Assembly (NCBI RefSeq): GCF_032391395.1
Contig: NZ_CP135916.1
Location: 1,240,001 to 1,304,000 of the forward strand
Source: Sphingomonas sp. Y38-1Y
GTDB taxonomy: Bacteria; Pseudomonadota; Alphaproteobacteria; Sphingomonadales; Sphingomonadaceae
Direction: 5' to 3'
DNA length: 64,000 nt
Shown here: positions 1-64,000 of the stretch, piece by piece
Position numbering within the stretch: position 1 is the stretch's first letter
How the letters are laid out: the number at the start of each line of letters is the position of its first letter
The notes under the pieces: model-generated
Databases searched by the model: none
Told to the model about the DNA's origin: nothing
What the model saw: the letters and a program-made list of their open reading frames with translations, nothing else
Made by a program: the position numbers and the translations under genes

Positions 1-389
1 TCGTCGAGAAGGCGACGGCGGACATGGGGATCAAGCTGTCGCCCGATCCGATGCCGGAAGAGGGACTGTTCACCCGTTCCGACCATTATCGCTTCGTGAC
101 GGAGGGCGTGCCGTCGGTGTTCCTGGTGACCGGCTTCGCCAATGGCGGCGAGAAGGCGTTCAAGGACTTCCTCGCCACCAACTATCACAAGCCCAGCGAC
201 CAGGTGACGCTGCCGTTCAACTGGAACGCGGGGGCCAAGTTCGCGCGGGTGAACTACAACATCGCCCGCGCCCTCGCCGACGCACCCGAAGCGCCGCGCT
301 GGTATGCCGACAGCACGTTCGGGCAGCTCTACGCGGCAGACGCACCAAAGGCGCAGCGGCCGGCCGGGGCACCGGCGCCGGCGAAGTAA
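1..389 (+). CDS. M28-family metallopeptidase, C-terminal fragment
   Basis: The reading frame is open from the window edge (first full codon at base 3), so only the last ~128 residues are visible. The segment with HYRFVTEGVPSVFLVTGF followed by a YHKPSDQ stretch resembles the C-terminal part of zinc-dependent M28 aminopeptidases, where a late His near HKPSD completes the metal site. The protein ends in an Ala/Pro-rich tail. Such enzymes are usually secreted or periplasmic, but the signal peptide would lie outside the window. The family assignment rests on this C-terminal pattern only. Confidence 0.75.
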   Translation, partial: VEKATADMGIKLSPDPMPEEGLFTRSDHYRFVTEGVPSVFLVTGFANGGEKAFKDFLATNYHKPSDQVTLPFNWNAGAKFARVNYNIARALADAPEAPRWYADSTFGQLYAADAPKAQRPAGAPAPAK

Positions 390-398
390 CGCGCCTCT

Positions 399-480
399 CC
401 GTTCGCCCTGAGCCTGTCGAAGGGCGTGCCACGAGCGCTTCGCTCGCGGCACGTGCTTCGACAGGCTTCAGCACGAACGG
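399..480. repeat. Inverted intergenic repeat (family C, CGTTCG...CCTGTCGAAG type)
   Basis: The arms CCGTTCG...CTGAGCCTGTCGAAG and CTTCGACAGGCTTCAGCACGAACGG face each other around a short GCGAGCG-type hairpin. Related copies lie at 14795-14868 and, in a diverged longer form, at 44932-45080. All three sit directly downstream of genes, so they may also act as transcription terminators or mRNA 3' stabilisers. No coding potential is seen. Confidence 0.85.
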
Positions 481-525
481 GTTTGGCAAACGCCGAGCGC
501 CCCCCCGCTCGGGTGCATGAGACGC

Positions 526-553
526 CTTGTGTTGCCCATGTGCAACACTATCT
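526..553 (+). promoter_or_regulatory. Putative heat-shock promoter of clpB with embedded palindrome
   Basis: CTTG at 526-529 and CTATCT at 548-553 are 18 nt apart, resembling alphaproteobacterial RpoH (sigma-32) promoters. A perfect 7-bp inverted repeat GTGTTGC-CCATGT-GCAACAC (529-548) fills the spacer, exactly where a repressor would block polymerase. It is not the CIRCE sequence. The promoter is inferred from position ahead of a chaperone gene; the palindrome is directly visible. Confidence 0.5.
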
Positions 554-580
554 CAGCCGCATCAAACCGCAGGGGACCGC

Positions 581-3160
<2,580 letters not shown>

Positions 3161-3166
3161 GTAAGA

Positions 3167-3187
3167 ACCTCCCCGTGCCGGGGAGGT
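3167..3187. terminator. Bidirectional hairpin between clpB and nucleoside transporter
   Basis: ACCTCCCC (3167-3174) pairs with GGGGAGGT (3180-3187) across a 5-nt loop in the 34-nt gap between two convergent genes. It has no long T-run on either side, so termination efficiency is uncertain. Confidence 0.6.
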
Positions 3188-3194
3188 GCTTACC

Positions 3195-4499
3195 TCACGG
3201 CAGGATCAGCCCCGCCAGCGCCGCCGACATCAGGTTGGCCAGGCTCCCCGCCAGCAGCGCACGCACGCCCAGCCGGGCGATCATTGGCCGCTGGTTGGGG
3301 GCGAGGCTGCCGGTCGCGGCCATCTGGATCGCGATCGAACTGAAATTGGCGAAGCCGCACAGCGCAAAGGTGACGATCGCCTGCGTCCGCATGCTCATCG
3401 CCTGACGAAGCTGGCCAAGTTCGATGAAGGCGACGAATTCGTTGAGGACGAGCTTGGTCCCGAACAGGCCGCCCGCCAGCCCCGCTTCGTGCCAGGGGAT
3501 GTTGAGGAGATACATGATCGGCTGGAACACCGCGCCGATCAGCAGCTGGAAGCTGAGCGCCGGATAGCCGAACCAGCCGCCGACAACGCCCAGCAGCCCG
3601 TTGGCCATCGCCACGAGCGCAACGAAGGCGAGCACCATCGCGCCGACCGCGACCGCGATCTTGACGCCGGTCTGCGCGCCCATCGCGGCGGCCATGATGA
3701 TGTTCGCAGCGCGCTCGTCCTCCGGATCGGGTTCGGCGACGGCAAGCACCGCGGCTTCCTCGACGCCCTCGGCCTGGAGCGTGGGTTCGGGCGCGACGTC
3801 GGGCATGATGATCTTGGCCATCAGAATGCCGCCGGGCGCCGCCATGAAGCTGGCCGCGAGCAGATAGGGGAGCGACGCCGGGCCGAGGAACGAGGCATAG
3901 GCCGCCAGGATCGTGCCCGCGACGCCCGCCATGCCGACCGACATCACCGCGAACAACTGGCTGGGGGTGAGGCTCGCGAGATAGGGACGGATGACGAGCG
4001 GCGATTCGGACTGGCCGACGAATATGTTCGCCGCCGCGCAGAGCGACTCGACCTTGCTGACGCCGATCAGCTTCTCGATCCCGCCGCCGACCCAGCGGAT
4101 CACGAACTGCATGATGCGCAGGTGGTAGAGCACCGAGACGAGGCTGGCGAAGAAGATGATGACGGGCAGCGCGGAGATCGCGAAGCTCTGTCCGCCCATT
4201 TCCGGCGTCGCCAGCGGGCCGAAGATGAAGTCGGTGCCCGCCTTGGCATAGCCGAGCAGCGCCGACACGCCGGTCGCCAGCGCACGGATCGCTGCCTGGC
4301 CTGCGGGCACATAGAGGACCAGGAACGCGATTCCCGCCTGGAGCGCGAAGGCCGAGCCGACGACGCGCAGCCGGATCGCGCGGCGATTGGTCGAGAGGGC
4401 GACGGCGAGGCCCAGGATGACGGCGATGCCGGCCAGGCCGATGAGGAAACGGGTCAACAAGCGATTCTGGCTCCCACGCGCATGGGCCGTGCGTGGCAT
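3195..4499 (-). CDS. Concentrative nucleoside transporter (CNT/NupC family)
   Basis: An integral inner-membrane protein of about 434 residues with many hydrophobic helices, expected to import nucleosides with H+ or Na+. The segment GQSESPLVIRPYLASL is the CNT signature in the substrate-binding core, and LNEFVAF followed by a TFALCGFANFSSIAIQ stretch matches the second half-repeat. An acidic loop rich in Glu and Asp (roughly residues 250-285) separates the two halves. I chose the ATG at 4499; an in-frame open extension upstream to 4721 is Arg-rich and unlike the family, and TTG codons near 4459 are alternatives. It is divergent from the amidohydrolase and shares a ~130-bp promoter region with it. 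Confidence 0.92.
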   Translation of the reverse strand: MPRTAHARGSQNRLLTRFLIGLAGIAVILGLAVALSTNRRAIRLRVVGSAFALQAGIAFLVLYVPAGQAAIRALATGVSALLGYAKAGTDFIFGPLATPEMGGQSFAISALPVIIFFASLVSVLYHLRIMQFVIRWVGGGIEKLIGVSKVESLCAAANIFVGQSESPLVIRPYLASLTPSQLFAVMSVGMAGVAGTILAAYASFLGPASLPYLLAASFMAAPGGILMAKIIMPDVAPEPTLQAEGVEEAAVLAVAEPDPEDERAANIIMAAAMGAQTGVKIAVAVGAMVLAFVALVAMANGLLGVVGGWFGYPALSFQLLIGAVFQPIMYLLNIPWHEAGLAGGLFGTKLVLNEFVAFIELGQLRQAMSMRTQAIVTFALCGFANFSSIAIQMAATGSLAPNQRPMIARLGVRALLAGSLANLMSAALAGLILP

Positions 4500-4632
4500 A
4501 GCCGGGCGGGCGGGGAAAGGGGCGGGGTGGCTGGCGCGCGACTGGCGTGACCTTCTTGCCACCCACCGGCGCGCCGCTTGCCAGTCGCCTTGATCCAGGT
4601 CACACTCTGCCCGCCTTTCGGGGGGAGGGATC

Positions 4633-5670
4633 ATGCGAACGATCGCGGCGATGCTCATCGCCATGTTGCTTGCCACGCCAGCGGAGGCGCAGCGGCGCGA
4701 GCCCGTCATCGACATGCACATCCACGCCTATGGCGCGGACAACATGGACGGGGCGTCCTATGTCTGTGCGCCGTTCCCAGCGTTCCTGCCGATGGATCCG
4801 GGCAAGGGCGGCGACGGCCTTCCCGGATACATGAAGCGGATGTTCGAGGACCCGGCCTGTCCCAACCGGATCGCGCCAGCCAAGGACGATGCGGACCTGC
4901 GGGCGCGCACGATCGCCGAGCTTCGCCGCAACAACGTCTATGCGATCGCGGGCGGCACCGTCGCCAATGTCGATCGCTGGATCGCCGACGATCCGGTTCG
5001 CCTGATGCCTGCGATCAGCGCCAGCGGCCCGGACCGGCTGCCTCCGCCCGACGTTCTTCGCAAGCGGCATGCCGAGGGCAAGCTCAAGGCGCTGATGGAG
5101 CTCACTTTCCAGTATCGCGGCATCGCGCCCGACGATCCGCGGATGGAGCCATATTGGTCGCTCGCCGAGGCGCTCGACATCCCGGTCGGCATCCACATGG
5201 GGCCAGGGCCGCCGGGGACGACCTATTTCGCGACCCCCGGCTATCGCGCGGCGCTCAGCGACCCGTTGTTGATCGAGCCGGTGCTGGTGCGCCACCCGAA
5301 GCTGCGCGTCTTCATCGTCCATGCGGGTTTTCCGATGAAGGACCGCACGATGGCGCTGATGGCCGCGCATCCGCAGGTCTATGCCGAATTCGGCGTCCTC
5401 ACCGCGCTTTATCGCGACAGCGACATCTGGCCCTACCTCAAGGCGTTCGTCGATGCCGGGTTCGAGGATCGCATCCTTTATGGCAGCGACCAGATGATTT
5501 GGCCGCAGATGATCGGCATCTCGATCGACCGCATCCGCAAGACGACGGCCCTGACCGCCGCGCAGAAGCGCAAGTTCCTCTACGACAATGCCGCCCGCTT
5601 CCTGCGCATCGACCCGGCGGGAACGGGCGTGCTCGGTCAATCGCGATGGGGCGCGCCGAGCGGGAAGTAG
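4633..5670 (+). CDS. Exported amidohydrolase-family protein
   Basis: A 345-residue metal-dependent hydrolase of the amidohydrolase-2 TIM-barrel type. A signal peptide with a likely AEA cleavage site ends near residue 19, so the enzyme is predicted to be periplasmic. The metal-binding pair is visible as DMHIHAYG (His29, His31); further ligands are expected at VHAGFP and at the Asp of LYGSDQMIWP. The substrate cannot be read from sequence. Relatives include decarboxylases such as ACMSD and various lactonases. Its 3' end overlaps the converging GST gene by 34 bp. Confidence 0.85.
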   Translation: MRTIAAMLIAMLLATPAEAQRREPVIDMHIHAYGADNMDGASYVCAPFPAFLPMDPGKGGDGLPGYMKRMFEDPACPNRIAPAKDDADLRARTIAELRRNNVYAIAGGTVANVDRWIADDPVRLMPAISASGPDRLPPPDVLRKRHAEGKLKALMELTFQYRGIAPDDPRMEPYWSLAEALDIPVGIHMGPGPPGTTYFATPGYRAALSDPLLIEPVLVRHPKLRVFIVHAGFPMKDRTMALMAAHPQVYAEFGVLTALYRDSDIWPYLKAFVDAGFEDRILYGSDQMIWPQMIGISIDRIRKTTALTAAQKRKFLYDNAARFLRIDPAGTGVLGQSRWGAPSGK

Positions 5671-6284
5671 CGGCGGAACGGCCGGGCGTCGTCGACCACT
5701 CGCGCGATCGAGGGGCGGGCGAGCAGGCGTGCGCGATAGGCGGTGAGGACCGGAAGCGAGTCGCCCAGCGGTTCGGCCCAGTCGGCGTAGAACAGCGCCG
5801 GGGCGGCGGCGACGTCGGCGATCGTGAAGCGCTCGCCTGTCGCCCAGTCGCGCCCCGCCAGCCGCCGCTCGAACCAGGCATAGGCGCGGCGCAGCCGCTC
5901 GCGCTGGCGTGCGACCTCGCTCGGGCTGCGCTCGGCGTCGGGCAGCAGCGCGTCGGCGACGATCCGCTGCATCGGCACCGCGATATAATCGTCGAACAAA
6001 TCGGCCAGCTCGCGCGCCTCGATCGCGGCGAGGCGATCGGCGGGGATCAGCGGGGGCATGTCGCCGATGCCGTCGAGATAGTCGATCACCGCGTTGCTGC
6101 CGACGACCGTGCGGTCGCCATCGACGATCACGGGGAATTGCCCCGTCGGCGACAGCTCGGCAATGCGCGCGCCGTGCTCCGGCTGGTCGACCTGCCGGAA
6201 CTCGAACGGCACGCCGCGCTCGTGCAGCGCGATCAGTGCCTTCCAGGCAAAGGCGGCGAAGGGGTGGCCATAGAGCGCGATCAT
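5637..6284 (-). CDS. Glutathione S-transferase family protein
   Basis: A 215-residue cytosolic protein with a thioredoxin-like N-terminal domain (MIALYGHPFAAFAWKALIAL, then QFPVIVDGD with the cis-Pro that contacts glutathione, then SNAVIDYLD) and an all-helical C-terminal domain. The SNAVIDYLD position corresponds to the usual glutathione-binding E-S pair, with Asn replacing Glu and Asp-Tyr following. The specific substrate is unknown. The 3' end overlaps the converging amidohydrolase gene. Confidence 0.88.
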   Translation of the reverse strand: MIALYGHPFAAFAWKALIALHERGVPFEFRQVDQPEHGARIAELSPTGQFPVIVDGDRTVVGSNAVIDYLDGIGDMPPLIPADRLAAIEARELADLFDDYIAVPMQRIVADALLPDAERSPSEVARQRERLRRAYAWFERRLAGRDWATGERFTIADVAAAPALFYADWAEPLGDSLPVLTAYRARLLARPSIARVVDDARPFRRYFPLGAPHRD

Positions 6285-6337
6285 GACGGCGCTTCATACC
6301 GCTTTCGCCGCGCCCCGGCATCCGCTAACCGCCGCCG

Positions 6338-6982
6338 ATGGACTCTAGGCCGACGATTTCCCGTTCGCTGTTCGCGCTCGCCATCTTCTATGGCGGAATG
6401 GTGTGCATTGCCGGCGTGCTCGGCAACAAACAGGTGGCGCTGGGGCCGCTGGCGGTGGAGGCGGGGATCTTCGCGTTCCTGCTGCTGGTCGTCGTCTCCT
6501 CGGCGGTCGCGGAGCTGCATGGGCGGGCGATCGCCAACCGGCTGGTGATCGTCGGCTTCGTGCCCTTGCTCATGTCGATGCTGCTATCGTGGATCGTCGT
6601 CCAGCTGCCGCCGGCCGGCAGCATGGAGCCCGAGCGGGTCGAGGCGTTCACGCTGCTGATGAGCAGCACGTGGCGCATCTGGGCGGGCGGGATCGCCGCC
6701 TATGGCCTGTCGCAGATCCTCAACGTCACCCTGTTCGACGTGCTGAAGCGCGGCGAGGGCAGGCTCCTCTGGCTGCGCGCGGGCGTCGCGAGCGTGCTGA
6801 GCCAGGTGCTCGACACGCTGATCTTCGTCACCGTCGCCTTTTACGGCGTGTTCCCGATCGGTCAGCTGCTCGTGGGGCAGATGCTGGCCAAGGTCGTGCT
6901 GTCGATCGTGCTGGTGCCGCCGCTCATCTATCTCTTCGTCGGGCTCGGTCGCCGGCTCGACGCCAAGGACCTGGCCGCATGA
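6338..6982 (+). CDS. Queuosine precursor transporter (YhhQ/QPT family)
   Basis: A 214-residue membrane protein with about six hydrophobic helices. The pattern of a small N-terminal helix containing [23 protein letters not shown], and a later [24 protein letters not shown] matches the VUT/DUF165 family of preQ0/preQ1 importers used for tRNA queuosine modification. The stop overlaps the argB start (ATGA), so the two genes are translationally coupled, although no shared pathway is evident. Confidence 0.88.
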
Positions 6983-7878
6983 CCAACCACGCCCCCGATC
7001 CCGCGCTGCTCGCCAAGGCGGAGACGCTGACCGAGGCGCTGCCTTATCTCCAGCGCTATGCCGGCAAGACCTTCGTCATCAAATATGGCGGCCACGCGAT
7101 GGGCGATCCGGAGCTCGCGCGCGACTTCGCCGAGGACGTGGTGCTGCTGAAGGCGGTCGGCATCAACCCCGTCGTCGTTCATGGCGGCGGGCCGCAGATC
7201 GGCGCGATGCTGAAGCGGCTGGGCGTCGAGTCGCAGTTCGTCGGCGGTCTGCGCGTCACCGATGCCGCGACCGCCGAGGTCGCGGAGATGGTCCTCGCCG
7301 GCAAGATTAACAAGGAGATCGTCGCCTGGATCGACGCCGCGGGCGGCCGCGCGATCGGCATCTCGGGCAAGGATGCGCGGCTGGTCATCGCCGAGAAGGT
7401 CCAGCGGTCCGAGCCCGACCTGAATTCTGGGATCGAGCGGCATGTCGACCTGGGCTTCGTCGGCGATCCCGTCGCGGTCGATCCGTCGATCCTGACGATG
7501 TTGGCCGACCAGAACGTGATCCCGGTGGTCGCGCCGGTCGCGCTGGGGCTGGACGGGCACACCTACAACATCAATGCCGACACGATGGCGGGCGCGATCG
7601 CCAGCGCGATCGGCGCCTCGCGCTTCTTCCTGCTCACCGACGTTGCGGGCGTGCTCGACAAGGATGGCGAGCTCCAGACCGACCTGGACCCACAGCGCAT
7701 CGCCGAATTGAAGGCCGACGGCACGATCTCGGGCGGGATGATCCCCAAGGTCGAGACGTGTGTGAACGCTGTCGAGGCGGGGGTGGATGCCGCGGTCATC
7801 CTCGACGGCCGGGTGCCGCACGGGATGCTGCTGGAGATCTTCACCCGCCGCGGCGCAGGGACGCTGGTCAGGCGGTAA
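6979..7878 (+). CDS. argB: Acetylglutamate kinase
   Basis: A 299-residue amino-acid-kinase-fold enzyme that phosphorylates N-acetylglutamate in arginine biosynthesis (second step, cytoplasm). Diagnostic segments are [11 protein letters not shown] (Lys binding the transferred phosphate), [11 protein letters not shown], the [11 protein letters not shown] loop, and the late [11 protein letters not shown] element with a catalytic Lys. The ATG at 6979 overlaps the upstream TGA. The stop codon abuts the stop of the converging gene at 7879 with no gap. The length is typical. Confidence 0.98.
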
Positions 7879-8376
7879 TCAGCGCAACCGTCGATAGTGG
7901 AAGTTGCGCACGAATGGCGCGCCGGTCGGATCGACTGCGGCGGCCGATTCGGTCATCGCGCGGCCATCGGGCGACACGGCATAGACGCGGACCGAGCCCA
8001 GCATCTTCTCGCGTGACAGGGTCATGACGAGCACGTCGGGCGCGGGTGAGCCGAGCGCGGCGCTGTCGGCTTCGCTGGTGTCGCCTTCGCCCGGCATCGC
8101 GCGGCCGTCGCGGCGATAGCGGACGACCATGTGGCGGACGCTGTCGTCGGGCGCGATGATGTCGACCGTGGTGCGCCACATGCCTTCGCCGACATCCTCG
8201 AAGCGATAGACGACGCGCTTGGGCGGCGGGCCGTAGCTGTCCGGCATCCGATCGAGGTCGAGCTCCCACTCGCCGAGAAAGGGTGAGGCCTTCGCCTCCT
8301 GTCGCGTGCTGGCGGGCGCCGCGGCGGCGAGGAAGAGGGTGGCAAGGGCGAGGGACGTCTTGAATGCAGGGGCCAT
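7879..8376 (-). CDS. Predicted exported protein of unknown function
   Basis: A 165-residue protein beginning MAPAFKTSLALATLFLAAAAPA, a clear signal peptide. The mature part has FLGEWELDLDR, VVYRFEDVGEGMWRTTVD and YRRDGRAMPG, a pattern of beta strands suggestive of a lipocalin-like or other small beta-barrel fold, which I cannot name with certainty. I chose the ATG at 8376 over one at 8397 because it follows GAAGGAACC at good spacing. An AT-rich stretch at 8398-8435, including TTGACT on the minus strand (8432-8427), probably holds its promoter. Confidence 0.75.
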   Translation of the reverse strand: MAPAFKTSLALATLFLAAAAPASTRQEAKASPFLGEWELDLDRMPDSYGPPPKRVVYRFEDVGEGMWRTTVDIIAPDDSVRHMVVRYRRDGRAMPGEGDTSEADSAALGSPAPDVLVMTLSREKMLGSVRVYAVSPDGRAMTESAAAVDPTGAPFVRNFHYRRLR

Positions 8377-8397
8377 GACAGGTTCCTTCGTGGACAC

Positions 8398-8435
8398 CTT
8401 TTATAACCTATATATGTAGACTTAAGAGTCAATCG
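8398..8435 (-). promoter_or_regulatory. AT-rich promoter region of the exported protein gene
   Basis: This is one of the few AT-rich stretches in the area. On the minus strand TTGACT (8432-8427) lies about 20 nt before TTATAA (8406-8401), wider than the usual 17. TATATA and an imperfect GACT...AGTC repeat lie between them. It is probably the promoter of the gene starting at 8376, but the exact elements are uncertain. Confidence 0.35.
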
Positions 8436-8441
8436 TTTCGA

Positions 8442-9227
8442 TCAGGGGATGAAGCGGCCCTCGATCACCGTCACACATCGCCCACGCAGGATCACACGGT
8501 CCCCCGAGACCTCGCAGTCGAGATGCCCGCCGCGCGCACTCGCCTGAAGCGCGGTGAAGCGCGAGCGCTCAAGGCGTTCGACCCAATAGGGTGCGAAGAC
8601 GCAGTGCGCCGAGCCCGTTACCGGGTCCTCATCGATGCCCGCCGCCGGGGCGAAGACGCGGCTGACGATGTCGGTGTCGTCACCGGGCGCGGTGACGATG
8701 TTGAGCGTGTCGCCGATCGCGGCGAGCGCGCGATAGTCGGGCGCGACCGCTCGCACCGCCGCCGCGTCCCTCAGGACGACGAGATCATAGCCATTCGGAT
8801 GGCGCAGCACCTCGCCCGCCGCGAGGCCCAATGCCTCCAGCAGCCCCGGCACGTCCGCGGGTTGCGGCGGATAGGCGGGGAGCGCCATCGCATAGCCTTC
8901 GCCCTCACGCGTGACTTCGAGGATTCCGGCACGGCGCGTCCTGAAGGTCACCCGCTCGGCCCCTTCACGGGCCAGCAGGAAATGCCCGCTCGCCAGCGTC
9001 GCATGGCCGCACAGCGCGACCTCGGTCCCCGGCGTGAACCAGCGGAGTTCGTAATCCGCCGCGCCGCTTTCGTCGGCAACGAGGAAGGCGGTCTCCGACA
9101 GATTGTTCTCCGCCGCGATTGCCTGAAGGACCGCATCGTCGCGCCACGCATCGAGCGGCATCACTGCCGCCGGATTGCCGGCAAACGGCCGGTCCGCAAA
9201 CGCGTCGATCTGGGCAAAGGGGATCAT
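8442..9227 (-). CDS. PhzF family isomerase-like protein
   Basis: A 261-residue protein with the two-lobed diaminopimelate-epimerase-like fold of PhzF. Family hallmarks are IDAFADRPFAGNPAAVM at the N-terminus, the catalytic-Glu region AENNLSETAFLV, ALCGHATLASGHFLL, and EDPVTGSAHCVFAPYW near the end. The family includes phenazine pathway enzymes, but most members have unknown substrates and nothing else here suggests phenazine synthesis. The ATG overlaps the CDF gene stop (ATGA), making it the third gene of the pdxH-CDF-phzF operon. Confidence 0.92.
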   Translation of the reverse strand: MIPFAQIDAFADRPFAGNPAAVMPLDAWRDDAVLQAIAAENNLSETAFLVADESGAADYELRWFTPGTEVALCGHATLASGHFLLAREGAERVTFRTRRAGILEVTREGEGYAMALPAYPPQPADVPGLLEALGLAAGEVLRHPNGYDLVVLRDAAAVRAVAPDYRALAAIGDTLNIVTAPGDDTDIVSRVFAPAAGIDEDPVTGSAHCVFAPYWVERLERSRFTALQASARGGHLDCEVSGDRVILRGRCVTVIEGRFIP

Positions 9228-10177
9228 GCGCGCTTCCGGAACCAGTGGGGGGTAACGTCCTCCTCGACCAGGGGGTCGTCGGTGTCGGTATGCCCTTCGG
9301 GGTCGAGGTGGATCAGCACCTCTACCTTGGGGAACGCCGTGTGCAGCGCGTGCTCGACCTCCTCGACCACGTCATGCGCCTCGACGATCGACAGGTTGCG
9401 GTCGACGTTCATGTGGAACTGGGCGAAGTCGCGGGTGCCCGATCGGCGGGTGCGGAAATCGTGGATGCCGCGCACCTCCGGACTGGCGACGGCGACCGCG
9501 ATATAGCGCTGGCGTTCCTCCTCGGGCCACTCCTTGTCCATCAGCTGGTCGATCGCCTGAGCCGATGCTTTGAACGCGCCGAACCCCAGCCAGCCGGCGA
9601 TGGCGATGCCGAACAGCGCGTCGGCGCCCGACAGCCCCAGATAGCGGGACAGCACCAGCGCCGCGATCACCGACAGGTTGAGGAGGATGTCGCCCTGATA
9701 GTGGAGGCTGTCGGCCTGTACCGCGATCGATCCCGTCTCGGCGATGATGCGCTTTTGATAGGCGACGAGCGCCATCGTCGCGATGATGGCGACGCCCGAA
9801 ACCGCGATGCCGAGCTCGGCATCGGCGACCTGCGCATCGCTGCCCAGCGCCGCGATGCCGCGCCAGCCGATCGCCAGCGCCGATGCGGTGACGAGCGCGA
9901 CCTGGAACAGCGCCGCCAGCGCCTCCGCCTTGCCATGCCCGAAGCGGTGATCGTGATCCGCGGGCGTCGCCGCCAGCCGCACGCCATACAGCGTGACCAG
10001 CGAGGCGAGCAGGTCGAGTCCCGAGTCCGCAAGGCTGCCCAACAGCGCGACCGAATTGGTCGTCAGCGCGGCATAGCCCTTGAGACAAAGGAGGAAGATC
10101 GCCGTCGCGACGCTCGCCAGCGCGGCGCGCGCGGCGACGCTGTTGAGCAGACGCCGGCGGCGTTCGGTCTCGGTCAC
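9224..10177 (-). CDS. Cation diffusion facilitator (CDF) metal exporter
   Basis: A 317-residue inner-membrane transporter with six predicted helices followed by a cytoplasmic metal-sensing domain. [16 protein letters not shown] carries the transmembrane Asp pair, [16 protein letters not shown] is the HxxxH-G segment of the family, and [15 protein letters not shown] carries the second metal-site motif. The tail [13 protein letters not shown] adds His/Asp residues. The pattern is FieF-like, so Zn2+/Fe2+ efflux is likely. I chose the GTG at 10177 because it overlaps the pdxH stop (GTGA) and gives the normal short N-terminus. Confidence 0.93.
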
Positions 10178-10755
10178 GGGAACAGCAATCCTTCGGTCCA
10201 GCCGCCATCGCCGGTGGCGGTGAAGACGCGCCGCTCGTGCAGTCGATGCGCGCGGTCCTGCCACAGTTCGATGGCCCGGGGCGTCACGCGGTAGCCGCCC
10301 CAATGCGGCGGGCGCGGCACGTCTGCGCCTTCGAAACGCGCCTTCATCGCCTCGAACTGCGCCTCGAACGTCTCGCGCGCATCCAGTGGTCGCGACTGTT
10401 CGCTGGCCCAGGCGCCGAGCTGGGAATCGCGGCTGCGGCTGGCGAAGTATGCGTCGCTCTCGGCATCGCTGGCGCGGGTGACGGACCCTTCGATCCGAAC
10501 CTGTCGACGCAGTGACTTCCAGTGAAAGAGGAGCGCTGCGTGCGCGTTCTCGGCCAGCTCGCCCGCCTTCCGGCTCTCTCGGTTGGTGTAGAAGACGAAG
10601 CCGTCGGGGCCATGCCCCTTCAGCAGCACCATCCGCACCGACGGGCGGCCGTCGGCATCGGCGGTCGCCAGCGCCATGGCGTTGGGATCGTTGGGTTCGC
10701 TGGCCCGCGCCTCCGCAAACCAGGCGTCGAACAGGGCGATGGGGTCGTCGGCCAT
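10174..10755 (-). CDS. pdxH: Pyridoxamine 5'-phosphate oxidase
   Basis: A 193-residue FMN flavoprotein that makes pyridoxal 5'-phosphate in the last step of vitamin B6 synthesis and salvage. Recognisable parts are [28 protein letters not shown] (FMN and substrate contacts), [28 protein letters not shown], and the C-terminal [14 protein letters not shown]. The ATG at 10755 gives the normal start [13 protein letters not shown]; an in-frame ATG 78 nt further upstream would add an atypical basic leader. It is the first gene of an operon with the CDF transporter and PhzF, divergent from ku. Confidence 0.97.
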
Positions 10756-10850
10756 GATCCGCGCGGCATACGCCCGCGCCTGACGGCTGTCGAGGAACGA
10801 GTCCGCGCCTCGCGCTTTGACTCGGCTTCGCAACGACTTGGGGACCAGAC

Positions 10851-11747
10851 ATGGCCGCGCGAGCCTATTGGCAGGGACAGATCCGCCTCGCTCTCGTCTC
10901 GATCCCGGTCGAGATCTACTCCGCGACTCGTAGCGGCGCGACGATCAGCTTCCGCCAGATCCACGAGCCGACGGGCAAGCCGATCCAGTATGAGAAGGTG
11001 GTGGCGGGCGTCGGTCCTGTCGACACCGACGAGATCATGAAGGGATACGAGATCGAGAAGGGCAATTACGTCCTCCTTGAGCAGGACGAGATCGAGGCGG
11101 TGAAGCTCGAGTCCAAGAAGACGCTGGAGCTCACCCAGTTCGTCGATGCCGACGAGATCGACGTCCTTTATTACGAGAAGCCCTATTTCGTCGTTCCCGC
11201 CGACGACCTGGCCGAGGAGGCCTTCATCGTGCTGCGCGAGGCGCTGCGCCGGACGAAGAAGGTGGGGCTCGGCCAATTGGCGATGCGCGGTCGCGAATAT
11301 GTCGTCAGCCTGAAGCCGTGCGGGCGCGGGCTGGTGCTGGAGACGCTGCGCTATGCCGACGAGGTGCACAAGGCGCAGGGCTATTTCCGCGACATTCCCG
11401 ATGACGAGCCCGACGCCGACCTGCTCGACCTGGCCGAGACGCTGATCGAGAAGAAGGCGGGCAAGTTCGACCCGCAGGTCTTTCACGACCGCTATGTCGA
11501 CGCTTTGAAGGGCCTGATCGAGCGCAAGAAGAAGGCCAAGGGCGGCAAGATCATCGAGGAAAGGGACGAGGGCGGCGCCGGGCGGCGCGGCTCGAACGTC
11601 GTCGACCTGATGGCGGCGCTGAAGAAGAGCCTGGAGAAGCCGGGCGAGAGTGGGGCGTCCAAACCCGCGGCGAAGAAGGCGCCGCCGAAATCGACCGCCG
11701 CGAAAAAGGCGCCTGCACGAAAGCCGGCGGCGAGGAAGCGGGCGTGA
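10851..11747 (+). CDS. ku: Non-homologous end-joining protein Ku
   Basis: A 298-residue bacterial Ku that forms a homodimeric ring on DNA ends and recruits LigD. The start [25 protein letters not shown] is typical of the family, as are [13 protein letters not shown] and the central beta-barrel region [19 protein letters not shown]. The last ~45 residues form a Lys/Ala/Pro-rich tail, seen in many bacterial Ku proteins and thought to help DNA binding. ligD follows 133 bp downstream on the same strand, separated by an inverted repeat. Confidence 0.97.
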
Positions 11748-11760
11748 CGAACCCTTTTCA

Positions 11761-11860
11761 TCGTCACCCCGGACCTGTTCCGGGGTCGACCGGCCAGCAG
11801 GCGCCGCCGCCGGTCGGATACGCGGTACGCTGGACCCCGGAACAAGTCTGGGATGACGGT
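11761..11860. repeat. Inverted intergenic repeat (family A) between ku and ligD
   Basis: The left arm 11761-11790 and right arm 11831-11860 are imperfect inverted copies of the CACCCCGGACTTGTTCCGGGG unit found in perfect form at 17100-17249 and 56309-56713. The 40-nt interior shows nothing else. Its place inside the ku-ligD unit may partially terminate or process that transcript. Confidence 0.85.
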
Positions 11861-11880
11861 AAGAAGAGCGAGTAGGATCT

Positions 11881-14319
11881 GTGCCCCGCGCGCCCGACCC
11901 GCTCGCCGCCTACAACGCCAAGCGCGACTTCGCGCGGACCGCCGAGCCGGCGGGCACGCTGGCGCCGGGCAAGGGGAACAGCTTCGTCGTCCAGAAGCAC
12001 GACGCCACGCGCCTCCACTGGGACTTCCGCCTGGAGGTGGACGGCGTCCTCAAGAGCTGGGCGGTGACGCGCGGCCCCAGCCTCGACCCCGGCGAGAAGC
12101 GGCTGGCGGTCCGGACCGAGGACCATCCGCTCGGCTATGCGACCTTCGAGGGGACGATCCCGGCCGAGGAATATGGCGGCGGCACGGTGATGCTGTGGGA
12201 CCGCGGCACCTGGTCGCCGATCAAGGGCAAGTCGGCAAAGGATCTCGACAAGGGCCATCTCCACTTCATCCTCGATGGCGAGCGGATGAAGGGCGAGTGG
12301 CTGCTGATCCGCCTGAAGCCGCGCGGCAAGGAAAAGCGCGAAAACTGGCTCCTGCGCAAGATCGACGATGCGCATGCCGGGGGTGCCGACATGCTGGTCG
12401 AGACCGCGCTGACCAGCGTCGAGACCGGCCGAACGATGGACGAGATCGCCGAGGGCAAGAAGCCCCCGAAGCGCAGCCGCAAGGCGCCGAAGAAGACGGC
12501 CAGGCCGCCCGCCTCGCCGTTCCGCGGCGGCGGCGAGGTGCTGCAGCTCGCCACGCTCGCCGATGCCGTCCCGGCGGGCAATGGCTGGCTGCACGAGGTC
12601 AAATATGACGGCTATCGCGCGCTGATCGCGGCAGGCGGGAGGACGGCGCGCATCTACACGCGCTCGGGGCTCGACTGGACCGACAAGTTTCCCGCCATCG
12701 CCGAGGCGGCAGCGGCGATCGACACGCCCGCGCTGATCGACGGCGAGATCGTCGCGATGAAGGATGGCCGTCCCGACTTCTCGACGCTCCAGGACGCGAT
12801 CTCCAACGCGTCGGGCGAGATGATCCTGTTCGCCTTCGACCTGTTGGAGGCGGGCGGCGAGGACCTGCGCGCGCTGCCGCTGACCGAACGCAAGCAGCGG
12901 CTGGCGACGATCCTGCCGGCGGGCGACCCGCGCATCCACTTCGCCGAGCATGTCGTGGGATCGGGCGAGAAGCTGCTCGACGCGATGTGCACCGAAGGGC
13001 TGGAGGGGATCGTCGCCAAGCGCGTCGATGCGCCCTATCGCGCCGGCCGTGCGAAGAGCTGGATCAAGGTCAAGTGCACCCGTCGGCAGGAATTCGTGAT
13101 CGTCGGCTGGCTGCCGTCATCGGCCAAGGGTCGGGGCCTGCGCTCGCTGCTGCTTGGGCTCAACGAGGACGGCAAGCTGCGCTATGCGGGCAAGGTCGGA
13201 ACGGGCTTCAACGCTGACACCCAGGCGATGCTGGCCGAGAAGCTGGACAAGCTGGCGCGCAAGACCGCGCCGGTCGAGGTGCCGCGCGCAGCGGCGCGGG
13301 GCGCGATGTGGGTCAGCCCCAAGCTGGTCGCCGAGATCGCGTTCGCCGAATTCACGGCCGAGAATGTCGTCCGGCACGCCAGCTTCATCGGCCTGCGCGG
13401 CGACAAGCCGGCAAAGGAGGTCGTGGCCGAGCAGCCCGCGGACGCGCCCTCGCCCGAACCGGCGGTAAAGATCAGCAGCCGCGAGCGCGAGATCTTCCCC
13501 GGCGACGGCATCACCAAGGGCGAGCTAGCCGACTATTATGCGGCGATGGCGGGGCTGATGCTGCCCTGGCTCGCGCGCCGGCCGATCAGCCTGGTCCGCT
13601 GTCCGCAGGGGCGCGCCAAGCAATGCTTCTTCCAGAAGCACGACGCGGGCAGCTTCGGCGGGCACGTCCACCATGTCGACATCCACGAGAAGGACGGGTC
13701 GGTCGAACCCTATCTCTATGTCGAGGATGCCGCAGGCATGCTCGCCTGCGTCCAGATGGGGACGATCGAATTCCACGGATGGGGCGCGCGCAGCGACGAT
13801 GTCGAGCGGCCCGACCGCCTCGTCTTCGACCTCGACCCCGATGAGGGGCTGGACTTCGACGACGTGAAGAAGGCGGCGGAGCACATCAAGACGGTGCTTG
13901 CCGACATGGGGCTGACCAGCTTTCCGATGCTGTCGGGGGGCAAGGGCGTCCATGTCGTCGTGCCGCTGACGCCCGAGGCCGAGTGGCCCGCGGTCAAGTC
14001 GTTCGCCGACCGCTTCGCCCGCGCGCTCGCCGCCGCCGAGCCCGACCGCTTCACCGCGACGATGAGCAAGGCGAAACGGACGGGGCGGATCTTCATCGAC
14101 TGGCTGCGCAACCAGCGGGGCGCGACCGCGGTGCTCCCCTATGTCGTCCGCGCGCGACCGGGGGCGCCGGTGGCCGCTCCGGTCGCGTGGAGCGAGTTCA
14201 AGGCGATCGACACGGCGGCGCGCTGGCATCTCGGCGATGCGGCGGAGCTTCAGAAGCGGGCGGCGAGCCGGCTGCTGCAAGGCTGGGGCGTTGCCGATCA
14301 GGTGTTGCCGGAGGTCTGA
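11881..14319 (+). CDS. ligD: DNA ligase D (phosphoesterase-ligase-polymerase fusion)
   Basis: An 812-residue end-joining enzyme with three activities. The N-terminal 3'-phosphoesterase (~1-180) shows HDATRLHWDFRLE. The ATP-dependent ligase (~200-490) has its adenylated Lys241 in KYDGYR, and later EGIVAKRVDAPY and SWIKVKC. The C-terminal primase-type polymerase (~520-812) has the metal-binding LDPDEGLDFDDVK and SGGKGVHVVVPL. The order PE-Lig-Pol matches the Pseudomonas/Agrobacterium type, not the mycobacterial Pol-PE-Lig order. It starts with GTG at 11881, matching the family's start of homology. Ku is encoded just upstream. Confidence 0.97.
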   Translation: MPRAPDPLAAYNAKRDFARTAEPAGTLAPGKGNSFVVQKHDATRLHWDFRLEVDGVLKSWAVTRGPSLDPGEKRLAVRTEDHPLGYATFEGTIPAEEYGGGTVMLWDRGTWSPIKGKSAKDLDKGHLHFILDGERMKGEWLLIRLKPRGKEKRENWLLRKIDDAHAGGADMLVETALTSVETGRTMDEIAEGKKPPKRSRKAPKKTARPPASPFRGGGEVLQLATLADAVPAGNGWLHEVKYDGYRALIAAGGRTARIYTRSGLDWTDKFPAIAEAAAAIDTPALIDGEIVAMKDGRPDFSTLQDAISNASGEMILFAFDLLEAGGEDLRALPLTERKQRLATILPAGDPRIHFAEHVVGSGEKLLDAMCTEGLEGIVAKRVDAPYRAGRAKSWIKVKCTRRQEFVIVGWLPSSAKGRGLRSLLLGLNEDGKLRYAGKVGTGFNADTQAMLAEKLDKLARKTAPVEVPRAAARGAMWVSPKLVAEIAFAEFTAENVVRHASFIGLRGDKPAKEVVAEQPADAPSPEPAVKISSREREIFPGDGITKGELADYYAAMAGLMLPWLARRPISLVRCPQGRAKQCFFQKHDAGSFGGHVHHVDIHEKDGSVEPYLYVEDAAGMLACVQMGTIEFHGWGARSDDVERPDRLVFDLDPDEGLDFDDVKKAAEHIKTVLADMGLTSFPMLSGGKGVHVVVPLTPEAEWPAVKSFADRFARALAAAEPDRFTATMSKAKRTGRIFIDWLRNQRGATAVLPYVVRARPGAPVAAPVAWSEFKAIDTAARWHLGDAAELQKRAASRLLQGWGVADQVLPEV

Positions 14320-14323
14320 AGCG

Positions 14324-14794
14324 ATGGCCAAGTCGCACGATTTCACCGCCGCGATCGAGTGGACCGGCAGCCGGGGATACGGCACCACCGGCTATCGCGA
14401 TTACGACCGCAGCTGGCGGGTGACGACACCGGGCAAGCCGCCCGTCGACTGCTCCAACGAGCCTGCGCTCGGCGGCGATCCGGCGCTGCACAATCCCGAG
14501 GATCTGCTGCTCTCCGCGCTGTCGGCGTGCCACATGCTCTGGTTCCTCCACCGCGCGAGCGAGGCGGGGATCGTCATCACCGGCTATCGCGACGCGCCGC
14601 TCGGCATCGGCGAGAGTGAACCGTCGGGGGCAGGGCGCTTTACCGCGGCGGTGCTGCGGCCCGAGATCGCACTGGCCAACCCGAGCCAGGCCGAGCGCGC
14701 CGATGCGCTGCATGCGGCGATCCACGAAGTCTGCTTCATCGCGCGGTCGGTGGCGTTCCCGGTGACGATCGAGGCGCGGTACGTCACGAACTAA
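14324..14794 (+). CDS. OsmC family protein
   Basis: A 156-residue member of the OsmC/Ohr fold, whose members are thiol peroxidases or related proteins. NPEDLLLSALSACHMLWFLHRASEAG holds one of the two active-site Cys residues (SACHM), and EVCFIARSV holds the second, so the redox pair is intact. It starts 4 nt after the ligD stop, suggesting co-transcription; a link to DNA repair is possible but unproven. An inverted repeat lies just after its stop. Confidence 0.88.
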   Translation: MAKSHDFTAAIEWTGSRGYGTTGYRDYDRSWRVTTPGKPPVDCSNEPALGGDPALHNPEDLLLSALSACHMLWFLHRASEAGIVITGYRDAPLGIGESEPSGAGRFTAAVLRPEIALANPSQAERADALHAAIHEVCFIARSVAFPVTIEARYVTN

Positions 14795-14868
14795 CCACCG
14801 TTCGTGCTGAGCCTGTCGAAGCGCGTGTCCCGGAACACGTCCTTCGAAAAGCTCAGGACGAACGGTGG
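14795..14868. repeat. Inverted intergenic repeat (family C)
   Basis: Arms beginning CCACCGTTCGTGCTGAGC and ending GCTCAGGACGAACGGTGG form a long stem between convergent genes. The right arm contributes the last codons of the HAD gene, whose stop is at 14853. The element is related to the one at 399-480. Confidence 0.85.
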
Positions 14869-15524
14869 TGTGTGTTCGAGAGTAAAAGCCGCACCACGGC
14901 GTCCGGCGTGTCAAACCCGTAATCCGGCGCGAGCTCGTCCAGCGCCGCGCGGTGCGCATAGCCCCAATGCACCGCGCCCGAGCGGATGCCGCATCGCCGC
15001 GCCGCTTCGATATCGCGGGTCTCGTCGCCGATCGCCAGCACCTCGCTTGCGCGCACGCCGGCCGCGCGCAGCACGCGGCGGAAGCGCGGCGCCTTGCCAT
15101 AGAGCGAGGAGGCGCATTCCCAGATCGCGATCCGCCGCGCATTCTCCTCGCCCAGGATGCGACGCGCATTGATCTCCGCGTTGGAAGTGACGAGCGCGAG
15201 CCGGACGCCCGCCTGGTCGAGCGTCGCCAGCATCTCGGTCACGCCGTCGAACAGCTGCACCTCGTGCGTGTGGAGCGCGAACAGGCTGCGGACATAACGG
15301 GCGATGAAGGGGAGCTTCCAGGCGGGGATGCGCAGGCGGCGGATCACCTCGCGCGTCGGCAGCGCGCGCAGTCGCTCGACCTCGCCCGCTTCGACCATGC
15401 GGAAGCGATAGCGCTGGGCGAGATGGTCGACGATGCCGAGGAACCAGTGCCCGCTGTCCGAAAGCGTCCCGTCGAAATCGAAGATGACCAGACGGATGGG
15501 CGGATCGAGCGGCGGCACACGCAA
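14853..15524 (-). CDS. HAD-family phosphatase (phosphoglycolate-phosphatase-like)
   Basis: A 223-residue haloacid-dehalogenase superfamily hydrolase. Motif I FDFDGTLSDSG holds the nucleophilic Asp, motif II is the TSNAE region, and motif IV is IGDETRDIEAA, with a helical cap between I and II. The substrate is not determined by sequence; phosphoglycolate phosphatases are the nearest class. The last codons (THHRSS) are supplied by the intergenic repeat. The start at 15524 is the first ATG before IRLVIFDFD. Confidence 0.9.
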   Translation of the reverse strand: MRVPPLDPPIRLVIFDFDGTLSDSGHWFLGIVDHLAQRYRFRMVEAGEVERLRALPTREVIRRLRIPAWKLPFIARYVRSLFALHTHEVQLFDGVTEMLATLDQAGVRLALVTSNAEINARRILGEENARRIAIWECASSLYGKAPRFRRVLRAAGVRASEVLAIGDETRDIEAARRCGIRSGAVHWGYAHRAALDELAPDYGFDTPDAVVRLLLSNTHHRSS

Positions 15525-15694
15525 AGAGTGGCGGAGGGGCGGCGGCGTTGCAACCCGCCCGGCGCAGGCCGGAAATTTGAGGATCGTAAAAACGAAGCGC
15601 GATTACAAGACTTGTTCTGCACGCCCGCATGACTCATGTATCACCCGTGGCCTGGAGCCACGCTCGTTCTTCAACAGCGAAAGGAGGTGATCCG

Positions 15695-15751
15695 ATGTCT
15701 CATGGTTCAGCAGTGAGGTCGGTTCAGTTCGTTCGGGAGACGCGCCGCTAA
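15695..15751 (+). CDS. 18-residue leader peptide with extended Shine-Dalgarno
   Basis: The short frame MSHGSAVRSVQFVRETRR is preceded by AAAGGAGGTGATCC (15680-15693), a 14-nt perfect complement to the 3' end of 16S rRNA, with 7 nt between GGAGG and ATG. A match of that length argues strongly that the ORF is translated. The peptide is basic and has no signal or membrane segment. Its 3' codons include GGGAGAC, which can base-pair with a downstream element, so ribosome position could steer RNA folding. I know of no function for the peptide. Confidence 0.65.
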   Translation: MSHGSAVRSVQFVRETRR

Positions 15752-15861
15752 ACGCACGGCGTGAAGGCGGGGGATAATCTTCCCCAATCAACGCCTTCGT
15801 TCGCCAAGCGCGCGGCCCGCATGGTCTCCCGCGTCGGAACGTCCGGCCGCTGACCATGTCG

Positions 15862-15909
15862 GAGGCTGTCGGGCCCTTGGGAAAGGGCTCGGCAGCCTCT
15901 TTCATTTTT
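15862..15909 (+). terminator. Rho-independent terminator upstream of FMN reductase
   Basis: GAGGCTG...GGCCC (from 15862) pairs with GGGCTCGGCAGCCTC (to 15899) across a short loop, and is followed by TTTCATTTTT (15900-15909). It is the clearest intrinsic terminator in the window. It ends only 11 nt before the reductase ATG at 15921, so reductase transcription either reads through it or starts inside it. Confidence 0.85.
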
Positions 15910-15920
15910 GAGGAAGATCG

Positions 15921-16508
15921 ATGGCGCGACTGCTCGTCCTCTATGGCTCTTATCGGCGCGACCGGATGGGCATCCGGCTTGCCGACTATCTCGTCGCCGG
16001 CCTTGCCGCGCGCGGGCATGATGTCGAGCTGATCGACGCCAAGGCGGTGGGACTGCCGATGCTCGACCGGATGTACAAGGAATATCCGGCGGGCGAGGCG
16101 CCGGCCGCGATGCAGGCGCTGGCCGACAAGATCGTCGCCGCCGACGGCTTCGTGTTCGTCACCGGCGAGTATAATTGGGGCATGCAGCCGGGGCTCAAGA
16201 ACCTGACCGACCATTTCCTCGAGCAATGGTATTGGCGGCCGGCAGCGATCGCCAGCTACTCGGCAGGCCGACTGGGCGGCGCGCGGTCGGCGACCGCGTG
16301 GCACGGGACGCTGTCCGAGATGGGCATGGTCGTCACCTCGACTACGATCGGCGTCGGCCAGATCGGCGGCGCGCTGGATGCCGATGCGCAGCCGACCGGC
16401 GATGGCGGCGCGGCGCTGGACCGCAACTTTCCCCGCTTCGCCGCCGACCTCGAATGGTGGGTCGAGGCGGCGATGGCGCAGCGTGAACGGAAAGCGCCGC
16501 CCTACTGA
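15921..16508 (+). CDS. NAD(P)H-dependent FMN reductase family protein
   Basis: A 195-residue flavodoxin-like oxidoreductase. LVLYGSYRRDRMGIRLADYL is the FMN phosphate loop and the VTGEYNWGMQPGLKNLTDHF segment is the GEYN(W) active-site signature of NADPH:FMN/azo/chromate reductases. Expected cytosolic role: reduction of FMN or quinones, often linked to oxidative stress. Its start follows GAGGAAG immediately after the terminator at 15862-15909, suggesting control by attenuation. The 3' end runs directly into a repeat element. Confidence 0.9.
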   Translation: MARLLVLYGSYRRDRMGIRLADYLVAGLAARGHDVELIDAKAVGLPMLDRMYKEYPAGEAPAAMQALADKIVAADGFVFVTGEYNWGMQPGLKNLTDHFLEQWYWRPAAIASYSAGRLGGARSATAWHGTLSEMGMVVTSTTIGVGQIGGALDADAQPTGDGGAALDRNFPRFAADLEWWVEAAMAQRERKAPPY

Positions 16509-16645
16509 TCCTCCCCTGGAAGGGGAGGTGGCAGGCCGAAGGCCTGACGGAGGGGTAGGCGGCGATGGCATATTCCATTGAAGCCGGTGACACCCCTCCA
16601 CCACCGGCTGCGCCGGCGGTCCCCCTCTCCTTGCAGGGGAGGATC
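16508..16645. repeat. Composite inverted repeat (family B, CCTCCCC...GGGGAGG type)
   Basis: CCTCCCCTGGAAGGGGAGG near 16510 and CCCTCTCCTTGCAGGGGAGG near 16625 flank GAGGGGTAGG/ACCCCTCCACCACC inner arms and GC-rich hairpins. A very similar element lies at 36906-37035. It holds no gene, though an open frame from 16565 runs through it. Confidence 0.85.
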
Positions 16646-16655
16646 TTGCAGGACC

Positions 16656-16680
16656 GGAACGCCCGCCGCTCCGCGCCGTT
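16656..16680 (+). promoter_or_regulatory. EcfG-type general stress promoter
   Basis: GGAAC (16656-16660), 16 nt, CGTT (16677-16680) matches the alphaproteobacterial EcfG consensus GGAAC-N16/17-CGTT exactly. It lies 31 nt before the start of the membrane protein gene at 16712. Confidence 0.7.
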
Positions 16681-16711
16681 GAAGCGGCGGGCGATGTGGC
16701 GGAGAAAGTTG

Positions 16712-17092
16712 ATGGATTTCAGGAAATTAGCGGTTGGCCTCGGCGTCTTCTCGATCGTGCTCGGCGCGGGCGAGCTGTTCGCGCCGAAGAAGATCGCCCG
16801 GACCCTGGATGCCGAGGGCGGCGAGCCGGTGATCCTGGGCTTCGGCGCGCGAGAGGTGCTGACGGGCGTAGGCCTGATCGCCGCACCGGCGGTCTCGGCG
16901 GGTGCCTGGGCGCGGGTGGCGGGCGATGTCGCCGACTTGACCGCACTCGGCGTCGCGGCGCGGCGAAGCCCCGACAATCGCGCGATCTGGGGCGCGATCG
17001 CCTTCGTGCTGGGCGCGGCCGCACTCGATCTGTTCGCCGCGCGCGGGCTGGACCAGCAGAGCGACGACGAACTGCGGGCGGCGATGGCTTAG
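16712..17092 (+). CDS. Small membrane protein (DUF4267-like), stress promoter
   Basis: A 126-residue protein with about four hydrophobic segments: LAVGLGVFSIVLGAGELF, the EVLTGVGLIAAP region, a third near ADLTALGVA, and AIWGAIAFVLGAAALDLFAA. It resembles the membrane region found N-terminal to SRPBCC cyclase/dehydrase-like proteins in alphaproteobacteria, here stand-alone. I chose the ATG at 16712 because of the GGAGAAAG just before it; upstream in-frame codons lie in the repeat or across the EcfG promoter. The function is unknown; regulation by the general stress response is inferred. Confidence 0.75.
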   Translation: MDFRKLAVGLGVFSIVLGAGELFAPKKIARTLDAEGGEPVILGFGAREVLTGVGLIAAPAVSAGAWARVAGDVADLTALGVAARRSPDNRAIWGAIAFVLGAAALDLFAARGLDQQSDDELRAAMA

Positions 17093-17099
17093 CCAAGCT

Positions 17100-17249
17100 C
17101 GTCACCCCGGACTTGTTCCGGGGTCCACCGCGCCGCGCAGGCGTTGGTTCGTTGTCTGTGAGCGGCGGCCACCTCCTGAAAGTCTGAACCATCTTCTCAG
17201 ATGGATGCGCACGTGGGCCGGTGGACCCCGGAACAAGTCCGGGGTGACG
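17100..17249. repeat. Family A element with perfect 29-bp inverted termini
   Basis: Left arm 17100-17128 and right arm 17221-17249 are perfect reverse complements, and identical to the termini of the GIY-YIG-bearing element at 56309-56713. The 92-nt interior has no ORF that I would support. It lies between convergent genes and ends just before the ggt stop. Confidence 0.9.
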
Positions 17250-17255
17250 AAGATG

Positions 17256-18968
17256 CTACTCCACCAGCACGCGCCCTTCACGCCGCGGGTCGTAGCCGCC
17301 GTCGATCCGGCCGTTTCGCACCAGCACCGCGTGGACACCCGAATCCTCGCCCTGACCGGGCGTCAGCGTCACGCCGCGCGCGGCGAGACCCTCGACCACG
17401 CCGGGCGCGAACTTGTCGACCTCGCCGCTCATCGACGATCCGCGCGCGACGAGGTTAGGAAGGGCGAGCGCCTGCTGCATCGGCAGCCTCCACCACACCC
17501 CCGCCACCAGCGACTTGCCGACATAGGGGAGGATCGCATTGCCCCCCGCCGATCCGATCGCCCCGGCGAAGCGGCCCTGGCCGTCGAGCAGGATCATCGG
17601 CGTCATCGACGACCGCGGCCGCTTGCTTGGCGCGACCGCATTGGCCGCGGGGCTGCCGTCGCGCTCGGTGGGGGAGAAGCTGAAGTCGGTGAGCTGGTTG
17701 TTGAGGAAGAAGCCGTCGACCATCCGGCCGGTGCCGAAGATCGATTCGACGGTCGTCGTCATCGACACGACGTTGCCGTCGCGATCGCCGACGATGAAGT
17801 GCGTCGTCCCCGCGGGCTCCCGCGTGGCGTCGGGGGCACGTGCCAGGGCCCCCGGCGGTGTGCCGAAGGCGGGCGGCGGGCCGGCGCGCTCGCCGATCAG
17901 TTGCGCGCGACCGTCGAGATAGGCCGGATCGAGCATCCCCGCGACGGGCACCCGCACGAATGCGGGGTCGCCGACATAGCGGTCGCGGTCGGCGAACATC
18001 ACCCGGCTCGCTTCCTCGAACAGATACCAGGCCTGGGGATCGGTCGGCCCCCGCTTGGCGATGTCGGTCCGCTCGAGCAGTTGCAGCAGCATCAGCATGC
18101 CGACCCCCGACGATGGCGGTGGCGGCACGCAGGCGCGATAGCCGGCCCAGGGCGCGCACAGCGGCTCGCGCTCGACTGGCTTGTAGGCGGCGAGGTCGGC
18201 GAGCGTCATGCTCCCTTCCAGCGGCGCGGCGCGCGTCCGCTGGACGATCCGCGCCGCGGTCTGACCCTTGTAGAGCGCATCCGGCCCCTGCGCCGCGAGG
18301 CGGGTCAGGAACTCGGCATAGGCCGGGTTGCGGAGTCGATCGCCGATACCGACCAGCGACCCGTCGGGCTTGCCGAAATAGGCGCGCGCATCGGGCTGTT
18401 CGAGCTGGGGAAAGCTGCGGCCGAGGAAGCGAGCGAGGCGCGGCGACACGATGAAGCCGTCGCGCGCCGTCCGTTGCGCATCGCCGAACAGGTCGCGCCA
18501 GGGGAGACGTCCGTGCGCGCGCTGCGCCGTTGCCAGCATCGCCACCGCACCTGGCACCCCCGTCGCGCGGCCCGACACGACCGCGCGGCCGAACGGCAGC
18601 GGCTTGCCGTCGGATCCCAGGAACATCGACGGCGTCGCGCCCGCGGGCGCCACCTCCCGTCCGTCATAGATGCGAACCTTGCCCGATGCGCCGTCCAGAT
18701 AGGTCATGAACGCGCCGCCGCCGATGCCGGAGCTTTGCGGCTCGACCAGCGACAGCATCGCCTGCACCGCCACCGCCGCGTCGACCGCGCTGCCGCCGCG
18801 ACGCAGGATCGCCATGCCCGCTTCCGCCGCCAGCGGATTGGCGGCGACGACGAACATCTCGCGAGCCGCCGGCGCGCTTGCCGGCGCGGGTACCGCAGCG
18901 CGGGGAGCGGGCGCGCACCCGGCAAGGGCGGCGGCAGCGAGGCCGGCGACGAGGGCGGACAGACGCAT
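17256..18968 (-). CDS. ggt: Gamma-glutamyltransferase, lipoprotein-type
   Basis: A 570-residue Ntn-hydrolase proenzyme that cleaves gamma-glutamyl bonds such as those of glutathione in the periplasm. The N-terminus MRLSALVAGLAAAALAGC is a lipoprotein signal with lipobox LAGC, so the protein is probably membrane-anchored. Autocleavage and catalysis are expected at Thr388 (first Thr of GTTHFIVGD). The small subunit has NVVSMTTTVESIFGTG and the nearby LNNQLTDFSF loop. Its start follows GGAG at good spacing; an upstream in-frame ATG at 19055 would precede the signal peptide. It is convergent with the gene at 16712. Confidence 0.95.
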   Translation of the reverse strand: MRLSALVAGLAAAALAGCAPAPRAAVPAPASAPAAREMFVVAANPLAAEAGMAILRRGGSAVDAAVAVQAMLSLVEPQSSGIGGGAFMTYLDGASGKVRIYDGREVAPAGATPSMFLGSDGKPLPFGRAVVSGRATGVPGAVAMLATAQRAHGRLPWRDLFGDAQRTARDGFIVSPRLARFLGRSFPQLEQPDARAYFGKPDGSLVGIGDRLRNPAYAEFLTRLAAQGPDALYKGQTAARIVQRTRAAPLEGSMTLADLAAYKPVEREPLCAPWAGYRACVPPPPSSGVGMLMLLQLLERTDIAKRGPTDPQAWYLFEEASRVMFADRDRYVGDPAFVRVPVAGMLDPAYLDGRAQLIGERAGPPPAFGTPPGALARAPDATREPAGTTHFIVGDRDGNVVSMTTTVESIFGTGRMVDGFFLNNQLTDFSFSPTERDGSPAANAVAPSKRPRSSMTPMILLDGQGRFAGAIGSAGGNAILPYVGKSLVAGVWWRLPMQQALALPNLVARGSSMSGEVDKFAPGVVEGLAARGVTLTPGQGEDSGVHAVLVRNGRIDGGYDPRREGRVLVE

Positions 18969-19142
18969 CGGCAACTCCGGTATCGGGCCGCGAGCGCGCC
19001 CCTTCGTCCCTGCGATAGCCGAGCGCGCGGGCCTGTCCAACCATGGGGCAGGCATCCGGGCTTTGCCCCGCCGCGCGGGCGCTCTAGAAGGGCGACGCTA
19101 CGGCAAGCGTATGGCGCCCGCCGGGCAGGAGACGGACGACGA

Positions 19143-20939
19143 ATGGCGCGCAAGCTCGAGCACTTTCCCAACCTCGTCAGCATGTTCTTCGTGCGCGCGC
19201 GCGAGCGCGGCGAGCGGCCGTTCCTGTGGGCCAAGGTCGGCGGCAAATGGGTCTCGACGAGCTGGGCGGAAGCCGCGCGCCAGGTCGCCAGCCTCGCCAC
19301 CGCGCTCAAGAAACTGGGGCTGCAACCCGGCGATCGGGTGATGCTGGTCAGCGAGAACCGGCCGGAATGGTGCATCAGCGATGTGGCGATCATGGCCGCC
19401 GGCTGCGTCACCGTGCCGACCTACACCACCAATACCGAGCGCGATCACCAGCACATCATCGAGAATTCGGGTGCGCGGGCGATCATCGTCAGCAATGCGC
19501 GCCTCGCCAAGACTTTGCTCCCCGCCGCGATCCGCACCGGCACCGCGCAGCAGATCATCGGGTTCGAGGAGCTGCGCGGCGGCCAGCCCGGCGCGCTCGA
19601 ATATCATCAGTTCCAGACGCTGATCGCCGACAACCCCACTGACCCCGACACGATGGCGGCGCAGGCCTTCTTCAAGCGCGAGGATCTCGCCTGCATCATC
19701 TACACCAGCGGCACGGGCGGCGCGCCGCGCGGCGTGATGCAGCATCACGGCGCGATCCTCCACAATGTCGAGGGTTGCTGCACCGTCATCAGCGAGGATT
19801 TCGGCTGGGGCGAGGAGGTGTTCCTCTCCTTCCTGCCGCTCTCCCACGCGTACGAGCATAGCGGCGGCCAGCATTTCCCGATCGGGCTGGGCGGCGAGAT
19901 CTATTATGCCGAGGGCCTCGACAAGCTCGCCTCCAATATCGAGGAAGTGCGCCCGACGATCATGGTCGTCGTTCCGCGCCTGTTCGAGGTGCTGCGCCAG
20001 CGCATTTCCAAGACGATCGAGAAGCAGGGGAAGGTGCCCGCGTGGCTGCTCGATCGCGCGGTCGCGATCGAGGGGCGGCGGGCGGCGTCGGGGCGGACGC
20101 CGATCGGTGACCTGCCCACCTCGTTCGCGGTCGGGCGGCTCCTGCGCCCCAAGATCGCCAAGCGCTTCGGCGGGCGGATCAAGGCGATGGTATCGGGCGG
20201 CGCACCGCTCAATCCGGAGGTCGGCAACTTCTTCCAGGCTTTGGGCCTCACCTTCCTCCAGGGCTACGGCCAGACCGAGGCGGCGCCCGTCATCTCGTGC
20301 AACCGCCCGTCCGCCGGCCTCAAGATGGACACGGTCGGCCCGCCGCTCCCCAACACCGAAGTGCGGATCGCCGAGGATGGCGAGATCCTGGTGCGCGGCG
20401 AGCTCGTCATGCACGGATACTGGCGCAACGATGCCGAGACCGCGCGCGTGCTCAAGGACGGTTGGCTGCACACCGGCGACATCGGCCTGATCGACGACAA
20501 GGGCCGCATCAAGATCACCGACCGCAAGAAGGACATCATCGTCAACGACAAGGGCGACAACGTCGCGCCCCAAAAGATCGAGGGGATGCTGACGCTCCAG
20601 TCCGAGATCGTCCAGGCGATGGTTTACGGCGACCGCAAGCCGTACATGGTCGCGGTGCTGGTGCCCGATCCCGAATGGACGCAGGAATTCTGCGCCAAGG
20701 GCGGCGCGAGCTGCGACTTCGCCGCGCTGTCGCGCAACGCCGAGTACCGGGCGGCGCTGTCCGCGGCGCTGGAGCGGGTCAACAAGGACCTGTCGCAGAT
20801 CGAGCGCGTGCGCCGCTTCATCATCGCCGACGCCCCCTTCGCGATCGACAACGAGCAGCTGACGCCGAGCCTGAAGATCCGGCGGCATGTGCTGAAAGCG
20901 GTGTACGGTGAGCGGCTGGACGCACTGTACAAGCAGTGA
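19143..20939 (+). CDS. Long-chain fatty acid CoA ligase-like AMP-dependent synthetase
   Basis: A 598-residue ANL-superfamily enzyme that adenylates a carboxylate and transfers it to CoA. The P-loop motif IIYTSGTGGAPRGVMQHH, GYGQTEAAPVISCNRP and WLHTGDIGLIDDKGRIKITDRKKD are all intact, and the adenylation-domain Lys is in the late NDKGDNVAPQKIE region. The length and motifs fit the FAA1/FadD15 class acting on medium to long-chain fatty acids at the membrane. The ATG at 19143 gives a normal N-terminus. It is divergent from ggt. Confidence 0.93.
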   Translation: MARKLEHFPNLVSMFFVRARERGERPFLWAKVGGKWVSTSWAEAARQVASLATALKKLGLQPGDRVMLVSENRPEWCISDVAIMAAGCVTVPTYTTNTERDHQHIIENSGARAIIVSNARLAKTLLPAAIRTGTAQQIIGFEELRGGQPGALEYHQFQTLIADNPTDPDTMAAQAFFKREDLACIIYTSGTGGAPRGVMQHHGAILHNVEGCCTVISEDFGWGEEVFLSFLPLSHAYEHSGGQHFPIGLGGEIYYAEGLDKLASNIEEVRPTIMVVVPRLFEVLRQRISKTIEKQGKVPAWLLDRAVAIEGRRAASGRTPIGDLPTSFAVGRLLRPKIAKRFGGRIKAMVSGGAPLNPEVGNFFQALGLTFLQGYGQTEAAPVISCNRPSAGLKMDTVGPPLPNTEVRIAEDGEILVRGELVMHGYWRNDAETARVLKDGWLHTGDIGLIDDKGRIKITDRKKDIIVNDKGDNVAPQKIEGMLTLQSEIVQAMVYGDRKPYMVAVLVPDPEWTQEFCAKGGASCDFAALSRNAEYRAALSAALERVNKDLSQIERVRRFIIADAPFAIDNEQLTPSLKIRRHVLKAVYGERLDALYKQ

Positions 20940-20949
20940 TTCCCTCATC

Positions 20950-21045
20950 CGTCATGCCGGACTTGTTCCGGCATCCACCGCGCCGCGGGCCAAGCGGCCG
21001 ATGAGTCTGCGGGCCAGTGGACCCCGGAACAAGTCCGGGGTGACG
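20950..21045. repeat. Family A element with diverged left arm
   Basis: Right arm 21017-21045 is identical to the perfect 29-nt terminus found at 17221-17249 and 56685-56713. Left arm 20950-20978 carries compensating changes (ATGCCGG...CCGGCAT) so each arm still folds on itself. The rest of the 343-bp gap 20940-21282 holds only the EcfG promoter at 21221 and no supportable gene. Confidence 0.85.
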
Positions 21046-21220
21046 ATGTCGGTGAGGCAACCGTCCCGGGTTTAGCGAGGTCGTCTGCCGTTCCATGGCA
21101 ACTGCCTGTCGCACCTTGCCCTCGCGCCGCGTCTGCTTGGCCAGTGGCCAAATCATTGCAATTGGTGAGAAAAAACGAGCAACGAGCGTCGTCGCCCACC
21201 TCACCTGAACGCCCGATAAA

Positions 21221-21246
21221 GGAACGTCGCCGCCGCGCTTGCCGTT
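21221..21246 (+). promoter_or_regulatory. EcfG-type general stress promoter
   Basis: GGAAC (21221-21225), 17 nt, CGTT (21243-21246) matches the EcfG consensus exactly. It is 36 nt upstream of the exported protein gene at 21283. Confidence 0.75.
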
Positions 21247-21282
21247 CTTGCCCCCGTTCCAGACGAATGAGGAGCCGAGACA

Positions 21283-21642
21283 ATGTTCAAGCCGATCTTC
21301 GCCACTGCCGCCGCGCTTGCTGCGCTCACCGCTGCCCCCGCCGCCTTTGCCGGCGACGAGATCGGGCGCGACAAATATGTCGGGCTGTTCGACGACAGCA
21401 ACTCGCATTACCTTGACTACAAGACCGACCTTTCCGAGGCGCGGCGCGAGCTCAAGAAGGATCTCGAGGACGCCGACAGCCCCGCCGACCGCGCCGAGGT
21501 GATCGGCGAGTTCGAGCGCGAGGTCGCCGATGCCGAGACCGACTTCATCAAGGAAATGGCCGAGCGCGGCGTCGTACTTCGCCGTGGCACCGTGACGGTC
21601 GAGCCGGAGATCGCCGCGCTGGTTGCCGTTCCGCGCTACTGA
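21283..21642 (+). CDS. Small exported charged helical protein, stress promoter
   Basis: A 119-residue protein with a clean signal peptide (MFKPIFATAAALAALTAAPAAFA, cleavage near residue 23). The mature part is highly charged and likely helical (EARRELKKDLEDADSPADRA). I do not recognise a family. The EcfG promoter just upstream suggests a periplasmic protein induced in stress. GAGGAG precedes the start. A hairpin terminator follows at 21665-21695. Confidence 0.75.
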   Translation: MFKPIFATAAALAALTAAPAAFAGDEIGRDKYVGLFDDSNSHYLDYKTDLSEARRELKKDLEDADSPADRAEVIGEFEREVADAETDFIKEMAERGVVLRRGTVTVEPEIAALVAVPRY

Positions 21643-21664
21643 CATCCGCGCCGGGCAACAGGGT

Positions 21665-21695
21665 AAGGGGAGGTCGCGGATTGCGGCCTCCCCTT
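21665..21695 (+). terminator. Hairpin after exported protein gene
   Basis: AAGGGGAGG (21665-21673) pairs with CCTCCCCTT (21687-21695), with inner CGC/GCG pairing, followed by a short T-run. It separates this gene from the VOC gene. Confidence 0.65.
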
Positions 21696-21723
21696 TGCGC
21701 ATGGGCTGTGGCAAGGGAGCGCG

Positions 21724-22146
21724 ATGAGCTTGCGCCCCTTCCACCTCGCCTTTCCCGTCCATGATCTGGCGGCTGCCCGCGCCTTTTACGGCGATGTGCT
21801 GGGATGCGCGGAGGGACGGTCGAGCGACCAGTGGATCGACTTCGACTTCAAGGGGCATCAGATCGTCGCGCATCTCGATCTCGCTGCGCGGCCGGCCGGA
21901 ATCACCAACCCCGTCGATGGCCATGACGTGCCCGTCCCGCATTTCGGCATCGTCCTGACGATGGACGACTGGCAGGCGTTGGCCGAGCGGGTCGAGGCAG
22001 CGGGCATCCGCTTCGGCATCGCGCCGCATATCCGCTTCAAGGGGCAGCCGGGCGAGCAGGCGACGATGTTCTTTCGCGACCCCAGCGGCAACGCGCTGGA
22101 GTTCAAGGCGTTCGCCGATGATGCCCAGTTGTTTGCCACGGAGTAG
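21724..22146 (+). CDS. VOC-family (glyoxalase-like) protein
   Basis: A 140-residue vicinal-oxygen-chelate protein made of two beta-alpha-beta-beta-beta modules. [22 protein letters not shown] opens the first, and [27 protein letters not shown] with [15 protein letters not shown] forms the second. Metal-ligand candidates are the His of HLAFPV, the His of VPHFG and the Glu of ALEFK. The reaction is not determinable from sequence (dioxygenase, lyase or resistance roles occur). A PHA-system protein gene follows 3 nt downstream in a likely operon. Confidence 0.88.
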
Positions 22147-22149
22147 AGC

Positions 22150-22455
22150 ATGAGCGAGCCCGTCACCGTCGAGGTCCCGCACAACCTGTCCAACGAGGAG
22201 CTGCATCGCCGCATCGACGCGGGCATCGGCAAGCTGGGCGCGATGGTTCCCGGCGGCGAGGTGTGCGAGCACCACTGGGAGAACGACCGGCTGATGACGT
22301 TCACGCTCCAGGCGCTCGGCCAGCGGGTCGGTGCCCGGATCGAGCTGCTGGAAGGGCGCATCAAGGCCGAGATCGCGCTGCCGCCGATGCTCGCCATGTT
22401 CGCGAACAAGATCAAGGCGAAGCTGGCCGAGACCGCACCGACGCTGCTGCGCTGA
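22150..22455 (+). CDS. Polyhydroxyalkanoic acid system family protein
   Basis: A 101-residue protein matching the small PHA_gran_rgn family (VEVPHNLSNEELHRRIDAGIGKLG, then ARIELLEGRIKAEIALPPMLAMFANKIKAKLAE). Family members were named for proximity to PHA granule genes, but no PHA synthase is in this window and the molecular role is unclear. It is probably co-transcribed with the VOC gene. Confidence 0.8.
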   Translation: MSEPVTVEVPHNLSNEELHRRIDAGIGKLGAMVPGGEVCEHHWENDRLMTFTLQALGQRVGARIELLEGRIKAEIALPPMLAMFANKIKAKLAETAPTLLR

Positions 22456-22461
22456 CCGTCC

Positions 22462-22486
22462 GGAACCGGCCCGAGCTGATCTCGTT
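22462..22486 (+). promoter_or_regulatory. EcfG-type general stress promoter
   Basis: GGAAC (22462-22466), 16 nt, CGTT (22483-22486) matches the EcfG consensus exactly and lies 24 nt ahead of the start codon at 22511, giving a very short leader. Confidence 0.75.
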
Positions 22487-22488
22487 TA

Positions 22489-22510
22489 GCGACCGAGAGG
22501 AGACGGTCGC
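22489..22510 (+). promoter_or_regulatory. Hairpin presenting the ribosome-binding site
   Basis: GCGACCG (22489-22495) and CGGTCGC (22504-22510) form a perfect 7-bp stem whose 8-nt loop AGAGGAGA is the Shine-Dalgarno sequence, directly abutting the ATG at 22511. A transcript from the EcfG promoter would probably start within the left arm, leaving the stem unformed, whereas read-through transcripts would carry it. Confidence 0.55.
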
Positions 22511-22759
22511 ATGTTTCGCACGCTTCGCCTGCTGATGATCCTCGTGCTTCCGGCGATCATGATGGGTGTCCCGCTGGGCCTGATGCTCGGCAACTATGCC
22601 CGCGGCGAGGCGGCGATCGTCGGTTATGACGGCTCGGCGCCGCCCGAGCTCGGCGCCAACGAGCGCTCGGCGAGCAGTGCCGACGCGCTTCAGCCGGCCG
22701 CGGTCGCCTATACCCAGCACGACCGCTATGGCGACGCCGCGGCGCACTGGATCAACTGA
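22511..22759 (+). CDS. Small membrane-anchored protein, stress promoter
   Basis: An 82-residue protein with one N-terminal hydrophobic helix (LLMILVLPAIMMGVPLGLMLG) followed by a hydrophilic tail. It may be a signal anchor or an uncleaved signal. No family is recognised. The exact EcfG promoter 24 nt upstream and the hairpin-borne ribosome-binding site suggest tight, stress-linked expression. Confidence 0.7.
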   Translation: MFRTLRLLMILVLPAIMMGVPLGLMLGNYARGEAAIVGYDGSAPPELGANERSASSADALQPAAVAYTQHDRYGDAAAHWIN

Positions 22760-22783
22760 CCCGCGCCGCCTATCTGGCGGCGC

Positions 22784-23269
22784 ATGTACCAGTTCGATAT
22801 CGCCGCCGGCTCGAAGGCCGAACTCTACCGCGACCTTGCCGCCGCGCTCGAGGCGCTGACCGGGGACGAGCCCGACGCGATCGCCAACATGGCCAACGCT
22901 TCGGCCCTGATCGGCCAGTATTTGCCCGACCTCAACTGGTCGGGCTTCTACCGGCTCGTTGAGGGCGAACTCGTGCTCGGCCCGTTTCAGGGCAAGGCTG
23001 CGTGCATCCGCATCGCGATGGGCAGGGGCGTGTGCGGCACCGCCGCCGCGACGCGCGAGACGCAGTTGGTCGAGGACGTCCACGCCTTTCCCGGGCACAT
23101 CGCCTGCGATGCGGCGAGCCGGTCCGAGCTGGTCGTGCCGATCGTGGTGGACGGTCGCCTGATCGGCGTGCTCGATCTCGACAGCCCGGCGCCTGCGCGG
23201 TTCGATGCCGAGGACGCGGCTGGGTGCGAGGCGCTGATGGCGCTACTGGGACCCCGCATCGCCGGCTGA
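22784..23269 (+). CDS. msrC: Free methionine-(R)-sulfoxide reductase (GAF domain)
   Basis: A 161-residue single GAF-domain enzyme that repairs free Met-R-sulfoxide. Cys74, Cys84 and Cys108 (KAACIRIAMGRGVCGTA, then HIACDAASRSELVVPI) keep the spacing of the three E. coli fRMsr cysteines, so the enzyme looks active. NWSGFYRL and GVLDLDSP are further family marks. It lies 24 nt downstream of the stress-promoter gene and may share its transcript, fitting an oxidative-stress role. Confidence 0.93.
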   Translation: MYQFDIAAGSKAELYRDLAAALEALTGDEPDAIANMANASALIGQYLPDLNWSGFYRLVEGELVLGPFQGKAACIRIAMGRGVCGTAAATRETQLVEDVHAFPGHIACDAASRSELVVPIVVDGRLIGVLDLDSPAPARFDAEDAAGCEALMALLGPRIAG

Positions 23270-23404
23270 ATCTGCCCCGCCGCGGGACACATCGACGCCA
23301 CGCATCGATTCGCGAGTCATTTTCGATTCGGTTAAGAAACCATGAACCACGTGCGCCGTTGCGTGCGAGGAACAAGGGTTCTTGACAGGGAGGCCTCGGG
23401 GCCG

Positions 23405-24535
23405 ATGCGAACGATGATGATCCTGGCGCTGGCGACCAGCGCGGTGACGCCGATTGCGGCGGCTGAGGCGCAGACCGCCGTGCGCGGCGCACGCATGGGC
23501 GGCATGCAGGGCCCGATGGTGCGTCCGGGCGGCAATTGGCAGCGCCCTGGCGGCTGGACCCGGCCCGGCGGCAATTGGGGTCGGCCCGGCAACCACTGGA
23601 ACAACGGCAAGCGCTGGGGTTATCGCTTCAACAATCGCTGGGTCGGCGGCTGGCGCGCGCCGGGCGGCTGGGGCGCCTATCGCCCGGCGGTCCGTGGCTG
23701 GTCGCTGCCGCAATACTGGATCGCGCCGAGCTTCTTCATTTCCGACTTCGGCGCCTACGGCCTTTCGGCACCGCAGCCCGGCTATGGCTGGTACCGCTAT
23801 TACGACGACGCGGTGATGATCGACAATTACGGCCGCGTCTATGACAGCGTCCGCGGCGTCGACTGGGATCGCGGCGGCGACGCCTATTATGATTACGACG
23901 AGGATTATCGCGGCGACCTGTACGACCAGGGCTATTACGATCGCGACTATGCCGAGCGTCGCCGGGACAATGGCGTCGGCGGTGCGGTGATCGGCGGCGC
24001 GGCCGGTGCCGTCGCCGGCGCGGCGATCGCGGGGCGTGGCAACCGCCTGCCCGGCGCGCTGATCGGCGGCGGCGTGGGTGCGGTCGCCGGTGCGGTGATC
24101 GACCGGGCCGAGGATGATCGTCGCGGCCCGCCGCCGCCCCCGCCGCCGCATGGTGGCCGCGGCGCGCCCTATCCGCCGCCCGCCTATGCGCCGCCGGGCG
24201 AGATCGTCCAGCCGCTTCCCGGCGACGAGGATTACGAAGAGCGCGTCTATGACGACGGCCGCTATGACGAGCGTTATGTCGAGCGCGACGTCCGTACCGT
24301 GCATCATGGCGGCTATACGACCGTCCATCCGGGCGGCACGACGGTGACGACCACCGGCGGCGGCTATGTCGCGGGCGGCTGGTACTATCCGCCGGCACAG
24401 ACGACGGTGGTAACGGTCAATTCGGCGCCGGTCACGACGACCACGGTGACGGAGGAATACGTCACCTATCGCTCGCCCGCTCGCAAGACGGTCAAGCGCA
24501 AGTGGCACGCCGCGAAGAAGTGCTACTGCCGGTGA
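23405..24535 (+). CDS. Exported RcnB-like protein with glycine-zipper segment
   Basis: A 376-residue secreted protein. After a signal peptide (MRTMMILALATSAVTPIAAAEA) comes a Gly/Trp/Arg/Pro-rich region with repeated RPGGNW units, then an RcnB-type domain (RGWSLPQYWIAPSFFIS, followed by YGWYRYYDDAVMID). A glycine-zipper stretch follows (GAVIGGAAGAVAGAAIAG, repeated as ALIGGGVGAVAGAVI), which can insert in the outer membrane. The rest is a Tyr/Asp-rich and Thr/Val-rich tail. The role is unknown; RcnB in E. coli affects nickel/cobalt homeostasis. The ATG at 23405 places the signal peptide at the N-terminus; an upstream ATG at 23342 would not. Confidence 0.8.
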   Translation: MRTMMILALATSAVTPIAAAEAQTAVRGARMGGMQGPMVRPGGNWQRPGGWTRPGGNWGRPGNHWNNGKRWGYRFNNRWVGGWRAPGGWGAYRPAVRGWSLPQYWIAPSFFISDFGAYGLSAPQPGYGWYRYYDDAVMIDNYGRVYDSVRGVDWDRGGDAYYDYDEDYRGDLYDQGYYDRDYAERRRDNGVGGAVIGGAAGAVAGAAIAGRGNRLPGALIGGGVGAVAGAVIDRAEDDRRGPPPPPPPHGGRGAPYPPPAYAPPGEIVQPLPGDEDYEERVYDDGRYDERYVERDVRTVHHGGYTTVHPGGTTVTTTGGGYVAGGWYYPPAQTTVVTVNSAPVTTTTVTEEYVTYRSPARKTVKRKWHAAKKCYCR

Positions 24536-24546
24536 GGTGAGACCTG

Positions 24547-24572
24547 GCTTCCCTCCCGCTCGGGAGGGAAGC
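24547..24572. terminator. Perfect hairpin between convergent genes
   Basis: GCTTCCCTCCCG (24547-24558) and CGGGAGGGAAGC (24561-24572) are perfect reverse complements with almost no loop, between the RcnB-like gene and the hydrolase-1 gene whose stop begins at 24574. It probably terminates both transcripts. Confidence 0.75.
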
Positions 24573-25375
24573 TAGGCGGTCAGCGCCTCGACCAGCCGCG
24601 CTTCCAGCCACGCCTTGTCCGCTTCGCGGTGGAAGCTGTGGCTGTCGGTTTCCAGCGTCTTCAGCGCGACACGGTCTCGGAGCGGTGCATAGGCGGGCGT
24701 GCCCCACGCCTCCATGAAGGCGACCGCGGTGTTGTCGCGCCGGGCGATCAGCGCGGTGACGTCGGCCACCGTCTTGCCAAGCGCCGCCGCGAGCCGCGCC
24801 GGCAGCTTCTCGGGCGCCGCCGCTGCCTCACCGCTCGACCGCAGCTTGGCAATCCCGCCCGCCAGCTTGCGCAGGTCGATGCCGCCGGTCAGCAGCCGCC
24901 CCCATGCACGCGGATCGCGCAGCCGCTCGGCATAGCGGGCGCGGATCGCGGATGCGGGGGGCAGCGTGTCGGCCTGCGGCTCGATCACCCAGGGGTTGGC
25001 GAGCACCAACGCGTCGATGCCCGCGACGTCGTGCAGCGCCAGCGCGCTCGCCGCATCGCAATTGCCGAAGGCTACGACGCGCGTCAGCCCCGGCACCGCC
25101 TGGCGGAATGCAGCGACCGCGGCAGCGATGTCCGGGCCGCTCGACTCGAAGCCGCGATTGACGCCGGTCGAATCGCCGATGCCGCGCCGGTCGAAGCGGA
25201 ACACCGGATAGCCGACCGCCGCCAGCCGCGCCGCCATCAGCGCCATGCCGCGATGCGCGCCGATGCGAAGCTCGTTGCCGCCCGACACGATCAGCAGCCC
25301 GCGCGTCGACGTCCCGCGGTCGAGCGTGCCGACCAGCGCGTCGCCCGCGCAGGGAAAGGCGATCAGCTCGCGCAC
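24572..25375 (-). CDS. Alpha/beta hydrolase, exosortase-A-associated hydrolase 1 type
   Basis: A 267-residue alpha/beta-hydrolase resembling the exosortase A system-associated hydrolase 1 group (TIGR03100 type). LLIVSGGNELRIGAHRG and the FRFDRRGIGDSTG segment are family features. The nucleophile elbow is FGNCDAAS, with Cys107 where most alpha/beta hydrolases have Ser. The GTG at 25375 overlaps the upstream gene stop by 13 nt and begins right before homology; a longer Arg-rich open extension is unlikely. It is last in a minus-strand unit GNAT-ACP-hydrolase 2-hydrolase 1, probably handling a lipid or acyl intermediate linked to polysaccharide export. That role is inferred from the named family only. 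Confidence 0.8.
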   Translation of the reverse strand: MRELIAFPCAGDALVGTLDRGTSTRGLLIVSGGNELRIGAHRGMALMAARLAAVGYPVFRFDRRGIGDSTGVNRGFESSGPDIAAAVAAFRQAVPGLTRVVAFGNCDAASALALHDVAGIDALVLANPWVIEPQADTLPPASAIRARYAERLRDPRAWGRLLTGGIDLRKLAGGIAKLRSSGEAAAAPEKLPARLAAALGKTVADVTALIARRDNTAVAFMEAWGTPAYAPLRDRVALKTLETDSHSFHREADKAWLEARLVEALTA

Positions 25376-26031
25376 GTCTTTACCCAGCCGGCGAGATCGG
25401 CGGCGAGTTCGCGGGCGAGCGCGGGGTTGTTGTCGGGCTCGGCCCGGCGCCACAATGGCCGCGCGACGATCTTGTGGTCGGTGGGCGCCGCATCGGTGTC
25501 GAGCCGCAGCGTCCGGAGCCCCGGTCCGGCATAGGGCACCGCGCCCTGCAAATCGGCGAGCATCGCGCGTGAGATGAGGTTGCCGGCAAGCTCGACCGGT
25601 GGGCCGTCACCCGTGATCGCCTTCGCATCGAAGCTTTCGCCGGCTTCCTTTGCCGAAGCCTGGCGCGCGCGGACCATGTCGCGCACCAAGGCGGCGCCCG
25701 TTACCGGCGCGAAGTGCCAGCGCGACTGGCAATTGGCGCGCCCCTCGAACAACGCGCCGCCGCGCATCGCGGCGACATGGACGCGAAGGCCCTCTCGCGT
25801 CAGCTTTTCCTCCGCCGCAGCAAAGGCGTTGCGCCAGTCGTCCAGCGCAGCGTCCTCGGTCGCGCGCTCGCTCTCACCTTGGCCGGGCATGTCGGGGAGC
25901 GCCGCGCCGATGCCGTGGTCGCCGAGTGCGCGCAGGAGCGTGACGAAAAAGGCGCGGAGGCGATTGGCTTCCTCGAACGGGGGCATCGCCGCGAGCACGA
26001 CCTCACGCCCGATCGGCCCGAAGCGCAGCAT
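25363..26031 (-). CDS. Alpha/beta-hydrolase-like protein, exosortase-A-associated hydrolase 2 type
   Basis: A 222-residue protein by the ATG at 26031. DMPGQGES is the usual oxyanion-region loop of alpha/beta hydrolases, but the expected G-x-S-x-G elbow reads VAAMRGG with Met89 in the nucleophile position, so classical serine hydrolysis looks impossible. The frame is open 13 codons further upstream to a CTG at 26070 that overlaps the ACP stop (CTGA), giving LIDDYPWSGGREP before the Met, so the true start may be there. Position and partial similarity suggest the hydrolase 2 companion of exosortase A clusters. Confidence 0.7.
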   Translation of the reverse strand: MLRFGPIGREVVLAAMPPFEEANRLRAFFVTLLRALGDHGIGAALPDMPGQGESERATEDAALDDWRNAFAAAEEKLTREGLRVHVAAMRGGALFEGRANCQSRWHFAPVTGAALVRDMVRARQASAKEAGESFDAKAITGDGPPVELAGNLISRAMLADLQGAVPYAGPGLRTLRLDTDAAPTDHKIVARPLWRRAEPDNNPALARELAADLAGWVKTCAS

Positions 26032-26066
26032 CGGCTCGCGCCCGCCGCTCCAGGGATAGTCGTCGA

Positions 26067-26339
26067 TCAGGACGAGACCTTGGCCACGGCGAAGCGGGTG
26101 AGCGAGCCGAAGCTTTCCAGCGTGTCGCCGTCGATATCGTCGTCGTCGATGACGATGCCCAGCCGATCCTCGAGCTCGGTCAGCACGCCCGCGACCGCCA
26201 TCGAATCGAGTTCGGGCAGCGCGCCGAACAGCGGCGTCGTGGCATCGAAGCCCTCGACCTGCGCGTCCGACAGGCCGAGCACGTCGCGCAGCACCGCGCG
26301 GACGGTCGCCTCGATCTCTCCATGCTGCTCCGAAATCAT
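26067..26339 (-). CDS. Acyl carrier protein
   Basis: A 90-residue acidic four-helix carrier. Ser46 in LPELDSMAVAGVL is the expected 4'-phosphopantetheine attachment site, and DRLGIVIDDDDIDGDTLESFGSL matches helix III and the tail. Being encoded between an acetyltransferase and two hydrolases, and divergent from an acyl-CoA ligase, it is a dedicated carrier for this cluster and not the fatty-acid synthase ACP. I chose the ATG at 26339, which has AGGGGACTAGGG before it; an in-frame upstream ATG at 26399 lies within the next gene. Confidence 0.9.
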   Translation of the reverse strand: MISEQHGEIEATVRAVLRDVLGLSDAQVEGFDATTPLFGALPELDSMAVAGVLTELEDRLGIVIDDDDIDGDTLESFGSLTRFAVAKVSS

Positions 26340-26373
26340 CCCTAGTCCCCTGAACCCATGTTTTCCCGCGCGC

Positions 26374-27372
26374 CTAGCGGCCCCGCGCGCGCCGGACAAG
26401 CGCCGCCACCGCCCCGCGCACGATCATGTAAAGCCCGACCGGATGGCGCGGATTGGACGCCTCGATCCGCCATAGCGGCAGCGCTTCATCCATCCAGTCG
26501 GCCTTGTAGGGCTGATCGCCCGAGCCATAGTCGATCAGGTCCGGCCGATCGCGCTCGATGACATGCGCGAACATCGCGTGGCTGAGGATCGAACCGGGCG
26601 ACAGCGCCTTGGCATCGTCCCGGTATGCCAGCTTGTGGATCGTCGCGCGGCCGTTCTCGACCGTCCAGAGCTGTGCGGCGACGGGCTGCCCCTCATGGCG
26701 CGCGACGCCCAGGCGCAGCGTGCCCGCCGTCCCCTCCGTTTCGGCAAAGGCACGAAGGAACGGCCAGGAACCCTCCTCGCCCTTCCAGCTCGCCTCGTAG
26801 ATCGCTTCATAGGCGGCCCAGGCGTCGCCATCGAACTCGCGGTGGATGACGATGTCGAGCCCGGCCTTCTTGCCCTTGCGCTCGACGGTCGAGCGGAGCT
26901 TGCCGGGGCGGGCGGCCCAGAAGGCGGCGAAGTCGCGGCCGGGGGCGATCCGCCAGTTCACGTCCATCCGGCTGACCGCGACTCGCCAGCCGGCATTGCG
27001 GAACGCGTCGGCGAGCGGCGCGGGCGCCTCGATACGGGCCAGTTCGATATGGCCGAGGCGGCGCAGCGCCACCGGCAACGCGGCGAGAGCGATGGCCGCG
27101 TCATCGATCAGCACGGCGTCGAAGGCGAGCGTGTACCAGCTGGCAAGCGCAACCGCGCGGTGACCCTGCTGCATCAGGAACAGCCATGCCGCCCCCGCCT
27201 CGGTCCGGGTGCGCGCGACCAGCAGCCGACCGCGCGGCGGGCAATGCGCCAGCGTGCGGCGAAACCAGTCGAGTCGATCGTAGAGCCGCGGCTGTCGCGC
27301 ACGGTCCAGCATCCCCGCGGCATCGCGGGCGACTGCGTCCAGATCGGTGAAAAGCGCCTGCTTGGCCCGCAC
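26374..27372 (-). CDS. GNAT acetyltransferase of the BcsL/CelD (FemAB-like) type
   Basis: A 332-residue protein with the double-GNAT arrangement found in CelD/BcsL polysaccharide-linked acyltransferases. RKGKKAGLDIVIHREF, ASWKGEEGSWPFLRAFAE and the WTVENGRATIHKLAYRDDA segment (acyl-donor fold) with LIDYGSGDQPYKADWM near the end are characteristic. It probably transfers an acyl group carried by the adjacent ACP. First gene of the minus-strand unit, it shares a 51-bp divergent promoter region with the acyl-CoA ligase gene. Confidence 0.82.
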   Translation of the reverse strand: MRAKQALFTDLDAVARDAAGMLDRARQPRLYDRLDWFRRTLAHCPPRGRLLVARTRTEAGAAWLFLMQQGHRAVALASWYTLAFDAVLIDDAAIALAALPVALRRLGHIELARIEAPAPLADAFRNAGWRVAVSRMDVNWRIAPGRDFAAFWAARPGKLRSTVERKGKKAGLDIVIHREFDGDAWAAYEAIYEASWKGEEGSWPFLRAFAETEGTAGTLRLGVARHEGQPVAAQLWTVENGRATIHKLAYRDDAKALSPGSILSHAMFAHVIERDRPDLIDYGSGDQPYKADWMDEALPLWRIEASNPRHPVGLYMIVRGAVAALVRRARGR

Positions 27373-27423
27373 GCGGCCCCTCGTAATCGGTCTGTTTACC
27401 GTGCAGGCTTATGGCCGGCACCC

Positions 27424-28938
27424 ATGAGTATCCCGTTAAACCCAGAACCCCGGCCGCTCGATCATCTGCCCTTGCTGGGCGCGATGGACGCGGCCGCGCT
27501 CCATGACAAGGGGGGCAGCTGGACCTATGCCGAGCTGGAGACGGCGGTCGGCGCCGCGGCGGCGTGGCTGGCGGCGCAGGGGCTTTCGCCCGGCGACCGG
27601 GTTGCAAGCTGGCTGGCGAAGACGCGCGCGGCGTGCGTGCTGCCGCTCGCCGCGGTGCGCGCGGGCCTCGTCCATGTCCCCGTCAATCCGCTGCTCAAGC
27701 GCGCTCAGGTCGCGCACATCCTGTCGGACAGCGGCGCGCAGTTGCTGATCGCGGGCGGTCCGCGGCTGGCGACGCTGGAGGCGGGCGACGTGCCGGCCGA
27801 TTGTTCGACGGTGGAGGAGGGCGCATTGCCGCTTGTCGGTGGGGGGCTGTCGCCGTCGGAGGCCGACCCGCAGTCGCTGGCGGCGATCCTCTATACGTCG
27901 GGCTCGACGGGCCGGCCCAAGGGGGTGATGCTCAGCCATGGGAACCTGTGGCTCGGCGCGATCAGCGTCGCGCATTATCTCGACATCGCGCCCGATGACC
28001 GCGTGCTCGGCGTGCTGCCGCTCAGCTTCGACTATGGCCAGAACCAGCTGCTTTCGAGCTGGGCGGCGGGGGCGAGCGTGATCCCGCTCGACTATCTGAC
28101 CGCGCGCGACGTCATCAAGGCGGTCGAGCGGTTCGGCGCGACCAGCCTGGCGGGCGTGCCCCCGCTGTGGGTGCAGTTGCTCGACGCCGATTGGCCGGCG
28201 GAGACCGCGGCGCGACTGCGGCGGCTGACCAATTCGGGTGGCGCGCTGACGCCGCGGCTGGTGCGCGGGCTTCGCGAGCGCTTTCCGGCGGCGCGGCTGT
28301 TCCCGATGTACGGCCTGACCGAGGCGTTTCGCTCGACCTTCCTCGATCCCGAGCTGGTCGACGCGCATCCCGACTCGATCGGCCGCGCGATTCCCTTTGC
28401 CGAGGTGTCGGTGGTGCGCGCCGATGGCAGCCGCGCCGATCCCGACGAACCGGGCGAGCTCGTCCATGCCGGCCCGCTGGTCGCGCGAGGATACTGGCAG
28501 GATCCGGAGCGCACCGCGATCCGCTTCAAGCCCGCACCCGCTTTCTCCGACTATCCCGGCATGGCGGTGTGGTCGGGCGACACCGTCGTCGCCGATGCGG
28601 CTGGGCTGCTCCGCTTCGTCGGGCGCGACGACGAGATGATCAAGTCGAGCGGCAACCGCATCAGCCCGACCGAGGTCGAGGAGGCGGTGCTGGCGGGCGG
28701 CGAGGCGGGCGAGGCGGTGGCGCTCGGCATCCCCGACGAGCGACTGGGCCAGGCGATCCTGGTCGTCGCCAGCGCCAAGGGCGACGCGGGCGAGGCGGAG
28801 GCGCGGCTGCGCGAACGGCTGAAGCGCGAGCTGCCCGGCTTCATGCAGCCGCATCGTTACGTCTGGCGCGACGCGTTGCCGCGCAACGCAAATGGCAAGC
28901 TCGACCGGTCGGGCCTCAAGGCGGAGATGCTGGCATGA
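27424..28938 (+). CDS. Acyl-CoA ligase (AMP-forming), exosortase A system-associated type
   Basis: A 504-residue ANL-superfamily ligase matching the exosortase A-associated ligase group (TIGR03098 type). AILYTSGSTGRPKGVMLSHG is the P-loop, MYGLTEAFRSTFLDP the A5 motif, WSGDTVV plus GRDDEMIKSSGNRISPTEVEE the hinge, and LPRNANGKLDRSGL carries the catalytic Lys. It likely activates a carboxylate for loading onto the neighbouring ACP. It is coupled to the decarboxylase gene (ATGA overlap). Confidence 0.9.
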   Translation: MSIPLNPEPRPLDHLPLLGAMDAAALHDKGGSWTYAELETAVGAAAAWLAAQGLSPGDRVASWLAKTRAACVLPLAAVRAGLVHVPVNPLLKRAQVAHILSDSGAQLLIAGGPRLATLEAGDVPADCSTVEEGALPLVGGGLSPSEADPQSLAAILYTSGSTGRPKGVMLSHGNLWLGAISVAHYLDIAPDDRVLGVLPLSFDYGQNQLLSSWAAGASVIPLDYLTARDVIKAVERFGATSLAGVPPLWVQLLDADWPAETAARLRRLTNSGGALTPRLVRGLRERFPAARLFPMYGLTEAFRSTFLDPELVDAHPDSIGRAIPFAEVSVVRADGSRADPDEPGELVHAGPLVARGYWQDPERTAIRFKPAPAFSDYPGMAVWSGDTVVADAAGLLRFVGRDDEMIKSSGNRISPTEVEEAVLAGGEAGEAVALGIPDERLGQAILVVASAKGDAGEAEARLRERLKRELPGFMQPHRYVWRDALPRNANGKLDRSGLKAEMLA

Positions 28939-30152
28939 AGCCGATGGGTCCGATCCCGCCGCATTTTGCGGGACGCGAAGCGCTGACGATCGCCGGCCAG
29001 GATGCCGAGCACTGGATCGCAAAGGCGGGCAACACGCCGCTGTTCGTCTATGACATAAGCGAGGTGCGCACGCGGCTGGCGCGGCTGCGCGCGGCGATGC
29101 CCGAGCGGCTCGACATCCATTATGCGATCAAGGCCAATCCGCACCCTGAGATGCTGGCGGCGATCGCGCCGCTGGTCGACGGGCTCGACGTTGCGTCCGG
29201 CGGCGAGCTGACCAAGGCGCTGGCGGTCAAGGAGGCCGGCGTCGTCAGCTTCGCCGGCCCCGGCAAGCGCGACGACGAGATCGAGGCGGCGATCCGGGCG
29301 GGGGCGACGCTCAACCTCGAATCGGAGGGCGAGGCGCGACGCGCGCTCGCCATCGCCGATCGATTGGCCGTGCGCGCGCGGCTGGCGGTGCGGGTCAATC
29401 CCGACTTCGACCTCAAAGGGTCGGGGATGAAGATGGGCGGGCGGCCGTCGCCCTTCGGTATCGACGCGGCTCGCGTGCCGGCGCTGGTGCGCGAGCTGAT
29501 CGCCGGCGGCGCGGACTGGCGCGGCTTCCACATCTATGCCGGGTCGCAGGCGCTGTCGGCGGCGGCGATCATCGAGACGCAGGCGGCGACGGTGGCGCTC
29601 GCGCGGCGGCTGGCGGACGAGGCGGGCGCGGTGCCGCCGCTGGTCAATCTGGGCGGCGGGTTCGGCATCCCCTATTTCGCGGGCGACGAGCCCGTCGACG
29701 TGGAAGCGGTCGGCGCGGCGCTGGGCGAGACGCTGGCGCGCGAGGGCGATCCGGGCACGGCTTACGCGATCGAGCTTGGGCGATGGATCGTCGGGGAGTG
29801 CGGCGTCTATCTGACGCGCGTTGTCGACGTGAAGGAGAGCCAGGGCGAGCGCTTCGTCGTCGTCGATGGCGGGCTTCACCATCAGCTGGCGGCGAGCGGC
29901 AATTTCGGCACGGTGGTGCGGCGGAACTATCCTATCGCGGTGGCGGGGCGGATGACCGGCGAGGGTCGGGAGGTTTCCGTCGTCGGCAGTCTCTGCACGC
30001 CGCTCGACCGGCTGGGCGACAAGGTCGGGCTGCCCGGTCCGGCGGTCGGCGACGTGATCGCGATCTTCCTTGCCGGCGCTTACGGCTTCACGGCCAGCCC
30101 GGGGCTGTTCCTCGGCCATCCAGAGGCGCGGGAGCTGGTGGTCGGCACCTGA
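28935..30152 (+). CDS. PLP-dependent decarboxylase, exosortase A system-associated type
   Basis: A 405-residue fold-type III PLP enzyme of the diaminopimelate/ornithine decarboxylase family (TIGR03099 type). Lys66 in HYAIKANPHPE binds PLP, LGGGFGIPYF is the phosphate loop, and the SLCTPLDRLG segment carries the partner-subunit Cys. Its product amine or amino acid may be used by the ligase/ACP system; the actual substrate is unknown. It is the last gene of the plus-strand half of the cluster. Confidence 0.9.
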   Translation: MKPMGPIPPHFAGREALTIAGQDAEHWIAKAGNTPLFVYDISEVRTRLARLRAAMPERLDIHYAIKANPHPEMLAAIAPLVDGLDVASGGELTKALAVKEAGVVSFAGPGKRDDEIEAAIRAGATLNLESEGEARRALAIADRLAVRARLAVRVNPDFDLKGSGMKMGGRPSPFGIDAARVPALVRELIAGGADWRGFHIYAGSQALSAAAIIETQAATVALARRLADEAGAVPPLVNLGGGFGIPYFAGDEPVDVEAVGAALGETLAREGDPGTAYAIELGRWIVGECGVYLTRVVDVKESQGERFVVVDGGLHHQLAASGNFGTVVRRNYPIAVAGRMTGEGREVSVVGSLCTPLDRLGDKVGLPGPAVGDVIAIFLAGAYGFTASPGLFLGHPEARELVVGT

Positions 30153-30204
30153 CGAAGCGCTGCCGCCTCCCGCAGATGAGGGCAGCGCGTCGACGGGCTG
30201 GCGT

Positions 30205-31362
30205 TCAGCCAGCCCGAAAGGTGAGGCCGGCCTTCTCCGCCAGACGGTCGCGCAGCGCGCCGCCCAGTAGCGCGGTCGGCGTCCACACGCCGCCCGCGCT
30301 TTCGGTCTCGCCGAGCAGCAGCGCCGTCTCCGCGATCATTTTCGACGTCGATCCGTAGCCCGGGTCCATGTCGCCGGTGACCACCGACTCGGCACGGTCG
30401 CCGTCGGGCATCTCGGCGATGAAGAGGAGGTCGTAGAAGCCCGCCTCGCGTTCCTCGCGCGTGGGGCCTTCGCCGGGCGCCGGGCCCTTGTCGCCGCCGA
30501 TCGGGTTGAGCTTGGCGATCGCCTCCGCCGCCGCCTTGCCGAGTTCGCCAAGGCCGGGCGCGATCATCATCTCGTCATACACGAAGTCGGTGCCGTATGC
30601 GTGTCCGGTCAGCGCGTTGGTGCGGTGGACGTTCTTGGTGTTGATCGTTGCCATGACGAAGGGCGCGACCCAGCCGCCGACGGCGGCGTCATATTCGGGG
30701 ATCATGCCCGACGGCTGCGAAGGCCCCTGGAAATCCGGCGTCAACGCAAAGGGGTTGACCATCAGTTTCAGGATGCCCGGCTCGCGCGCGGCGGCGGCCA
30801 TCGTTGCCTTGGCACTGGCGAAGGTGCCGCCAGAGAAGGTGCCCTGCATCTTGCGGATGCGACCCTTCACGCGCGGGGCGGGGCGGCCGAACTTGGCGCG
30901 CGCGCATTGCTGCACTTCCCAGACACCGAGGTCGAAGGGGATCGAATCGAACCCGCAGGAAAAGACGATCCGCGCGCCCGATGCCTTTGCATCGGCATCG
31001 TAGCGGTCGATCATCGCGCGCATCCACGCAGGCTCGCCGCACAGGTCGACATAGGAGGTGCCGGTGCTGGCACAGGCGGCGACCAGCGGCTCGCCATAGA
31101 GCTGATAGGGGCCGACGGTGGTCAGCACAACCTTGGTGCGCGCGCACATCGCCTTGAGCGCGGCAGGGTCCTCGGCATCGGCGGCGATCAGCGGCAGGTC
31201 GGCAGGAGCCCCGACCTCGCTGCGCGCGGCCTCGAGCTTCGTCAGCGAGCGGCCGGCCATCGCCCAGCGCGGGGCGGGTTCGCGCTTCGCCAGATATTCG
31301 GCGACGAGCTTGCCCGTATAGCCGGTGGCGCCATAGACGATGACGTCGAACTCGCGATCCAT
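30205..31362 (-). CDS. Saccharopine dehydrogenase-like (trans-acting enoyl reductase type) protein
   Basis: A 385-residue oxidoreductase with an N-terminal Rossmann fold (VIVYGATGYTGKLVAEYLA) and the family segments VVLTTVGPYQLYGEPLVAAC, GTSYVDLCGEPAWM and FSCGFDSIPFDLG. Mycobacterial relatives act as trans-acting enoyl reductases in lipid synthesis, so a lipid-related reduction is plausible; lysine metabolism is less likely. It lies 14 nt downstream of the ABC exporter gene on the same strand. Confidence 0.88.
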   Translation of the reverse strand: MDREFDVIVYGATGYTGKLVAEYLAKREPAPRWAMAGRSLTKLEAARSEVGAPADLPLIAADAEDPAALKAMCARTKVVLTTVGPYQLYGEPLVAACASTGTSYVDLCGEPAWMRAMIDRYDADAKASGARIVFSCGFDSIPFDLGVWEVQQCARAKFGRPAPRVKGRIRKMQGTFSGGTFASAKATMAAAAREPGILKLMVNPFALTPDFQGPSQPSGMIPEYDAAVGGWVAPFVMATINTKNVHRTNALTGHAYGTDFVYDEMMIAPGLGELGKAAAEAIAKLNPIGGDKGPAPGEGPTREEREAGFYDLLFIAEMPDGDRAESVVTGDMDPGYGSTSKMIAETALLLGETESAGGVWTPTALLGGALRDRLAEKAGLTFRAG

Positions 31363-31376
31363 GTGGCTCTCCCAGA

Positions 31377-33161
31377 TCAGTTTCGTTCTGCAACCTCGTT
31401 GAATTGCAGCGCCGCGAGCCGCGCGTAAAGCCCGCTTCGCGCGGCAAGCTCGGCATGGGTGCCGGTTTCGACGATCCGGCCGGCTTCCATGACGACGATG
31501 CGGTCGGCGTTGCGGACGGTCGCCAGGCGGTGTGCGATGACGAGCGTGGTGCGGCTTTCCATCAGCCGTTCGAGCGCGTCCTGCACTAGCCGCTCGCTCT
31601 CCGCATCCAAGGCGGAGGTCGCCTCGTCGAGGAGCAGGATGGGCGCGTCGCGAAGCAGCGCGCGGGCGATCGCGACGCGCTGGCGCTGGCCGCCCGACAG
31701 ACGTGCGCCGCCCTCGCCCAGAAACGTGTCGAGGCCCTGCGGCAGCTCGCGAAGGAAGGTGGCGGCATTGGCCGCTTCCGCTGCGGCCCAGATCGCCTCG
31801 TCACTCGCGTTCCAGTGGCCATAGCGCAGATTGTCGCGGGCGGAGGCGGCGAAGATCACCGTTTCCTGCGGCACCATGGCGATGCGGGCGCGGACGTCCT
31901 CCGGATCGGCGCGGTGGACGGGGACGCCGTCGATCCGCACCTCGCCAACCTGCGGATCGTAGAAACGCTCGGCGAGCTGGAACAAGGTCGACTTGCCCGC
32001 GCCTGAGGGGCCGACGACGGCGACGGTCTCACCCGGTGCGACGTCGAGCGTGAAGTCGTCGAGCGCGGCGACCTCCAGCCGCGTTGGATAGCGGAACTCG
32101 ACCCGGTCGAAGGTGATGCGACCCTGTGGCGGCACCGGAAGCGGCACGGGATTGGCGGGCGCGGCGATGTCGGGCGTCTCGGCCAGCAGTTCGGCCAGCC
32201 GCGCGGCGGCACCGGACGCGCGCAGAAGGTCGCCATACACCTCGATCAGCGCGCCGAACGCGCCGGTGACGAGGCCCGCGGTCAGCACGAACGCGGTGAT
32301 CGAGCCGCCGGTCGTACGGCCGGAGGCGACGTCGGCGACCGCTTCCCAGATGATAAGCGTGACCGCGCCGAACAGCAGCGAGATGACGAGCGCGGTCATC
32401 AGCGCGCGGGTGCCGAACCGCGCCTTGGCGGTCGCGAAGCCGCGATCGACCGCGGCGGCGAAGCGATCGGCCTCTCGCCGTTCCTGCCCGAACGCCTGGA
32501 CGATCTTCATCGCGCCGAGCGTCTCGTTCGCGGTCGCGCCGATTTCCGCCACGCGGTCCTGGCTCGACCGCGACAGGCGTCGCACCCGGCTGCCGAGCGC
32601 CACCATCGGCGCGACGATCAGCGGCAGGCCGAGGATCAGATAGCCCGCGATCTTGGGGCTCAATGCGAAGAGATAGATCGTGCCGCCGACGCCGACGAGC
32701 AGGTTGCGAAGCGCGATCGAGACGGTGGAGCCGACGATCTGTTCGACGATTGCGGTGTCGGCGGTCAGGCGGCTGGCGATCTCCGACGGGCGGTTCTCCT
32801 CGAACCAGCGCGGCGCGAGGCGAAGGAGGTTGCGCTGGACCGCGACGCGCATGTCGGCGACGGTCCGCTCGGCCAGCCAGGAAACGAACCAGAAGCGCGC
32901 CGCGGTCGCCACGGCGAGCACGCCGACGACCATCAGCAGCCGATGGAAATAGGGCGCGATCGCCGCCGCATCGCCGCCAGCAAAGCCGTTGTCCACGACG
33001 AGCTGGAAGGTGCGCGGGATATAGAGCGTCGCGGTCGCTGCGACGATCAGCGCGAGCACCGCCGCGGCCAGTTGCAGCGGATAGGCCCGCGTGAAACGCC
33101 AGACGACGAGCAGGTTCGAAAGCTTGCGCGGGGGCGGGGCGGGCGGGGCAGCTTGGGCCAT
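31377..33161 (-). CDS. ABC exporter, fused permease and ATPase
   Basis: A 594-residue half-size ABC exporter. The N-terminal six-helix permease (~25-320) contains the ENRPSEIASRLTADTAIVEQIVGS coupling region. The ATPase has Walker A VGPSGAGKSTLFQLA, Q-loop VPQETVIFA, signature ARLSGGQRQRVAIARAL, Walker B ILLLDEATSALDAESE and the switch His in IAHRLATV, all intact. It likely works as a homodimer in the inner membrane exporting a lipid, peptide or drug. The start at 33161 gives a short cytoplasmic leader; a long upstream in-frame extension runs into the cysK region and is rejected. Confidence 0.95.
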   Translation of the reverse strand: MAQAAPPAPPPRKLSNLLVVWRFTRAYPLQLAAAVLALIVAATATLYIPRTFQLVVDNGFAGGDAAAIAPYFHRLLMVVGVLAVATAARFWFVSWLAERTVADMRVAVQRNLLRLAPRWFEENRPSEIASRLTADTAIVEQIVGSTVSIALRNLLVGVGGTIYLFALSPKIAGYLILGLPLIVAPMVALGSRVRRLSRSSQDRVAEIGATANETLGAMKIVQAFGQERREADRFAAAVDRGFATAKARFGTRALMTALVISLLFGAVTLIIWEAVADVASGRTTGGSITAFVLTAGLVTGAFGALIEVYGDLLRASGAAARLAELLAETPDIAAPANPVPLPVPPQGRITFDRVEFRYPTRLEVAALDDFTLDVAPGETVAVVGPSGAGKSTLFQLAERFYDPQVGEVRIDGVPVHRADPEDVRARIAMVPQETVIFAASARDNLRYGHWNASDEAIWAAAEAANAATFLRELPQGLDTFLGEGGARLSGGQRQRVAIARALLRDAPILLLDEATSALDAESERLVQDALERLMESRTTLVIAHRLATVRNADRIVVMEAGRIVETGTHAELAARSGLYARLAALQFNEVAERN

Positions 33162-33267
33162 GGCGCGCGACCTAGCGCGAAGCGGGCCCAGGGGAAAGGC
33201 GGGCGATTGTCCCGGCCCAAGCGATGGTTGCTTGGCGGGGCGGCGGGCCGGCCCTATCTCCCGCCCC

Positions 33268-34239
33268 ATGCACACCGCCACCGACACGATCGCGCTTATC
33301 GGCAACACCCCGCTCGTCCGCCTTGCCGGCCCGAGCGAAGCGGCCGGCGCCGAGATCTTCGCCAAGTGCGAGTTCGCCAATCCCGGCGCCAGCGTGAAGG
33401 ACCGCGCCGCGCGCTTCATCGTCGAGGATGCCGAGGAGAAGGGGCTGATCCAGCCCGGCGGCACGATCGTCGAGGGGACGGCGGGCAATACCGGCATCGG
33501 CCTCGCGCTGGTCGCCAATGCCAAGGGCTACAAGACGATCATCGTCATGCCGGAGACGCAGAGCCGCGAGAAGATGGACACGCTGCGCGCGTTGGGCGCC
33601 GAGCTCGTGCTGGTGCCGGCCGCGCCCTATTCGAACCCCGGCCATTTCGTCCACACCAGCCGCCGCATCGCCGAGGAGACGGCAAATGCGATCTGGGCGA
33701 ACCAGTTCGACAACATCGCCAATCGCCGCGCGCACATCGTCGGCACCGCGCCCGAGATCTGGGAGCAGATGGAGGGGCGCGTCGACGGCTTCACCTGTGC
33801 GGTGGGCACGGGCGGGACGCTGGCCGGCGTCGCGCTGGGGCTGAAGGAGAAGGACGCGAATGTCCGCATCGCGCTCAGCGATCCGCACGGCGCCGCGCTC
33901 TACGAATATTACGCGCATGGCGAGCTGAAGGCGGAGGGATCGTCGGTTGCCGAAGGGATCGGACAGGGGCGGATCACCGCCAATCTGGAGGGCGCGCCGA
34001 TCGACACCCAGTACCGCATTTCCGATGCCGAGGGGTATGAATGGGTCCGCCGGCTGCTCGACGAGGAGGGGCTGTGCCTGGGGCTGTCGTCGGGGATCAA
34101 CGTCGCTGGGGCAGTGCGGCTGGCGCGTGAGATCGGGCCGGGATCGCGCGTGGCGACAATCCTGTGCGATACCGGGTTCCGGTATCTGTCGACGCTGTAC
34201 AATCAGGAGTGGCTGGCGGCGAAGGGGTTGGCGGCCTGA
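33268..34239 (+). CDS. cysK: Cysteine synthase A
   Basis: A 323-residue PLP enzyme forming cysteine from O-acetylserine and sulfide. LIGNTPLVRL opens the fold, NPGASVKDRAARFIVEDAE contains the PLP Lys, GTAGNTGIGLALVANAKGYK is the substrate loop, and VGTGGTLAGVALGLKEK binds phosphate. The start at 33268 fits the family; an upstream in-frame ATG lies within the divergent ABC gene. An inverted repeat follows the stop. Confidence 0.96.
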   Translation: MHTATDTIALIGNTPLVRLAGPSEAAGAEIFAKCEFANPGASVKDRAARFIVEDAEEKGLIQPGGTIVEGTAGNTGIGLALVANAKGYKTIIVMPETQSREKMDTLRALGAELVLVPAAPYSNPGHFVHTSRRIAEETANAIWANQFDNIANRRAHIVGTAPEIWEQMEGRVDGFTCAVGTGGTLAGVALGLKEKDANVRIALSDPHGAALYEYYAHGELKAEGSSVAEGIGQGRITANLEGAPIDTQYRISDAEGYEWVRRLLDEEGLCLGLSSGINVAGAVRLAREIGPGSRVATILCDTGFRYLSTLYNQEWLAAKGLAA

Positions 34240-34259
34240 CGGGCGACCGATGATCCTTC

Positions 34260-34393
34260 TTGTACCCCGGCGAAGGCCGGGGTCCAGTTACGGCGCGGTT
34301 GTTGTCTGGCGGGCCGTTGTTCGGGCCCGGGCAAGCGTAGCGCTACCTCACGTCGGACGTCACAACTGGACCCCGGCCTTCGCCGGGGTACAA
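34260..34393. repeat. Inverted intergenic repeat (family D, ACCCCGGCGAAGGCCGGGGT type)
   Basis: 30-nt arms at 34260-34289 and 34364-34393 are perfect reverse complements, each itself able to fold through GGCGAAGGCC. They surround 74 nt without a gene. A single diverged arm of the same type is at ~52735-52757. Confidence 0.9.
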
Positions 34394-34400
34394 TTTAACT

Positions 34401-34853
34401 TCAATGCACCCGCGCTTCGCCTTCGCCAGCAGCGCGGGGCAGGCCATTCGCCTTGCAGACCGACGTCGCCTCGAAGCTCGCGATCCGCCAATGGTCGGTG
34501 CGGCGCATCAGGATGATGCAGTCCGCCGACGCGACGGGATCGCAGTTCATGCAGTCGCGCACGGTCAGCAGCGCGCGAACCTTCATCTCGCGTCCGCTGG
34601 CGGCGCGGTCGACGATGATGTTGGTGAAGTGGTGCCGCGAATTGCCGCCGAATCGCGACTGCAGATCCTCGGGAAGGCGCATGATCGCGGCACGCCCTTC
34701 CAGCGTTTCCATCCCTGGCTTGGCGAAGTGCGCGTCGATGGTGAAGAGCTGCTCCCACTCGGCCATGTCGACATGGTCGAGCGACCAGCAATAGCGGCTC
34801 AGCACCTCGTGCAGTTCCAGCTTGGTGACGGGATCGACGCTCGACAGGCCCAT
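34401..34853 (-). CDS. SnoaL-like (NTF2-fold) protein
   Basis: A 150-residue protein of the nuclear-transport-factor-2/SnoaL-4 fold. LHEVLSRYCWSLDHVDMAEWEQLFTIDAHF is the helical entry with aromatic dimer contacts, and RHHFTNIIVD and YWRIASFEATS-like strands build the cone. Members include polyketide cyclases, ring-hydroxylating dioxygenase beta subunits and dehydratases; the reaction here is unknown. The ATG at 34853 follows a ribosome-binding GGAGAG; a palindrome at 34874-34889 sits in its promoter region. Confidence 0.82.
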   Translation of the reverse strand: MGLSSVDPVTKLELHEVLSRYCWSLDHVDMAEWEQLFTIDAHFAKPGMETLEGRAAIMRLPEDLQSRFGGNSRHHFTNIIVDRAASGREMKVRALLTVRDCMNCDPVASADCIILMRRTDHWRIASFEATSVCKANGLPRAAGEGEARVH

Positions 34854-34873
34854 GACAACTCTCCGACGCTTCT

Positions 34874-34889
34874 GTTTGGTATAACAAAC
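34874..34889 (-). promoter_or_regulatory. Palindromic operator-like site over a -10 element
   Basis: GTTTG-GTATAA-CAAAC is an inverted repeat with a 6-nt AT-rich centre, unusual in this GC-rich DNA. On the minus strand the centre reads TTATAC, a plausible -10 box for the SnoaL-like gene, so a bound repressor would occlude it. No TetR- or MarR-type regulator gene is adjacent. Confidence 0.45.
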
Positions 34890-34921
34890 CATGAGCGCCG
34901 GGTCGGTTGCAAGACTGGAAT

Positions 34922-35146
34922 CTAAGTTCCGGTTCCTCGGCCCGTTTTCGCCTGAAGCGCGTCGATCGCCTTGGACGCGTCCGCCTTGGTCAGCGACTCG
35001 TCGAACGTCTCGCCCGCTTCTTCGCTCAGCGTCTTGAGGTAGCTCGCCTGCGCGCCGGTCATCGGTTCGTCGCCGGTCGTCCAGTCGTCGGGATCCTTCT
35101 CGGCATTGGAGAAGGGTTCGGTCTTGGGATTGTGCGTGTCGGCCAC
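34922..35146 (-). CDS. DUF3072 family small protein, stress promoter
   Basis: A 74-residue hydrophilic protein containing NAEKDPDDWTTGDEPMTGAQ and SYLKTLSEEAGETFDESLTKADAS, the DUF3072 pattern. Its function is unknown. GTG at 35146 is chosen because AAGGAG lies 8 nt before it; an upstream ATG at 35188 would overlap the promoter. An exact EcfG promoter at 35171-35196 indicates general-stress control. Confidence 0.85.
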   Translation of the reverse strand: MADTHNPKTEPFSNAEKDPDDWTTGDEPMTGAQASYLKTLSEEAGETFDESLTKADASKAIDALQAKTGRGTGT

Positions 35147-35170
35147 GGCAAAGTCTCCTTCGCCGCGGCC

Positions 35171-35196
35171 AACGCATGATGTTCTCAATGTGTTCC
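35171..35196 (-). promoter_or_regulatory. EcfG-type general stress promoter (minus strand)
   Basis: On the minus strand GGAAC (35196-35192), 17 nt, CGTT (35174-35171) matches the EcfG consensus exactly, 25 nt before the GTG of the DUF3072 gene. It lies in the short gap after the ald stop. Confidence 0.8.
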
Positions 35197-35198
35197 GC

Positions 35199-36305
35199 TC
35201 AGGCGGCCCAGGCCTGGAACGGCAGGCCGAGATCGTCGGCGACCGCCTTGAACGCGATGTTGCCCTTGTAGACGTTGAGACCGTTGGCGAGGTGGCGATC
35301 GGCCTTCATCGCCGCTTCCGCGCCCAGGTTGGCGAGGCGGAGGGCGAAGGGGAGCGTCGCATTGTTGAGCGCGAAGGCGCTGGTGCGCGCGACCGCGCCC
35401 GGCATGTTGGCGACGCAATAGTGGATCACGCCGTCCACCTCGAACACCGGGTCCTCATGGGTGGTGGCATGGCTCGTCTCGAAACAGCCGCCCTGGTCGA
35501 TGGCGATGTCGACCATCACCGAGCCGCGCTTCATCGTCTTGACCATCTCGCGCGTGACGAGCTTGGGCGCGGCGGCACCGGGGACGAGCACCGCGCCGAT
35601 GACGAGGTGCGCGTTCTTCACCGCGGCTGCGATCGCCGCCTTCGATGCGTAGGCGGTCTTGATCTGGCTCGAAAAGAACATGTCGAGCTCGGCCAGGCGG
35701 TCGTTGTTGATGTCGTAGATGGTGACGTCGGCGCGCATGCCGACCGCCATCTGCGCGGCGTTGACGCCCGACACGCCGCCGCCGAGGATCGCGACCCGCG
35801 CCGGCGCGACGCCGGGCACGCCGCCCAGCAGCACGCCGCGGCCGCCCTGTTCCTTCTCCAGATAGTGCGCGCCGACCTGGACCGACATGCGGCCAGCGAC
35901 TTCGCTCATCGGCTTGAGCAGCGGCAGACTGCGCGAGTCGCTGGTGACGGTCTCGTACGCGATGCAGGTTGCGCCCGACTTCATCAGCCCCTCGGCCTGC
36001 GGCTTGTCGGCGGCGAGGTGGAGATAGGTGAAGAGCGTGTGGCGCGGCTCGAGCATCGCGATCTCGCTGGCCTGCGGCTCCTTGACCTTCACGATCATGT
36101 CGCTCTGCGCGAAGACTTCCGCCGCAGTGGCGACGATGCGCGCGCCGGCGGCGACGTAATCGTCATCTTCGAAATCGATGCCGCCGCCTGCCTTGGTCTC
36201 GACCACGACCTCATGGCCCGCAGCGACGAGCTCGGCGACCGATGGCGGGGTCAGGCCGACGCGATATTCGTGGTTCTTGATTTCCTTGGGCACGCCGATC
36301 CGCAT
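35199..36305 (-). CDS. ald: Alanine dehydrogenase
   Basis: A 368-residue NAD-dependent enzyme interconverting alanine and pyruvate plus ammonia. MRIGVPKEIKNHEYRVGLTP (substrate Arg), VKVKEPQASE (Lys), HTLFTYLHLA (catalytic His), ILGGGVSGVNAAQMAVGM (NAD-binding) and DQGGCFETSHATTH are all present. The length is standard. It is divergent from an Lrp/AsnC regulator 128 bp away, with a 20-bp palindrome just upstream of the start, suggesting amino-acid-responsive control. Confidence 0.97.
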   Translation of the reverse strand: MRIGVPKEIKNHEYRVGLTPPSVAELVAAGHEVVVETKAGGGIDFEDDDYVAAGARIVATAAEVFAQSDMIVKVKEPQASEIAMLEPRHTLFTYLHLAADKPQAEGLMKSGATCIAYETVTSDSRSLPLLKPMSEVAGRMSVQVGAHYLEKEQGGRGVLLGGVPGVAPARVAILGGGVSGVNAAQMAVGMRADVTIYDINNDRLAELDMFFSSQIKTAYASKAAIAAAVKNAHLVIGAVLVPGAAAPKLVTREMVKTMKRGSVMVDIAIDQGGCFETSHATTHEDPVFEVDGVIHYCVANMPGAVARTSAFALNNATLPFALRLANLGAEAAMKADRHLANGLNVYKGNIAFKAVADDLGLPFQAWAA

Positions 36306-36320
36306 CGTCCATCTCCTGAT

Positions 36321-36340
36321 CTAGTATCGTCCGATACTAG
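36321..36340. promoter_or_regulatory. Perfect palindrome upstream of ald
   Basis: CTAGTATCG-TC-CGATACTAG is a perfect 9-bp inverted repeat starting 15 bp before the ald start codon. Its position and AT content suggest an operator, most simply for the divergently encoded Lrp-type regulator. Confidence 0.6.
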
Positions 36341-36391
36341 CATCGTTGGGCCGTGAATTGTGTGCAAAGGTGCCGGCGAGGGGTGCGTTTG

Positions 36392-36439
36392 ATGCATGGA
36401 TCGTGCGCGCCATTGCCGGTACAAGCTCGATCCATGCAT
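36392..36439. promoter_or_regulatory. 12-bp inverted repeat spanning the lrp start codon
   Basis: ATGCATGGATCG (36392-36403) and CGATCCATGCAT (36428-36439) are perfect reverse complements separated by 24 nt, and the second copy contains the regulator's ATG (36434). It could be a two-site operator for autoregulation, or a hairpin hiding the start codon in longer transcripts. Confidence 0.6.
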
Positions 36440-36904
36440 ATCGACCGGATCGACCGTGCCATCCTGCGCGTCCTTGCCGACGATGCGCGCGCGCCCGTCG
36501 CCCGCGTCGCGGATGCGTGCGGCCTCTCTCAATCCGCCTGCTCGCGCCGCATCGCCGCGCTGGAGGCCGCGGGGGCGATCCGCGGCTATGGCGCGCGGCT
36601 GGGCGCCCGGCGACTCGGCGTCCATGTCACGGCCCTGGTCGACATCACGCTGTCGACCCAAGTCGAAGAGGACCTTGCCGCGTTCGAGCGAGCGGTGGGC
36701 GCGATCCCCGGCGTCGTCGGCTGCGCGCTGGTGTCGGGGGGACAGGATTATCGGCTGACCATCCTCGCCCGCGATCTGGACGACTACGAGCGGCTGCACC
36801 GCGAGCATCTGGGCCGGCTGCCCGGCGTGACGACGATCAACTCCAGCTTCGTCCTGCGCGAGGTGCCCACGCTGGGCGAGGCGGAGGCGATGCTGGGGAC
36901 GTAA
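36434..36904 (+). CDS. Lrp/AsnC family transcriptional regulator
   Basis: A 156-residue regulator with an N-terminal winged helix-turn-helix (IDRAILRVLADDARAPVARVADACGLSQSACSRRIAALEAAGAIRGYGARL) and a C-terminal RAM ligand-binding domain (VHVTALVDITLSTQ, VGCALVSGGQDYRLTILARDLDDYERL). Divergent placement next to ald matches known AldR/Lrp-type regulators activating alanine dehydrogenase with alanine as effector; this is inference from context. The start at 36434 gives the normal N-terminus. Confidence 0.93.
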   Translation: MHIDRIDRAILRVLADDARAPVARVADACGLSQSACSRRIAALEAAGAIRGYGARLGARRLGVHVTALVDITLSTQVEEDLAAFERAVGAIPGVVGCALVSGGQDYRLTILARDLDDYERLHREHLGRLPGVTTINSSFVLREVPTLGEAEAMLGT

Positions 36905-36905
36905 G

Positions 36906-37035
36906 GTCCTCCCCTGCAAGGGGAGGGGGACCGCCGCGAAGCGGTGGTGGAGGGGTGTTGCCGCATACGCGTCGCTAGCGGCGGCTACCCCTCCACCAGC
37001 CTGCGGCTGGTCCCCCTCCCCCGCCGGGGGAGGAG
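36906..37035. repeat. Composite inverted repeat (family B)
   Basis: CCTCCCCTGCAAGGGGAGG and GGTCCCCCTCCCCCGCCGGGGGAGG flank GGTGGTGGAGGGGT/ACCCCTCCACCAGCC inner arms, as in the element at 16508-16645. The rest of the 323-bp gap 36905-37227 ahead of kup shows no gene or clear promoter. Confidence 0.85.
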
Positions 37036-37227
37036 CTTGAAGGAGCCACGTTGCGGGCCGCATCGCGCGGTGCTAACGGCGCGCCGGACATGGACCGGAA
37101 CGTCGCCCGCGCGCTGACTTCGCCTCGACCGGCCGACCGGGAAGCCGTGCGTCCGTGACGCCCGCCCCGGCGCGCCCGCCGCCCCGCGACCGAACCGGCC
37201 GCCGCCCCGCACCATCCCAATCAGCCG

Positions 37228-39072
37228 ATGTGGAAACTCGTCGTCGGCGCGATCGGCATCGTGTTCGGCGACATCGGCACCAGCCCGCTCTACGCGATGA
37301 AGGAGACCTTCATCGGCCACCATCCGCTGCCGGTCGAGCCCTTCTTCGTCTACGGCGTCGTCAGCCTCGTCTTCTGGACGATGGTGATGATCGTCACCGT
37401 CAAATATGTCGGCTTCATCATGCGCGCCGACAATAATGGCGAAGGCGGGAGCATGTCGCTGCTCGCGCTCATCACCCGGCGGAGCGGCGGGGCGGGCTGG
37501 ACCGCCAGCCTGGTCATGCTGGGCGTGTTCGCCACCGCGCTCTTCTATGGCGACAGCGTCATCACGCCCGCCATCTCGGTGCTGTCCGCGGTCGAGGGGC
37601 TGACGACGGTCAATCCCGGCTTCACGCCCTGGGTGCTGCCGATCGCCACCGCCATCCTCGTTTTCCTGTTCGTGCTCCAGGCGCGGGGTACGGAGACGAT
37701 GGGCAAGCTGTTCGGGCCGATCGTGCTCGTCTATTTCGCGACGCTCGCCGGTCTCGGCATCATGCACATCGTCACGCGGCCGGAAGTGCTGATGGCGCTG
37801 TCGCCGCATTATGCCGCCGAGTTCTTCGCGATGCGGCCGCTGCTCGCCTTCCTCGCGCTCGGCTCGGTCGTGCTCGCGGTGACGGGGGCCGAAGCGCTCT
37901 ATGCCGACATGGGCCATTTCGGGCGCAAGCCGATCTCGATCGCCTGGCTCTATCTCGTCTTTCCGGCGCTGGTGCTCAACTATCTGGGCCAGGCGGCGCT
38001 GCTGCTCAACGATCCGTCGGCGGCGTCCAATCCCTTCTTCCGCATGGCGCCGGAGGAGTGGCGCCTGCCGCTCGTCATCCTGGCGACGATGGCGACGGTG
38101 ATCGCCAGTCAGGCGGTGATCTCCGGCGCGTTCTCGATCACGCAGCAGGCGATCCAGCTCGGCTTCATCCCGCGGATGCGGATCACGCACACCAGTGCGA
38201 CGACGGTCGGCCAGATCTATATCCCGATGGTCAACTGGACGCTGCTGGTCATGGTGCTGTTGCTGGTGTTCACCTTCGGCAACTCGACCGACCTCGCCGC
38301 CGCCTATGGCATCGCGGTCACCGGCACGATGTTCATTACTACCTGCATGCTGGGCGTGCTGATGTGGCGCGTCTGGGCGTTCAACCGCTTCCTGGCGGGC
38401 GGGCTGTTCGCCGCGTTCCTGGTCATCGACGGCGCGTACCTTGCGTCGAACATGCTCAAGGTAACCGATGGCGGCTGGTTCCCGCTGCTCATCGGCATCA
38501 TCATCTTCACGCTGCTGACCACCTGGTCGAAGGGGCGCAAGCTGATGATGGAGCGGCTTCGCGAAAGCGCGATGCCGATCAAGGTGTTCATCCAGTCGGC
38601 CGCCAATTCGGCGACGCGCGTGCCCGGCACCGCGGTGTTCATGACCTCGACGCCGGAGGGCGTGCCGCACGCGCTGCTCCACAACCTCAAGCACAACAAG
38701 GTGCTGCACGAGCGTGTGATCCTGTTGACCGTCAAGATCATCGACGAGCCCTATGTGGCCGAGGCCAATCGCGTCCGGCTGGAGCATCTGGAAAGCGGCT
38801 TCCACCGCATGGTCCTCTGCTACGGCTTCATGGAAGAGGTCGATGTTCCCGCCGCCCTGAAGCGCGTCCACAATTGCGAGGGCGAGTTCCGGATGATGGA
38901 GACGAGCTTCTTCCTTGCCCGCCAGACATTGCTCCCCTCGGCGCGGCCGGGGATGATGATCTGGCGCGAGAAGCTGTTCGCATGGATGCTGCGCAACGCC
39001 GAAAGCGCGATGGAGTTCTTCCGCCTTCCCACCAATCGCGTCGTCGAGCTGGGCAGCCAGGTGGAGATTTGA
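37228..39072 (+). CDS. kup: Low-affinity potassium transporter Kup
   Basis: A 614-residue K+/H+ symporter with twelve predicted helices and a cytoplasmic C-terminal domain of about 150 residues. [51 protein letters not shown] and the later [13 protein letters not shown] are the family signatures. The protein begins almost directly at the first helix because an in-frame stop at 37156 and the lack of start codons rule out a longer leader; no good ribosome-binding site is visible. The stop overlaps the next start (TTGA). Confidence 0.95.
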
Positions 39073-39581
39073 GCGACCTGGACGCGCCCGTTATCGTCAC
39101 GGCGCTGTTCGGGGCGGCGGACGCGGCGTGGTTGACGGGGCTGCGCCAGCGCCACTTTCCGCCAGAGCGTAACCATCTCGACGCGCACCTGACGCTGTTC
39201 CACCACATCGCGCCGAGCCTGGCGCCCGAGGTCAAGCAGCGGCTGGTCGCGGAGACGCGCGGGATCGCACCGCCCCAGGCGCGCGTCGGCGGCGTCATGT
39301 CGCTGGGGCGGGGGACCGCATTCCGCATCGAGAGCCCTGAGCTGGAGGCGATCCGCGCCCGCTTGGCCGATGCGTTTCGCGGCATGCTGATGCCGCAGGA
39401 CCAGGCCGGCTGGCGCCCGCACGTCACGATCCAGAACAAGGTCGAGCCCGCCGCGGCGAAGGCGCTCAAGGCCGAGATCGAGGCCGGGTTCAGCCCGCGG
39501 CCGCTGGCGATCGCGGGGCTGGCGGCATGGTGGTATCGCGGCGGTCCGTGGCAGCCGCTCAGCCGCCACATGTTCGCTTGA
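39069..39581 (+). CDS. 2'-5' RNA ligase (2H phosphoesterase) family protein
   Basis: A 170-residue protein with two H-x-T motifs, HLTLFHH and HVTIQNK, that define the 2H phosphoesterase fold (RNA 2',3'-cyclic phosphodiesterase or 2'-5' ligase activity). I used the TTG at 39069, which overlaps the kup stop and gives the standard beta-strand opening (IVTALFG). Translation is probably coupled to kup; no functional link is evident. Confidence 0.85.
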
Positions 39582-39640
39582 CGATCCGGCGGGCCGCTCG
39601 TATGTCGCCCGCCTCGCCAGCACCGCTGGCGGCCCCGTGG

Positions 39641-39717
39641 GGCGGAGTAGCTCAGTTGGTTAGAGCAGCGGAATCATAATCCGCGTGTCGGGGGTTCAAG
39701 TCCCTCCTCCGCTACCA
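39641..39717 (+). tRNA. tRNA-Met (anticodon CAT)
   Basis: A 77-nt cloverleaf with the acceptor stem GGCGGAG...CTCCGCT (first pair G-U), D-arm AGCTCAGTTGGTTAGAGC, anticodon CAT at 39675-39677 in a GCGGAATCATAATCCGC arm, a GGTTCAAGTCC T-loop and encoded CCA. The sequence looks like elongator tRNA-Met, not initiator. A lysidine-modified tRNA-Ile(CAT) cannot be fully excluded by eye. Confidence 0.93.
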
Positions 39718-39726
39718 CGCCTTTCC

Positions 39727-39954
39727 TCAGCCGTGATATTCGCGAAAGACGCCCTTGATCGTCGCGCCGCGCGCGCCGCATTCGCGGCATCGTGAGCGGC
39801 GTTCGGCGTCGGTGAGGAGCGTCATCGCGCCATAGGCTTTCGCGACCAGCTTGGGCGGCAGGATCACGGTCCGGCGACACGCGCGGCAGCGGATCTCGGC
39901 GTGCTGGCACCTGCGCTCGAAATCCATGACCACCCGAATCGTCCTGTCTGCCAT
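39727..39954 (-). CDS. Small zinc-ribbon-like protein
   Basis: A 75-residue protein with two Cys pairs, IRCRACRRT and SRCRECGARG, spaced like a zinc ribbon or knuckle. It is basic and could bind nucleic acid. The family is not recognised. It is convergent with tRNA-Met, 10 bp away. Confidence 0.72.
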   Translation of the reverse strand: MADRTIRVVMDFERRCQHAEIRCRACRRTVILPPKLVAKAYGAMTLLTDAERRSRCRECGARGATIKGVFREYHG

Positions 39955-40017
39955 GGGCGAACGGAAGCGGAACGGGGCGCTGTAGGATAGCCGGTCCTCG
40001 GCGCTGCCGGTGCAATC

Positions 40018-40905
40018 TCAGCCGGGCCGTACGGCCCGCGCAAGCATCCACGCGCCGAGCAGGCCGGCATCGCCCGACAAAGCGGAGGGCGCGACGACCG
40101 CATCCACCGCTTGCGGGGGCAGCAGATAGCCATTGTCCAGTCGCCGCGTCTCCGCACGGATGCGGTCGATCATTCCGGGCGTCCCGAGCACGCCCCCGCC
40201 AAACGCGATCCGCCGCGGCGACAGCGTGGCGATCAGCGCGATCGCCAGATGGGCGAGCGCCTGGGCGACGATGGCGTGTCCCGGATGGTCGCCGGGCAGT
40301 TCCGACAGCGACGCGCCCCAGCGATCGAAGATCGCGGGCCCCGACGCGATCCCCTCCAGGCAGTCGCCATGATAGGGGCAGCGGCCGGGAAAGTCGGTGT
40401 CGTCCGGATGGCGGGGTACGCGGAAATGGCCCATCTCGGCGTGGCGCTCGCCGTCCAGCGGTACGCCATCGACGACCACCCCGCCTCCGATGCCCGTGCC
40501 CACGGTGATATACACGACCACGCCGCCGATCCTGCCGACCGCGGCCTCTGCCATAGCCGCCGCGGCGACGTCGGTATCGAAGCCGGCGGGGGTGTCGCCG
40601 GCGATCCCCGCCACCAGCTTCGTGCCGCTCCAGCCGGGCTTGGGCGTGTTGAGGATCGATCCCCAATCGGCCGAGCCGCGGTCGCGATCGACGGGACCGA
40701 AGCTGCCGATGCCATAGGTGTCGATCGGCCCGCGCTCGGCACTCGCCGCGGCGAAGAAGGCGCGGACCGCGGCCAGCGTCTCGTCCGGCGTCGTCGTCGC
40801 GATACGAACACGCTCGCCGATCGGGCCACAGTCGTCGGCGAGCGAGCAGACGAACTTGGTGCCGCCCGCCTCGACGCACCCATAAAGTCGCTTGCCGCCC
40901 ATCAT
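40018..40905 (-). CDS. ROK-family sugar kinase (fructokinase-like)
   Basis: A 295-residue sugar kinase. YGCVEAGGTKFVCSLAD is the ATP phosphate-1 motif, IDTYGIGSFGPVD and YITVGTGIGGGVVVDG form the sugar/ATP core, and RCPYHGDCLEGIASGPA with the preceding HAEMGH provides the structural zinc site of the fructokinase/mannokinase branch. It is cytosolic and probably phosphorylates fructose or mannose. The start is MMGG at 40905; the second Met is equally possible. Confidence 0.93.
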   Translation of the reverse strand: MMGGKRLYGCVEAGGTKFVCSLADDCGPIGERVRIATTTPDETLAAVRAFFAAASAERGPIDTYGIGSFGPVDRDRGSADWGSILNTPKPGWSGTKLVAGIAGDTPAGFDTDVAAAAMAEAAVGRIGGVVVYITVGTGIGGGVVVDGVPLDGERHAEMGHFRVPRHPDDTDFPGRCPYHGDCLEGIASGPAIFDRWGASLSELPGDHPGHAIVAQALAHLAIALIATLSPRRIAFGGGVLGTPGMIDRIRAETRRLDNGYLLPPQAVDAVVAPSALSGDAGLLGAWMLARAVRPG

Positions 40906-41072
40906 CCCGTCTCCCTTTGTAACGGGCGTAGCCGACCGGACACCCCGGCCGTCAAGCCGCGAGGCGCTGGCGGGGCCGCGAAGCTACCAGTCACATGGTA
41001 CGTCCGCACCATATCGGCGGGTGCGGGCGGGCCGTACAGCGGGCGCGCCAACGATAACGAAAGCGGGTCGCC

Positions 41073-41237
41073 ATGGACAGGACGGACGAGGACGAGCACG
41101 CCTATTTCCTCAAGCGGCGCGACGACCATCGCACGCTGGCCAGGCGCTGCGAGGACGCATCGCAGCGGGCGCTGCATGAGCGGTTCGCCGATCTCTATGC
41201 CGAACGTGCGGCGTCGATCGGAGTAGATGACCACTAA
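41073..41237 (+). CDS. 54-residue charged protein of unknown function
   Basis: The frame MDRTDEDEHAYFLKRRDDHR...IGVDDH encodes a soluble, strongly charged, probably helical protein. It is preceded by AAAGCGGGTCG, a weak ribosome-binding site. No family is recognised. It lies at the head of a group of small stress-type genes, though I find no EcfG promoter directly before it. Confidence 0.6.
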   Translation: MDRTDEDEHAYFLKRRDDHRTLARRCEDASQRALHERFADLYAERAASIGVDDH

Positions 41238-41258
41238 GGGTCAGGCGCAAAGATACCA

Positions 41259-41283
41259 GGAACGGCCTAACTTTTGATAGGTT
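41259..41283 (+). promoter_or_regulatory. EcfG-type promoter, one mismatch
   Basis: GGAAC (41259-41263), 16 nt, GGTT (41280-41283) differs from the EcfG consensus only at the first base of the -10 element. A 9-bp hairpin ATCGGCCCG/CGGGCCGAT (41295-41303/41310-41318) follows in the leader before the lipoprotein gene at 41335. Confidence 0.65.
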
Positions 41284-41334
41284 CTACCCGTCCAATCGGC
41301 CCGGCCAATCGGGCCGATCCGGACGGAGACGTCG

Positions 41335-41655
41335 ATGCGACCCCTTATCATCGCTGCCTTGGCCGGCGCGGCGCTCTCCGCCTGCGCCGCCCCCTCGACG
41401 CGGATCGCAGACGGGCTCCAGCGCTACGGGCTGGACGCGCAGCGCTCGCAATGCGTGGGCGACCGGCTCGGCAGCAATCTGTCGCTCGGCCAGCTTCAGC
41501 AGCTCGGCAGTGCGGCCGCCGCCTATCGCCGTGACGACAGCGATCCCACCCGCCTGACGGTCAGCGACCTGCTGCGCGTCGCGGGGGAGATCAAAGACCC
41601 CAGGATCGCGCTCGAAGTGGGCAAGGCCGCCGCCGGGTGCGGCGTCGTGCCCTGA
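41335..41655 (+). CDS. Small predicted lipoprotein
   Basis: A 106-residue protein with signal sequence MRPLIIAALAGAALSAC ending in an LSAC lipobox, so Cys17 is the likely lipidated residue. The mature part contains LQRYGLDAQRSQCVGDRLGSNLS and a second pair of Cys residues. No family name is certain. It is placed behind a near-consensus EcfG promoter and a leader hairpin, and 21 nt before a CsbD-like gene, suggesting a stress operon. Confidence 0.78.
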   Translation: MRPLIIAALAGAALSACAAPSTRIADGLQRYGLDAQRSQCVGDRLGSNLSLGQLQQLGSAAAAYRRDDSDPTRLTVSDLLRVAGEIKDPRIALEVGKAAAGCGVVP

Positions 41656-41676
41656 GCGAATCATCACAGGAGCTAG

Positions 41677-42036
41677 ATGATGAACAAGCATGAGGTTCGC
41701 GGCAGCGTCCGCCACGTCGGCGGCGCCGCCGAAAAGGCGATCGGGGACGTGGTCGACAGCAACGACCTTCGCGTGGGCGGCGTCGTCGATCAGGTCGCGG
41801 GCAGCGCCGAGCATCTGTTCGGCCGTGTGAAGTCGATCGCCGAGGATGCGGCCGACGCGACGCCGGGCCTGATCGAGGCCGCGCGCGACCGCGTCGAGGA
41901 CGCCGCGCATCGCTCTGCCCATGTCGCGCGGAAGGCGGCGCACAAGGCCAAGGGCGAGCCGCTGTGGATCGGTACGGCGGTCGCCGCGATCGCCGGCTAT
42001 GCCATCGGCGCGCTCGTCCACCGACGCCGGGGCTGA
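41677..42036 (+). CDS. CsbD-like stress protein with C-terminal membrane anchor
   Basis: A 119-residue protein. The N-terminal ~60 residues (HEVRGSVRHVGGAAEKAIGDVVDSNDLRVGGVVDQVAG) match CsbD-family helical proteins, the middle is an Ala-rich amphipathic helix, and the end WIGTAVAAIAGYAIGALVHRRRG is a membrane segment with a basic cap, as in YqjD/ElaB-type proteins. Probably an inner-membrane-associated stress protein. AGGAGC precedes the ATG pair at 41677. Confidence 0.82.
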   Translation: MMNKHEVRGSVRHVGGAAEKAIGDVVDSNDLRVGGVVDQVAGSAEHLFGRVKSIAEDAADATPGLIEAARDRVEDAAHRSAHVARKAAHKAKGEPLWIGTAVAAIAGYAIGALVHRRRG

Positions 42037-42047
42037 GCCAGCCCGAC

Positions 42048-43559
42048 ATGAAGGCCGTGGCCAAGTCGCTGCGCGAGACCGCGGATCTGCGCCACCTGCG
42101 CCAGATCGTCGCAGGCCTCGACGAAGGCGTGATCCTGATCGATCCCGACGAGACGTTGCTGTGGGCGAATGCCGCGGCGCTGGCGATGCACGGGGTCGAT
42201 CGGCTCGAGGATCTCGGCCGCGACGTCGACGATTATCGCCGGCGCTTCCAGCTGCGCTATCGCAACAACCATCGGCTTGCCGCCGACGACTACCCGATCG
42301 AGCGCGTCGTCAACGGCGACAGCTTCTCCGAAGTGGTGGTCGAGGTGACGGTGGCGGGCGAGGACGAACCGCGCTGGGTGCATCAGGTGCGCAGCCTCGT
42401 CCTCAACGACGATGACGAGGGCGAGCCGTCGTGCGTCGTGCTCGTCATCCAGGACGTGACCGCGCGGTTCGAGGCGGAGGATCGGTTCGAGCAGTCGTTC
42501 AACGCCAATCCGGCGCCTGCGCTGATCTGTCGCCTGGCCGACCTTCGCTACGTCAAGGTCAACCAGGGTTTCCTCGAGATGACCGGGCACCAGCGCGATC
42601 AGGTGCTGTGCCGCACCGTCTATGACCTCGACGTGCTGCGCGAGGCCGATCGCCGCGATCTGGCCAAGGCGCGGCTGTGCGACGGCGCGACGATCCCGCA
42701 GATGGAGGCGGAGCTCGAGCTGCCCGAGGGTGGCACCAAGCTCGTCATCGTCGCCGGACAGCCCATCGACATGGGCGGCGAGCCCTGCATGCTGTTCACC
42801 TTCGCCGACCTCGAGCCCCGGCGAAAGGCCGAGGCGGCGCTTCGCCACAGCGAGGAGCGCTTCACGCGCACGTTCCAGCTTGCGCCGGTGCCGATGGCGA
42901 TCGGTGCGCGCGACGGTCATCGGCTGTGCGAGGTCAATGCCAGCTTTACCGAGCTGACGGGGTATGCGGCGACCGACATCATCGGCCGTTCGCTGGCCGA
43001 GACCGGATTGTGGGCAGACGCGGACGTCCGCCGCGATGTCGAGAGCGCGATCGAGCATGGCCGCGACCTGCGCGGGCATGACGTGCGCATCGTGGCGAAA
43101 GACGGGGGGACGGCCGACTGCCTCGTGTCGACCGAGGCGATCACCATCGGCGGCGATGCGTGCGTGCTCTGGGCGTTTCAGGACATCACCCAGCGCAAGG
43201 CGACCGAACTCGAACTGGTCGAGGCGATCGAGGCGGTGATGAAGGACACGCGCTGGTTCAGTCGATCGATCATGGACAAGCTCGCGCGGCTGCGGGCGCC
43301 CCAGCCGGAAGTGTCGGGTGCGGGGCTGGACGACCTGACCGCGCGCGAGCGCGAGGTGCTGGCGCTGATCTGCCGCGGGCTGGACGACAAGAGCATCGCG
43401 CGGGCGCTGGGTGTGTCGGGCAACACCGTGCGCAACCATGTCGCGCGGATCTATGGCAAGATCGGCGTCAATCGCCGCACTGCCGCCGCTGCCTGGGCGC
43501 GCGCACGCGGGTTCGACAGCGATGCGGTGGCGCCGGTGAAGCGAGAGACTGCGTCATGA
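42048..43559 (+). CDS. Multi-PAS domain regulator with LuxR-type DNA-binding domain
   Basis: A 503-residue protein with three consecutive PAS-like domains (about 15-155, 158-275 and 275-395; for example ILIDPDETLLWANAAALAMHGV and REVNASFTELTGY-like segments) and a C-terminal LuxR/NarL helix-turn-helix (DLTAREREVLALICRGLDDKSIARALGVSGNTVRNHVARIYGKIG). It has no kinase or receiver domain, so it appears to be a one-component sensor-regulator. The ATG at 42048 lacks a strong ribosome-binding site. It lies 11 nt after the CsbD-like gene and is coupled (ATGA) to a second CsbD-like gene. Confidence 0.9.
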   Translation: MKAVAKSLRETADLRHLRQIVAGLDEGVILIDPDETLLWANAAALAMHGVDRLEDLGRDVDDYRRRFQLRYRNNHRLAADDYPIERVVNGDSFSEVVVEVTVAGEDEPRWVHQVRSLVLNDDDEGEPSCVVLVIQDVTARFEAEDRFEQSFNANPAPALICRLADLRYVKVNQGFLEMTGHQRDQVLCRTVYDLDVLREADRRDLAKARLCDGATIPQMEAELELPEGGTKLVIVAGQPIDMGGEPCMLFTFADLEPRRKAEAALRHSEERFTRTFQLAPVPMAIGARDGHRLCEVNASFTELTGYAATDIIGRSLAETGLWADADVRRDVESAIEHGRDLRGHDVRIVAKDGGTADCLVSTEAITIGGDACVLWAFQDITQRKATELELVEAIEAVMKDTRWFSRSIMDKLARLRAPQPEVSGAGLDDLTAREREVLALICRGLDDKSIARALGVSGNTVRNHVARIYGKIGVNRRTAAAAWARARGFDSDAVAPVKRETAS

Positions 43560-43708
43560 GCGTGCCGAACGACGAGGCGGCGCGTGCCCGTGCTGCCAAG
43601 GGGGCGGCACGGGAAGCGATCGGCAAGCTGATCGGCGACGATGCCGAAGTCCGCAAGGGCCGCGACGAACGGGAAGCGACCGCGCCGTCGCAGAAGAAAC
43701 GCAAGTGA
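43556..43708 (+). CDS. Short CsbD-like protein
   Basis: A 50-residue protein. AAKGAAREAIGKLIGDDAEVRKGRDE follows the CsbD core pattern (G-x-x-KEAxGKxxGD), ending in a Lys-rich tail. The start overlaps the PAS-LuxR stop (ATGA), so it is translationally coupled to the regulator and is probably one of its partners or targets. Confidence 0.75.
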   Translation: MSVPNDEAARARAAKGAAREAIGKLIGDDAEVRKGRDEREATAPSQKKRK

Positions 43709-43844
43709 TCCAGGCGGCCTTACCCATGCGGCTCGGTCCCGCCTGCTTTGGCGCAGCGGCGGTCTGCCGCTGCTCGCGCTGTGTACCCGCGGCAGGCCGG
43801 CGTATCGGGCCTGCCGCACCCATTCTGGAGCCAAGGAGAAGGCC

Positions 43845-43985
43845 ATGAAGAAGATCGCGATGATGGCGGGGCTGTCCGCACTCGTCACGCTGGCGGCGTG
43901 CAACACCGTCAACGGCGCGGGCAAGGATCTGAGCTCGGCCGGCAGCGCCGTGTCGGGCGCGTCGGGTCAGAAGGGCAAGAATTAA
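43845..43985 (+). CDS. Entericidin-like lipoprotein
   Basis: A 46-residue peptide: MKKIAMMAGLSALVTLAAC is a lipoprotein signal with a LAAC lipobox, and NTVNGAGKDLSSAGSAVSGAS is the entericidin A/B pattern. Entericidins are small cell-envelope lipoproteins, in E. coli stationary-phase induced and toxin/antidote-related. AAGGAGAAGG precedes the start. Strong hairpins follow at 43992-44056. Confidence 0.87.
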   Translation: MKKIAMMAGLSALVTLAACNTVNGAGKDLSSAGSAVSGASGQKGKN

Positions 43986-43991
43986 GGGGCC

Positions 43992-44056
43992 GCGCCGCCG
44001 CCTCTGGCGGCGCTCTCCTGCGGGACGGACGACCGGCGGCCCCACCCGCCGGTCGT
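43992..44056. terminator. Tandem hairpins between convergent small genes
   Basis: GCGCCGCC/GGCGGCGC (43992-43999/44006-44013) is followed by an 11-bp stem ACGACCGGCGG/CCGCCGGTCGT (44029-44039/44046-44056). They occupy the gap between the entericidin-like gene and the minus-strand gene at 44068 and probably terminate both. Confidence 0.7.
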
Positions 44057-44067
44057 TCGCCTTGCCG

Positions 44068-44253
44068 CTATTCGCGGGCCTGTCCGCGATCCAGCGTGTC
44101 ACTGGGACGGCGCGCATCGCCTTCCTTCTGGTGCTCGGTCGAGATGTTCGGGTTCGGCTGGGTCTCGGTTGGCTTGTTGCCGGCGGTCGTCTTCTCGCCG
44201 GGCTCGGTCGAGAGATTGGGGTCGGGCTGCGTCTCGGTATGCTCGCCGCTCAT
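44068..44253 (-). CDS. 61-residue disordered protein with internal repeat, stress promoter
   Basis: A highly hydrophilic protein containing two copies of a TETQP(D/N)PN(L/I)STE unit and no hydrophobic core, so it is likely intrinsically disordered. No family is recognised. The start at 44253 follows AAGGAGAG; an exact EcfG promoter lies at 44276-44301. It is separate from yciB although on the same strand. Confidence 0.75.
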   Translation of the reverse strand: MSGEHTETQPDPNLSTEPGEKTTAGNKPTETQPNPNISTEHQKEGDARRPSDTLDRGQARE

Positions 44254-44275
44254 GCTGGCTCTCCTTCGCCGGATC

Positions 44276-44301
44276 AACGGCTTGGGCGCCGGCCGCGTTC
44301 C
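44276..44301 (-). promoter_or_regulatory. EcfG-type general stress promoter (minus strand)
   Basis: On the minus strand GGAAC (44301-44297), 17 nt, CGTT (44279-44276) matches the EcfG consensus exactly, 22 nt before the start of the repeat-containing small protein gene. It abuts the yciB stop. Confidence 0.8.
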
Positions 44302-44925
44302 TCAGCCCTCCGGCGGCGGGACCGCCGAATCCTGCGGCTTGTCGAGCTGGAGGCCATGCTTCAGCAGCATGGGCACGTTGGCAAGGGTGAAGATCAGCGT
44401 CGCCGGGATCATGCCCCAGGTCTTGAACGTCACCCACTGATCCCAGCTGAGCGACGCGCGCGCGACTTCGTTGGCGACTGCCGCGACCGCGAAGAACGCT
44501 GCCCAGTTGATCGTCAGCTGCCGCCACCCGCTCGCGGTAAGGCCCGGATAGGCACTTTCGAGCAGGCTCTGGAGCAGCGGCTTGCCGGTCGCGAGGCCAT
44601 AGCCCAGCAGGACGGCGAACATCGCATAGACGAAGGTCGGCTTGACCTGAATGAACACGCGGTCGTGGAAGTAGAGGGTGAGGCTGCCGAACACGAGCAC
44701 CAGCCCGCCCGACAGCCACAGCATCGGCGAGATATGCCCCGCCTTGATCCACGAGAAGGCGAGCGCCGCGGTGATCGCGATCATGAACGCGGCAGTGGCG
44801 GCGAGGATGCGACCGATCTCCGTCCCCGGCGCCAGCGCATTGACCGCGAAGAACACCGCGAGCGGGCCGAAATCGACCGCCATGCGGAGGCCGGGGGAGA
44901 GGGGGGCTTTGGTGCTAGCTGGCAT
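44302..44925 (-). CDS. yciB: Inner membrane septation-related protein YciB (IspZ)
   Basis: A 207-residue protein with five to six hydrophobic helices; MAVDFGPLAVFFAVN, FGSLTLYFHDRVFIQVKPTFVYAMFA, and TINWAAFFAVAAVANEVA followed by WVTFKTWG are the IspZ/YciB signatures. It is implicated in cell-envelope maintenance and septation. It has a Pro/Ser-rich cytoplasmic tail. It is probably part of the mtaB-ftsY-yciB transcription direction, though a family C repeat separates it from ftsY. Confidence 0.93.
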   Translation of the reverse strand: MPASTKAPLSPGLRMAVDFGPLAVFFAVNALAPGTEIGRILAATAAFMIAITAALAFSWIKAGHISPMLWLSGGLVLVFGSLTLYFHDRVFIQVKPTFVYAMFAVLLGYGLATGKPLLQSLLESAYPGLTASGWRQLTINWAAFFAVAAVANEVARASLSWDQWVTFKTWGMIPATLIFTLANVPMLLKHGLQLDKPQDSAVPPPEG

Positions 44926-44931
44926 AAAAAG

Positions 44932-45080
44932 ACCGTTCGTCCTGAGTAGCGGCCGAGTAGCTCGCGCAGCGAGCGTATCGAGGTCGCGTATCGAAGGATG
45001 TGGAGCTCGGGACGGTGCTTCGATACGCCACCTCGATACGCCGCTCCGCGGCTACTCGGCGGCTACTCAGCACGAACGGT
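44932..45080. repeat. Long inverted repeat (family C, expanded)
   Basis: Outer arms ACCGTTCGT (44932-44940) and ACGAACGGT (45072-45080) enclose inverted GAGTAGC.../...GCTACTC, CGAGGTCGCGTATCGAAG/CTTCGATACGCC and further arms, giving a long multi-branched hairpin between yciB and ftsY. No coding potential is supported. Confidence 0.8.
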
Positions 45081-45090
45081 TTGCTTGCGA

Positions 45091-46023
45091 TCAACGCACC
45101 AGCTCCTCGACGCCGGCAATGATCCGCGACACCTCGTTCGCGTCGAAGGCGCGAAGGTCGTCGGCCTTCTCGCCCACCCCGATCGCGTGGATCGGCAGCC
45201 CGTATTTCTCCGCCGCCGCCACCAGCACGCCGCCGCGCGCGGTGCCGTCGAGCTTGGTCATGACCAGGCCGGTGACGCCCGCCACTTCCTTGAACACCTC
45301 GATCTGGCTGAGCGCGTTCTGGCCCGTCGTCGCGTCGAGCACCAGCACAACGTCGTGCGGCGCGGCGGGGTTGAGGCGGCCGAGCACACGGCGGATCTTG
45401 GCAAGCTCGTCCATCAGCTCGCGCTTGTTCTGAAGGCGGCCGGCGGTGTCGACGATCAGCACGTCGATGCCGGTCGCGGTCGCCTGCTTCACCGCCTCAT
45501 AGACGATGCCGGCCGCGTCCCCGCCTTCGTTGCCGGAGACGATCGGCACGCCGATCCGCTCGGCCCAGGTGCGAAGCTGGCCGATCGCGGCGGCGCGGAA
45601 CGTGTCGCCCGCGGCCAGCATCACGCCGTAATCCTGATCGACCAGCGTCTTGGCGAGCTTGGCGATCGTCGTCGTCTTGCCCGAGCCGTTGACGCCGATG
45701 ACGAGGATCACCTGCGGCCGCGGAAACGCCTCGATCTCGAGCGGCTTGGCCACCTTGGCGAGGGCCTTCTCCACCTCCTCGGCCACGACCAGACGGATAC
45801 CGAGCTCCTCCATGTTGCGCTCGTACTGGCCCTCTTCCAGGCGACGGCGCACGCGCGCGGCGGTCTCCGGACCCAGGTCGGACGCGATCAGCGCCTCCTC
45901 GATCTCGTCGAGCGTCGCGTCGTCGAGCCGCGCGAGCGACAGCCCGGCGAGGTTGCCCATCAGCCGGTCGGAGGTCTTGCGAAAGCCGCCGAGCAGTTTC
46001 TCGTGCCAGCTGGGGGCAGTCAT
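45091..46023 (-). CDS. ftsY: Signal recognition particle receptor FtsY
   Basis: A 310-residue SRP GTPase that docks SRP-ribosome complexes at the membrane. A short N-terminal helix leads into the N domain (LDDATLDEIEEALIASDLGPETAARV) and the G domain: VIGVNGSGKTTTIAKLA (G1), AGDTFRAAAIGQL, VDTAGRLQ (G3), TKLDGTARGG (G4) and GVGEKADDL (G5). It lacks the long acidic A domain of E. coli FtsY, as in many alphaproteobacteria. The start overlaps the mtaB stop (ATGA). Confidence 0.97.
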   Translation of the reverse strand: MTAPSWHEKLLGGFRKTSDRLMGNLAGLSLARLDDATLDEIEEALIASDLGPETAARVRRRLEEGQYERNMEELGIRLVVAEEVEKALAKVAKPLEIEAFPRPQVILVIGVNGSGKTTTIAKLAKTLVDQDYGVMLAAGDTFRAAAIGQLRTWAERIGVPIVSGNEGGDAAGIVYEAVKQATATGIDVLIVDTAGRLQNKRELMDELAKIRRVLGRLNPAAPHDVVLVLDATTGQNALSQIEVFKEVAGVTGLVMTKLDGTARGGVLVAAAEKYGLPIHAIGVGEKADDLRAFDANEVSRIIAGVEELVR

Positions 46024-47198
46024 TCGGGCTCTCCGATCAGATGGTCGTGCGCGGCCGTGATGCGCGCACGGATGAGGGTGCCGGGGACGGCGGGGCGGGT
46101 CAGCCGCACCTCGGCGAAATTCTCGGCATGGCCGCGGTCGCCGGGGCGCTCGACCAGCACCGACTGGATGCTGCCGACCAGGCCGGCCTGCCAGTCGTCG
46201 CGGACGCGCGCGGCGATTGCGCGAAGCTGCGCGGCGCGATCGCGGACGATGGCAGGATCGACCTGCGGCATGCGGGCGGCGGGGGTGCCTTCGCGCGGGG
46301 AATAAGGAAAGATGTGTGGGTGGACGATGCGGCACGTCTCGATCAGCGAGGCGCTGTTGGCGAAGGCGGCATCGTCCTCGGTCGGGAAGCCGGCGATCAG
46401 GTCCGCGCCGACGGCGATGTCGGGGCGGAGCGCGTGCAGGCGGGCGACGAGCTCGACCGCCTGCGCGCGGCTGTGACGGCGCTTCATGCGCTTGAGGATC
46501 AGGTCGTCGCCCGCCTGCATTGACAGGTGAAGGTGCGGCATCACCCGCGGCTCGTGCGCGAACAGTGCGAACAGCCGGTCGTCGACCTCGGCGGGGTCGA
46601 TCGAGGAGAGGCGTATGCGCGGCAGGTCGGGGACGAGGCGGAGGATGCGCTCGACCAAGCGCCCGAGCGTCGGGATGCCGGGCAGGTCGCCGCCATAGCT
46701 CGTCAGGTCCACACCGGTCAGCACGACCTCCCGGTGCCCGGCATCGACCAGCGCCCGGATGCGATCGACGACGCCGCCGGCGGGCAGCGAGCGGCTGGCA
46801 CCGCGTCCAGCGGGGATGATGCAGAAGGTGCACGCATGGTCGCAACCATTCTGGACTTCGACCAGCGCGCGGGCATGGGGAGAGGGGGCGGGCTCGGCGG
46901 GTGCCGGGGCGCCCCATGCCTCGGGCGAGAGCTTGAGCGGATTGGCGACCACACGCGCGACGCCGGGCAGTGCGGCGAACCCCGCCGGATCGATCGTCGC
47001 GGCGCAGCCGGTCACGACCAGCTCGGCGTCCGGATGCGCACGCGCTAGGCGGCGGACCGCGCGACGCGACTGGCGCACCGCCTCGCCCGTCACCGCGCAG
47101 CTGTTGACCACCGCGACGCGCCGATCGCGGACCATCGCCCGGATCGTTTCGCTTTCGGAAAGGTTGAGGCGGCAGCCCAGCGTGACGATCTCGGCCAT
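46020..47198 (-). CDS. mtaB: tRNA t6A methylthiotransferase MtaB
   Basis: A 392-residue radical-SAM enzyme converting t6A37 to ms2t6A37 in tRNAs. An N-terminal UPF0004 domain binds one cluster via Cys in TLGCRLN, VVNSCAV and VVTGCAATID; the radical-SAM motif is GCDHACTFCIIP (CxxxCxxC). A TRAM-like C-terminal region follows. The short N-terminus and the reduced spacing between the first two Cys fit the MtaB branch, not MiaB. It is coupled to ftsY. Confidence 0.94.
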   Translation of the reverse strand: MAEIVTLGCRLNLSESETIRAMVRDRRVAVVNSCAVTGEAVRQSRRAVRRLARAHPDAELVVTGCAATIDPAGFAALPGVARVVANPLKLSPEAWGAPAPAEPAPSPHARALVEVQNGCDHACTFCIIPAGRGASRSLPAGGVVDRIRALVDAGHREVVLTGVDLTSYGGDLPGIPTLGRLVERILRLVPDLPRIRLSSIDPAEVDDRLFALFAHEPRVMPHLHLSMQAGDDLILKRMKRRHSRAQAVELVARLHALRPDIAVGADLIAGFPTEDDAAFANSASLIETCRIVHPHIFPYSPREGTPAARMPQVDPAIVRDRAAQLRAIAARVRDDWQAGLVGSIQSVLVERPGDRGHAENFAEVRLTRPAVPGTLIRARITAAHDHLIGEPE

Positions 47199-47280
47199 GT
47201 CACCCCGCGGCTTGGCGGCGAACATGGAGCGGGACTTAGGGGCGAAGCGGCGGGAAGTCCATTGGCGAGCGGAGCGGGAC

Positions 47281-47826
47281 ATGCACGGGCAGGCGGCGGC
47301 GGTACTCGACTTCTGGTTCGGCGAATGCACGCCCGAACAGCATTTCGCCAAGGACGAGGCGCTCGACCGGACGATCGCCGATCGCTTCGGTGCCCTGCGC
47401 GACCGCGTCGTGGCCGAAGGGGCGGGCGGCTGGCGCGACGATCCCGAAAGCCTGCTTGCCGCGATCATCCTGATCGACCAGTTCAGCCGCAATATCTATC
47501 GCGGCTCGGCCGAAGCGTTCGCCGCCGATCCGCTGGCACTGACGCTGGCGCGCGAGGGTGTCGCAAAGGGGTTTGACGCGCGGCTACCGCCGGAGCGCGC
47601 CAAGTTCCTCTACATGCCGTTCATGCATGCCGAGGATGCGGGCGCGCAGGCCGACTGCGTGCGGTTGTTCGAGGCGCTGGGCGACACCGAATCGGCCGAT
47701 TACGCGCGCCAGCATCAGGCGGTCATCGCCGACTATGGCCGCTTCCCCTCGCGCAATGCCGCATTGGGGCGCGAGGACACACCGGCCGAAGTCGCCTATC
47801 TCAGCCGGCCCGACGCCGGCTGGTGA
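47281..47826 (+). CDS. DUF924 family protein
   Basis: A 181-residue helical protein. VLDFWFGECTPEQHFAKDEALDRTI, LAAIILIDQFSRNIYRGSAEAFA and FLYMPFMHAEDAGAQADCVRLFEAL are hallmark DUF924 stretches; the family has a TPR-like fold with no established activity. Its 3' end overlaps the converging GGDEF/EAL gene by 26 bp. Confidence 0.93.
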   Translation: MHGQAAAVLDFWFGECTPEQHFAKDEALDRTIADRFGALRDRVVAEGAGGWRDDPESLLAAIILIDQFSRNIYRGSAEAFAADPLALTLAREGVAKGFDARLPPERAKFLYMPFMHAEDAGAQADCVRLFEALGDTESADYARQHQAVIADYGRFPSRNAALGREDTPAEVAYLSRPDAGW

Positions 47827-49432
47827 TCGGCAGCACGATCGCCGGCTCGGGCTCGATCCCGGTGATGAGGTGCCGCTCGGCCAGGAGCTTGCGGACGCCG
47901 ATCGTCGAGAGCGGCTTGCCGTAATACCAGCCCTGACCCTTGGCACAGCCCATCGCGGCCAGGCGCGCGGCGATCGTCTCGTCCTCGATCCCCTCGGCGG
48001 TGACGGGCAGATTGAGGCTTTCACCGAGGCGGACGATCGCGGTGACGATCGCGGCCGAATCCGGCGCCTCGTTGATCGAGGTGACGAACGACTTGTCGAT
48101 CTTGATCCGGTCGAAGGGCAGCGCGCGAAGGTGCGCGAGGCTGGAATAGCCCGTCCCGAAATCGTCGAGCGCGAGTTTCACGCCCTGGTTCTTGAGGCTG
48201 CCCGCGATCGATTGGGCGAGCGCCAGATTGTCGAACAGCGCGCTTTCGGTGATCTCGATCTCGAGCCGGCTGGCGGGAAAGCCCGTCTCGGTCAGCGTCT
48301 TGATGATCTTCTGTGCCAGCCACGCATCGCGAAGCTGCCAGGGCGAGATGTTGACCGAGAGCGTGAGACCGGGGTCCCAGTCGCGCGCGGCGGTGAACGC
48401 CTGACGCATGATCGACAGCGAGAGCTCCGCGATCATGCCGGTTTCCTCGGCGATCGGAATGAAGCGGTCGGGGCCGATCAGCCCGCGCGTCGGATGCTCC
48501 CAGCGCGCAAGGACTTCGAGGCCGGTGAGGCGCCCCTCGGCAAGATCGACCTGCTGTTCGAAATAGGGGACGATCTGGCCGCCGGGGATGGCGATGCGCA
48601 GCCCCTGTTCCAGCTCGTTGCGCGCCTTGAGGTCGCGCTCCATCGAGGGGTCGAACCAGGCGAACCGGTTACGACCCGATTTCTTGGCCGCGTACATGGC
48701 GATGTCGCCAGCGCGCATCAGCGCCTCGATCGAATGGCTGCCGAAATCCGATCGCGCGATGCCGAGCGAGCAGCTGATGTGGAGTGTCTGGCCCTCCGCC
48801 TCGAACGGCTGCGAGAGGCGCGCGACCAGCCGCTCGGCGACACGGTCGACGACGTCGGGCGCGCTGGGATCGAAGACCATCGTGATCGCAAATTCGTCGC
48901 CGCCCAGCCGCGCATGAAGCGCGCTGGTCGGGCTGATCGCCTCCATCTCCTGCGCGACCAGCCGCAGCAGCGCGTCGCCGACGGCATGGCCGTGCATGTC
49001 GTTGACGCTCTTGAAGTGGTCGAGGTCGAGCGCCAGCAGCGCGACCGCCTTGTGGCGGCGCTCGGCATTCGTGAGCATCGCGCCGCCTTCGTCGGCGAGG
49101 CTGCGGCGATTGTGAAAGCCGGTCAGCGGGTCGCGTGCCGCCAGTGCCCGCGCGCGCGCCGCCGCCTCCGCATGGCCGCGCACTTGGCCGACCAGGCCGG
49201 TGTGCCGCCGCCAGCCGATCAGGATCAGCGCGGTGTTGAGCAGAAGCGCGATCACCAGCATCTCGTCCGCCGCCTCTCGCGTGCCGAGATACTGGCCTAC
49301 GAGCTGCGACAGGACGGTCGAGGCGATGCCGACGAAGAGCAGGATCGCCGCGACGCTGATCGCGCCGGTCACGCGTGCGGGCGCCTCGGCATCTGGTCCG
49401 TCGCTGGTCATGGCGTGTCGTTTGCTCCCCAT
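47801..49432 (-). CDS. GGDEF-EAL domain cyclic-di-GMP protein
   Basis: A 543-residue inner-membrane protein with two N-terminal transmembrane helices (~22-43, 58-73), a GGDEF domain (GGDEF at 177-181, no obvious RxxD inhibitory site upstream) and an EAL phosphodiesterase domain in which the signature reads EVL (Glu309). Downstream catalytic elements VNISPWQLRD, EITESALFD, DDFGTGYSSLAHL, IKIDKSFV and AEGIED are intact, so c-di-GMP hydrolysis is likely and synthesis possible. The start at 49411 (second Met) is an alternative. Confidence 0.93.
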   Translation of the reverse strand: MGSKRHAMTSDGPDAEAPARVTGAISVAAILLFVGIASTVLSQLVGQYLGTREAADEMLVIALLLNTALILIGWRRHTGLVGQVRGHAEAAARARALAARDPLTGFHNRRSLADEGGAMLTNAERRHKAVALLALDLDHFKSVNDMHGHAVGDALLRLVAQEMEAISPTSALHARLGGDEFAITMVFDPSAPDVVDRVAERLVARLSQPFEAEGQTLHISCSLGIARSDFGSHSIEALMRAGDIAMYAAKKSGRNRFAWFDPSMERDLKARNELEQGLRIAIPGGQIVPYFEQQVDLAEGRLTGLEVLARWEHPTRGLIGPDRFIPIAEETGMIAELSLSIMRQAFTAARDWDPGLTLSVNISPWQLRDAWLAQKIIKTLTETGFPASRLEIEITESALFDNLALAQSIAGSLKNQGVKLALDDFGTGYSSLAHLRALPFDRIKIDKSFVTSINEAPDSAAIVTAIVRLGESLNLPVTAEGIEDETIAARLAAMGCAKGQGWYYGKPLSTIGVRKLLAERHLITGIEPEPAIVLPITSRRRAG

Positions 49433-49566
49433 CGGACCGGCTATCGCATAATCGGGGTCAAGAAGCCGTTAATCGGTTGTGGCGCGTTGCGTACCGGGGC
49501 GAGTTGCGCTAAGCGCCGCCGCTGACGTTCCGCGAGGAGCGTATCGCATCGCGCCCCAAGGGGTAC

Positions 49567-49594
49567 GCCGGCCGACGAGGTTTCGTCCGCCGGC
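49567..49594 (+). promoter_or_regulatory. Stem-loop in the ffh leader
   Basis: GCCGGCCGACGA (49567-49578) pairs with TCGTCCGCCGGC (49583-49594) with one mismatch across a GGTT tetraloop, followed by GCATTTTGCG, about 50 nt upstream of the ffh start. It could be an attenuator or a leader structure; no downstream U-run is long enough for a clear terminator. Confidence 0.4.
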
Positions 49595-49643
49595 GCATTT
49601 TGCGTTACGCGCCCGGTCGAACGGATCAAGGAGTGTTTCGGGC

Positions 49644-51137
49644 ATGTTCGACAGTCTCAGCGATCGGCTTGGCGGCGTCTTCGACCGCCTGCGCGGCCGC
49701 GGCGCGCTGACCGAAGCCGATGTGCGCGGCGCGATGCGCGAGGTGCGGATCGCGCTGCTTGAGGCGGACGTCGCGCTGCCCGTCGCGCGCGCCTTTGTCG
49801 ACAAGGTGACCGAGGAAGCGGTCGGCCAGAACGTCCTGCGCTCGGTCACGCCGGGGCAGCAGGTCGTCAAGATCGTCAACGACGCGCTGGTCGAGATGCT
49901 GGGCGCGGACAGCGCCGACCTCGACATCGACGTGACGCCGCCCGCGGTCGTGATGATGGTCGGCCTTCAAGGCTCGGGCAAGACGACCACGACGGCCAAG
50001 CTGTCGCGGCTCATCAAGAAGCGCGGCAAGAAGGTGCTGATGGCGTCGCTGGACGTCAATCGCCCGGCCGCGCAGGAGCAGCTGGCGGTGCTCGGCACCC
50101 AGGCCGAGGTCGCGACGCTGCCGATCGTTCAGGGCCAGCAGCCCGTCGACATCGCCCGCCGCGCGCTCCAGTCGGCGAAGCTCCAGGGCTTCGACGTGGT
50201 GATGCTCGACACCGCGGGCCGCCTCCACGTCGACCAAGCGCTGATGGACGAGATGAAGGCGGTCGCCGACATTTCGAAGCCCAACGAGATCCTGCTCGTC
50301 GTCGATTCGCTGACCGGTCAGGACGCGGTCAACGTCGCCACCAACTTCAGCCAGCAGGTGCCGCTGACCGGCGTCGTGCTGACCCGCATGGACGGCGATG
50401 CGCGTGGCGGTGCGGCGCTGTCGATGCGCGCCGTCACCGGCAAGCCGATCAAGTTCGCGGGCGTCGGCGAGAAGCTCGACGCGATCGAGCCCTTTCATCC
50501 CAAGCGCGTCGCCGGCCGCATCCTGGGCATGGGCGACGTCGTCAGCCTGGTCGAGCGCGCGGCCGAGGCGATCCAGGCCGACGATGCCGAGAAGATGGCC
50601 TCGCGCCTGGCCAAAGGGCAGTTCGATATGAACGACCTGCGCAGCCAGCTGGCGCAGATGCGCCGCATGGGCGGGCTCGGCGCGCTTGCCGGCATGATCC
50701 CCGGCATGAAGAAGGCGCAGGCGGCGATGGCGGCGTCCAGCATGGACGACCGCATCCTGATCCGTATGGACGCAATGATCGGATCGATGACGATCAAGGA
50801 GCGGTCGAAGCCGGAACTGCTCAACGCCAAGCGCAAGATCCGCGTCGCCAAAGGGTCGGGCACCACGGTGCAGGACGTCAACAAGCTCCTGAAGATGCAT
50901 CAGGAAATGGCGACCGCGATGAAGCGCATCAAGAAGATGGGGGGCATCAAGGGTCTTGCCGCGATGCTGGGCAAGGGTGGTCCCGGCGGCGGCATGGGCG
51001 GCATCGGCAATGCGCTGGGCGGCCCGGCGATGGGCGATTTCATGAGCAAGGCGGGCGGCGGCCTGCCGGGCCTGGGCGGCGGGGGCGACACGCCCAAGCT
51101 GCCGCCGGGGTTCGAGGACCTGTTGAAGAAGAAGTGA
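49644..51137 (+). CDS. ffh: Signal recognition particle protein Ffh
   Basis: A 497-residue SRP GTPase that binds signal peptides and 4.5S/SRP RNA. The N domain (MFDSLSDRLGGVFDRLRGRG) precedes G-domain motifs GLQGSGKTTTTAKL, DVNRPAAQEQL, LDTAGRLH, TRMDGDARGG and GVGEKLD. The Met-rich M domain (LRSQLAQMRRMGGLGALAGMIPGM, then the RNA-binding SMDDRILIRMDAMIGSMT) ends in a Gly-rich tail. rpsP and rimM follow in the same direction after an inverted repeat. Confidence 0.98.
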   Translation: MFDSLSDRLGGVFDRLRGRGALTEADVRGAMREVRIALLEADVALPVARAFVDKVTEEAVGQNVLRSVTPGQQVVKIVNDALVEMLGADSADLDIDVTPPAVVMMVGLQGSGKTTTTAKLSRLIKKRGKKVLMASLDVNRPAAQEQLAVLGTQAEVATLPIVQGQQPVDIARRALQSAKLQGFDVVMLDTAGRLHVDQALMDEMKAVADISKPNEILLVVDSLTGQDAVNVATNFSQQVPLTGVVLTRMDGDARGGAALSMRAVTGKPIKFAGVGEKLDAIEPFHPKRVAGRILGMGDVVSLVERAAEAIQADDAEKMASRLAKGQFDMNDLRSQLAQMRRMGGLGALAGMIPGMKKAQAAMAASSMDDRILIRMDAMIGSMTIKERSKPELLNAKRKIRVAKGSGTTVQDVNKLLKMHQEMATAMKRIKKMGGIKGLAAMLGKGGPGGGMGGIGNALGGPAMGDFMSKAGGGLPGLGGGGDTPKLPPGFEDLLKKK

Positions 51138-51140
51138 CGG

Positions 51141-51221
51141 TCGTCACCCCAGCGCAGGCTGGGGTCTCTGGCCCAAGGTACAAGATCAACGAACCGATCC
51201 CAGCCTGCGCTGGGGTGACGA
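51141..51221. repeat. Inverted intergenic repeat (family E, ACCCCAGCGCAGGCTGGGGT type)
   Basis: Arms 51141-51166 and 51196-51221 are near-perfect inverted copies between ffh and rpsP, each folding through CAGCGCAGGCTG. They probably act as a processing or termination signal that uncouples ffh from rpsP. Confidence 0.85.
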
Positions 51222-51244
51222 ATTGAAAGAAGGAAGAAGATCAA

Positions 51245-51649
51245 ATGGCAATCAGCATGCGTCTGTCGCGTGGCGGCTCGAAGAAGCGTCCCTATTACCG
51301 GATCGTCATCGCCGACGCCCGCAGCCCGCGCGACGGCAAGTTCATCGAGAAGATCGGCACCTACAACCCGCTGCTCGCCAAGGATTCGGACGAGCGCGTC
51401 AAGCTGGACACCGATCGCGCCAAGCACTGGCTGAGCGTCGGCGCGCAGCCGACCGACCGCGTCGCGCGCTTCCTCGACGCCGCGGGCCTGCGTGAGCGCG
51501 CCGCGCGCAACAACCCGAACAAGGCGAAGCCCGGCGAGAAGGCGACCGAGCGCGCCGAGGAGCGGGCCGAGAAGGCGAAGGCTCGCGAGGAAGCCGCCGC
51601 CGAGGCGACCAGCGCCCCCGCCGCTACCGAAGAAACTGCCGAGGCTTGA
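51245..51649 (+). CDS. rpsP: 30S ribosomal protein S16
   Basis: A 134-residue protein. The first ~85 residues are canonical bS16 ([35 protein letters not shown], then the ALWLxxGAQPTD-like [17 protein letters not shown]). The last ~45 residues are a charged Ala/Glu/Lys extension common in alphaproteobacterial S16. AGGAAGA precedes the start. It is followed by a small ORF and rimM. Confidence 0.98.
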
Positions 51650-51700
51650 GGCACTTGCGCGCCGTCATGCGTTCCCCTTGCCCAACCGGCACAGGAGCGC

Positions 51701-51889
51701 ATGATGGCGAGCAACCCTCCCGAAGATTACGAGACCGGCGCGCGTGACGAACCCGGCAAGACCGACACGAACCCCGCCGGGGTCTCGACGCCCGAACCCG
51801 CCGAGGGATCGGACGACACCCCAGGCGGCGGCGTCCAGTCCCCCGGACACAATGACGCGACCGACGATCCCGCCAGCAACGGGGCCTGA
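51701..51889 (+). CDS. 62-residue hydrophilic protein overlapping rimM
   Basis: The frame MMASNPPEDYETGARDEPGK...DPASNGA encodes an acidic, Pro/Asp/Gly-rich, probably disordered protein. AGGAGCGC directly before the ATG is a good ribosome-binding site, and the 3' end overlaps the rimM start by 38 nt in a different frame. No family is recognised. It could be a real small protein or a translated leader coupling rpsP and rimM. Confidence 0.5.
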   Translation: MMASNPPEDYETGARDEPGKTDTNPAGVSTPEPAEGSDDTPGGGVQSPGHNDATDDPASNGA

Positions 51890-52343
51890 TCGCCCCGTCA
51901 CGCTGGCGGTCGTCACCGGCGCGCACGGCGTGCGCGGCGAGGTGCGGCTGAAGATCTTCGCCGACGACCTTGCCGCGCACCGCGTGTTCAACGGCGGTGC
52001 GCTGAAGCTGGAAAGCCTGCGCAACGGCGTGGCGCGCCTGTCCGGCGTGGCCGACCGGACGGCGGCGGAAGCGATGCGCGGCACCGCCTTGACGGTGCCG
52101 CGGTCGAGCCTGCCGCCGCTCGAGGACGGCGAATATTATCATGTCGACCTGATCGGCCTCGCCGCCCGCAGCGAGGGCGGCGAGCCGCTGGGCGTCACCG
52201 TCGCGGTCGAGAATTACGGCGCGAGTGACGTGGTCGAGATCGAGCGGCCCGACGGCCGCCGCTTCCTCGTGCCGCTCACGCCACAGGCGGTGCCGCACTG
52301 GGACGAGCGCGAGTTGGTCGTCGCCGACGCGTTCATCGAATAG
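51852..52343 (+). CDS. rimM: 16S rRNA processing protein RimM
   Basis: A 163-residue 30S assembly factor. The N-terminal RimM domain (TLAVVTGAHGVRGEVRLKIFADD) is followed by a PRC-barrel (DGEYYHVDLIGLAARSEGGEPLGVTVAVENYGASDVVEIERPDGRRFLVPL). The ATG at 51852 gives a short leader before the conserved VTLAVV strand. trmD and rplS, which usually follow, are absent; 440 bp without a gene follows instead. Confidence 0.95.
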   Translation: MTRPTIPPATGPDRPVTLAVVTGAHGVRGEVRLKIFADDLAAHRVFNGGALKLESLRNGVARLSGVADRTAAEAMRGTALTVPRSSLPPLEDGEYYHVDLIGLAARSEGGEPLGVTVAVENYGASDVVEIERPDGRRFLVPLTPQAVPHWDERELVVADAFIE

Positions 52344-52783
52344 AGCGGTGCGCGGCGAGCCGGACGAGGTCGGTCCGCGCTGTCATGTCAGCCAGTACCT
52401 CGCGGATCGATCGTTATAATGGCGTGATTAGCGTCGACTTGCCGCACCTCTGCGCTTCGCGTGGCCGTTCGGTGCAGTGAGCGAGGCTCCGGTTTGAGCG
52501 AAGGGGGCTTCGGCGACTGGTCCGAGCTTTTCCGCGCCTTCCCACAACATCACGTGCTCCCGCGGAGGCGGGAGCTCAGGGTCAAGCAGTGCGTCGTTTG
52601 CGGCTCTAGGCTCCCGCGTTCGCGGGAGCACAGCCTTCATCTCTCGACGGCTGCGGTTCGGTTGGTACCCGGCAATTGCTTGGCGGCGGCAAGTTGAGTG
52701 TGCCGAGATGCCCGCAATAAGCCTCTTCCCACTGGGCCCCGGCCTTCGCCGGGGAAGTAGGAAAAAGTTCGTTCTATGAAAGC
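52344..52783. other. 440-bp gene-free stretch after rimM
   Basis: No ORF here looks real. Visible structure includes two CTCCCGCG...CGCGGGAG-type short hairpins (near 52557-52574 and 52611-52631), a single family D arm (near 52735-52757, CCCCGGCCTTCGCCGGGG), and a perfect TATAAT at 52415-52420 without a convincing -35 box. The stretch occupies the place where trmD and rplS usually sit, suggesting a past rearrangement. Confidence 0.5.
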
Positions 52784-53104
52784 TGGTGCGGGCGGGGGGA
52801 CTCGAACCCCCACGGGCTGTTCAGCCCACCGGATTTTCATACCCGCCACGGCTTTCGCCGCCGCGGCGCCGGATGGCGCGCGCGTTCGGGGTCTGGACTA
52901 TCCCTTCGCCATGCCCATGACCGGGGTTAGGCGCCGCCCGTCTAGTCTCTACACCTTCCCGGCAGCGTGTGGCCGCCGGGCTTGGCTCGGGATCGCCATC
53001 TGACAGGGTTCCCCGAATTTGAGCGGTTCTACGTCCCCGATTTCCCGGGGCGCACTCAATCCTTGCGTCAAGTCCGTTGCGTCTACCGATTTCGCCACGC
53101 CCGC
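52784..53104 (-). tRNA. tRNA-Leu (anticodon TAA) interrupted by a group I intron
   Basis: On the minus strand exon 1 (53104-53070, 35 nt, GCGGGCGTGGCGAAATCGG...ending GGACTT) and exon 2 (52837-52784, 54 nt, AAAATCCGG... to encoded CCA) together form an 89-nt class II tRNA. The acceptor stem is GCGGGCG/CGCCCGC with discriminator A. The anticodon loop reads CTT/AAAA, giving anticodon TAA. The long variable arm is GGGCTG-AA-CAGCCC, and the T-arm is GGGGG-TTCGAGT-CCCCC. The anticodon stem ends in an A-G mismatch. The gene lies 42 nt downstream of ihfB on the same strand. Confidence 0.9.
52838..53069 (-). ncRNA. Group I self-splicing intron (tRNA-Leu UAA type)
   Basis: The 232-nt insert splits the anticodon after U34, the same site used by cyanobacterial and plastid tRNA-Leu(UAA) introns. 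Conserved core pieces are visible on the minus strand: TTGAGT for P1 (its GAGT pairs with exon ACTT with U-G at the splice site), CCGAGCCAAGCCC (around 52990-52978, P/Q region), GTGTAGAGACTAGACGG (52954-52938, R with the P7 strand), AGGGATAGTCC (52905-52895, S with the other P7 strand), a terminal GCGAAAGC hairpin, and a final G before AAAATCC. No ORF is inside, so it is a ribozyme without homing endonuclease. This places it in subgroup IC3. Confidence 0.88.
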
Positions 53105-53146
53105 ATGCCGCGCGACCGCCATAAGCCGACGGACGCGCAAGGCAAG

Positions 53147-53431
53147 CTACTCGGCGACGTTCAGCCGCTCGCGCATTTCCTTGCCGGGCTTGAAATAGGG
53201 GACGCGCTTGGCGTCGACGGGGACGACCTCGCCCGTGCGCGGGTTGCGGCCAGTGCGCGCGTCGCGCGCGCGAGTCGAGAAGGCACCGAAGCCGCGAAGC
53301 TCGACGCGGCCGTCCTCGGACAGGCGCGTGCTGATCTGGTCGAAGAAGATGTTGACGATGCGCTCGACGTCGCGAACGGCCAGGTCCGGATTGTCGCGGA
53401 CCAGAAGCTGCACCAGTTCGGAACGGATCAT
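53147..53431 (-). CDS. ihfB: Integration host factor subunit beta
   Basis: A 94-residue HU/IHF-type DNA-bending protein. [34 protein letters not shown] and the beta-arm [36 protein letters not shown], with the Pro that intercalates at DNA kinks (RNPRTG), identify IHF-beta. Its 3' neighbour is the intron-containing tRNA-Leu. In many proteobacteria ihfB follows rpsA, and here rpsA lies just upstream on the same strand. Confidence 0.96.
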
Positions 53432-53574
53432 TCGCCTAAAACCCCCGCGGTCGCCGGCTTGAATCGTGCCGGGTCGACTCTGATAAACGGGGACAATCTA
53501 GCGCAAGGACCTGATTTCGATCAATCTAAATGCGCCAACGGGTTGTCTCGCAGCGCTCATCATTTGGGGTGAAA

Positions 53575-53601
53575 TGGCGGCCGGGACGTGCCCGACCGCC
53601 A
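53575..53601 (-). terminator. Hairpin after rpsA
   Basis: TGGCGG (53575-53580) with CGGG pairs with CCCG and CCGCCA (to 53601), one mismatch inside, 12 nt past the rpsA stop. It separates rpsA from ihfB; the remaining ~140 bp upstream of ihfB should contain its promoter. Confidence 0.6.
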
Positions 53602-53612
53602 ATTCTATCCGC

Positions 53613-55322
<1,710 letters not shown>

Positions 55323-55641
55323 GGGTTGGAGTTGATCCTCGATATTGACGTTTTCCGGCCAGCCGGTTGGGTCCGGCGGTCTTTGGGCCAGAACGCCGTC
55401 GCGGCCGAATGCCGCCACGGCATCCGCGCGAACATCGGATCGGCGGACGAAGGGCTCTCGATCGCGTCTGTGATGCGATAGGGGCGCTGTCGGGCCATCG
55501 CCCCGCGCCGCTCCGCCGCCGAGCCTATACTCGTCGGACGGTCGCGCGCATAGACGGGTCAGGGCAAAAGGGCAAGCGCGGCATCGCTTTGGCGGGTCCG
55601 CGAGTTAAGCCGCGCGATCAGGTTTCAGGGGAGCGACCAGC
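55323..55641. promoter_or_regulatory. 319-bp divergent leader region of rpsA and a GST gene
   Basis: No gene is seen. On the minus strand the ~170 nt before rpsA contain GC-rich complementary stretches (for example CCGGACCCAACCGGCTGGCCGG), suitable for a structured leader that S1 itself might bind for autoregulation, as known for rpsA in E. coli. The specific fold here is not established. Confidence 0.35.
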
Positions 55642-56286
55642 ATGACGATCATCGTCCACCACCTCGAAAATTCGCGCTCGCAGCGGGTGCTGTGGCTGCT
55701 CGAGGAACTGGGCCTGCCGTACGAGGTCAAGCGGTACGAACGCAACAAGGTGACGATGCTCGCCCCGCCCGAGCTGAAGCGCATCCATCCGCTCGGCAAA
55801 TCGCCGGTGATCGAGGATGTCGCGGCGGCGGGCGGCGACCGGGTGGTGGTGGCGGAGACGGGCGCGATCGTCGAATATCTGGTCCAGAAATGCGACGGCC
55901 GGCTGGGCACGCCCGCGCGGCGCGAAGACGTGCTCCGCTATCGCTTCTTCCTCCATTATGCCGAAGGGTCGGTGATGCCGCCGTTGCTCGTAAAGCTGGT
56001 GCTGAGCAAGGTGCCGCTGCTCGGCAAGGTGGCGATGAAGCGCATCCAGCCGATGATCGACGTCCACCTCGACTATATCGAGGCGGAATTGGTGAGCCGG
56101 TCCTGGTTCGCCGGCGACCAGTTCACAGCGGCGGACATCATGATGAGCTTCCCGCTGGAAGCGGCCCGCAGCCGCGGCGGGCTGGACGAGAGCCGGCCTG
56201 CGACCATTGCGTGGCTGCAGAAGGTCCACGCGCGGACGGCGTACCAGGCGGCGCTGGCGAAGGGCGGGCCGTATGCGTTTGCTTGA
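55642..56286 (+). CDS. Glutathione S-transferase family protein
   Basis: A 214-residue GST. The thioredoxin-like domain carries HHLENSRSQRVLWLLEELGLPYEVKRYER (Ser as the likely glutathione-activating residue), GKSPVIED with the cis-Pro, and AETGAIVEYLV with the E-T/S glutathione contact; a helical domain follows, ending WFAGDQFTAADIMMSFPLEAA. Cytosolic detoxification or reductase role; substrate unknown. It is unrelated in detail to the GST at 5637-6284. Confidence 0.92.
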   Translation: MTIIVHHLENSRSQRVLWLLEELGLPYEVKRYERNKVTMLAPPELKRIHPLGKSPVIEDVAAAGGDRVVVAETGAIVEYLVQKCDGRLGTPARREDVLRYRFFLHYAEGSVMPPLLVKLVLSKVPLLGKVAMKRIQPMIDVHLDYIEAELVSRSWFAGDQFTAADIMMSFPLEAARSRGGLDESRPATIAWLQKVHARTAYQAALAKGGPYAFA

Positions 56287-56308
56287 GGGAGCGCGGCGCC
56301 CCCATATC

Positions 56309-56713
56309 CGTCACCCCGGACTTGTTCCGGGGTCCACCTGTCCGCGTACCGGAGCCTTGAGCGGCTCCAGCCCGAAACCAACCGCCAGATCATGCCATTC
56401 CGGATTGTCGCGCTCGATCAGGTTGCGCTTCCAGTCGCGCCGCCAGCGTTTGATCTGCTTTTCACGCAGGATCGCGGCTTCCATCGTCTCGGCGACGTCG
56501 AACCAGACAAGGCGGGTTCACACCATATCGCTTGGTGAAGCCGTCGAATGTGCCTTCGCTATGCTGGATGACCCGCGCGAGCAGGTCGGACGTCACGCCG
56601 ACGTACAATACGCCGTTCGCGGCGCTGGCGAGGATGTAGACGCACGGGGTTCGTTCTCTCACTACCCGTCAAGTCTGCCGCCCGGTGGACCCCGGAACAA
56701 GTCCGGGGTGACG
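56309..56713. mobile_element. Family A repeat-bounded element carrying a GIY-YIG gene
   Basis: The termini 56309-56337 and 56685-56713 are perfect 29-nt reverse complements, identical to those of the gene-less element at 17100-17249. Inside is one frameshifted GIY-YIG endonuclease gene whose last codons (PGTSPG) come from the left terminus. The arrangement resembles a small mobile unit, but target-site duplications are not evident. Mobility is inferred. Confidence 0.6.
56311..56662 (-). pseudogene. Frameshifted GIY-YIG nuclease family gene
   Basis: A GTG start at 56662 opens MRERTPCVYILASAANGVLY, with the GIY-YIG signature as VYILA...LYVGVTSDLLARV and the following HSEGTFDGFTKRYGVN. One extra C near 56514-56516 breaks the frame. 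Removing it restores NRLVWFDVAETMEAAILREK, then IKRWRRDWKRNLIERDNPEW, the family's C-terminal half, ending at a stop at 56311. The full-length product would be about 117 residues. A sequencing indel cannot be excluded; otherwise it is a recently inactivated gene. Confidence 0.8.
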
Positions 56714-56718
56714 ATATC

Positions 56719-56937
56719 CTACTCCCCGTATCCCCGCTCGACCGAGTCGAGGATGCGGCCGCCGGCCATGAACACCGCGATCGGGCAGACGGCGAACAGG
56801 AGCTTGCCGCCGAAGCCGGGATAGTCGTGGAGATAGTGCAGCCCGCGCTCCACCGCGCCGAGGCCGAGGCCATATATGACGACGAACGCCTCGAACTTGG
56901 TCTTGATCGTGAACAGGCGGGTGACACGATGGAACAT
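56719..56937 (-). CDS. Small membrane protein of unknown function
   Basis: A 72-residue protein with two hydrophobic stretches (FEAFVVIYGLGLGAVERG and LLFAVCPIAVFMAGGRIL) separated by HYLHDYPGFGGK. No family is recognised, though its compact composition and clean start suggest a real gene. It abuts the GIY-YIG element. Confidence 0.68.
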   Translation of the reverse strand: MFHRVTRLFTIKTKFEAFVVIYGLGLGAVERGLHYLHDYPGFGGKLLFAVCPIAVFMAGGRILDSVERGYGE

Positions 56938-57003
56938 GGCGAAACGCTACGCAAAGTCCGTACCAGCCGCAGAAAACCTCCGTTCCGGCGTTACCGGAGA
57001 GGG

Positions 57004-58260
57004 TTAACTGTCAACTAATTCGACAAGCTCCAGCGCCTCCAGCAGCGCACGGCGGGCCGCCACAATGCCGGCGATCAGCGCCGGGTCGGCGATGTCGTCG
57101 GCGCCGATCGCTTCGGGCCAGTGCGCCTCGACCACCGCGGCGATGCGGTCGAGCCTCGCTTCGTCCAGCAGGAAGCGCGGGTCGATCGTCGCGGGATCGG
57201 CGACAACGCGAAGGCGCAGGCAGGCGGGGCCGCCGCCGTTCGCCATCGACTGGCGGACATCGACCACCTCGACCCGCCGGACCGCGCCATTGCCGGCAAG
57301 GTGGTCCTGGAGCCAGGCCCACACCGCCGCATTGTCGCGCGCCTCGGTCGGGACGATCAGCGTCGGCTGGCCATCGGGCGGCGTCACGAGCTGCGCGTTG
57401 AAGAGGTAGGAGCCGATCGCGTCGGCCAGGGTGAGGCGGTCGGCGGGCACCTCGACGATCTCGACCTCCGGCATCAGGCGAGTGAGGTCGGCGTAGAAGG
57501 CCTCGCGATCGGCAAAGGCGTGTTCGTGCGCGAACAGCACGCGTTCGTTGGCGACGGCGACGACGTCGTTGTGGAACGCGCCCGCCGCAATCGCCGCCTC
57601 GGACTGCTGGACGAACAGCGTGCGCGCGGGGTCGAGGCCGTGGGCGCGTACGACCGCTTCGCTCGCCTCGCGATGCTGGCGCGCGGGGAAGGGACCGCCC
57701 GACACGCCATAGACGAACACCTCGACACCCGGCTCGCCGTGACGCGGGCAGAGGCGCATGTGGTTGGCCGCACCCTCGTCACCGAACGGGGCGGGGACGG
57801 GGCCGTGCACCGCGAAAGCCGGGTGCGCGAAGGCGAGGCGGAGCTGCGCGAGCGTGCCGGGCCACTCATGGCTGCGATGCGGCATCGTCACCAGATTCGC
57901 GACCGACAGGTGGCAGCGCCCGTCCGCGGTGTCCGGTGCGGGCGAGACCGTGGCGGCATTGGCCGCCCACATCGGCGAGGCCGACAGCGCCTGTGCGCGC
58001 AGGTGCGGCGCGGCGCGGTCGTAATCCGTCGAGAGGCTCGCCAGCCAGCGATGGTCGGGGCGGGCGTGCGGCAGGAAGATGCCCTGGGTCAGCCCGAGCG
58101 CGAGATTGGCGCGCATCTTGGCAATGCCCTGAAGCGCGGCGGCGCGCGGCTGCGACACCGCGCCCGCATTGCGCGTGGCGGCAAGATTGCCCGGCGACAG
58201 GCCCGCATAATTGTGGCTGGGCCCGATCAGCCCGTCGAAGTTGATTTCGGTGAGGGCCAT
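57004..58260 (-). CDS. astB: N-succinylarginine dihydrolase
   Basis: A 418-residue enzyme, second step of the ammonia-producing arginine succinyltransferase (AST) pathway, releasing CO2 and two NH3 from succinylarginine. INFDGLIGPSHNYAGLSPGNLAATRN at the start, GAANHMRLCPRHG, FHNDVVAVANERVL with a catalytic His, and SMANGGGPACLRLRV near the C-terminus with the catalytic Cys are all present. It begins 1 nt after the astA stop, giving the operon hydrolase-astA-astB. Confidence 0.97.
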   Translation of the reverse strand: MALTEINFDGLIGPSHNYAGLSPGNLAATRNAGAVSQPRAAALQGIAKMRANLALGLTQGIFLPHARPDHRWLASLSTDYDRAAPHLRAQALSASPMWAANAATVSPAPDTADGRCHLSVANLVTMPHRSHEWPGTLAQLRLAFAHPAFAVHGPVPAPFGDEGAANHMRLCPRHGEPGVEVFVYGVSGGPFPARQHREASEAVVRAHGLDPARTLFVQQSEAAIAAGAFHNDVVAVANERVLFAHEHAFADREAFYADLTRLMPEVEIVEVPADRLTLADAIGSYLFNAQLVTPPDGQPTLIVPTEARDNAAVWAWLQDHLAGNGAVRRVEVVDVRQSMANGGGPACLRLRVVADPATIDPRFLLDEARLDRIAAVVEAHWPEAIGADDIADPALIAGIVAARRALLEALELVELVDS

Positions 58261-58261
58261 G

Positions 58262-59272
58262 TCAGCGCTCCACATGCGTGACGGTATCGCCCGCGGCGAC
58301 GCCGAGCACCTCGGCACAGCCGGGGTCGAGCGTCACGCCGCCCTTGCCCCCCGCGATCCGGCCGAACGCGCAGCGGAAATCCGCCAGCCGGCCCGTCGCC
58401 ACAAGCTTGGCGTCGCCGCCCTCCGCCAGCGCGGTGACGGGCGCGGCGGTCGCCTCGCGGATGCTCTTCACGGCGTCGGTGCGTGCGGTCATGGTGGGGC
58501 CGCCGTCGAAAATGTCGACATAGCCGTCATGGCTGAAGCCCTCGCCCTCCAGCATCCGCATCGCCGCGCGGCCGGACGGGTGGGGCAGGCCGATCGCGGC
58601 GCGGGCCGTCTCCGTCAGCATGGCGATGTAGATGGGGTGCTTGGGCATCAGGTCGGCGATGAACTGGTTGCCGTGCGTCGCATTGAATTCGTCCGCCGCC
58701 TGGAAGTTCATGCCGAAGAAGCGGCCAGCCACCCCGTCCCAGAAGGGCGATCCGCCCGCCTCGTCGATCACGCCGCGCAGCTCGGCGAGGATACGGTCGG
58801 CAAAGCGCGCGCGATGCATCGCGACAAACAGGTAGCGGCTGCGCGCGAGCAGCATGCCCAGCCCCCCGGCACGCTCGCCGGGATGGAGGAACAGCCCGCC
58901 GACCTCGCTCGATCCCTCCAGATCGTTGACGAGGTTGAGCGTCTCCGAGCGGAAGGTGCGGCCGAGCTCCTCGCTCCGCTTGGTGATGGTGCCGATGCGA
59001 TAGCTGTAGAAGGGCCAGCGCTGTCCGACCTGGGTGAAGATCTGGCAGGTGCCGCGCACTTCGCCGGTCGCGGCATTTTCGAGAATGAGCACGTAGAGGT
59101 CGTCGCGCAGCGCATCGTCGGTTCGTCCGAACGCCTCGTGGCTGCGTTCCAGCTTGGCGCGCAGCGCCGGCCTGTCGGGGGGCAGGTTGGTGAAGCCGCC
59201 GCCGGTCAGCTTGGCCATCTCGTAGAGTGGCTGGAGATCCTCGTCGCGGGCAGCGCGGATGCGGAAGCTCAT
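58262..59272 (-). CDS. astA: Arginine N-succinyltransferase
   Basis: A 336-residue GNAT-like enzyme catalysing the first AST step, succinyl-CoA plus arginine to N2-succinylarginine. FRIRAARDEDLQPLYEMAKLTGGGFTNLP opens the fold, SSEVGGLFLHPGERAGGLGMLLARSRYLFVA is the acyl-CoA region, and EGFSHDGYVDIFDGGPTM is typical of AstA. The start overlaps the M20 hydrolase stop (ATGA). The other pathway genes astC, astD and astE are not in the window. Confidence 0.96.
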   Translation of the reverse strand: MSFRIRAARDEDLQPLYEMAKLTGGGFTNLPPDRPALRAKLERSHEAFGRTDDALRDDLYVLILENAATGEVRGTCQIFTQVGQRWPFYSYRIGTITKRSEELGRTFRSETLNLVNDLEGSSEVGGLFLHPGERAGGLGMLLARSRYLFVAMHRARFADRILAELRGVIDEAGGSPFWDGVAGRFFGMNFQAADEFNATHGNQFIADLMPKHPIYIAMLTETARAAIGLPHPSGRAAMRMLEGEGFSHDGYVDIFDGGPTMTARTDAVKSIREATAAPVTALAEGGDAKLVATGRLADFRCAFGRIAGGKGGVTLDPGCAEVLGVAAGDTVTHVER

Positions 59273-60477
59273 GGGCGGCCCCGCTCGGCGATGCGCAAGA
59301 TCGTCAGCGCCGACAGGGCGGCGCGCTCGGGCAGGCTTTCGGGAATGAGGAATTCCTCGCTCGAATGGATGGCGCCGCCGCGCGCGCCCATGGTGTCGAT
59401 GACGGGCACGCCGCACGCCGCGATGTTGTTGCCGTCGCAGACCCCGCCCGACGCCTTCCACGCGATCGGAATACCGAGGTCTTCGCCGACCTGTCCGACG
59501 AGTGCGAACAGCCGCTCGGCACCGGCGTCGAGCGGCTTGGGCGGGCGATTGAAGCTGCCGTGAAGGTCGATGCGGACGTCGTGCGCGGCGGCCACGGCGG
59601 CCATCGCGGCGTCGAGCGCGGCCTGCGCCTCGGCGATGGCGGCGGTGTCGCGCGGGCGGAAATTGACGCGCAGGATCGCGTGTTCGGGTACGACGTTGTT
59701 CGGCCCGCCGCCGTCTATGCGCGCGGGATTGACGCTCAGCCCCTCGCGCCCGGCCTGTGCCAGCCGGAGCGCGAGGTCGGCGGCGGCGACGATCGCGTTG
59801 CGGCCGTCCTGCGGGTTGCGGCCGGCATGGGCGCTGCGGCCGCTGACGACGATCGAGAAATTGCCCGTCCCGCCGCGCGCGCCCGCCAGCGTCCCGTCGG
59901 CAAGCGCGGGTTCGTAGGTGAGCGCCGCGACCTTGCCGCGCGCCAGATCCGCGATCAGCGCCGACGACGACAGCGAGCCCGTTTCCTCGTCCGAGTTGAT
60001 GAGCACGTCATAGCCGATGCGGGGGGCAAGCGGGCTCGCCTCCACCGCCTTCAGCGCGGCGAGCATCAGCGACAGCCCACCCTTCATGTCGGCCGCGCCC
60101 GGCGCGTTGATCGCACCGTCCGCGCGCCGCGTCAGCGACTGGAACGGATGGTCGGCGGGATAGACAGTGTCCATGTGGCCGGTGAACAGCATCTGCACCG
60201 GCGCGTCCGGGCGGACGGTCAGGTGCAGGTGGCGGCCATGATCGATCGCGACGACGCGGCCGTCGGGCTCGACCGCCTCGACGGGTTCGGGATCGACCAT
60301 GCGGAGCGTCCCGGGCAGCGCGGAAAAGGCGTCGGCGAGCGCCGCGCCCATCGCCGAAACGCCGCTGAGGTTGCGCGTGCCCGAGTTGATCGCGCACCAC
60401 CCCTCGATCTGTTCCAGCATCGGCGCGGCGGCGACGTGCCCGACGGCAGTGCGCTCAACCTCGATCAATCTCTCCAT
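59269..60477 (-). CDS. M20-family amidohydrolase in the ast operon
   Basis: A 402-residue zinc hydrolase related to ArgE/DapE/carboxypeptidase G2. LFTGHMDTVYP (zinc His-x-Asp), GAADMKGGLSLMLAALKA (bridging Asp), NSDEETGS (catalytic Glu pair) and AIHSSEEFLIP (last zinc His) are intact, with a dimerisation domain between. Position directly upstream of astA and translational coupling suggest it processes a succinylated or acylated arginine-pathway compound, perhaps replacing AstE. This is inference. The start could also be the ATG at 60528. Confidence 0.87.
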   Translation of the reverse strand: MERLIEVERTAVGHVAAAPMLEQIEGWCAINSGTRNLSGVSAMGAALADAFSALPGTLRMVDPEPVEAVEPDGRVVAIDHGRHLHLTVRPDAPVQMLFTGHMDTVYPADHPFQSLTRRADGAINAPGAADMKGGLSLMLAALKAVEASPLAPRIGYDVLINSDEETGSLSSSALIADLARGKVAALTYEPALADGTLAGARGGTGNFSIVVSGRSAHAGRNPQDGRNAIVAAADLALRLAQAGREGLSVNPARIDGGGPNNVVPEHAILRVNFRPRDTAAIAEAQAALDAAMAAVAAAHDVRIDLHGSFNRPPKPLDAGAERLFALVGQVGEDLGIPIAWKASGGVCDGNNIAACGVPVIDTMGARGGAIHSSEEFLIPESLPERAALSALTILRIAERGRP

Positions 60478-60575
60478 CCCCGGCTGGTAGCCGAGCGATC
60501 CCGGCGCGTCACCCCCGGGGCGTTGCATGGCGGCTGCTTCATGTTAGCCTCCGCTCCGGGAAATGGGGGGCCGAC

Positions 60576-61964
60576 ATGATCGGGTGGATGGCGGCGGCAT
60601 GGGTGCTGGCGGGGCCGCAGGCGGCGGTGCCGAGCCCGGCGGAACGCGCGCAGGAACAGGGTGCGGCATCGGCCTGGATCGCCAGCGATGGCCGCCGCTT
60701 CGAGCCCGGCATGCCGACCGAGGCCGACCTCGCGCCCCTGGTGACGCGGCTCAAGGGCACCAAGGTGATCGGCATCGGCGAGGCGACGCACGGCACGCAC
60801 GAGGATCAGGCGTTCAAGGCCGAACTCGTCAAGGCGCTGGTGCGCGCCGGCGCCATCGATGCCGTCGCGATCGAATGCAACCGGACCGCGGGGCGCGGCT
60901 TCGACCGCTATGTGACGTTGGGCGAGGGCGATCCGGCGGCGCTGATCCGCGCGCCGGGCTTCTTCTCGATCTGGCGCAACGACGAATTTGGCGGGCTGCT
61001 CCTGTGGCTGCGCGCGTGGAACCAGAGGGCCGACAAGCCGATCCGCATGTTCGGCATCGACGTTCAGGAAAGCGGGACCGACGCGGCGTTCGCGCTCCGG
61101 GTGCTCGGCCGCCGCGACCGCGGCAAGGCGGAGGCTCTGCGCAAGCGGCTGGCGCCGATCCTGCCGGGCGCCGACGGCAAGACGCCGTTCCTCTACGACT
61201 GGGTGAAAACGGCGGACGCGGCGACGATGACCGCCTTGCTCGCCGCCGCTGCGGATCTGGAAAACGCCTTTGGCGAGGCACCCGCTGGTGCGCGCGCCGA
61301 TCCCGACGTCGACGAGGCGCGGTTCGCCGCACGCGCCGCATCGCAGGGGCTGGTGGCGTTCGAGTTCGACCGCGCCGGCGTCGACAGGAAGACGATCCCC
61401 GTCGAATATTGGGGTCGCCGAGACCGGTCGATGGCGCGCAACCTGATCGATCGCGTCGGTGGCGGTCGCGCGGCGTTCTGGGCACAGAACGGCCACGTCC
61501 TCTGGTCGCTGCCGCAATGGGAGCCGCAGGGCTATGTCTCGACGGGCATCGTGCTGCGCCGCGAGCTGGGGCGAGCCTATCAGGCGGTGGGCTTCACCTG
61601 GTCGCGCGCGGTCGTTCGCGCGGTCAGGCTGACCGATGGCAAGCCCGACCCCAAGCCTGCCGAACGGCGGTTCAGCGATCTCCCGCTCGTCAACGACCGG
61701 CCGGGCGACATGGGAGCCGCCTTCACGCCGGCAAGGGGTGATGCGCTCTGGATCGACATGGCGAAGCGCCCACGGGGCGCCGCGATCGATCGCTGGGCGG
61801 CACGGCCGACCTGGTGGGGCGTCATCGGCTGGGGCGTCGACCCAGCGACGTTCCAGACCGACGCCGAACCCGACAACCCGCCCGATGCGGGGTACGACAT
61901 CGTCGTCTGGCACCGGAAGATGACGCCGTCCCGGACGTGGCCGGGCGCGATGAGCGGCTCGTGA
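60576..61964 (+). CDS. Erythromycin esterase family protein, exported
   Basis: A 462-residue protein of the Ere superfamily. After a probable signal peptide (ending near residue 17), the active-site region [25 protein letters not shown] supplies the catalytic Glu/His pair, with [20 protein letters not shown], and [10 protein letters not shown] further on. True macrolide esterases are a minority of this family, and many environmental members have unknown substrates, so antibiotic resistance should not be assumed. It is divergent from the M20 gene. Confidence 0.87.
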
Positions 61965-62013
61965 CGCGCGGCCAACTGGCGCCCGCCGCGGCGCTTTGCT
62001 AGCAGGCGCGGCG

Positions 62014-64000
62014 ATGGCCACCGATCTCGACGATCCGCTCGATAACCCGCCCATCGGCATCCTCGACGCGCCGTTCGACAGTGCGCTGTCCGAACGATAC
62101 CTCGTCTATGCGATGTCGACGATCACCGCGCGGTCGCTGCCCGACGTTCGCGACGGGCTGAAGCCGGTGCATCGCCGCCTGCTCTGGGCGATGCGGCTGC
62201 TGCGGCTGGATCCCGCCTCCGGTTACAAGAAGTGTGCGCGCGTCGTCGGCGACGTGATCGGCAAATACCATCCGCATGGCGACCAGTCGGTCTATGACGC
62301 GATGGTCCGCCTGGCGCAGACCTTTGCCCTCCGCTACCCGCTGGTCGACGGGCAGGGCAATTTCGGCAACATCGACGGCGATAACGCCGCCGCCTATCGC
62401 TATACCGAGGCGCGGCTGACGCAGGTCGCGATCGACCTGATGGCGGGGCTGGACGAGGACGCGGTCGATTATCGCCCGACCTATAATGGCGAGGAGCAGG
62501 AGCCCGAGCTGTTCCCGGGCATGTTCCCCAATTTGCTGGCGAACGGCGCGAGCGGCATCGCGGTCGGCATGGCGACGAGCATCCCGCCGCACAATGCCGC
62601 CGAGCTGCTCGACGCCGCGGTGATGCTGATCGACCAGCCCGAGGCCGATGATGCGGCGGTGCTGGCGCATGTGCGAGGGCCGGACTTTCCGACCGGCGGC
62701 ATCGTCGTCGACAGCCCGGCGGCGATCGCCGAAAGCTATGCCACCGGGCGCGGCGGCTTTCGCGTTCGCGCGCGCTACACGATCGAGCGGGAGAAGGGCG
62801 GCGGCTGGCAGGCGGTCGTCACCGAGATCCCGTACGGCGTCCAGAAGGGCAAGCTGATCGAGGCGATCGCCGCGCTCATCAACGACAAGAAGTTTCCGAT
62901 CCTCGCCGACGTGCGTGACGAGTCCGACGCCGAGATCCGCATCGTCCTGGAGCCGCGCGCACGCACCGTCGATCCCGCGACGCTGATGGACGGGCTCTTT
63001 CGCCTGACCGACCTTGAGACGCGAGTGCCGCTCAACCTCAACGTGCTCGATCACCAGCGCACGCCGCGGGTGATGAGCCTGCGCGAGGCGCTGTCGGCCT
63101 GGGTCGACCATCAGTTCGTCGTGCTCCGCCGCCGGTCGCAGCACCGGCTGGACAAGATCGCCGACCGGATCGAGCTGCTCGACGGCTATATCATCGCGTT
63201 CCTCAACCTCGACCGCGTGATCGAGATCATCCGGACCGAGGACGAGCCCAAGCCCGTGATGATGGCCGAGTTCGGGCTGACCGACCGTCAGGCCGAGGCG
63301 ATCCTCAACATGCGGCTGCGCTCGCTTCGCCGGCTGGAGGAGATGGAACTGCGCCGCGAGCGCGACACGCTCGACAAGGAACAGGCCGAGCTCACCGCGC
63401 TGCTCGCCAGCGAGGGCAAGCAGCGGACGCGGCTGAAGCGCGACATGAAGAAGCTGCGCGATCGTTATGGGCCGGGGACGGCGCTGGGCGCGCGGCGCAC
63501 CACGATCGAGGAAGCGGCGCCCGCGCGCGACATCCCGCTGGAGGCGATGATCGAGCGCGAGCCGGTGACGGTGATCGTGTCGCAGCGCGGCTGGATTCGC
63601 GCGATGAAGGGCCATGTCGACCTCGCCTCGACCGAGGCGATGAAGTTTCGTGAGGGCGACGGGCCGCGTTTCGCCTTTCACGCGCAGACCACCGACAAGC
63701 TGATCGTCGCGACCGAGAGCGGGCGCTTCTATACGCTGGGCGCCGACAAGCTGCCCGGCGGACGAGGGTTCGGCGAGCCCTTGAGCCTGATGATCGACCT
63801 GGACGGCGGCGGTGCGATCGTCACCGCGCTGCGGTCGGGCGGCGCGGATGCCAAGCTGCTGGTCGCCGCGAGCGACGGCCGCGGCTTCGTCGTGCGAGAG
63901 GGCGACGTGCTGGCGGAAACGCGCAAGGGCAAGCAGGTCGTCAGCCCGCGCACCGGCGCGAAGCTCAAGGTGGTGCGGCGTGTCGCGGTCGGCGACGATT
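62014..64000 (+). CDS. parC: DNA topoisomerase IV subunit A, N-terminal part
   Basis: The open frame runs off the window after about 662 residues. The breakage-reunion domain starts at [30 protein letters not shown]; catalytic Tyr130 lies in [10 protein letters not shown], and the quinolone-interacting helix is [17 protein letters not shown] (residues 85-101). The beta-propeller C-terminal domain begins around 480. The position equivalent to E. coli ParC Ser80 is Gln91. The short N-terminus and overall form point to ParC, not GyrA. It decatenates daughter chromosomes with ParE. Confidence 0.95.

Follow-up and report, generated by a model that had tools for sequence, protein, structure and literature searches.

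Does the short open reading frame (ORF) ahead of the FMN reductase gene in this 64,000-nt stretch of Sphingomonas sp. Y38-1Y DNA (the window) belong to a leader of that gene, or to an RNA in its own right? The original prediction was an attenuator-like leader, in which a ribosome moving or stalling on an 18-codon peptide chooses between stems and so decides read-through into the reductase. Several of its building blocks were confirmed by coordinate checks: the 18-codon ORF (15695-15751) behind an anti-16S site, the 14-nt match at this site (AAAGGAGGTGATCC, 15680-15693; a single exact occurrence in the window), which in fact extends to 15 nt with G15679, and the terminator 11 nt ahead of the reductase ATG at 15921. 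With moderate confidence, we read the locus as an independent small RNA gene, with a likely promoter and a terminator of its own, whose transcript is translated, is related to CC2171, and has a fold that would depend on ribosome engagement; the RNA is probably ribosome-responsive and not a dedicated switch for a neighbouring enzyme gene. Sequence comparison showed conservation of the 15-nt ribosome site, the length and stop of the ORF, two helices (P1, which closes the structure, and P2), and the terminator (Table 1).

Table 1. Features of the RNA locus and the adjoining reductase gene, in window coordinates.
Feature	Position	Strand	Details and basis
Likely promoter	15612..15640	+	-35 TTGTTC 15612-15617, 17-nt spacer, -10 CATGTA 15635-15640; inferred from sequence
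Likely transcription start	~15647	+	inferred
5' hairpin CGTGGC/GCCACG near transcript start	15646..15662	+	predicted stem
Super-Shine-Dalgarno	15679..15693	+	15 nt complementary to 16S rRNA 3' end
H0' 5' strand CCGAT, overlapping start codon	15692..15696	+	can pair with 15718-15722
18-codon ORF, MSHGSAVRSVQFVRETRR-stop	15695..15751	+	ATG at 15695, TAA ending at 15751
P1a 5' strand CATGGTTCAGC, ORF codons 3-6	15701..15711	+	99.7% of cells paired
P1b 5' strand GGTCGG, nucleotides common to H0'	15717..15722	+	97.1% of cells paired
H0' 3' strand GTCGG, ORF codons 8-10	15718..15722	+	partner of 15692-15696
P2 5' strand, last ORF codons	15735..15748	+	86.1% of cells paired; contains GGGAGAC 15735-15741
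Extra hairpin in P2 loop (GGCGGGGG...CCCC-AATCAA-CGCC), genus level	15763..15798	+	consensus fold of 30 genus sequences
P2 3' strand, contains GTCTCCC 15824-15830	15812..15830	+	alignment, consensus fold
Hairpin P3, alternative to P1b	15835..15845	+	82.1% of cells paired, wider alignment
P1b 3' strand CCGGCC, nucleotides common to hairpin P3	15843..15848	+	alignment
P1a 3' strand GCTGACCATG, directly before terminator	15849..15858	+	alignments, covariation
Intrinsic terminator, 18-bp stem (15861-15900) and U-rich tail to 15909	15861..15909	+	terminator prediction
FMN reductase gene, PF03358	15921..16508	+	Pfam E 7.1e-29; clade-specific neighbour

The region 15640-15910 has a predicted folding energy of -136.3 kcal/mol (z -5.7), which beat 200 of 200 shuffles. 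A block CAAGNCTTG...TGANTCA, resembling the promoter of the window, precedes the RNA in many relatives (seen in listings, uncounted); a scan of the region with an E. coli-type model called no promoter. The 5' hairpin varies in both arms among genus relatives (from a listing, uncounted) and is absent in some other sphingomonads, and terminator-like hairpins with T-rich tails were also seen among 40 relatives (uncounted). The motif ATCACC (15640-15645), which had been proposed to hide the ribosome site, overlaps the last base of the likely -10 element and lies before the likely transcription start at about 15647, and it is thus probably outside the RNA. Of 161 sphingomonad-type loci, just two, one of them that of the window, have it in the 60 nt preceding the ribosome site.

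The proposed control of the reductase gene was not borne out by the gene neighbourhood in relatives. A downstream gene was predicted at 257 of 270 unique loci, and these genes, picked approximately by codon-position G+C, formed 139 clusters; the FMN reductase cluster lay downstream at 3 of the 257 sites. Direct tblastn searches found the reductase at 3 of 157 sphingomonad-type sites. Within the genus, 30 loci from a set of 41 genomes were examined, and the reductase followed the RNA in six of them, five times directly and once several hundred bases on. The nearest predicted downstream gene was encoded on the strand of the RNA at 139 of 257 sites, about the number expected for random orientation. 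A same-strand lipoprotein-like gene preceded the RNA at 128 of the 146 sphingomonad-type sites with enough sequence, and a divergent TlyA-like gene (one example with S4 and FtsJ domains) lay within reach at 77 of the 146; four Azospirillum-type loci were left out of these neighbour counts as well as of the ORF-stop counts below. The lipoprotein-like gene has about 170-180 codons and a CR/CRG-like end (e.g., L060:2753-3295 and L132:5489-6016, both on the minus strand), and a Pfam scan of two examples returned no match. In the window neither the lipoprotein-like nor the TlyA-like gene was found; a HAD hydrolase gene is there instead. With the reductase ATG just 11 nt past the terminator tail, some reductase mRNA in the clade of the window would probably arise by read-through. 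The reductase is probably a read-through passenger here, the effect may be confined to this clade, and under the reading that we favour it would be a side effect.

The ORF is kept in its extent, which we assessed after removal of identical sequences (as was done for the cross-order comparison of P1a arms and for the mimic counts below). A frame-0 stop falls within codons 16-22 in 157 of 157 sphingomonad-type sequences, and the first stops of the other two frames are scattered. In 133 of the 157 the stop is at codon 19 (TAA 81, TGA 42, TAG 10), although much of this count reflects column make-up, since independent shuffling of the codon-19 columns still gives an expected 111 (maximum 118). In 82 wider-family sequences with a TGTCTCAT[TCA] start, the ORF is 18-27 codons long in 80, compared with 11 and 14 for the other frames. 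Loci without the exact start pattern (16 of 128) were set aside unless caught by a looser one. The encoded peptides share the start MSHG(S/P), several codons among 7-18 change their amino acid freely, and in the wider family the listed peptides have little in common past the start. Mean entropy in the sphingomonad-type sequences was 0.58 bits at third codon positions, vs 0.76 and 0.82 bits at first and second positions; since third positions vary least, the amino acids are not what is kept. Our reading is that selection acts on how far translation runs and not on the peptide sequence itself. Of the conservation looked for among sphingomonads, that of ORF length and the covariation of P2 were found, but not conservation of the peptide. 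In four loci of Azospirillum and similar bacteria (L171, L198, L211, L257), the ORF behind the same ribosome site and a ATGTCTCATGGA start is longer (56-59 codons), and its product would begin like a signal peptide and contain a cysteine; it looks as though a small secreted protein had taken over the start module.

In addition, P1a, P1b, and P2 all draw their 5' strands from this ORF, whose stop lies in or beside the apical loop of P2. For the helices we used an alignment (A1) that began with 151 unique sequences carrying a CTGACCATG arm, was thinned to 90 and then to 68 sequences hand-picked without a rule, and stops before the terminator; all comparative tests ignore shared ancestry. In these 68 sequences, P1a, P1b, and P2 together had 92.6% of their cells paired (27-45% in slid versions) and 200 two-sided changes, vs a shuffled mean of 67.9 and 40-62 when slid, the tested structure having been read off the same sequences, which gives it an advantage over the slid versions. 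In P2, 14 of 14 pairs showed two-sided changes and 86.1% of cells were paired, with the upper pairs weakest. The predicted pairing of GGGAGAC (15735-15741) with GTCTCCC (15824-15830) is therefore upheld, as both strands are present and the helix that contains them covaries. P1a is invariant in sphingomonads, so covariation there is uninformative, and P1b shows one-sided changes only. Across orders, the arms of P1a differ together (CATTGTC/GACAATG, CATCGC/GCGATG, CATTGC/GCAATG, CATAGT/ACTATG). Among 49 unusual P1 arms, 13 had their own full complement beside the terminator, compared with a mean of 3.0 and a maximum of 8 in 500 permutations. The full complement of P1 was found near the terminator at 138 of the 241 sites with a called terminator; none was called at 29 of 270.

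The competing stem CATGGTC/GACCATG (15820-15826/15852-15858) had been part of the proposed switch. Both strands are present in the window, but the family-wide partner of GACCATG is CATGGTTCAGC within the ORF (15701-15711). Nearly all genus loci (29 of 30) have the competing CATGGTC copy, compared with 3 of the 68 sequences of the wider alignment, so that it may have a role at the level of the genus. The suggested GCGGCC/GGCCGC pseudoknot is not supported by the relatives: one of the 68 wider sequences has GCGGCC followed by GGCCGC, and among the 30 genus loci GCGGCC occurs in six. When 30 genus sequences were folded together with the terminator, the consensus kept the terminator stem separate, and that single fold shows no alternative. 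The genus-level hairpin at 15763-15798 has a TAT-like loop and an AATCAA bulge; in 30 genus sequences its inner pairs are 90-100% paired with several pair types, its outer pairs 70-77%, and it could be a protein-binding site.

To place the RNA phylogenetically, we searched 149 genomes of the family (Sphingomonadaceae in the wide sense, judging from the named relatives) at the DNA level and obtained a match in 135 at E<=0.01, the genome of the window included, 121 of them at E<=1.7e-12 and 14 weak. In the genus, the element is present in 39 of 41 genomes and in 35 of 35 high-quality ones. Rfam family RF01867 ("CC2171") matched the window RNA over its full length with 25.0 bits (E 0.0014), below the gathering cut-off of 75 bits. 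Full-length matches were also obtained in eight of nine sphingomonad loci of our choice (34.6-54.1 bits, E 1.2e-8 to 7.5e-4); the search of locus L304 gave no match, and none of the chosen loci reaches 75 bits. The original prediction had recognized no described leader family, which holds for leaders as far as searched, but the RNA does have this relative. By its sequence, the window RNA is a divergent homologue of RF01867 CC2171 below the Rfam cut-off. Common to both are the 5' block CAAC..GAAAGGAGGTGATCC..TGTCTCAT with its 16S-complementary stretch, a long-range closing helix that joins the CAT of codon 3 to sequence just ahead of the terminator, a hairpin ahead of the 3' strand of this helix, and an intrinsic terminator directly after it. 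The window differs by its ATG start, the CATGGTTCAGC/GCTGACCATG closing helix, a different P2, and the genus-specific hairpin.

In a class-level sample, RF01867 matched 45 of 190 genomes at E<=0.01, seven of them above the cut-off. The exact pattern of the start region was present in 31 of 398 phylum genomes (by our count, 135 in the class and 263 outside), and all matches were within the class. Carriers among the matches listed include Sphingomonas, Novosphingobium, Erythrobacter, Bosea, Methylobacterium, Microvirga, Brevundimonas, Roseococcus, and Azospirillum. Some sphingomonads have a second copy with a ATGTCTCATTGTC start (L290, G091:C1:805104-805255; L128 in G011; L129 in G144), a type nearer to CC2171, with 68.9 bits in the same-genus genome G091. 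A search of the genome of the window with RF01867 at E<=1 revealed no second paralogue: the matches at 2179528 and 2187331 resemble terminator hairpins, and the one at 300768 is antisense to 16S. The start block of the wider family was also seen on six large plasmid records (H1-H6: Methylobacterium, Azospirillum, Skermanella) with no gene listed there, so that the RNA resides on secondary replicons, too.

What could a ribosome do on such an RNA? The 15-nt site (15679-15693) matches the antisense of the 3' end of the genome's own 16S rRNA (locus L303), and an exact search of the 3.58-Mb genome for its 12-mer AAGGAGGTGATC gave two occurrences, this one and one antisense to 16S. The super-Shine-Dalgarno is nearly invariant in the 68 sequences of A1, partly by selection of rows, since members were found via a pattern that includes part of the site. 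Beyond this site, a start-region helix (H0) involves the ORF itself. In GTG-start relatives, the surroundings of the start codon are complementary to a stretch about 28-46 nt past the start (GATCCAG/CTGGATC, GATCCGG/CCGGATC(ACC), GATCCTG/CAGGATC, GATCTCG/CGAGGTC or CGGGATC), and one of these stretches, CTGGATC, has the very sequence of the 16S tail. Seven-base matches of this mimic helix, with G-U allowed, were present in 41 of 80 GTG-start sequences (within-group permuted mean 26.6, maximum 34; 2000 permutations), and in 14 of the 23 with a site other than GATCCAG, compared with 3.3 (maximum 9) after permutation. Over all 107 wider-family sequences there were 41 matches vs 20.3 permuted (control region: 2 vs 2.2); this permutation mixes ATG and GTG starts, and the one within start types is preferred. 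At least seven consecutive 16S-tail bases occur in the ORF stretch of 18 of 81 sequences, vs 1.5% of shuffles. At the tested offset, the mimic helix was found in 0 of 27 ATG-start wider-family sequences, and the window has an ATG start. The sphingomonad counterpart CCGAT/GTCGG (H0') consists of five nearly invariant pairs, H0 covariation being limited to the GTG-start relatives. Comparison thus shows the 16S mimic for the GTG-start branch, and for the window we conjecture it. The Rfam structure line of RF01867 contains no helix between the start region and the 16S-like stretch of the ORF.

H0 and P1 cross, so that a folding program without pseudoknots must treat them as competitors; in the RNA itself, the two helices may either exclude each other or coexist as a pseudoknot around the start codon. 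When the ribosome site was blocked in silico, in folding without pseudoknots, the probability of P1a in the window rose from 0.07 to 0.93. The same block raised the average P1a probability of 149 sphingomonad-type loci from 0.44 to 0.85 and that of P1 in 75 wider-family RNAs from 0.54 to 0.74, and the mimic helix exceeded 0.5 in just 12 of the latter.

From these observations we propose that the RNA would act as a minimal mRNA translated by ribosomes, with selection on the extent of translation and not on the peptide. Without a ribosome, the helices, joined in the GTG branch by the mimic, would occlude the ribosome site; a docked 30S subunit would favour P1, and a translating ribosome would strip the helices. 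This would make the RNA responsive to the availability of ribosomes or to the rate of initiation, and a change of state would alter its own stability or its base-pairing in trans. Of the stem choice by the ribosome in the original prediction, the kept ORF length and stop and the covarying GGGAGAC/GTCTCCC helix stand, while the choice of helix would be set by ribosome position. In a more specific form, which we hold to be unlikely, the RNA would be a gauge: the 15-nt Shine-Dalgarno would choose between the real 16S tail and its ORF-coded imitation, and the supply of free 30S subunits would set a fold whose state acts in trans. The imitation is clear in the GTG-start branch, and a shorter pairing would take its place in sphingomonads.

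These features have to be weighed against other accounts of the RNA. One is a trans-acting sRNA without a coding role: its loops would pair with target mRNAs, and the Shine-Dalgarno and ORF would be a by-product or serve ribosome loading. This would agree with the listing of RF01867 as an sRNA in Rfam, with the unrelated neighbours and the terminator of the RNA, and with an ORF that varies least at third codon positions, in an RNA-like rather than protein-like manner. A by-product ORF, however, could scarcely be expected to retain its length in 157 of 157 and 80 of 82 sequences while using all three stop codons, when the other frames reach only 11 and 14 of 82 (the column-shuffle caveat applies here); we rate this account as unlikely. 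The kept ORF length and stop would also be unnecessary for a ribosome decoy or sponge, in which the 15-nt site holds 30S subunits via the 16S tail and lowers initiation elsewhere. Perfect complementarity over 15 nt, nearly invariant in A1, and a 12-nt core found elsewhere in the genome only antisense to 16S would suit such a role; yet a single gene would have to produce its RNA in extreme abundance to titrate ribosomes, and we consider the decoy very improbable.

Conversely, a gene for a functional 18-residue peptide would explain the conserved ORF length together with the MSHG(S/P) start, but first and second codon positions are the most variable, amino acids change freely at several of codons 7-18, and wider-family peptides are alike in little but their start; we give this explanation almost no credence. 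Leader-peptide attenuation of read-through into the FMN reductase draws on the genus: the 11 nt between terminator tail and ATG leave little room for a separate promoter, the reductase is directly behind the RNA in 5 of 30 loci, and the competing CATGGTC copy is present in 29 of 30. Against this, the downstream cluster contains no reductase at 254 of 257 sites, even though ORF, helices, and terminator persist; ATCACC, present upstream at 2 of 161 loci, is probably not part of the RNA; and the GACCATG partner is within the ORF in most relatives. We consider attenuation highly improbable as the function of the RNA. The reading as a translated small RNA corrects the natural mistake of taking it for the leader of whichever gene adjoins.

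Extended pairing with the 16S tail is also known from Staphylococcus aureus, a member of another phylum. Extended Shine-Dalgarno sites with small ORFs in that species pair likewise with the 16S tail, and no intramolecular mimic of the tail is described in the available excerpts (PMC13009471). In Sinorhizobium, rnTrpL/peTrpL is an attenuator-derived, translated small RNA with a short ORF that also acts in trans, according to the part of the source at hand (PMC10117765); by comparison, the sphingomonad RNA lacks a conserved downstream gene or peptide and has a super-Shine-Dalgarno where rnTrpL has a leaderless start.

The Caulobacter CC2171 sRNA was reportedly first described by Landt et al. in 2008. 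Caulobacter CCNA_R0051 is possibly the same RNA, a guess from the correspondence of the locus-number series. According to the excerpts available, CCNA_R0051 has 209 nt and its own promoter, and lies between CCNA_02253 and CCNA_02254 (PMC6237742, PMC5988900); it was 4.4-fold up with mitomycin C (PMC6237742) and is labelled G1 (PMC5988900), and these excerpts mention no ORF (PMC6237742, PMC5988900). Two earlier predicted ncRNAs were found to be translated by Schrader et al. in 2014, the excerpt giving no names (PMC4117421). In Mesorhizobium huakuii, MH_s33 is assigned to RF01867 in a table, and we take its second coordinate set, of 215 nt, to be the RNA-seq transcript; Northern blots in the same source, as excerpted, concern nine novel sRNAs (PMC5596092). 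The Rfam 15 paper, in the part available, reports one more covarying pair for RF01867 (PMC11701678), and the available parts of PMC3927594, PMC5082802, and PMC12559287 contain nothing on this RNA. In the open-licence literature on RF01867/CC2171, only the Rfam 15 paper and the Mesorhizobium table were relevant, and searches of that literature, partly general ones, returned no report of a kept ORF length without a kept peptide, of an ORF as source of helix 5' strands, or of a 16S mimic.

RF01867 is already known as a listed, unexplained family, and what is new are the structure and ORF features of its divergent relative. The RNA belongs to most sampled sphingomonad genomes and to several orders of Alphaproteobacteria, with just "sRNA" as its Rfam label; an ORF kept for being translated, together with a mimic of the mRNA-binding tail of the ribosome in one branch, would offer a direct, testable idea of its action. 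Elsewhere in the window, long palindromic intergenic repeats were observed at 14795-14872 (CCACCGTTCGTGCTGAGCCTGTCGAAG...) and 17105-17245 (GTCACCCCGGACTTGTTCCGGGG...). Repeats of this type are dispersed across sphingomonad genomes.
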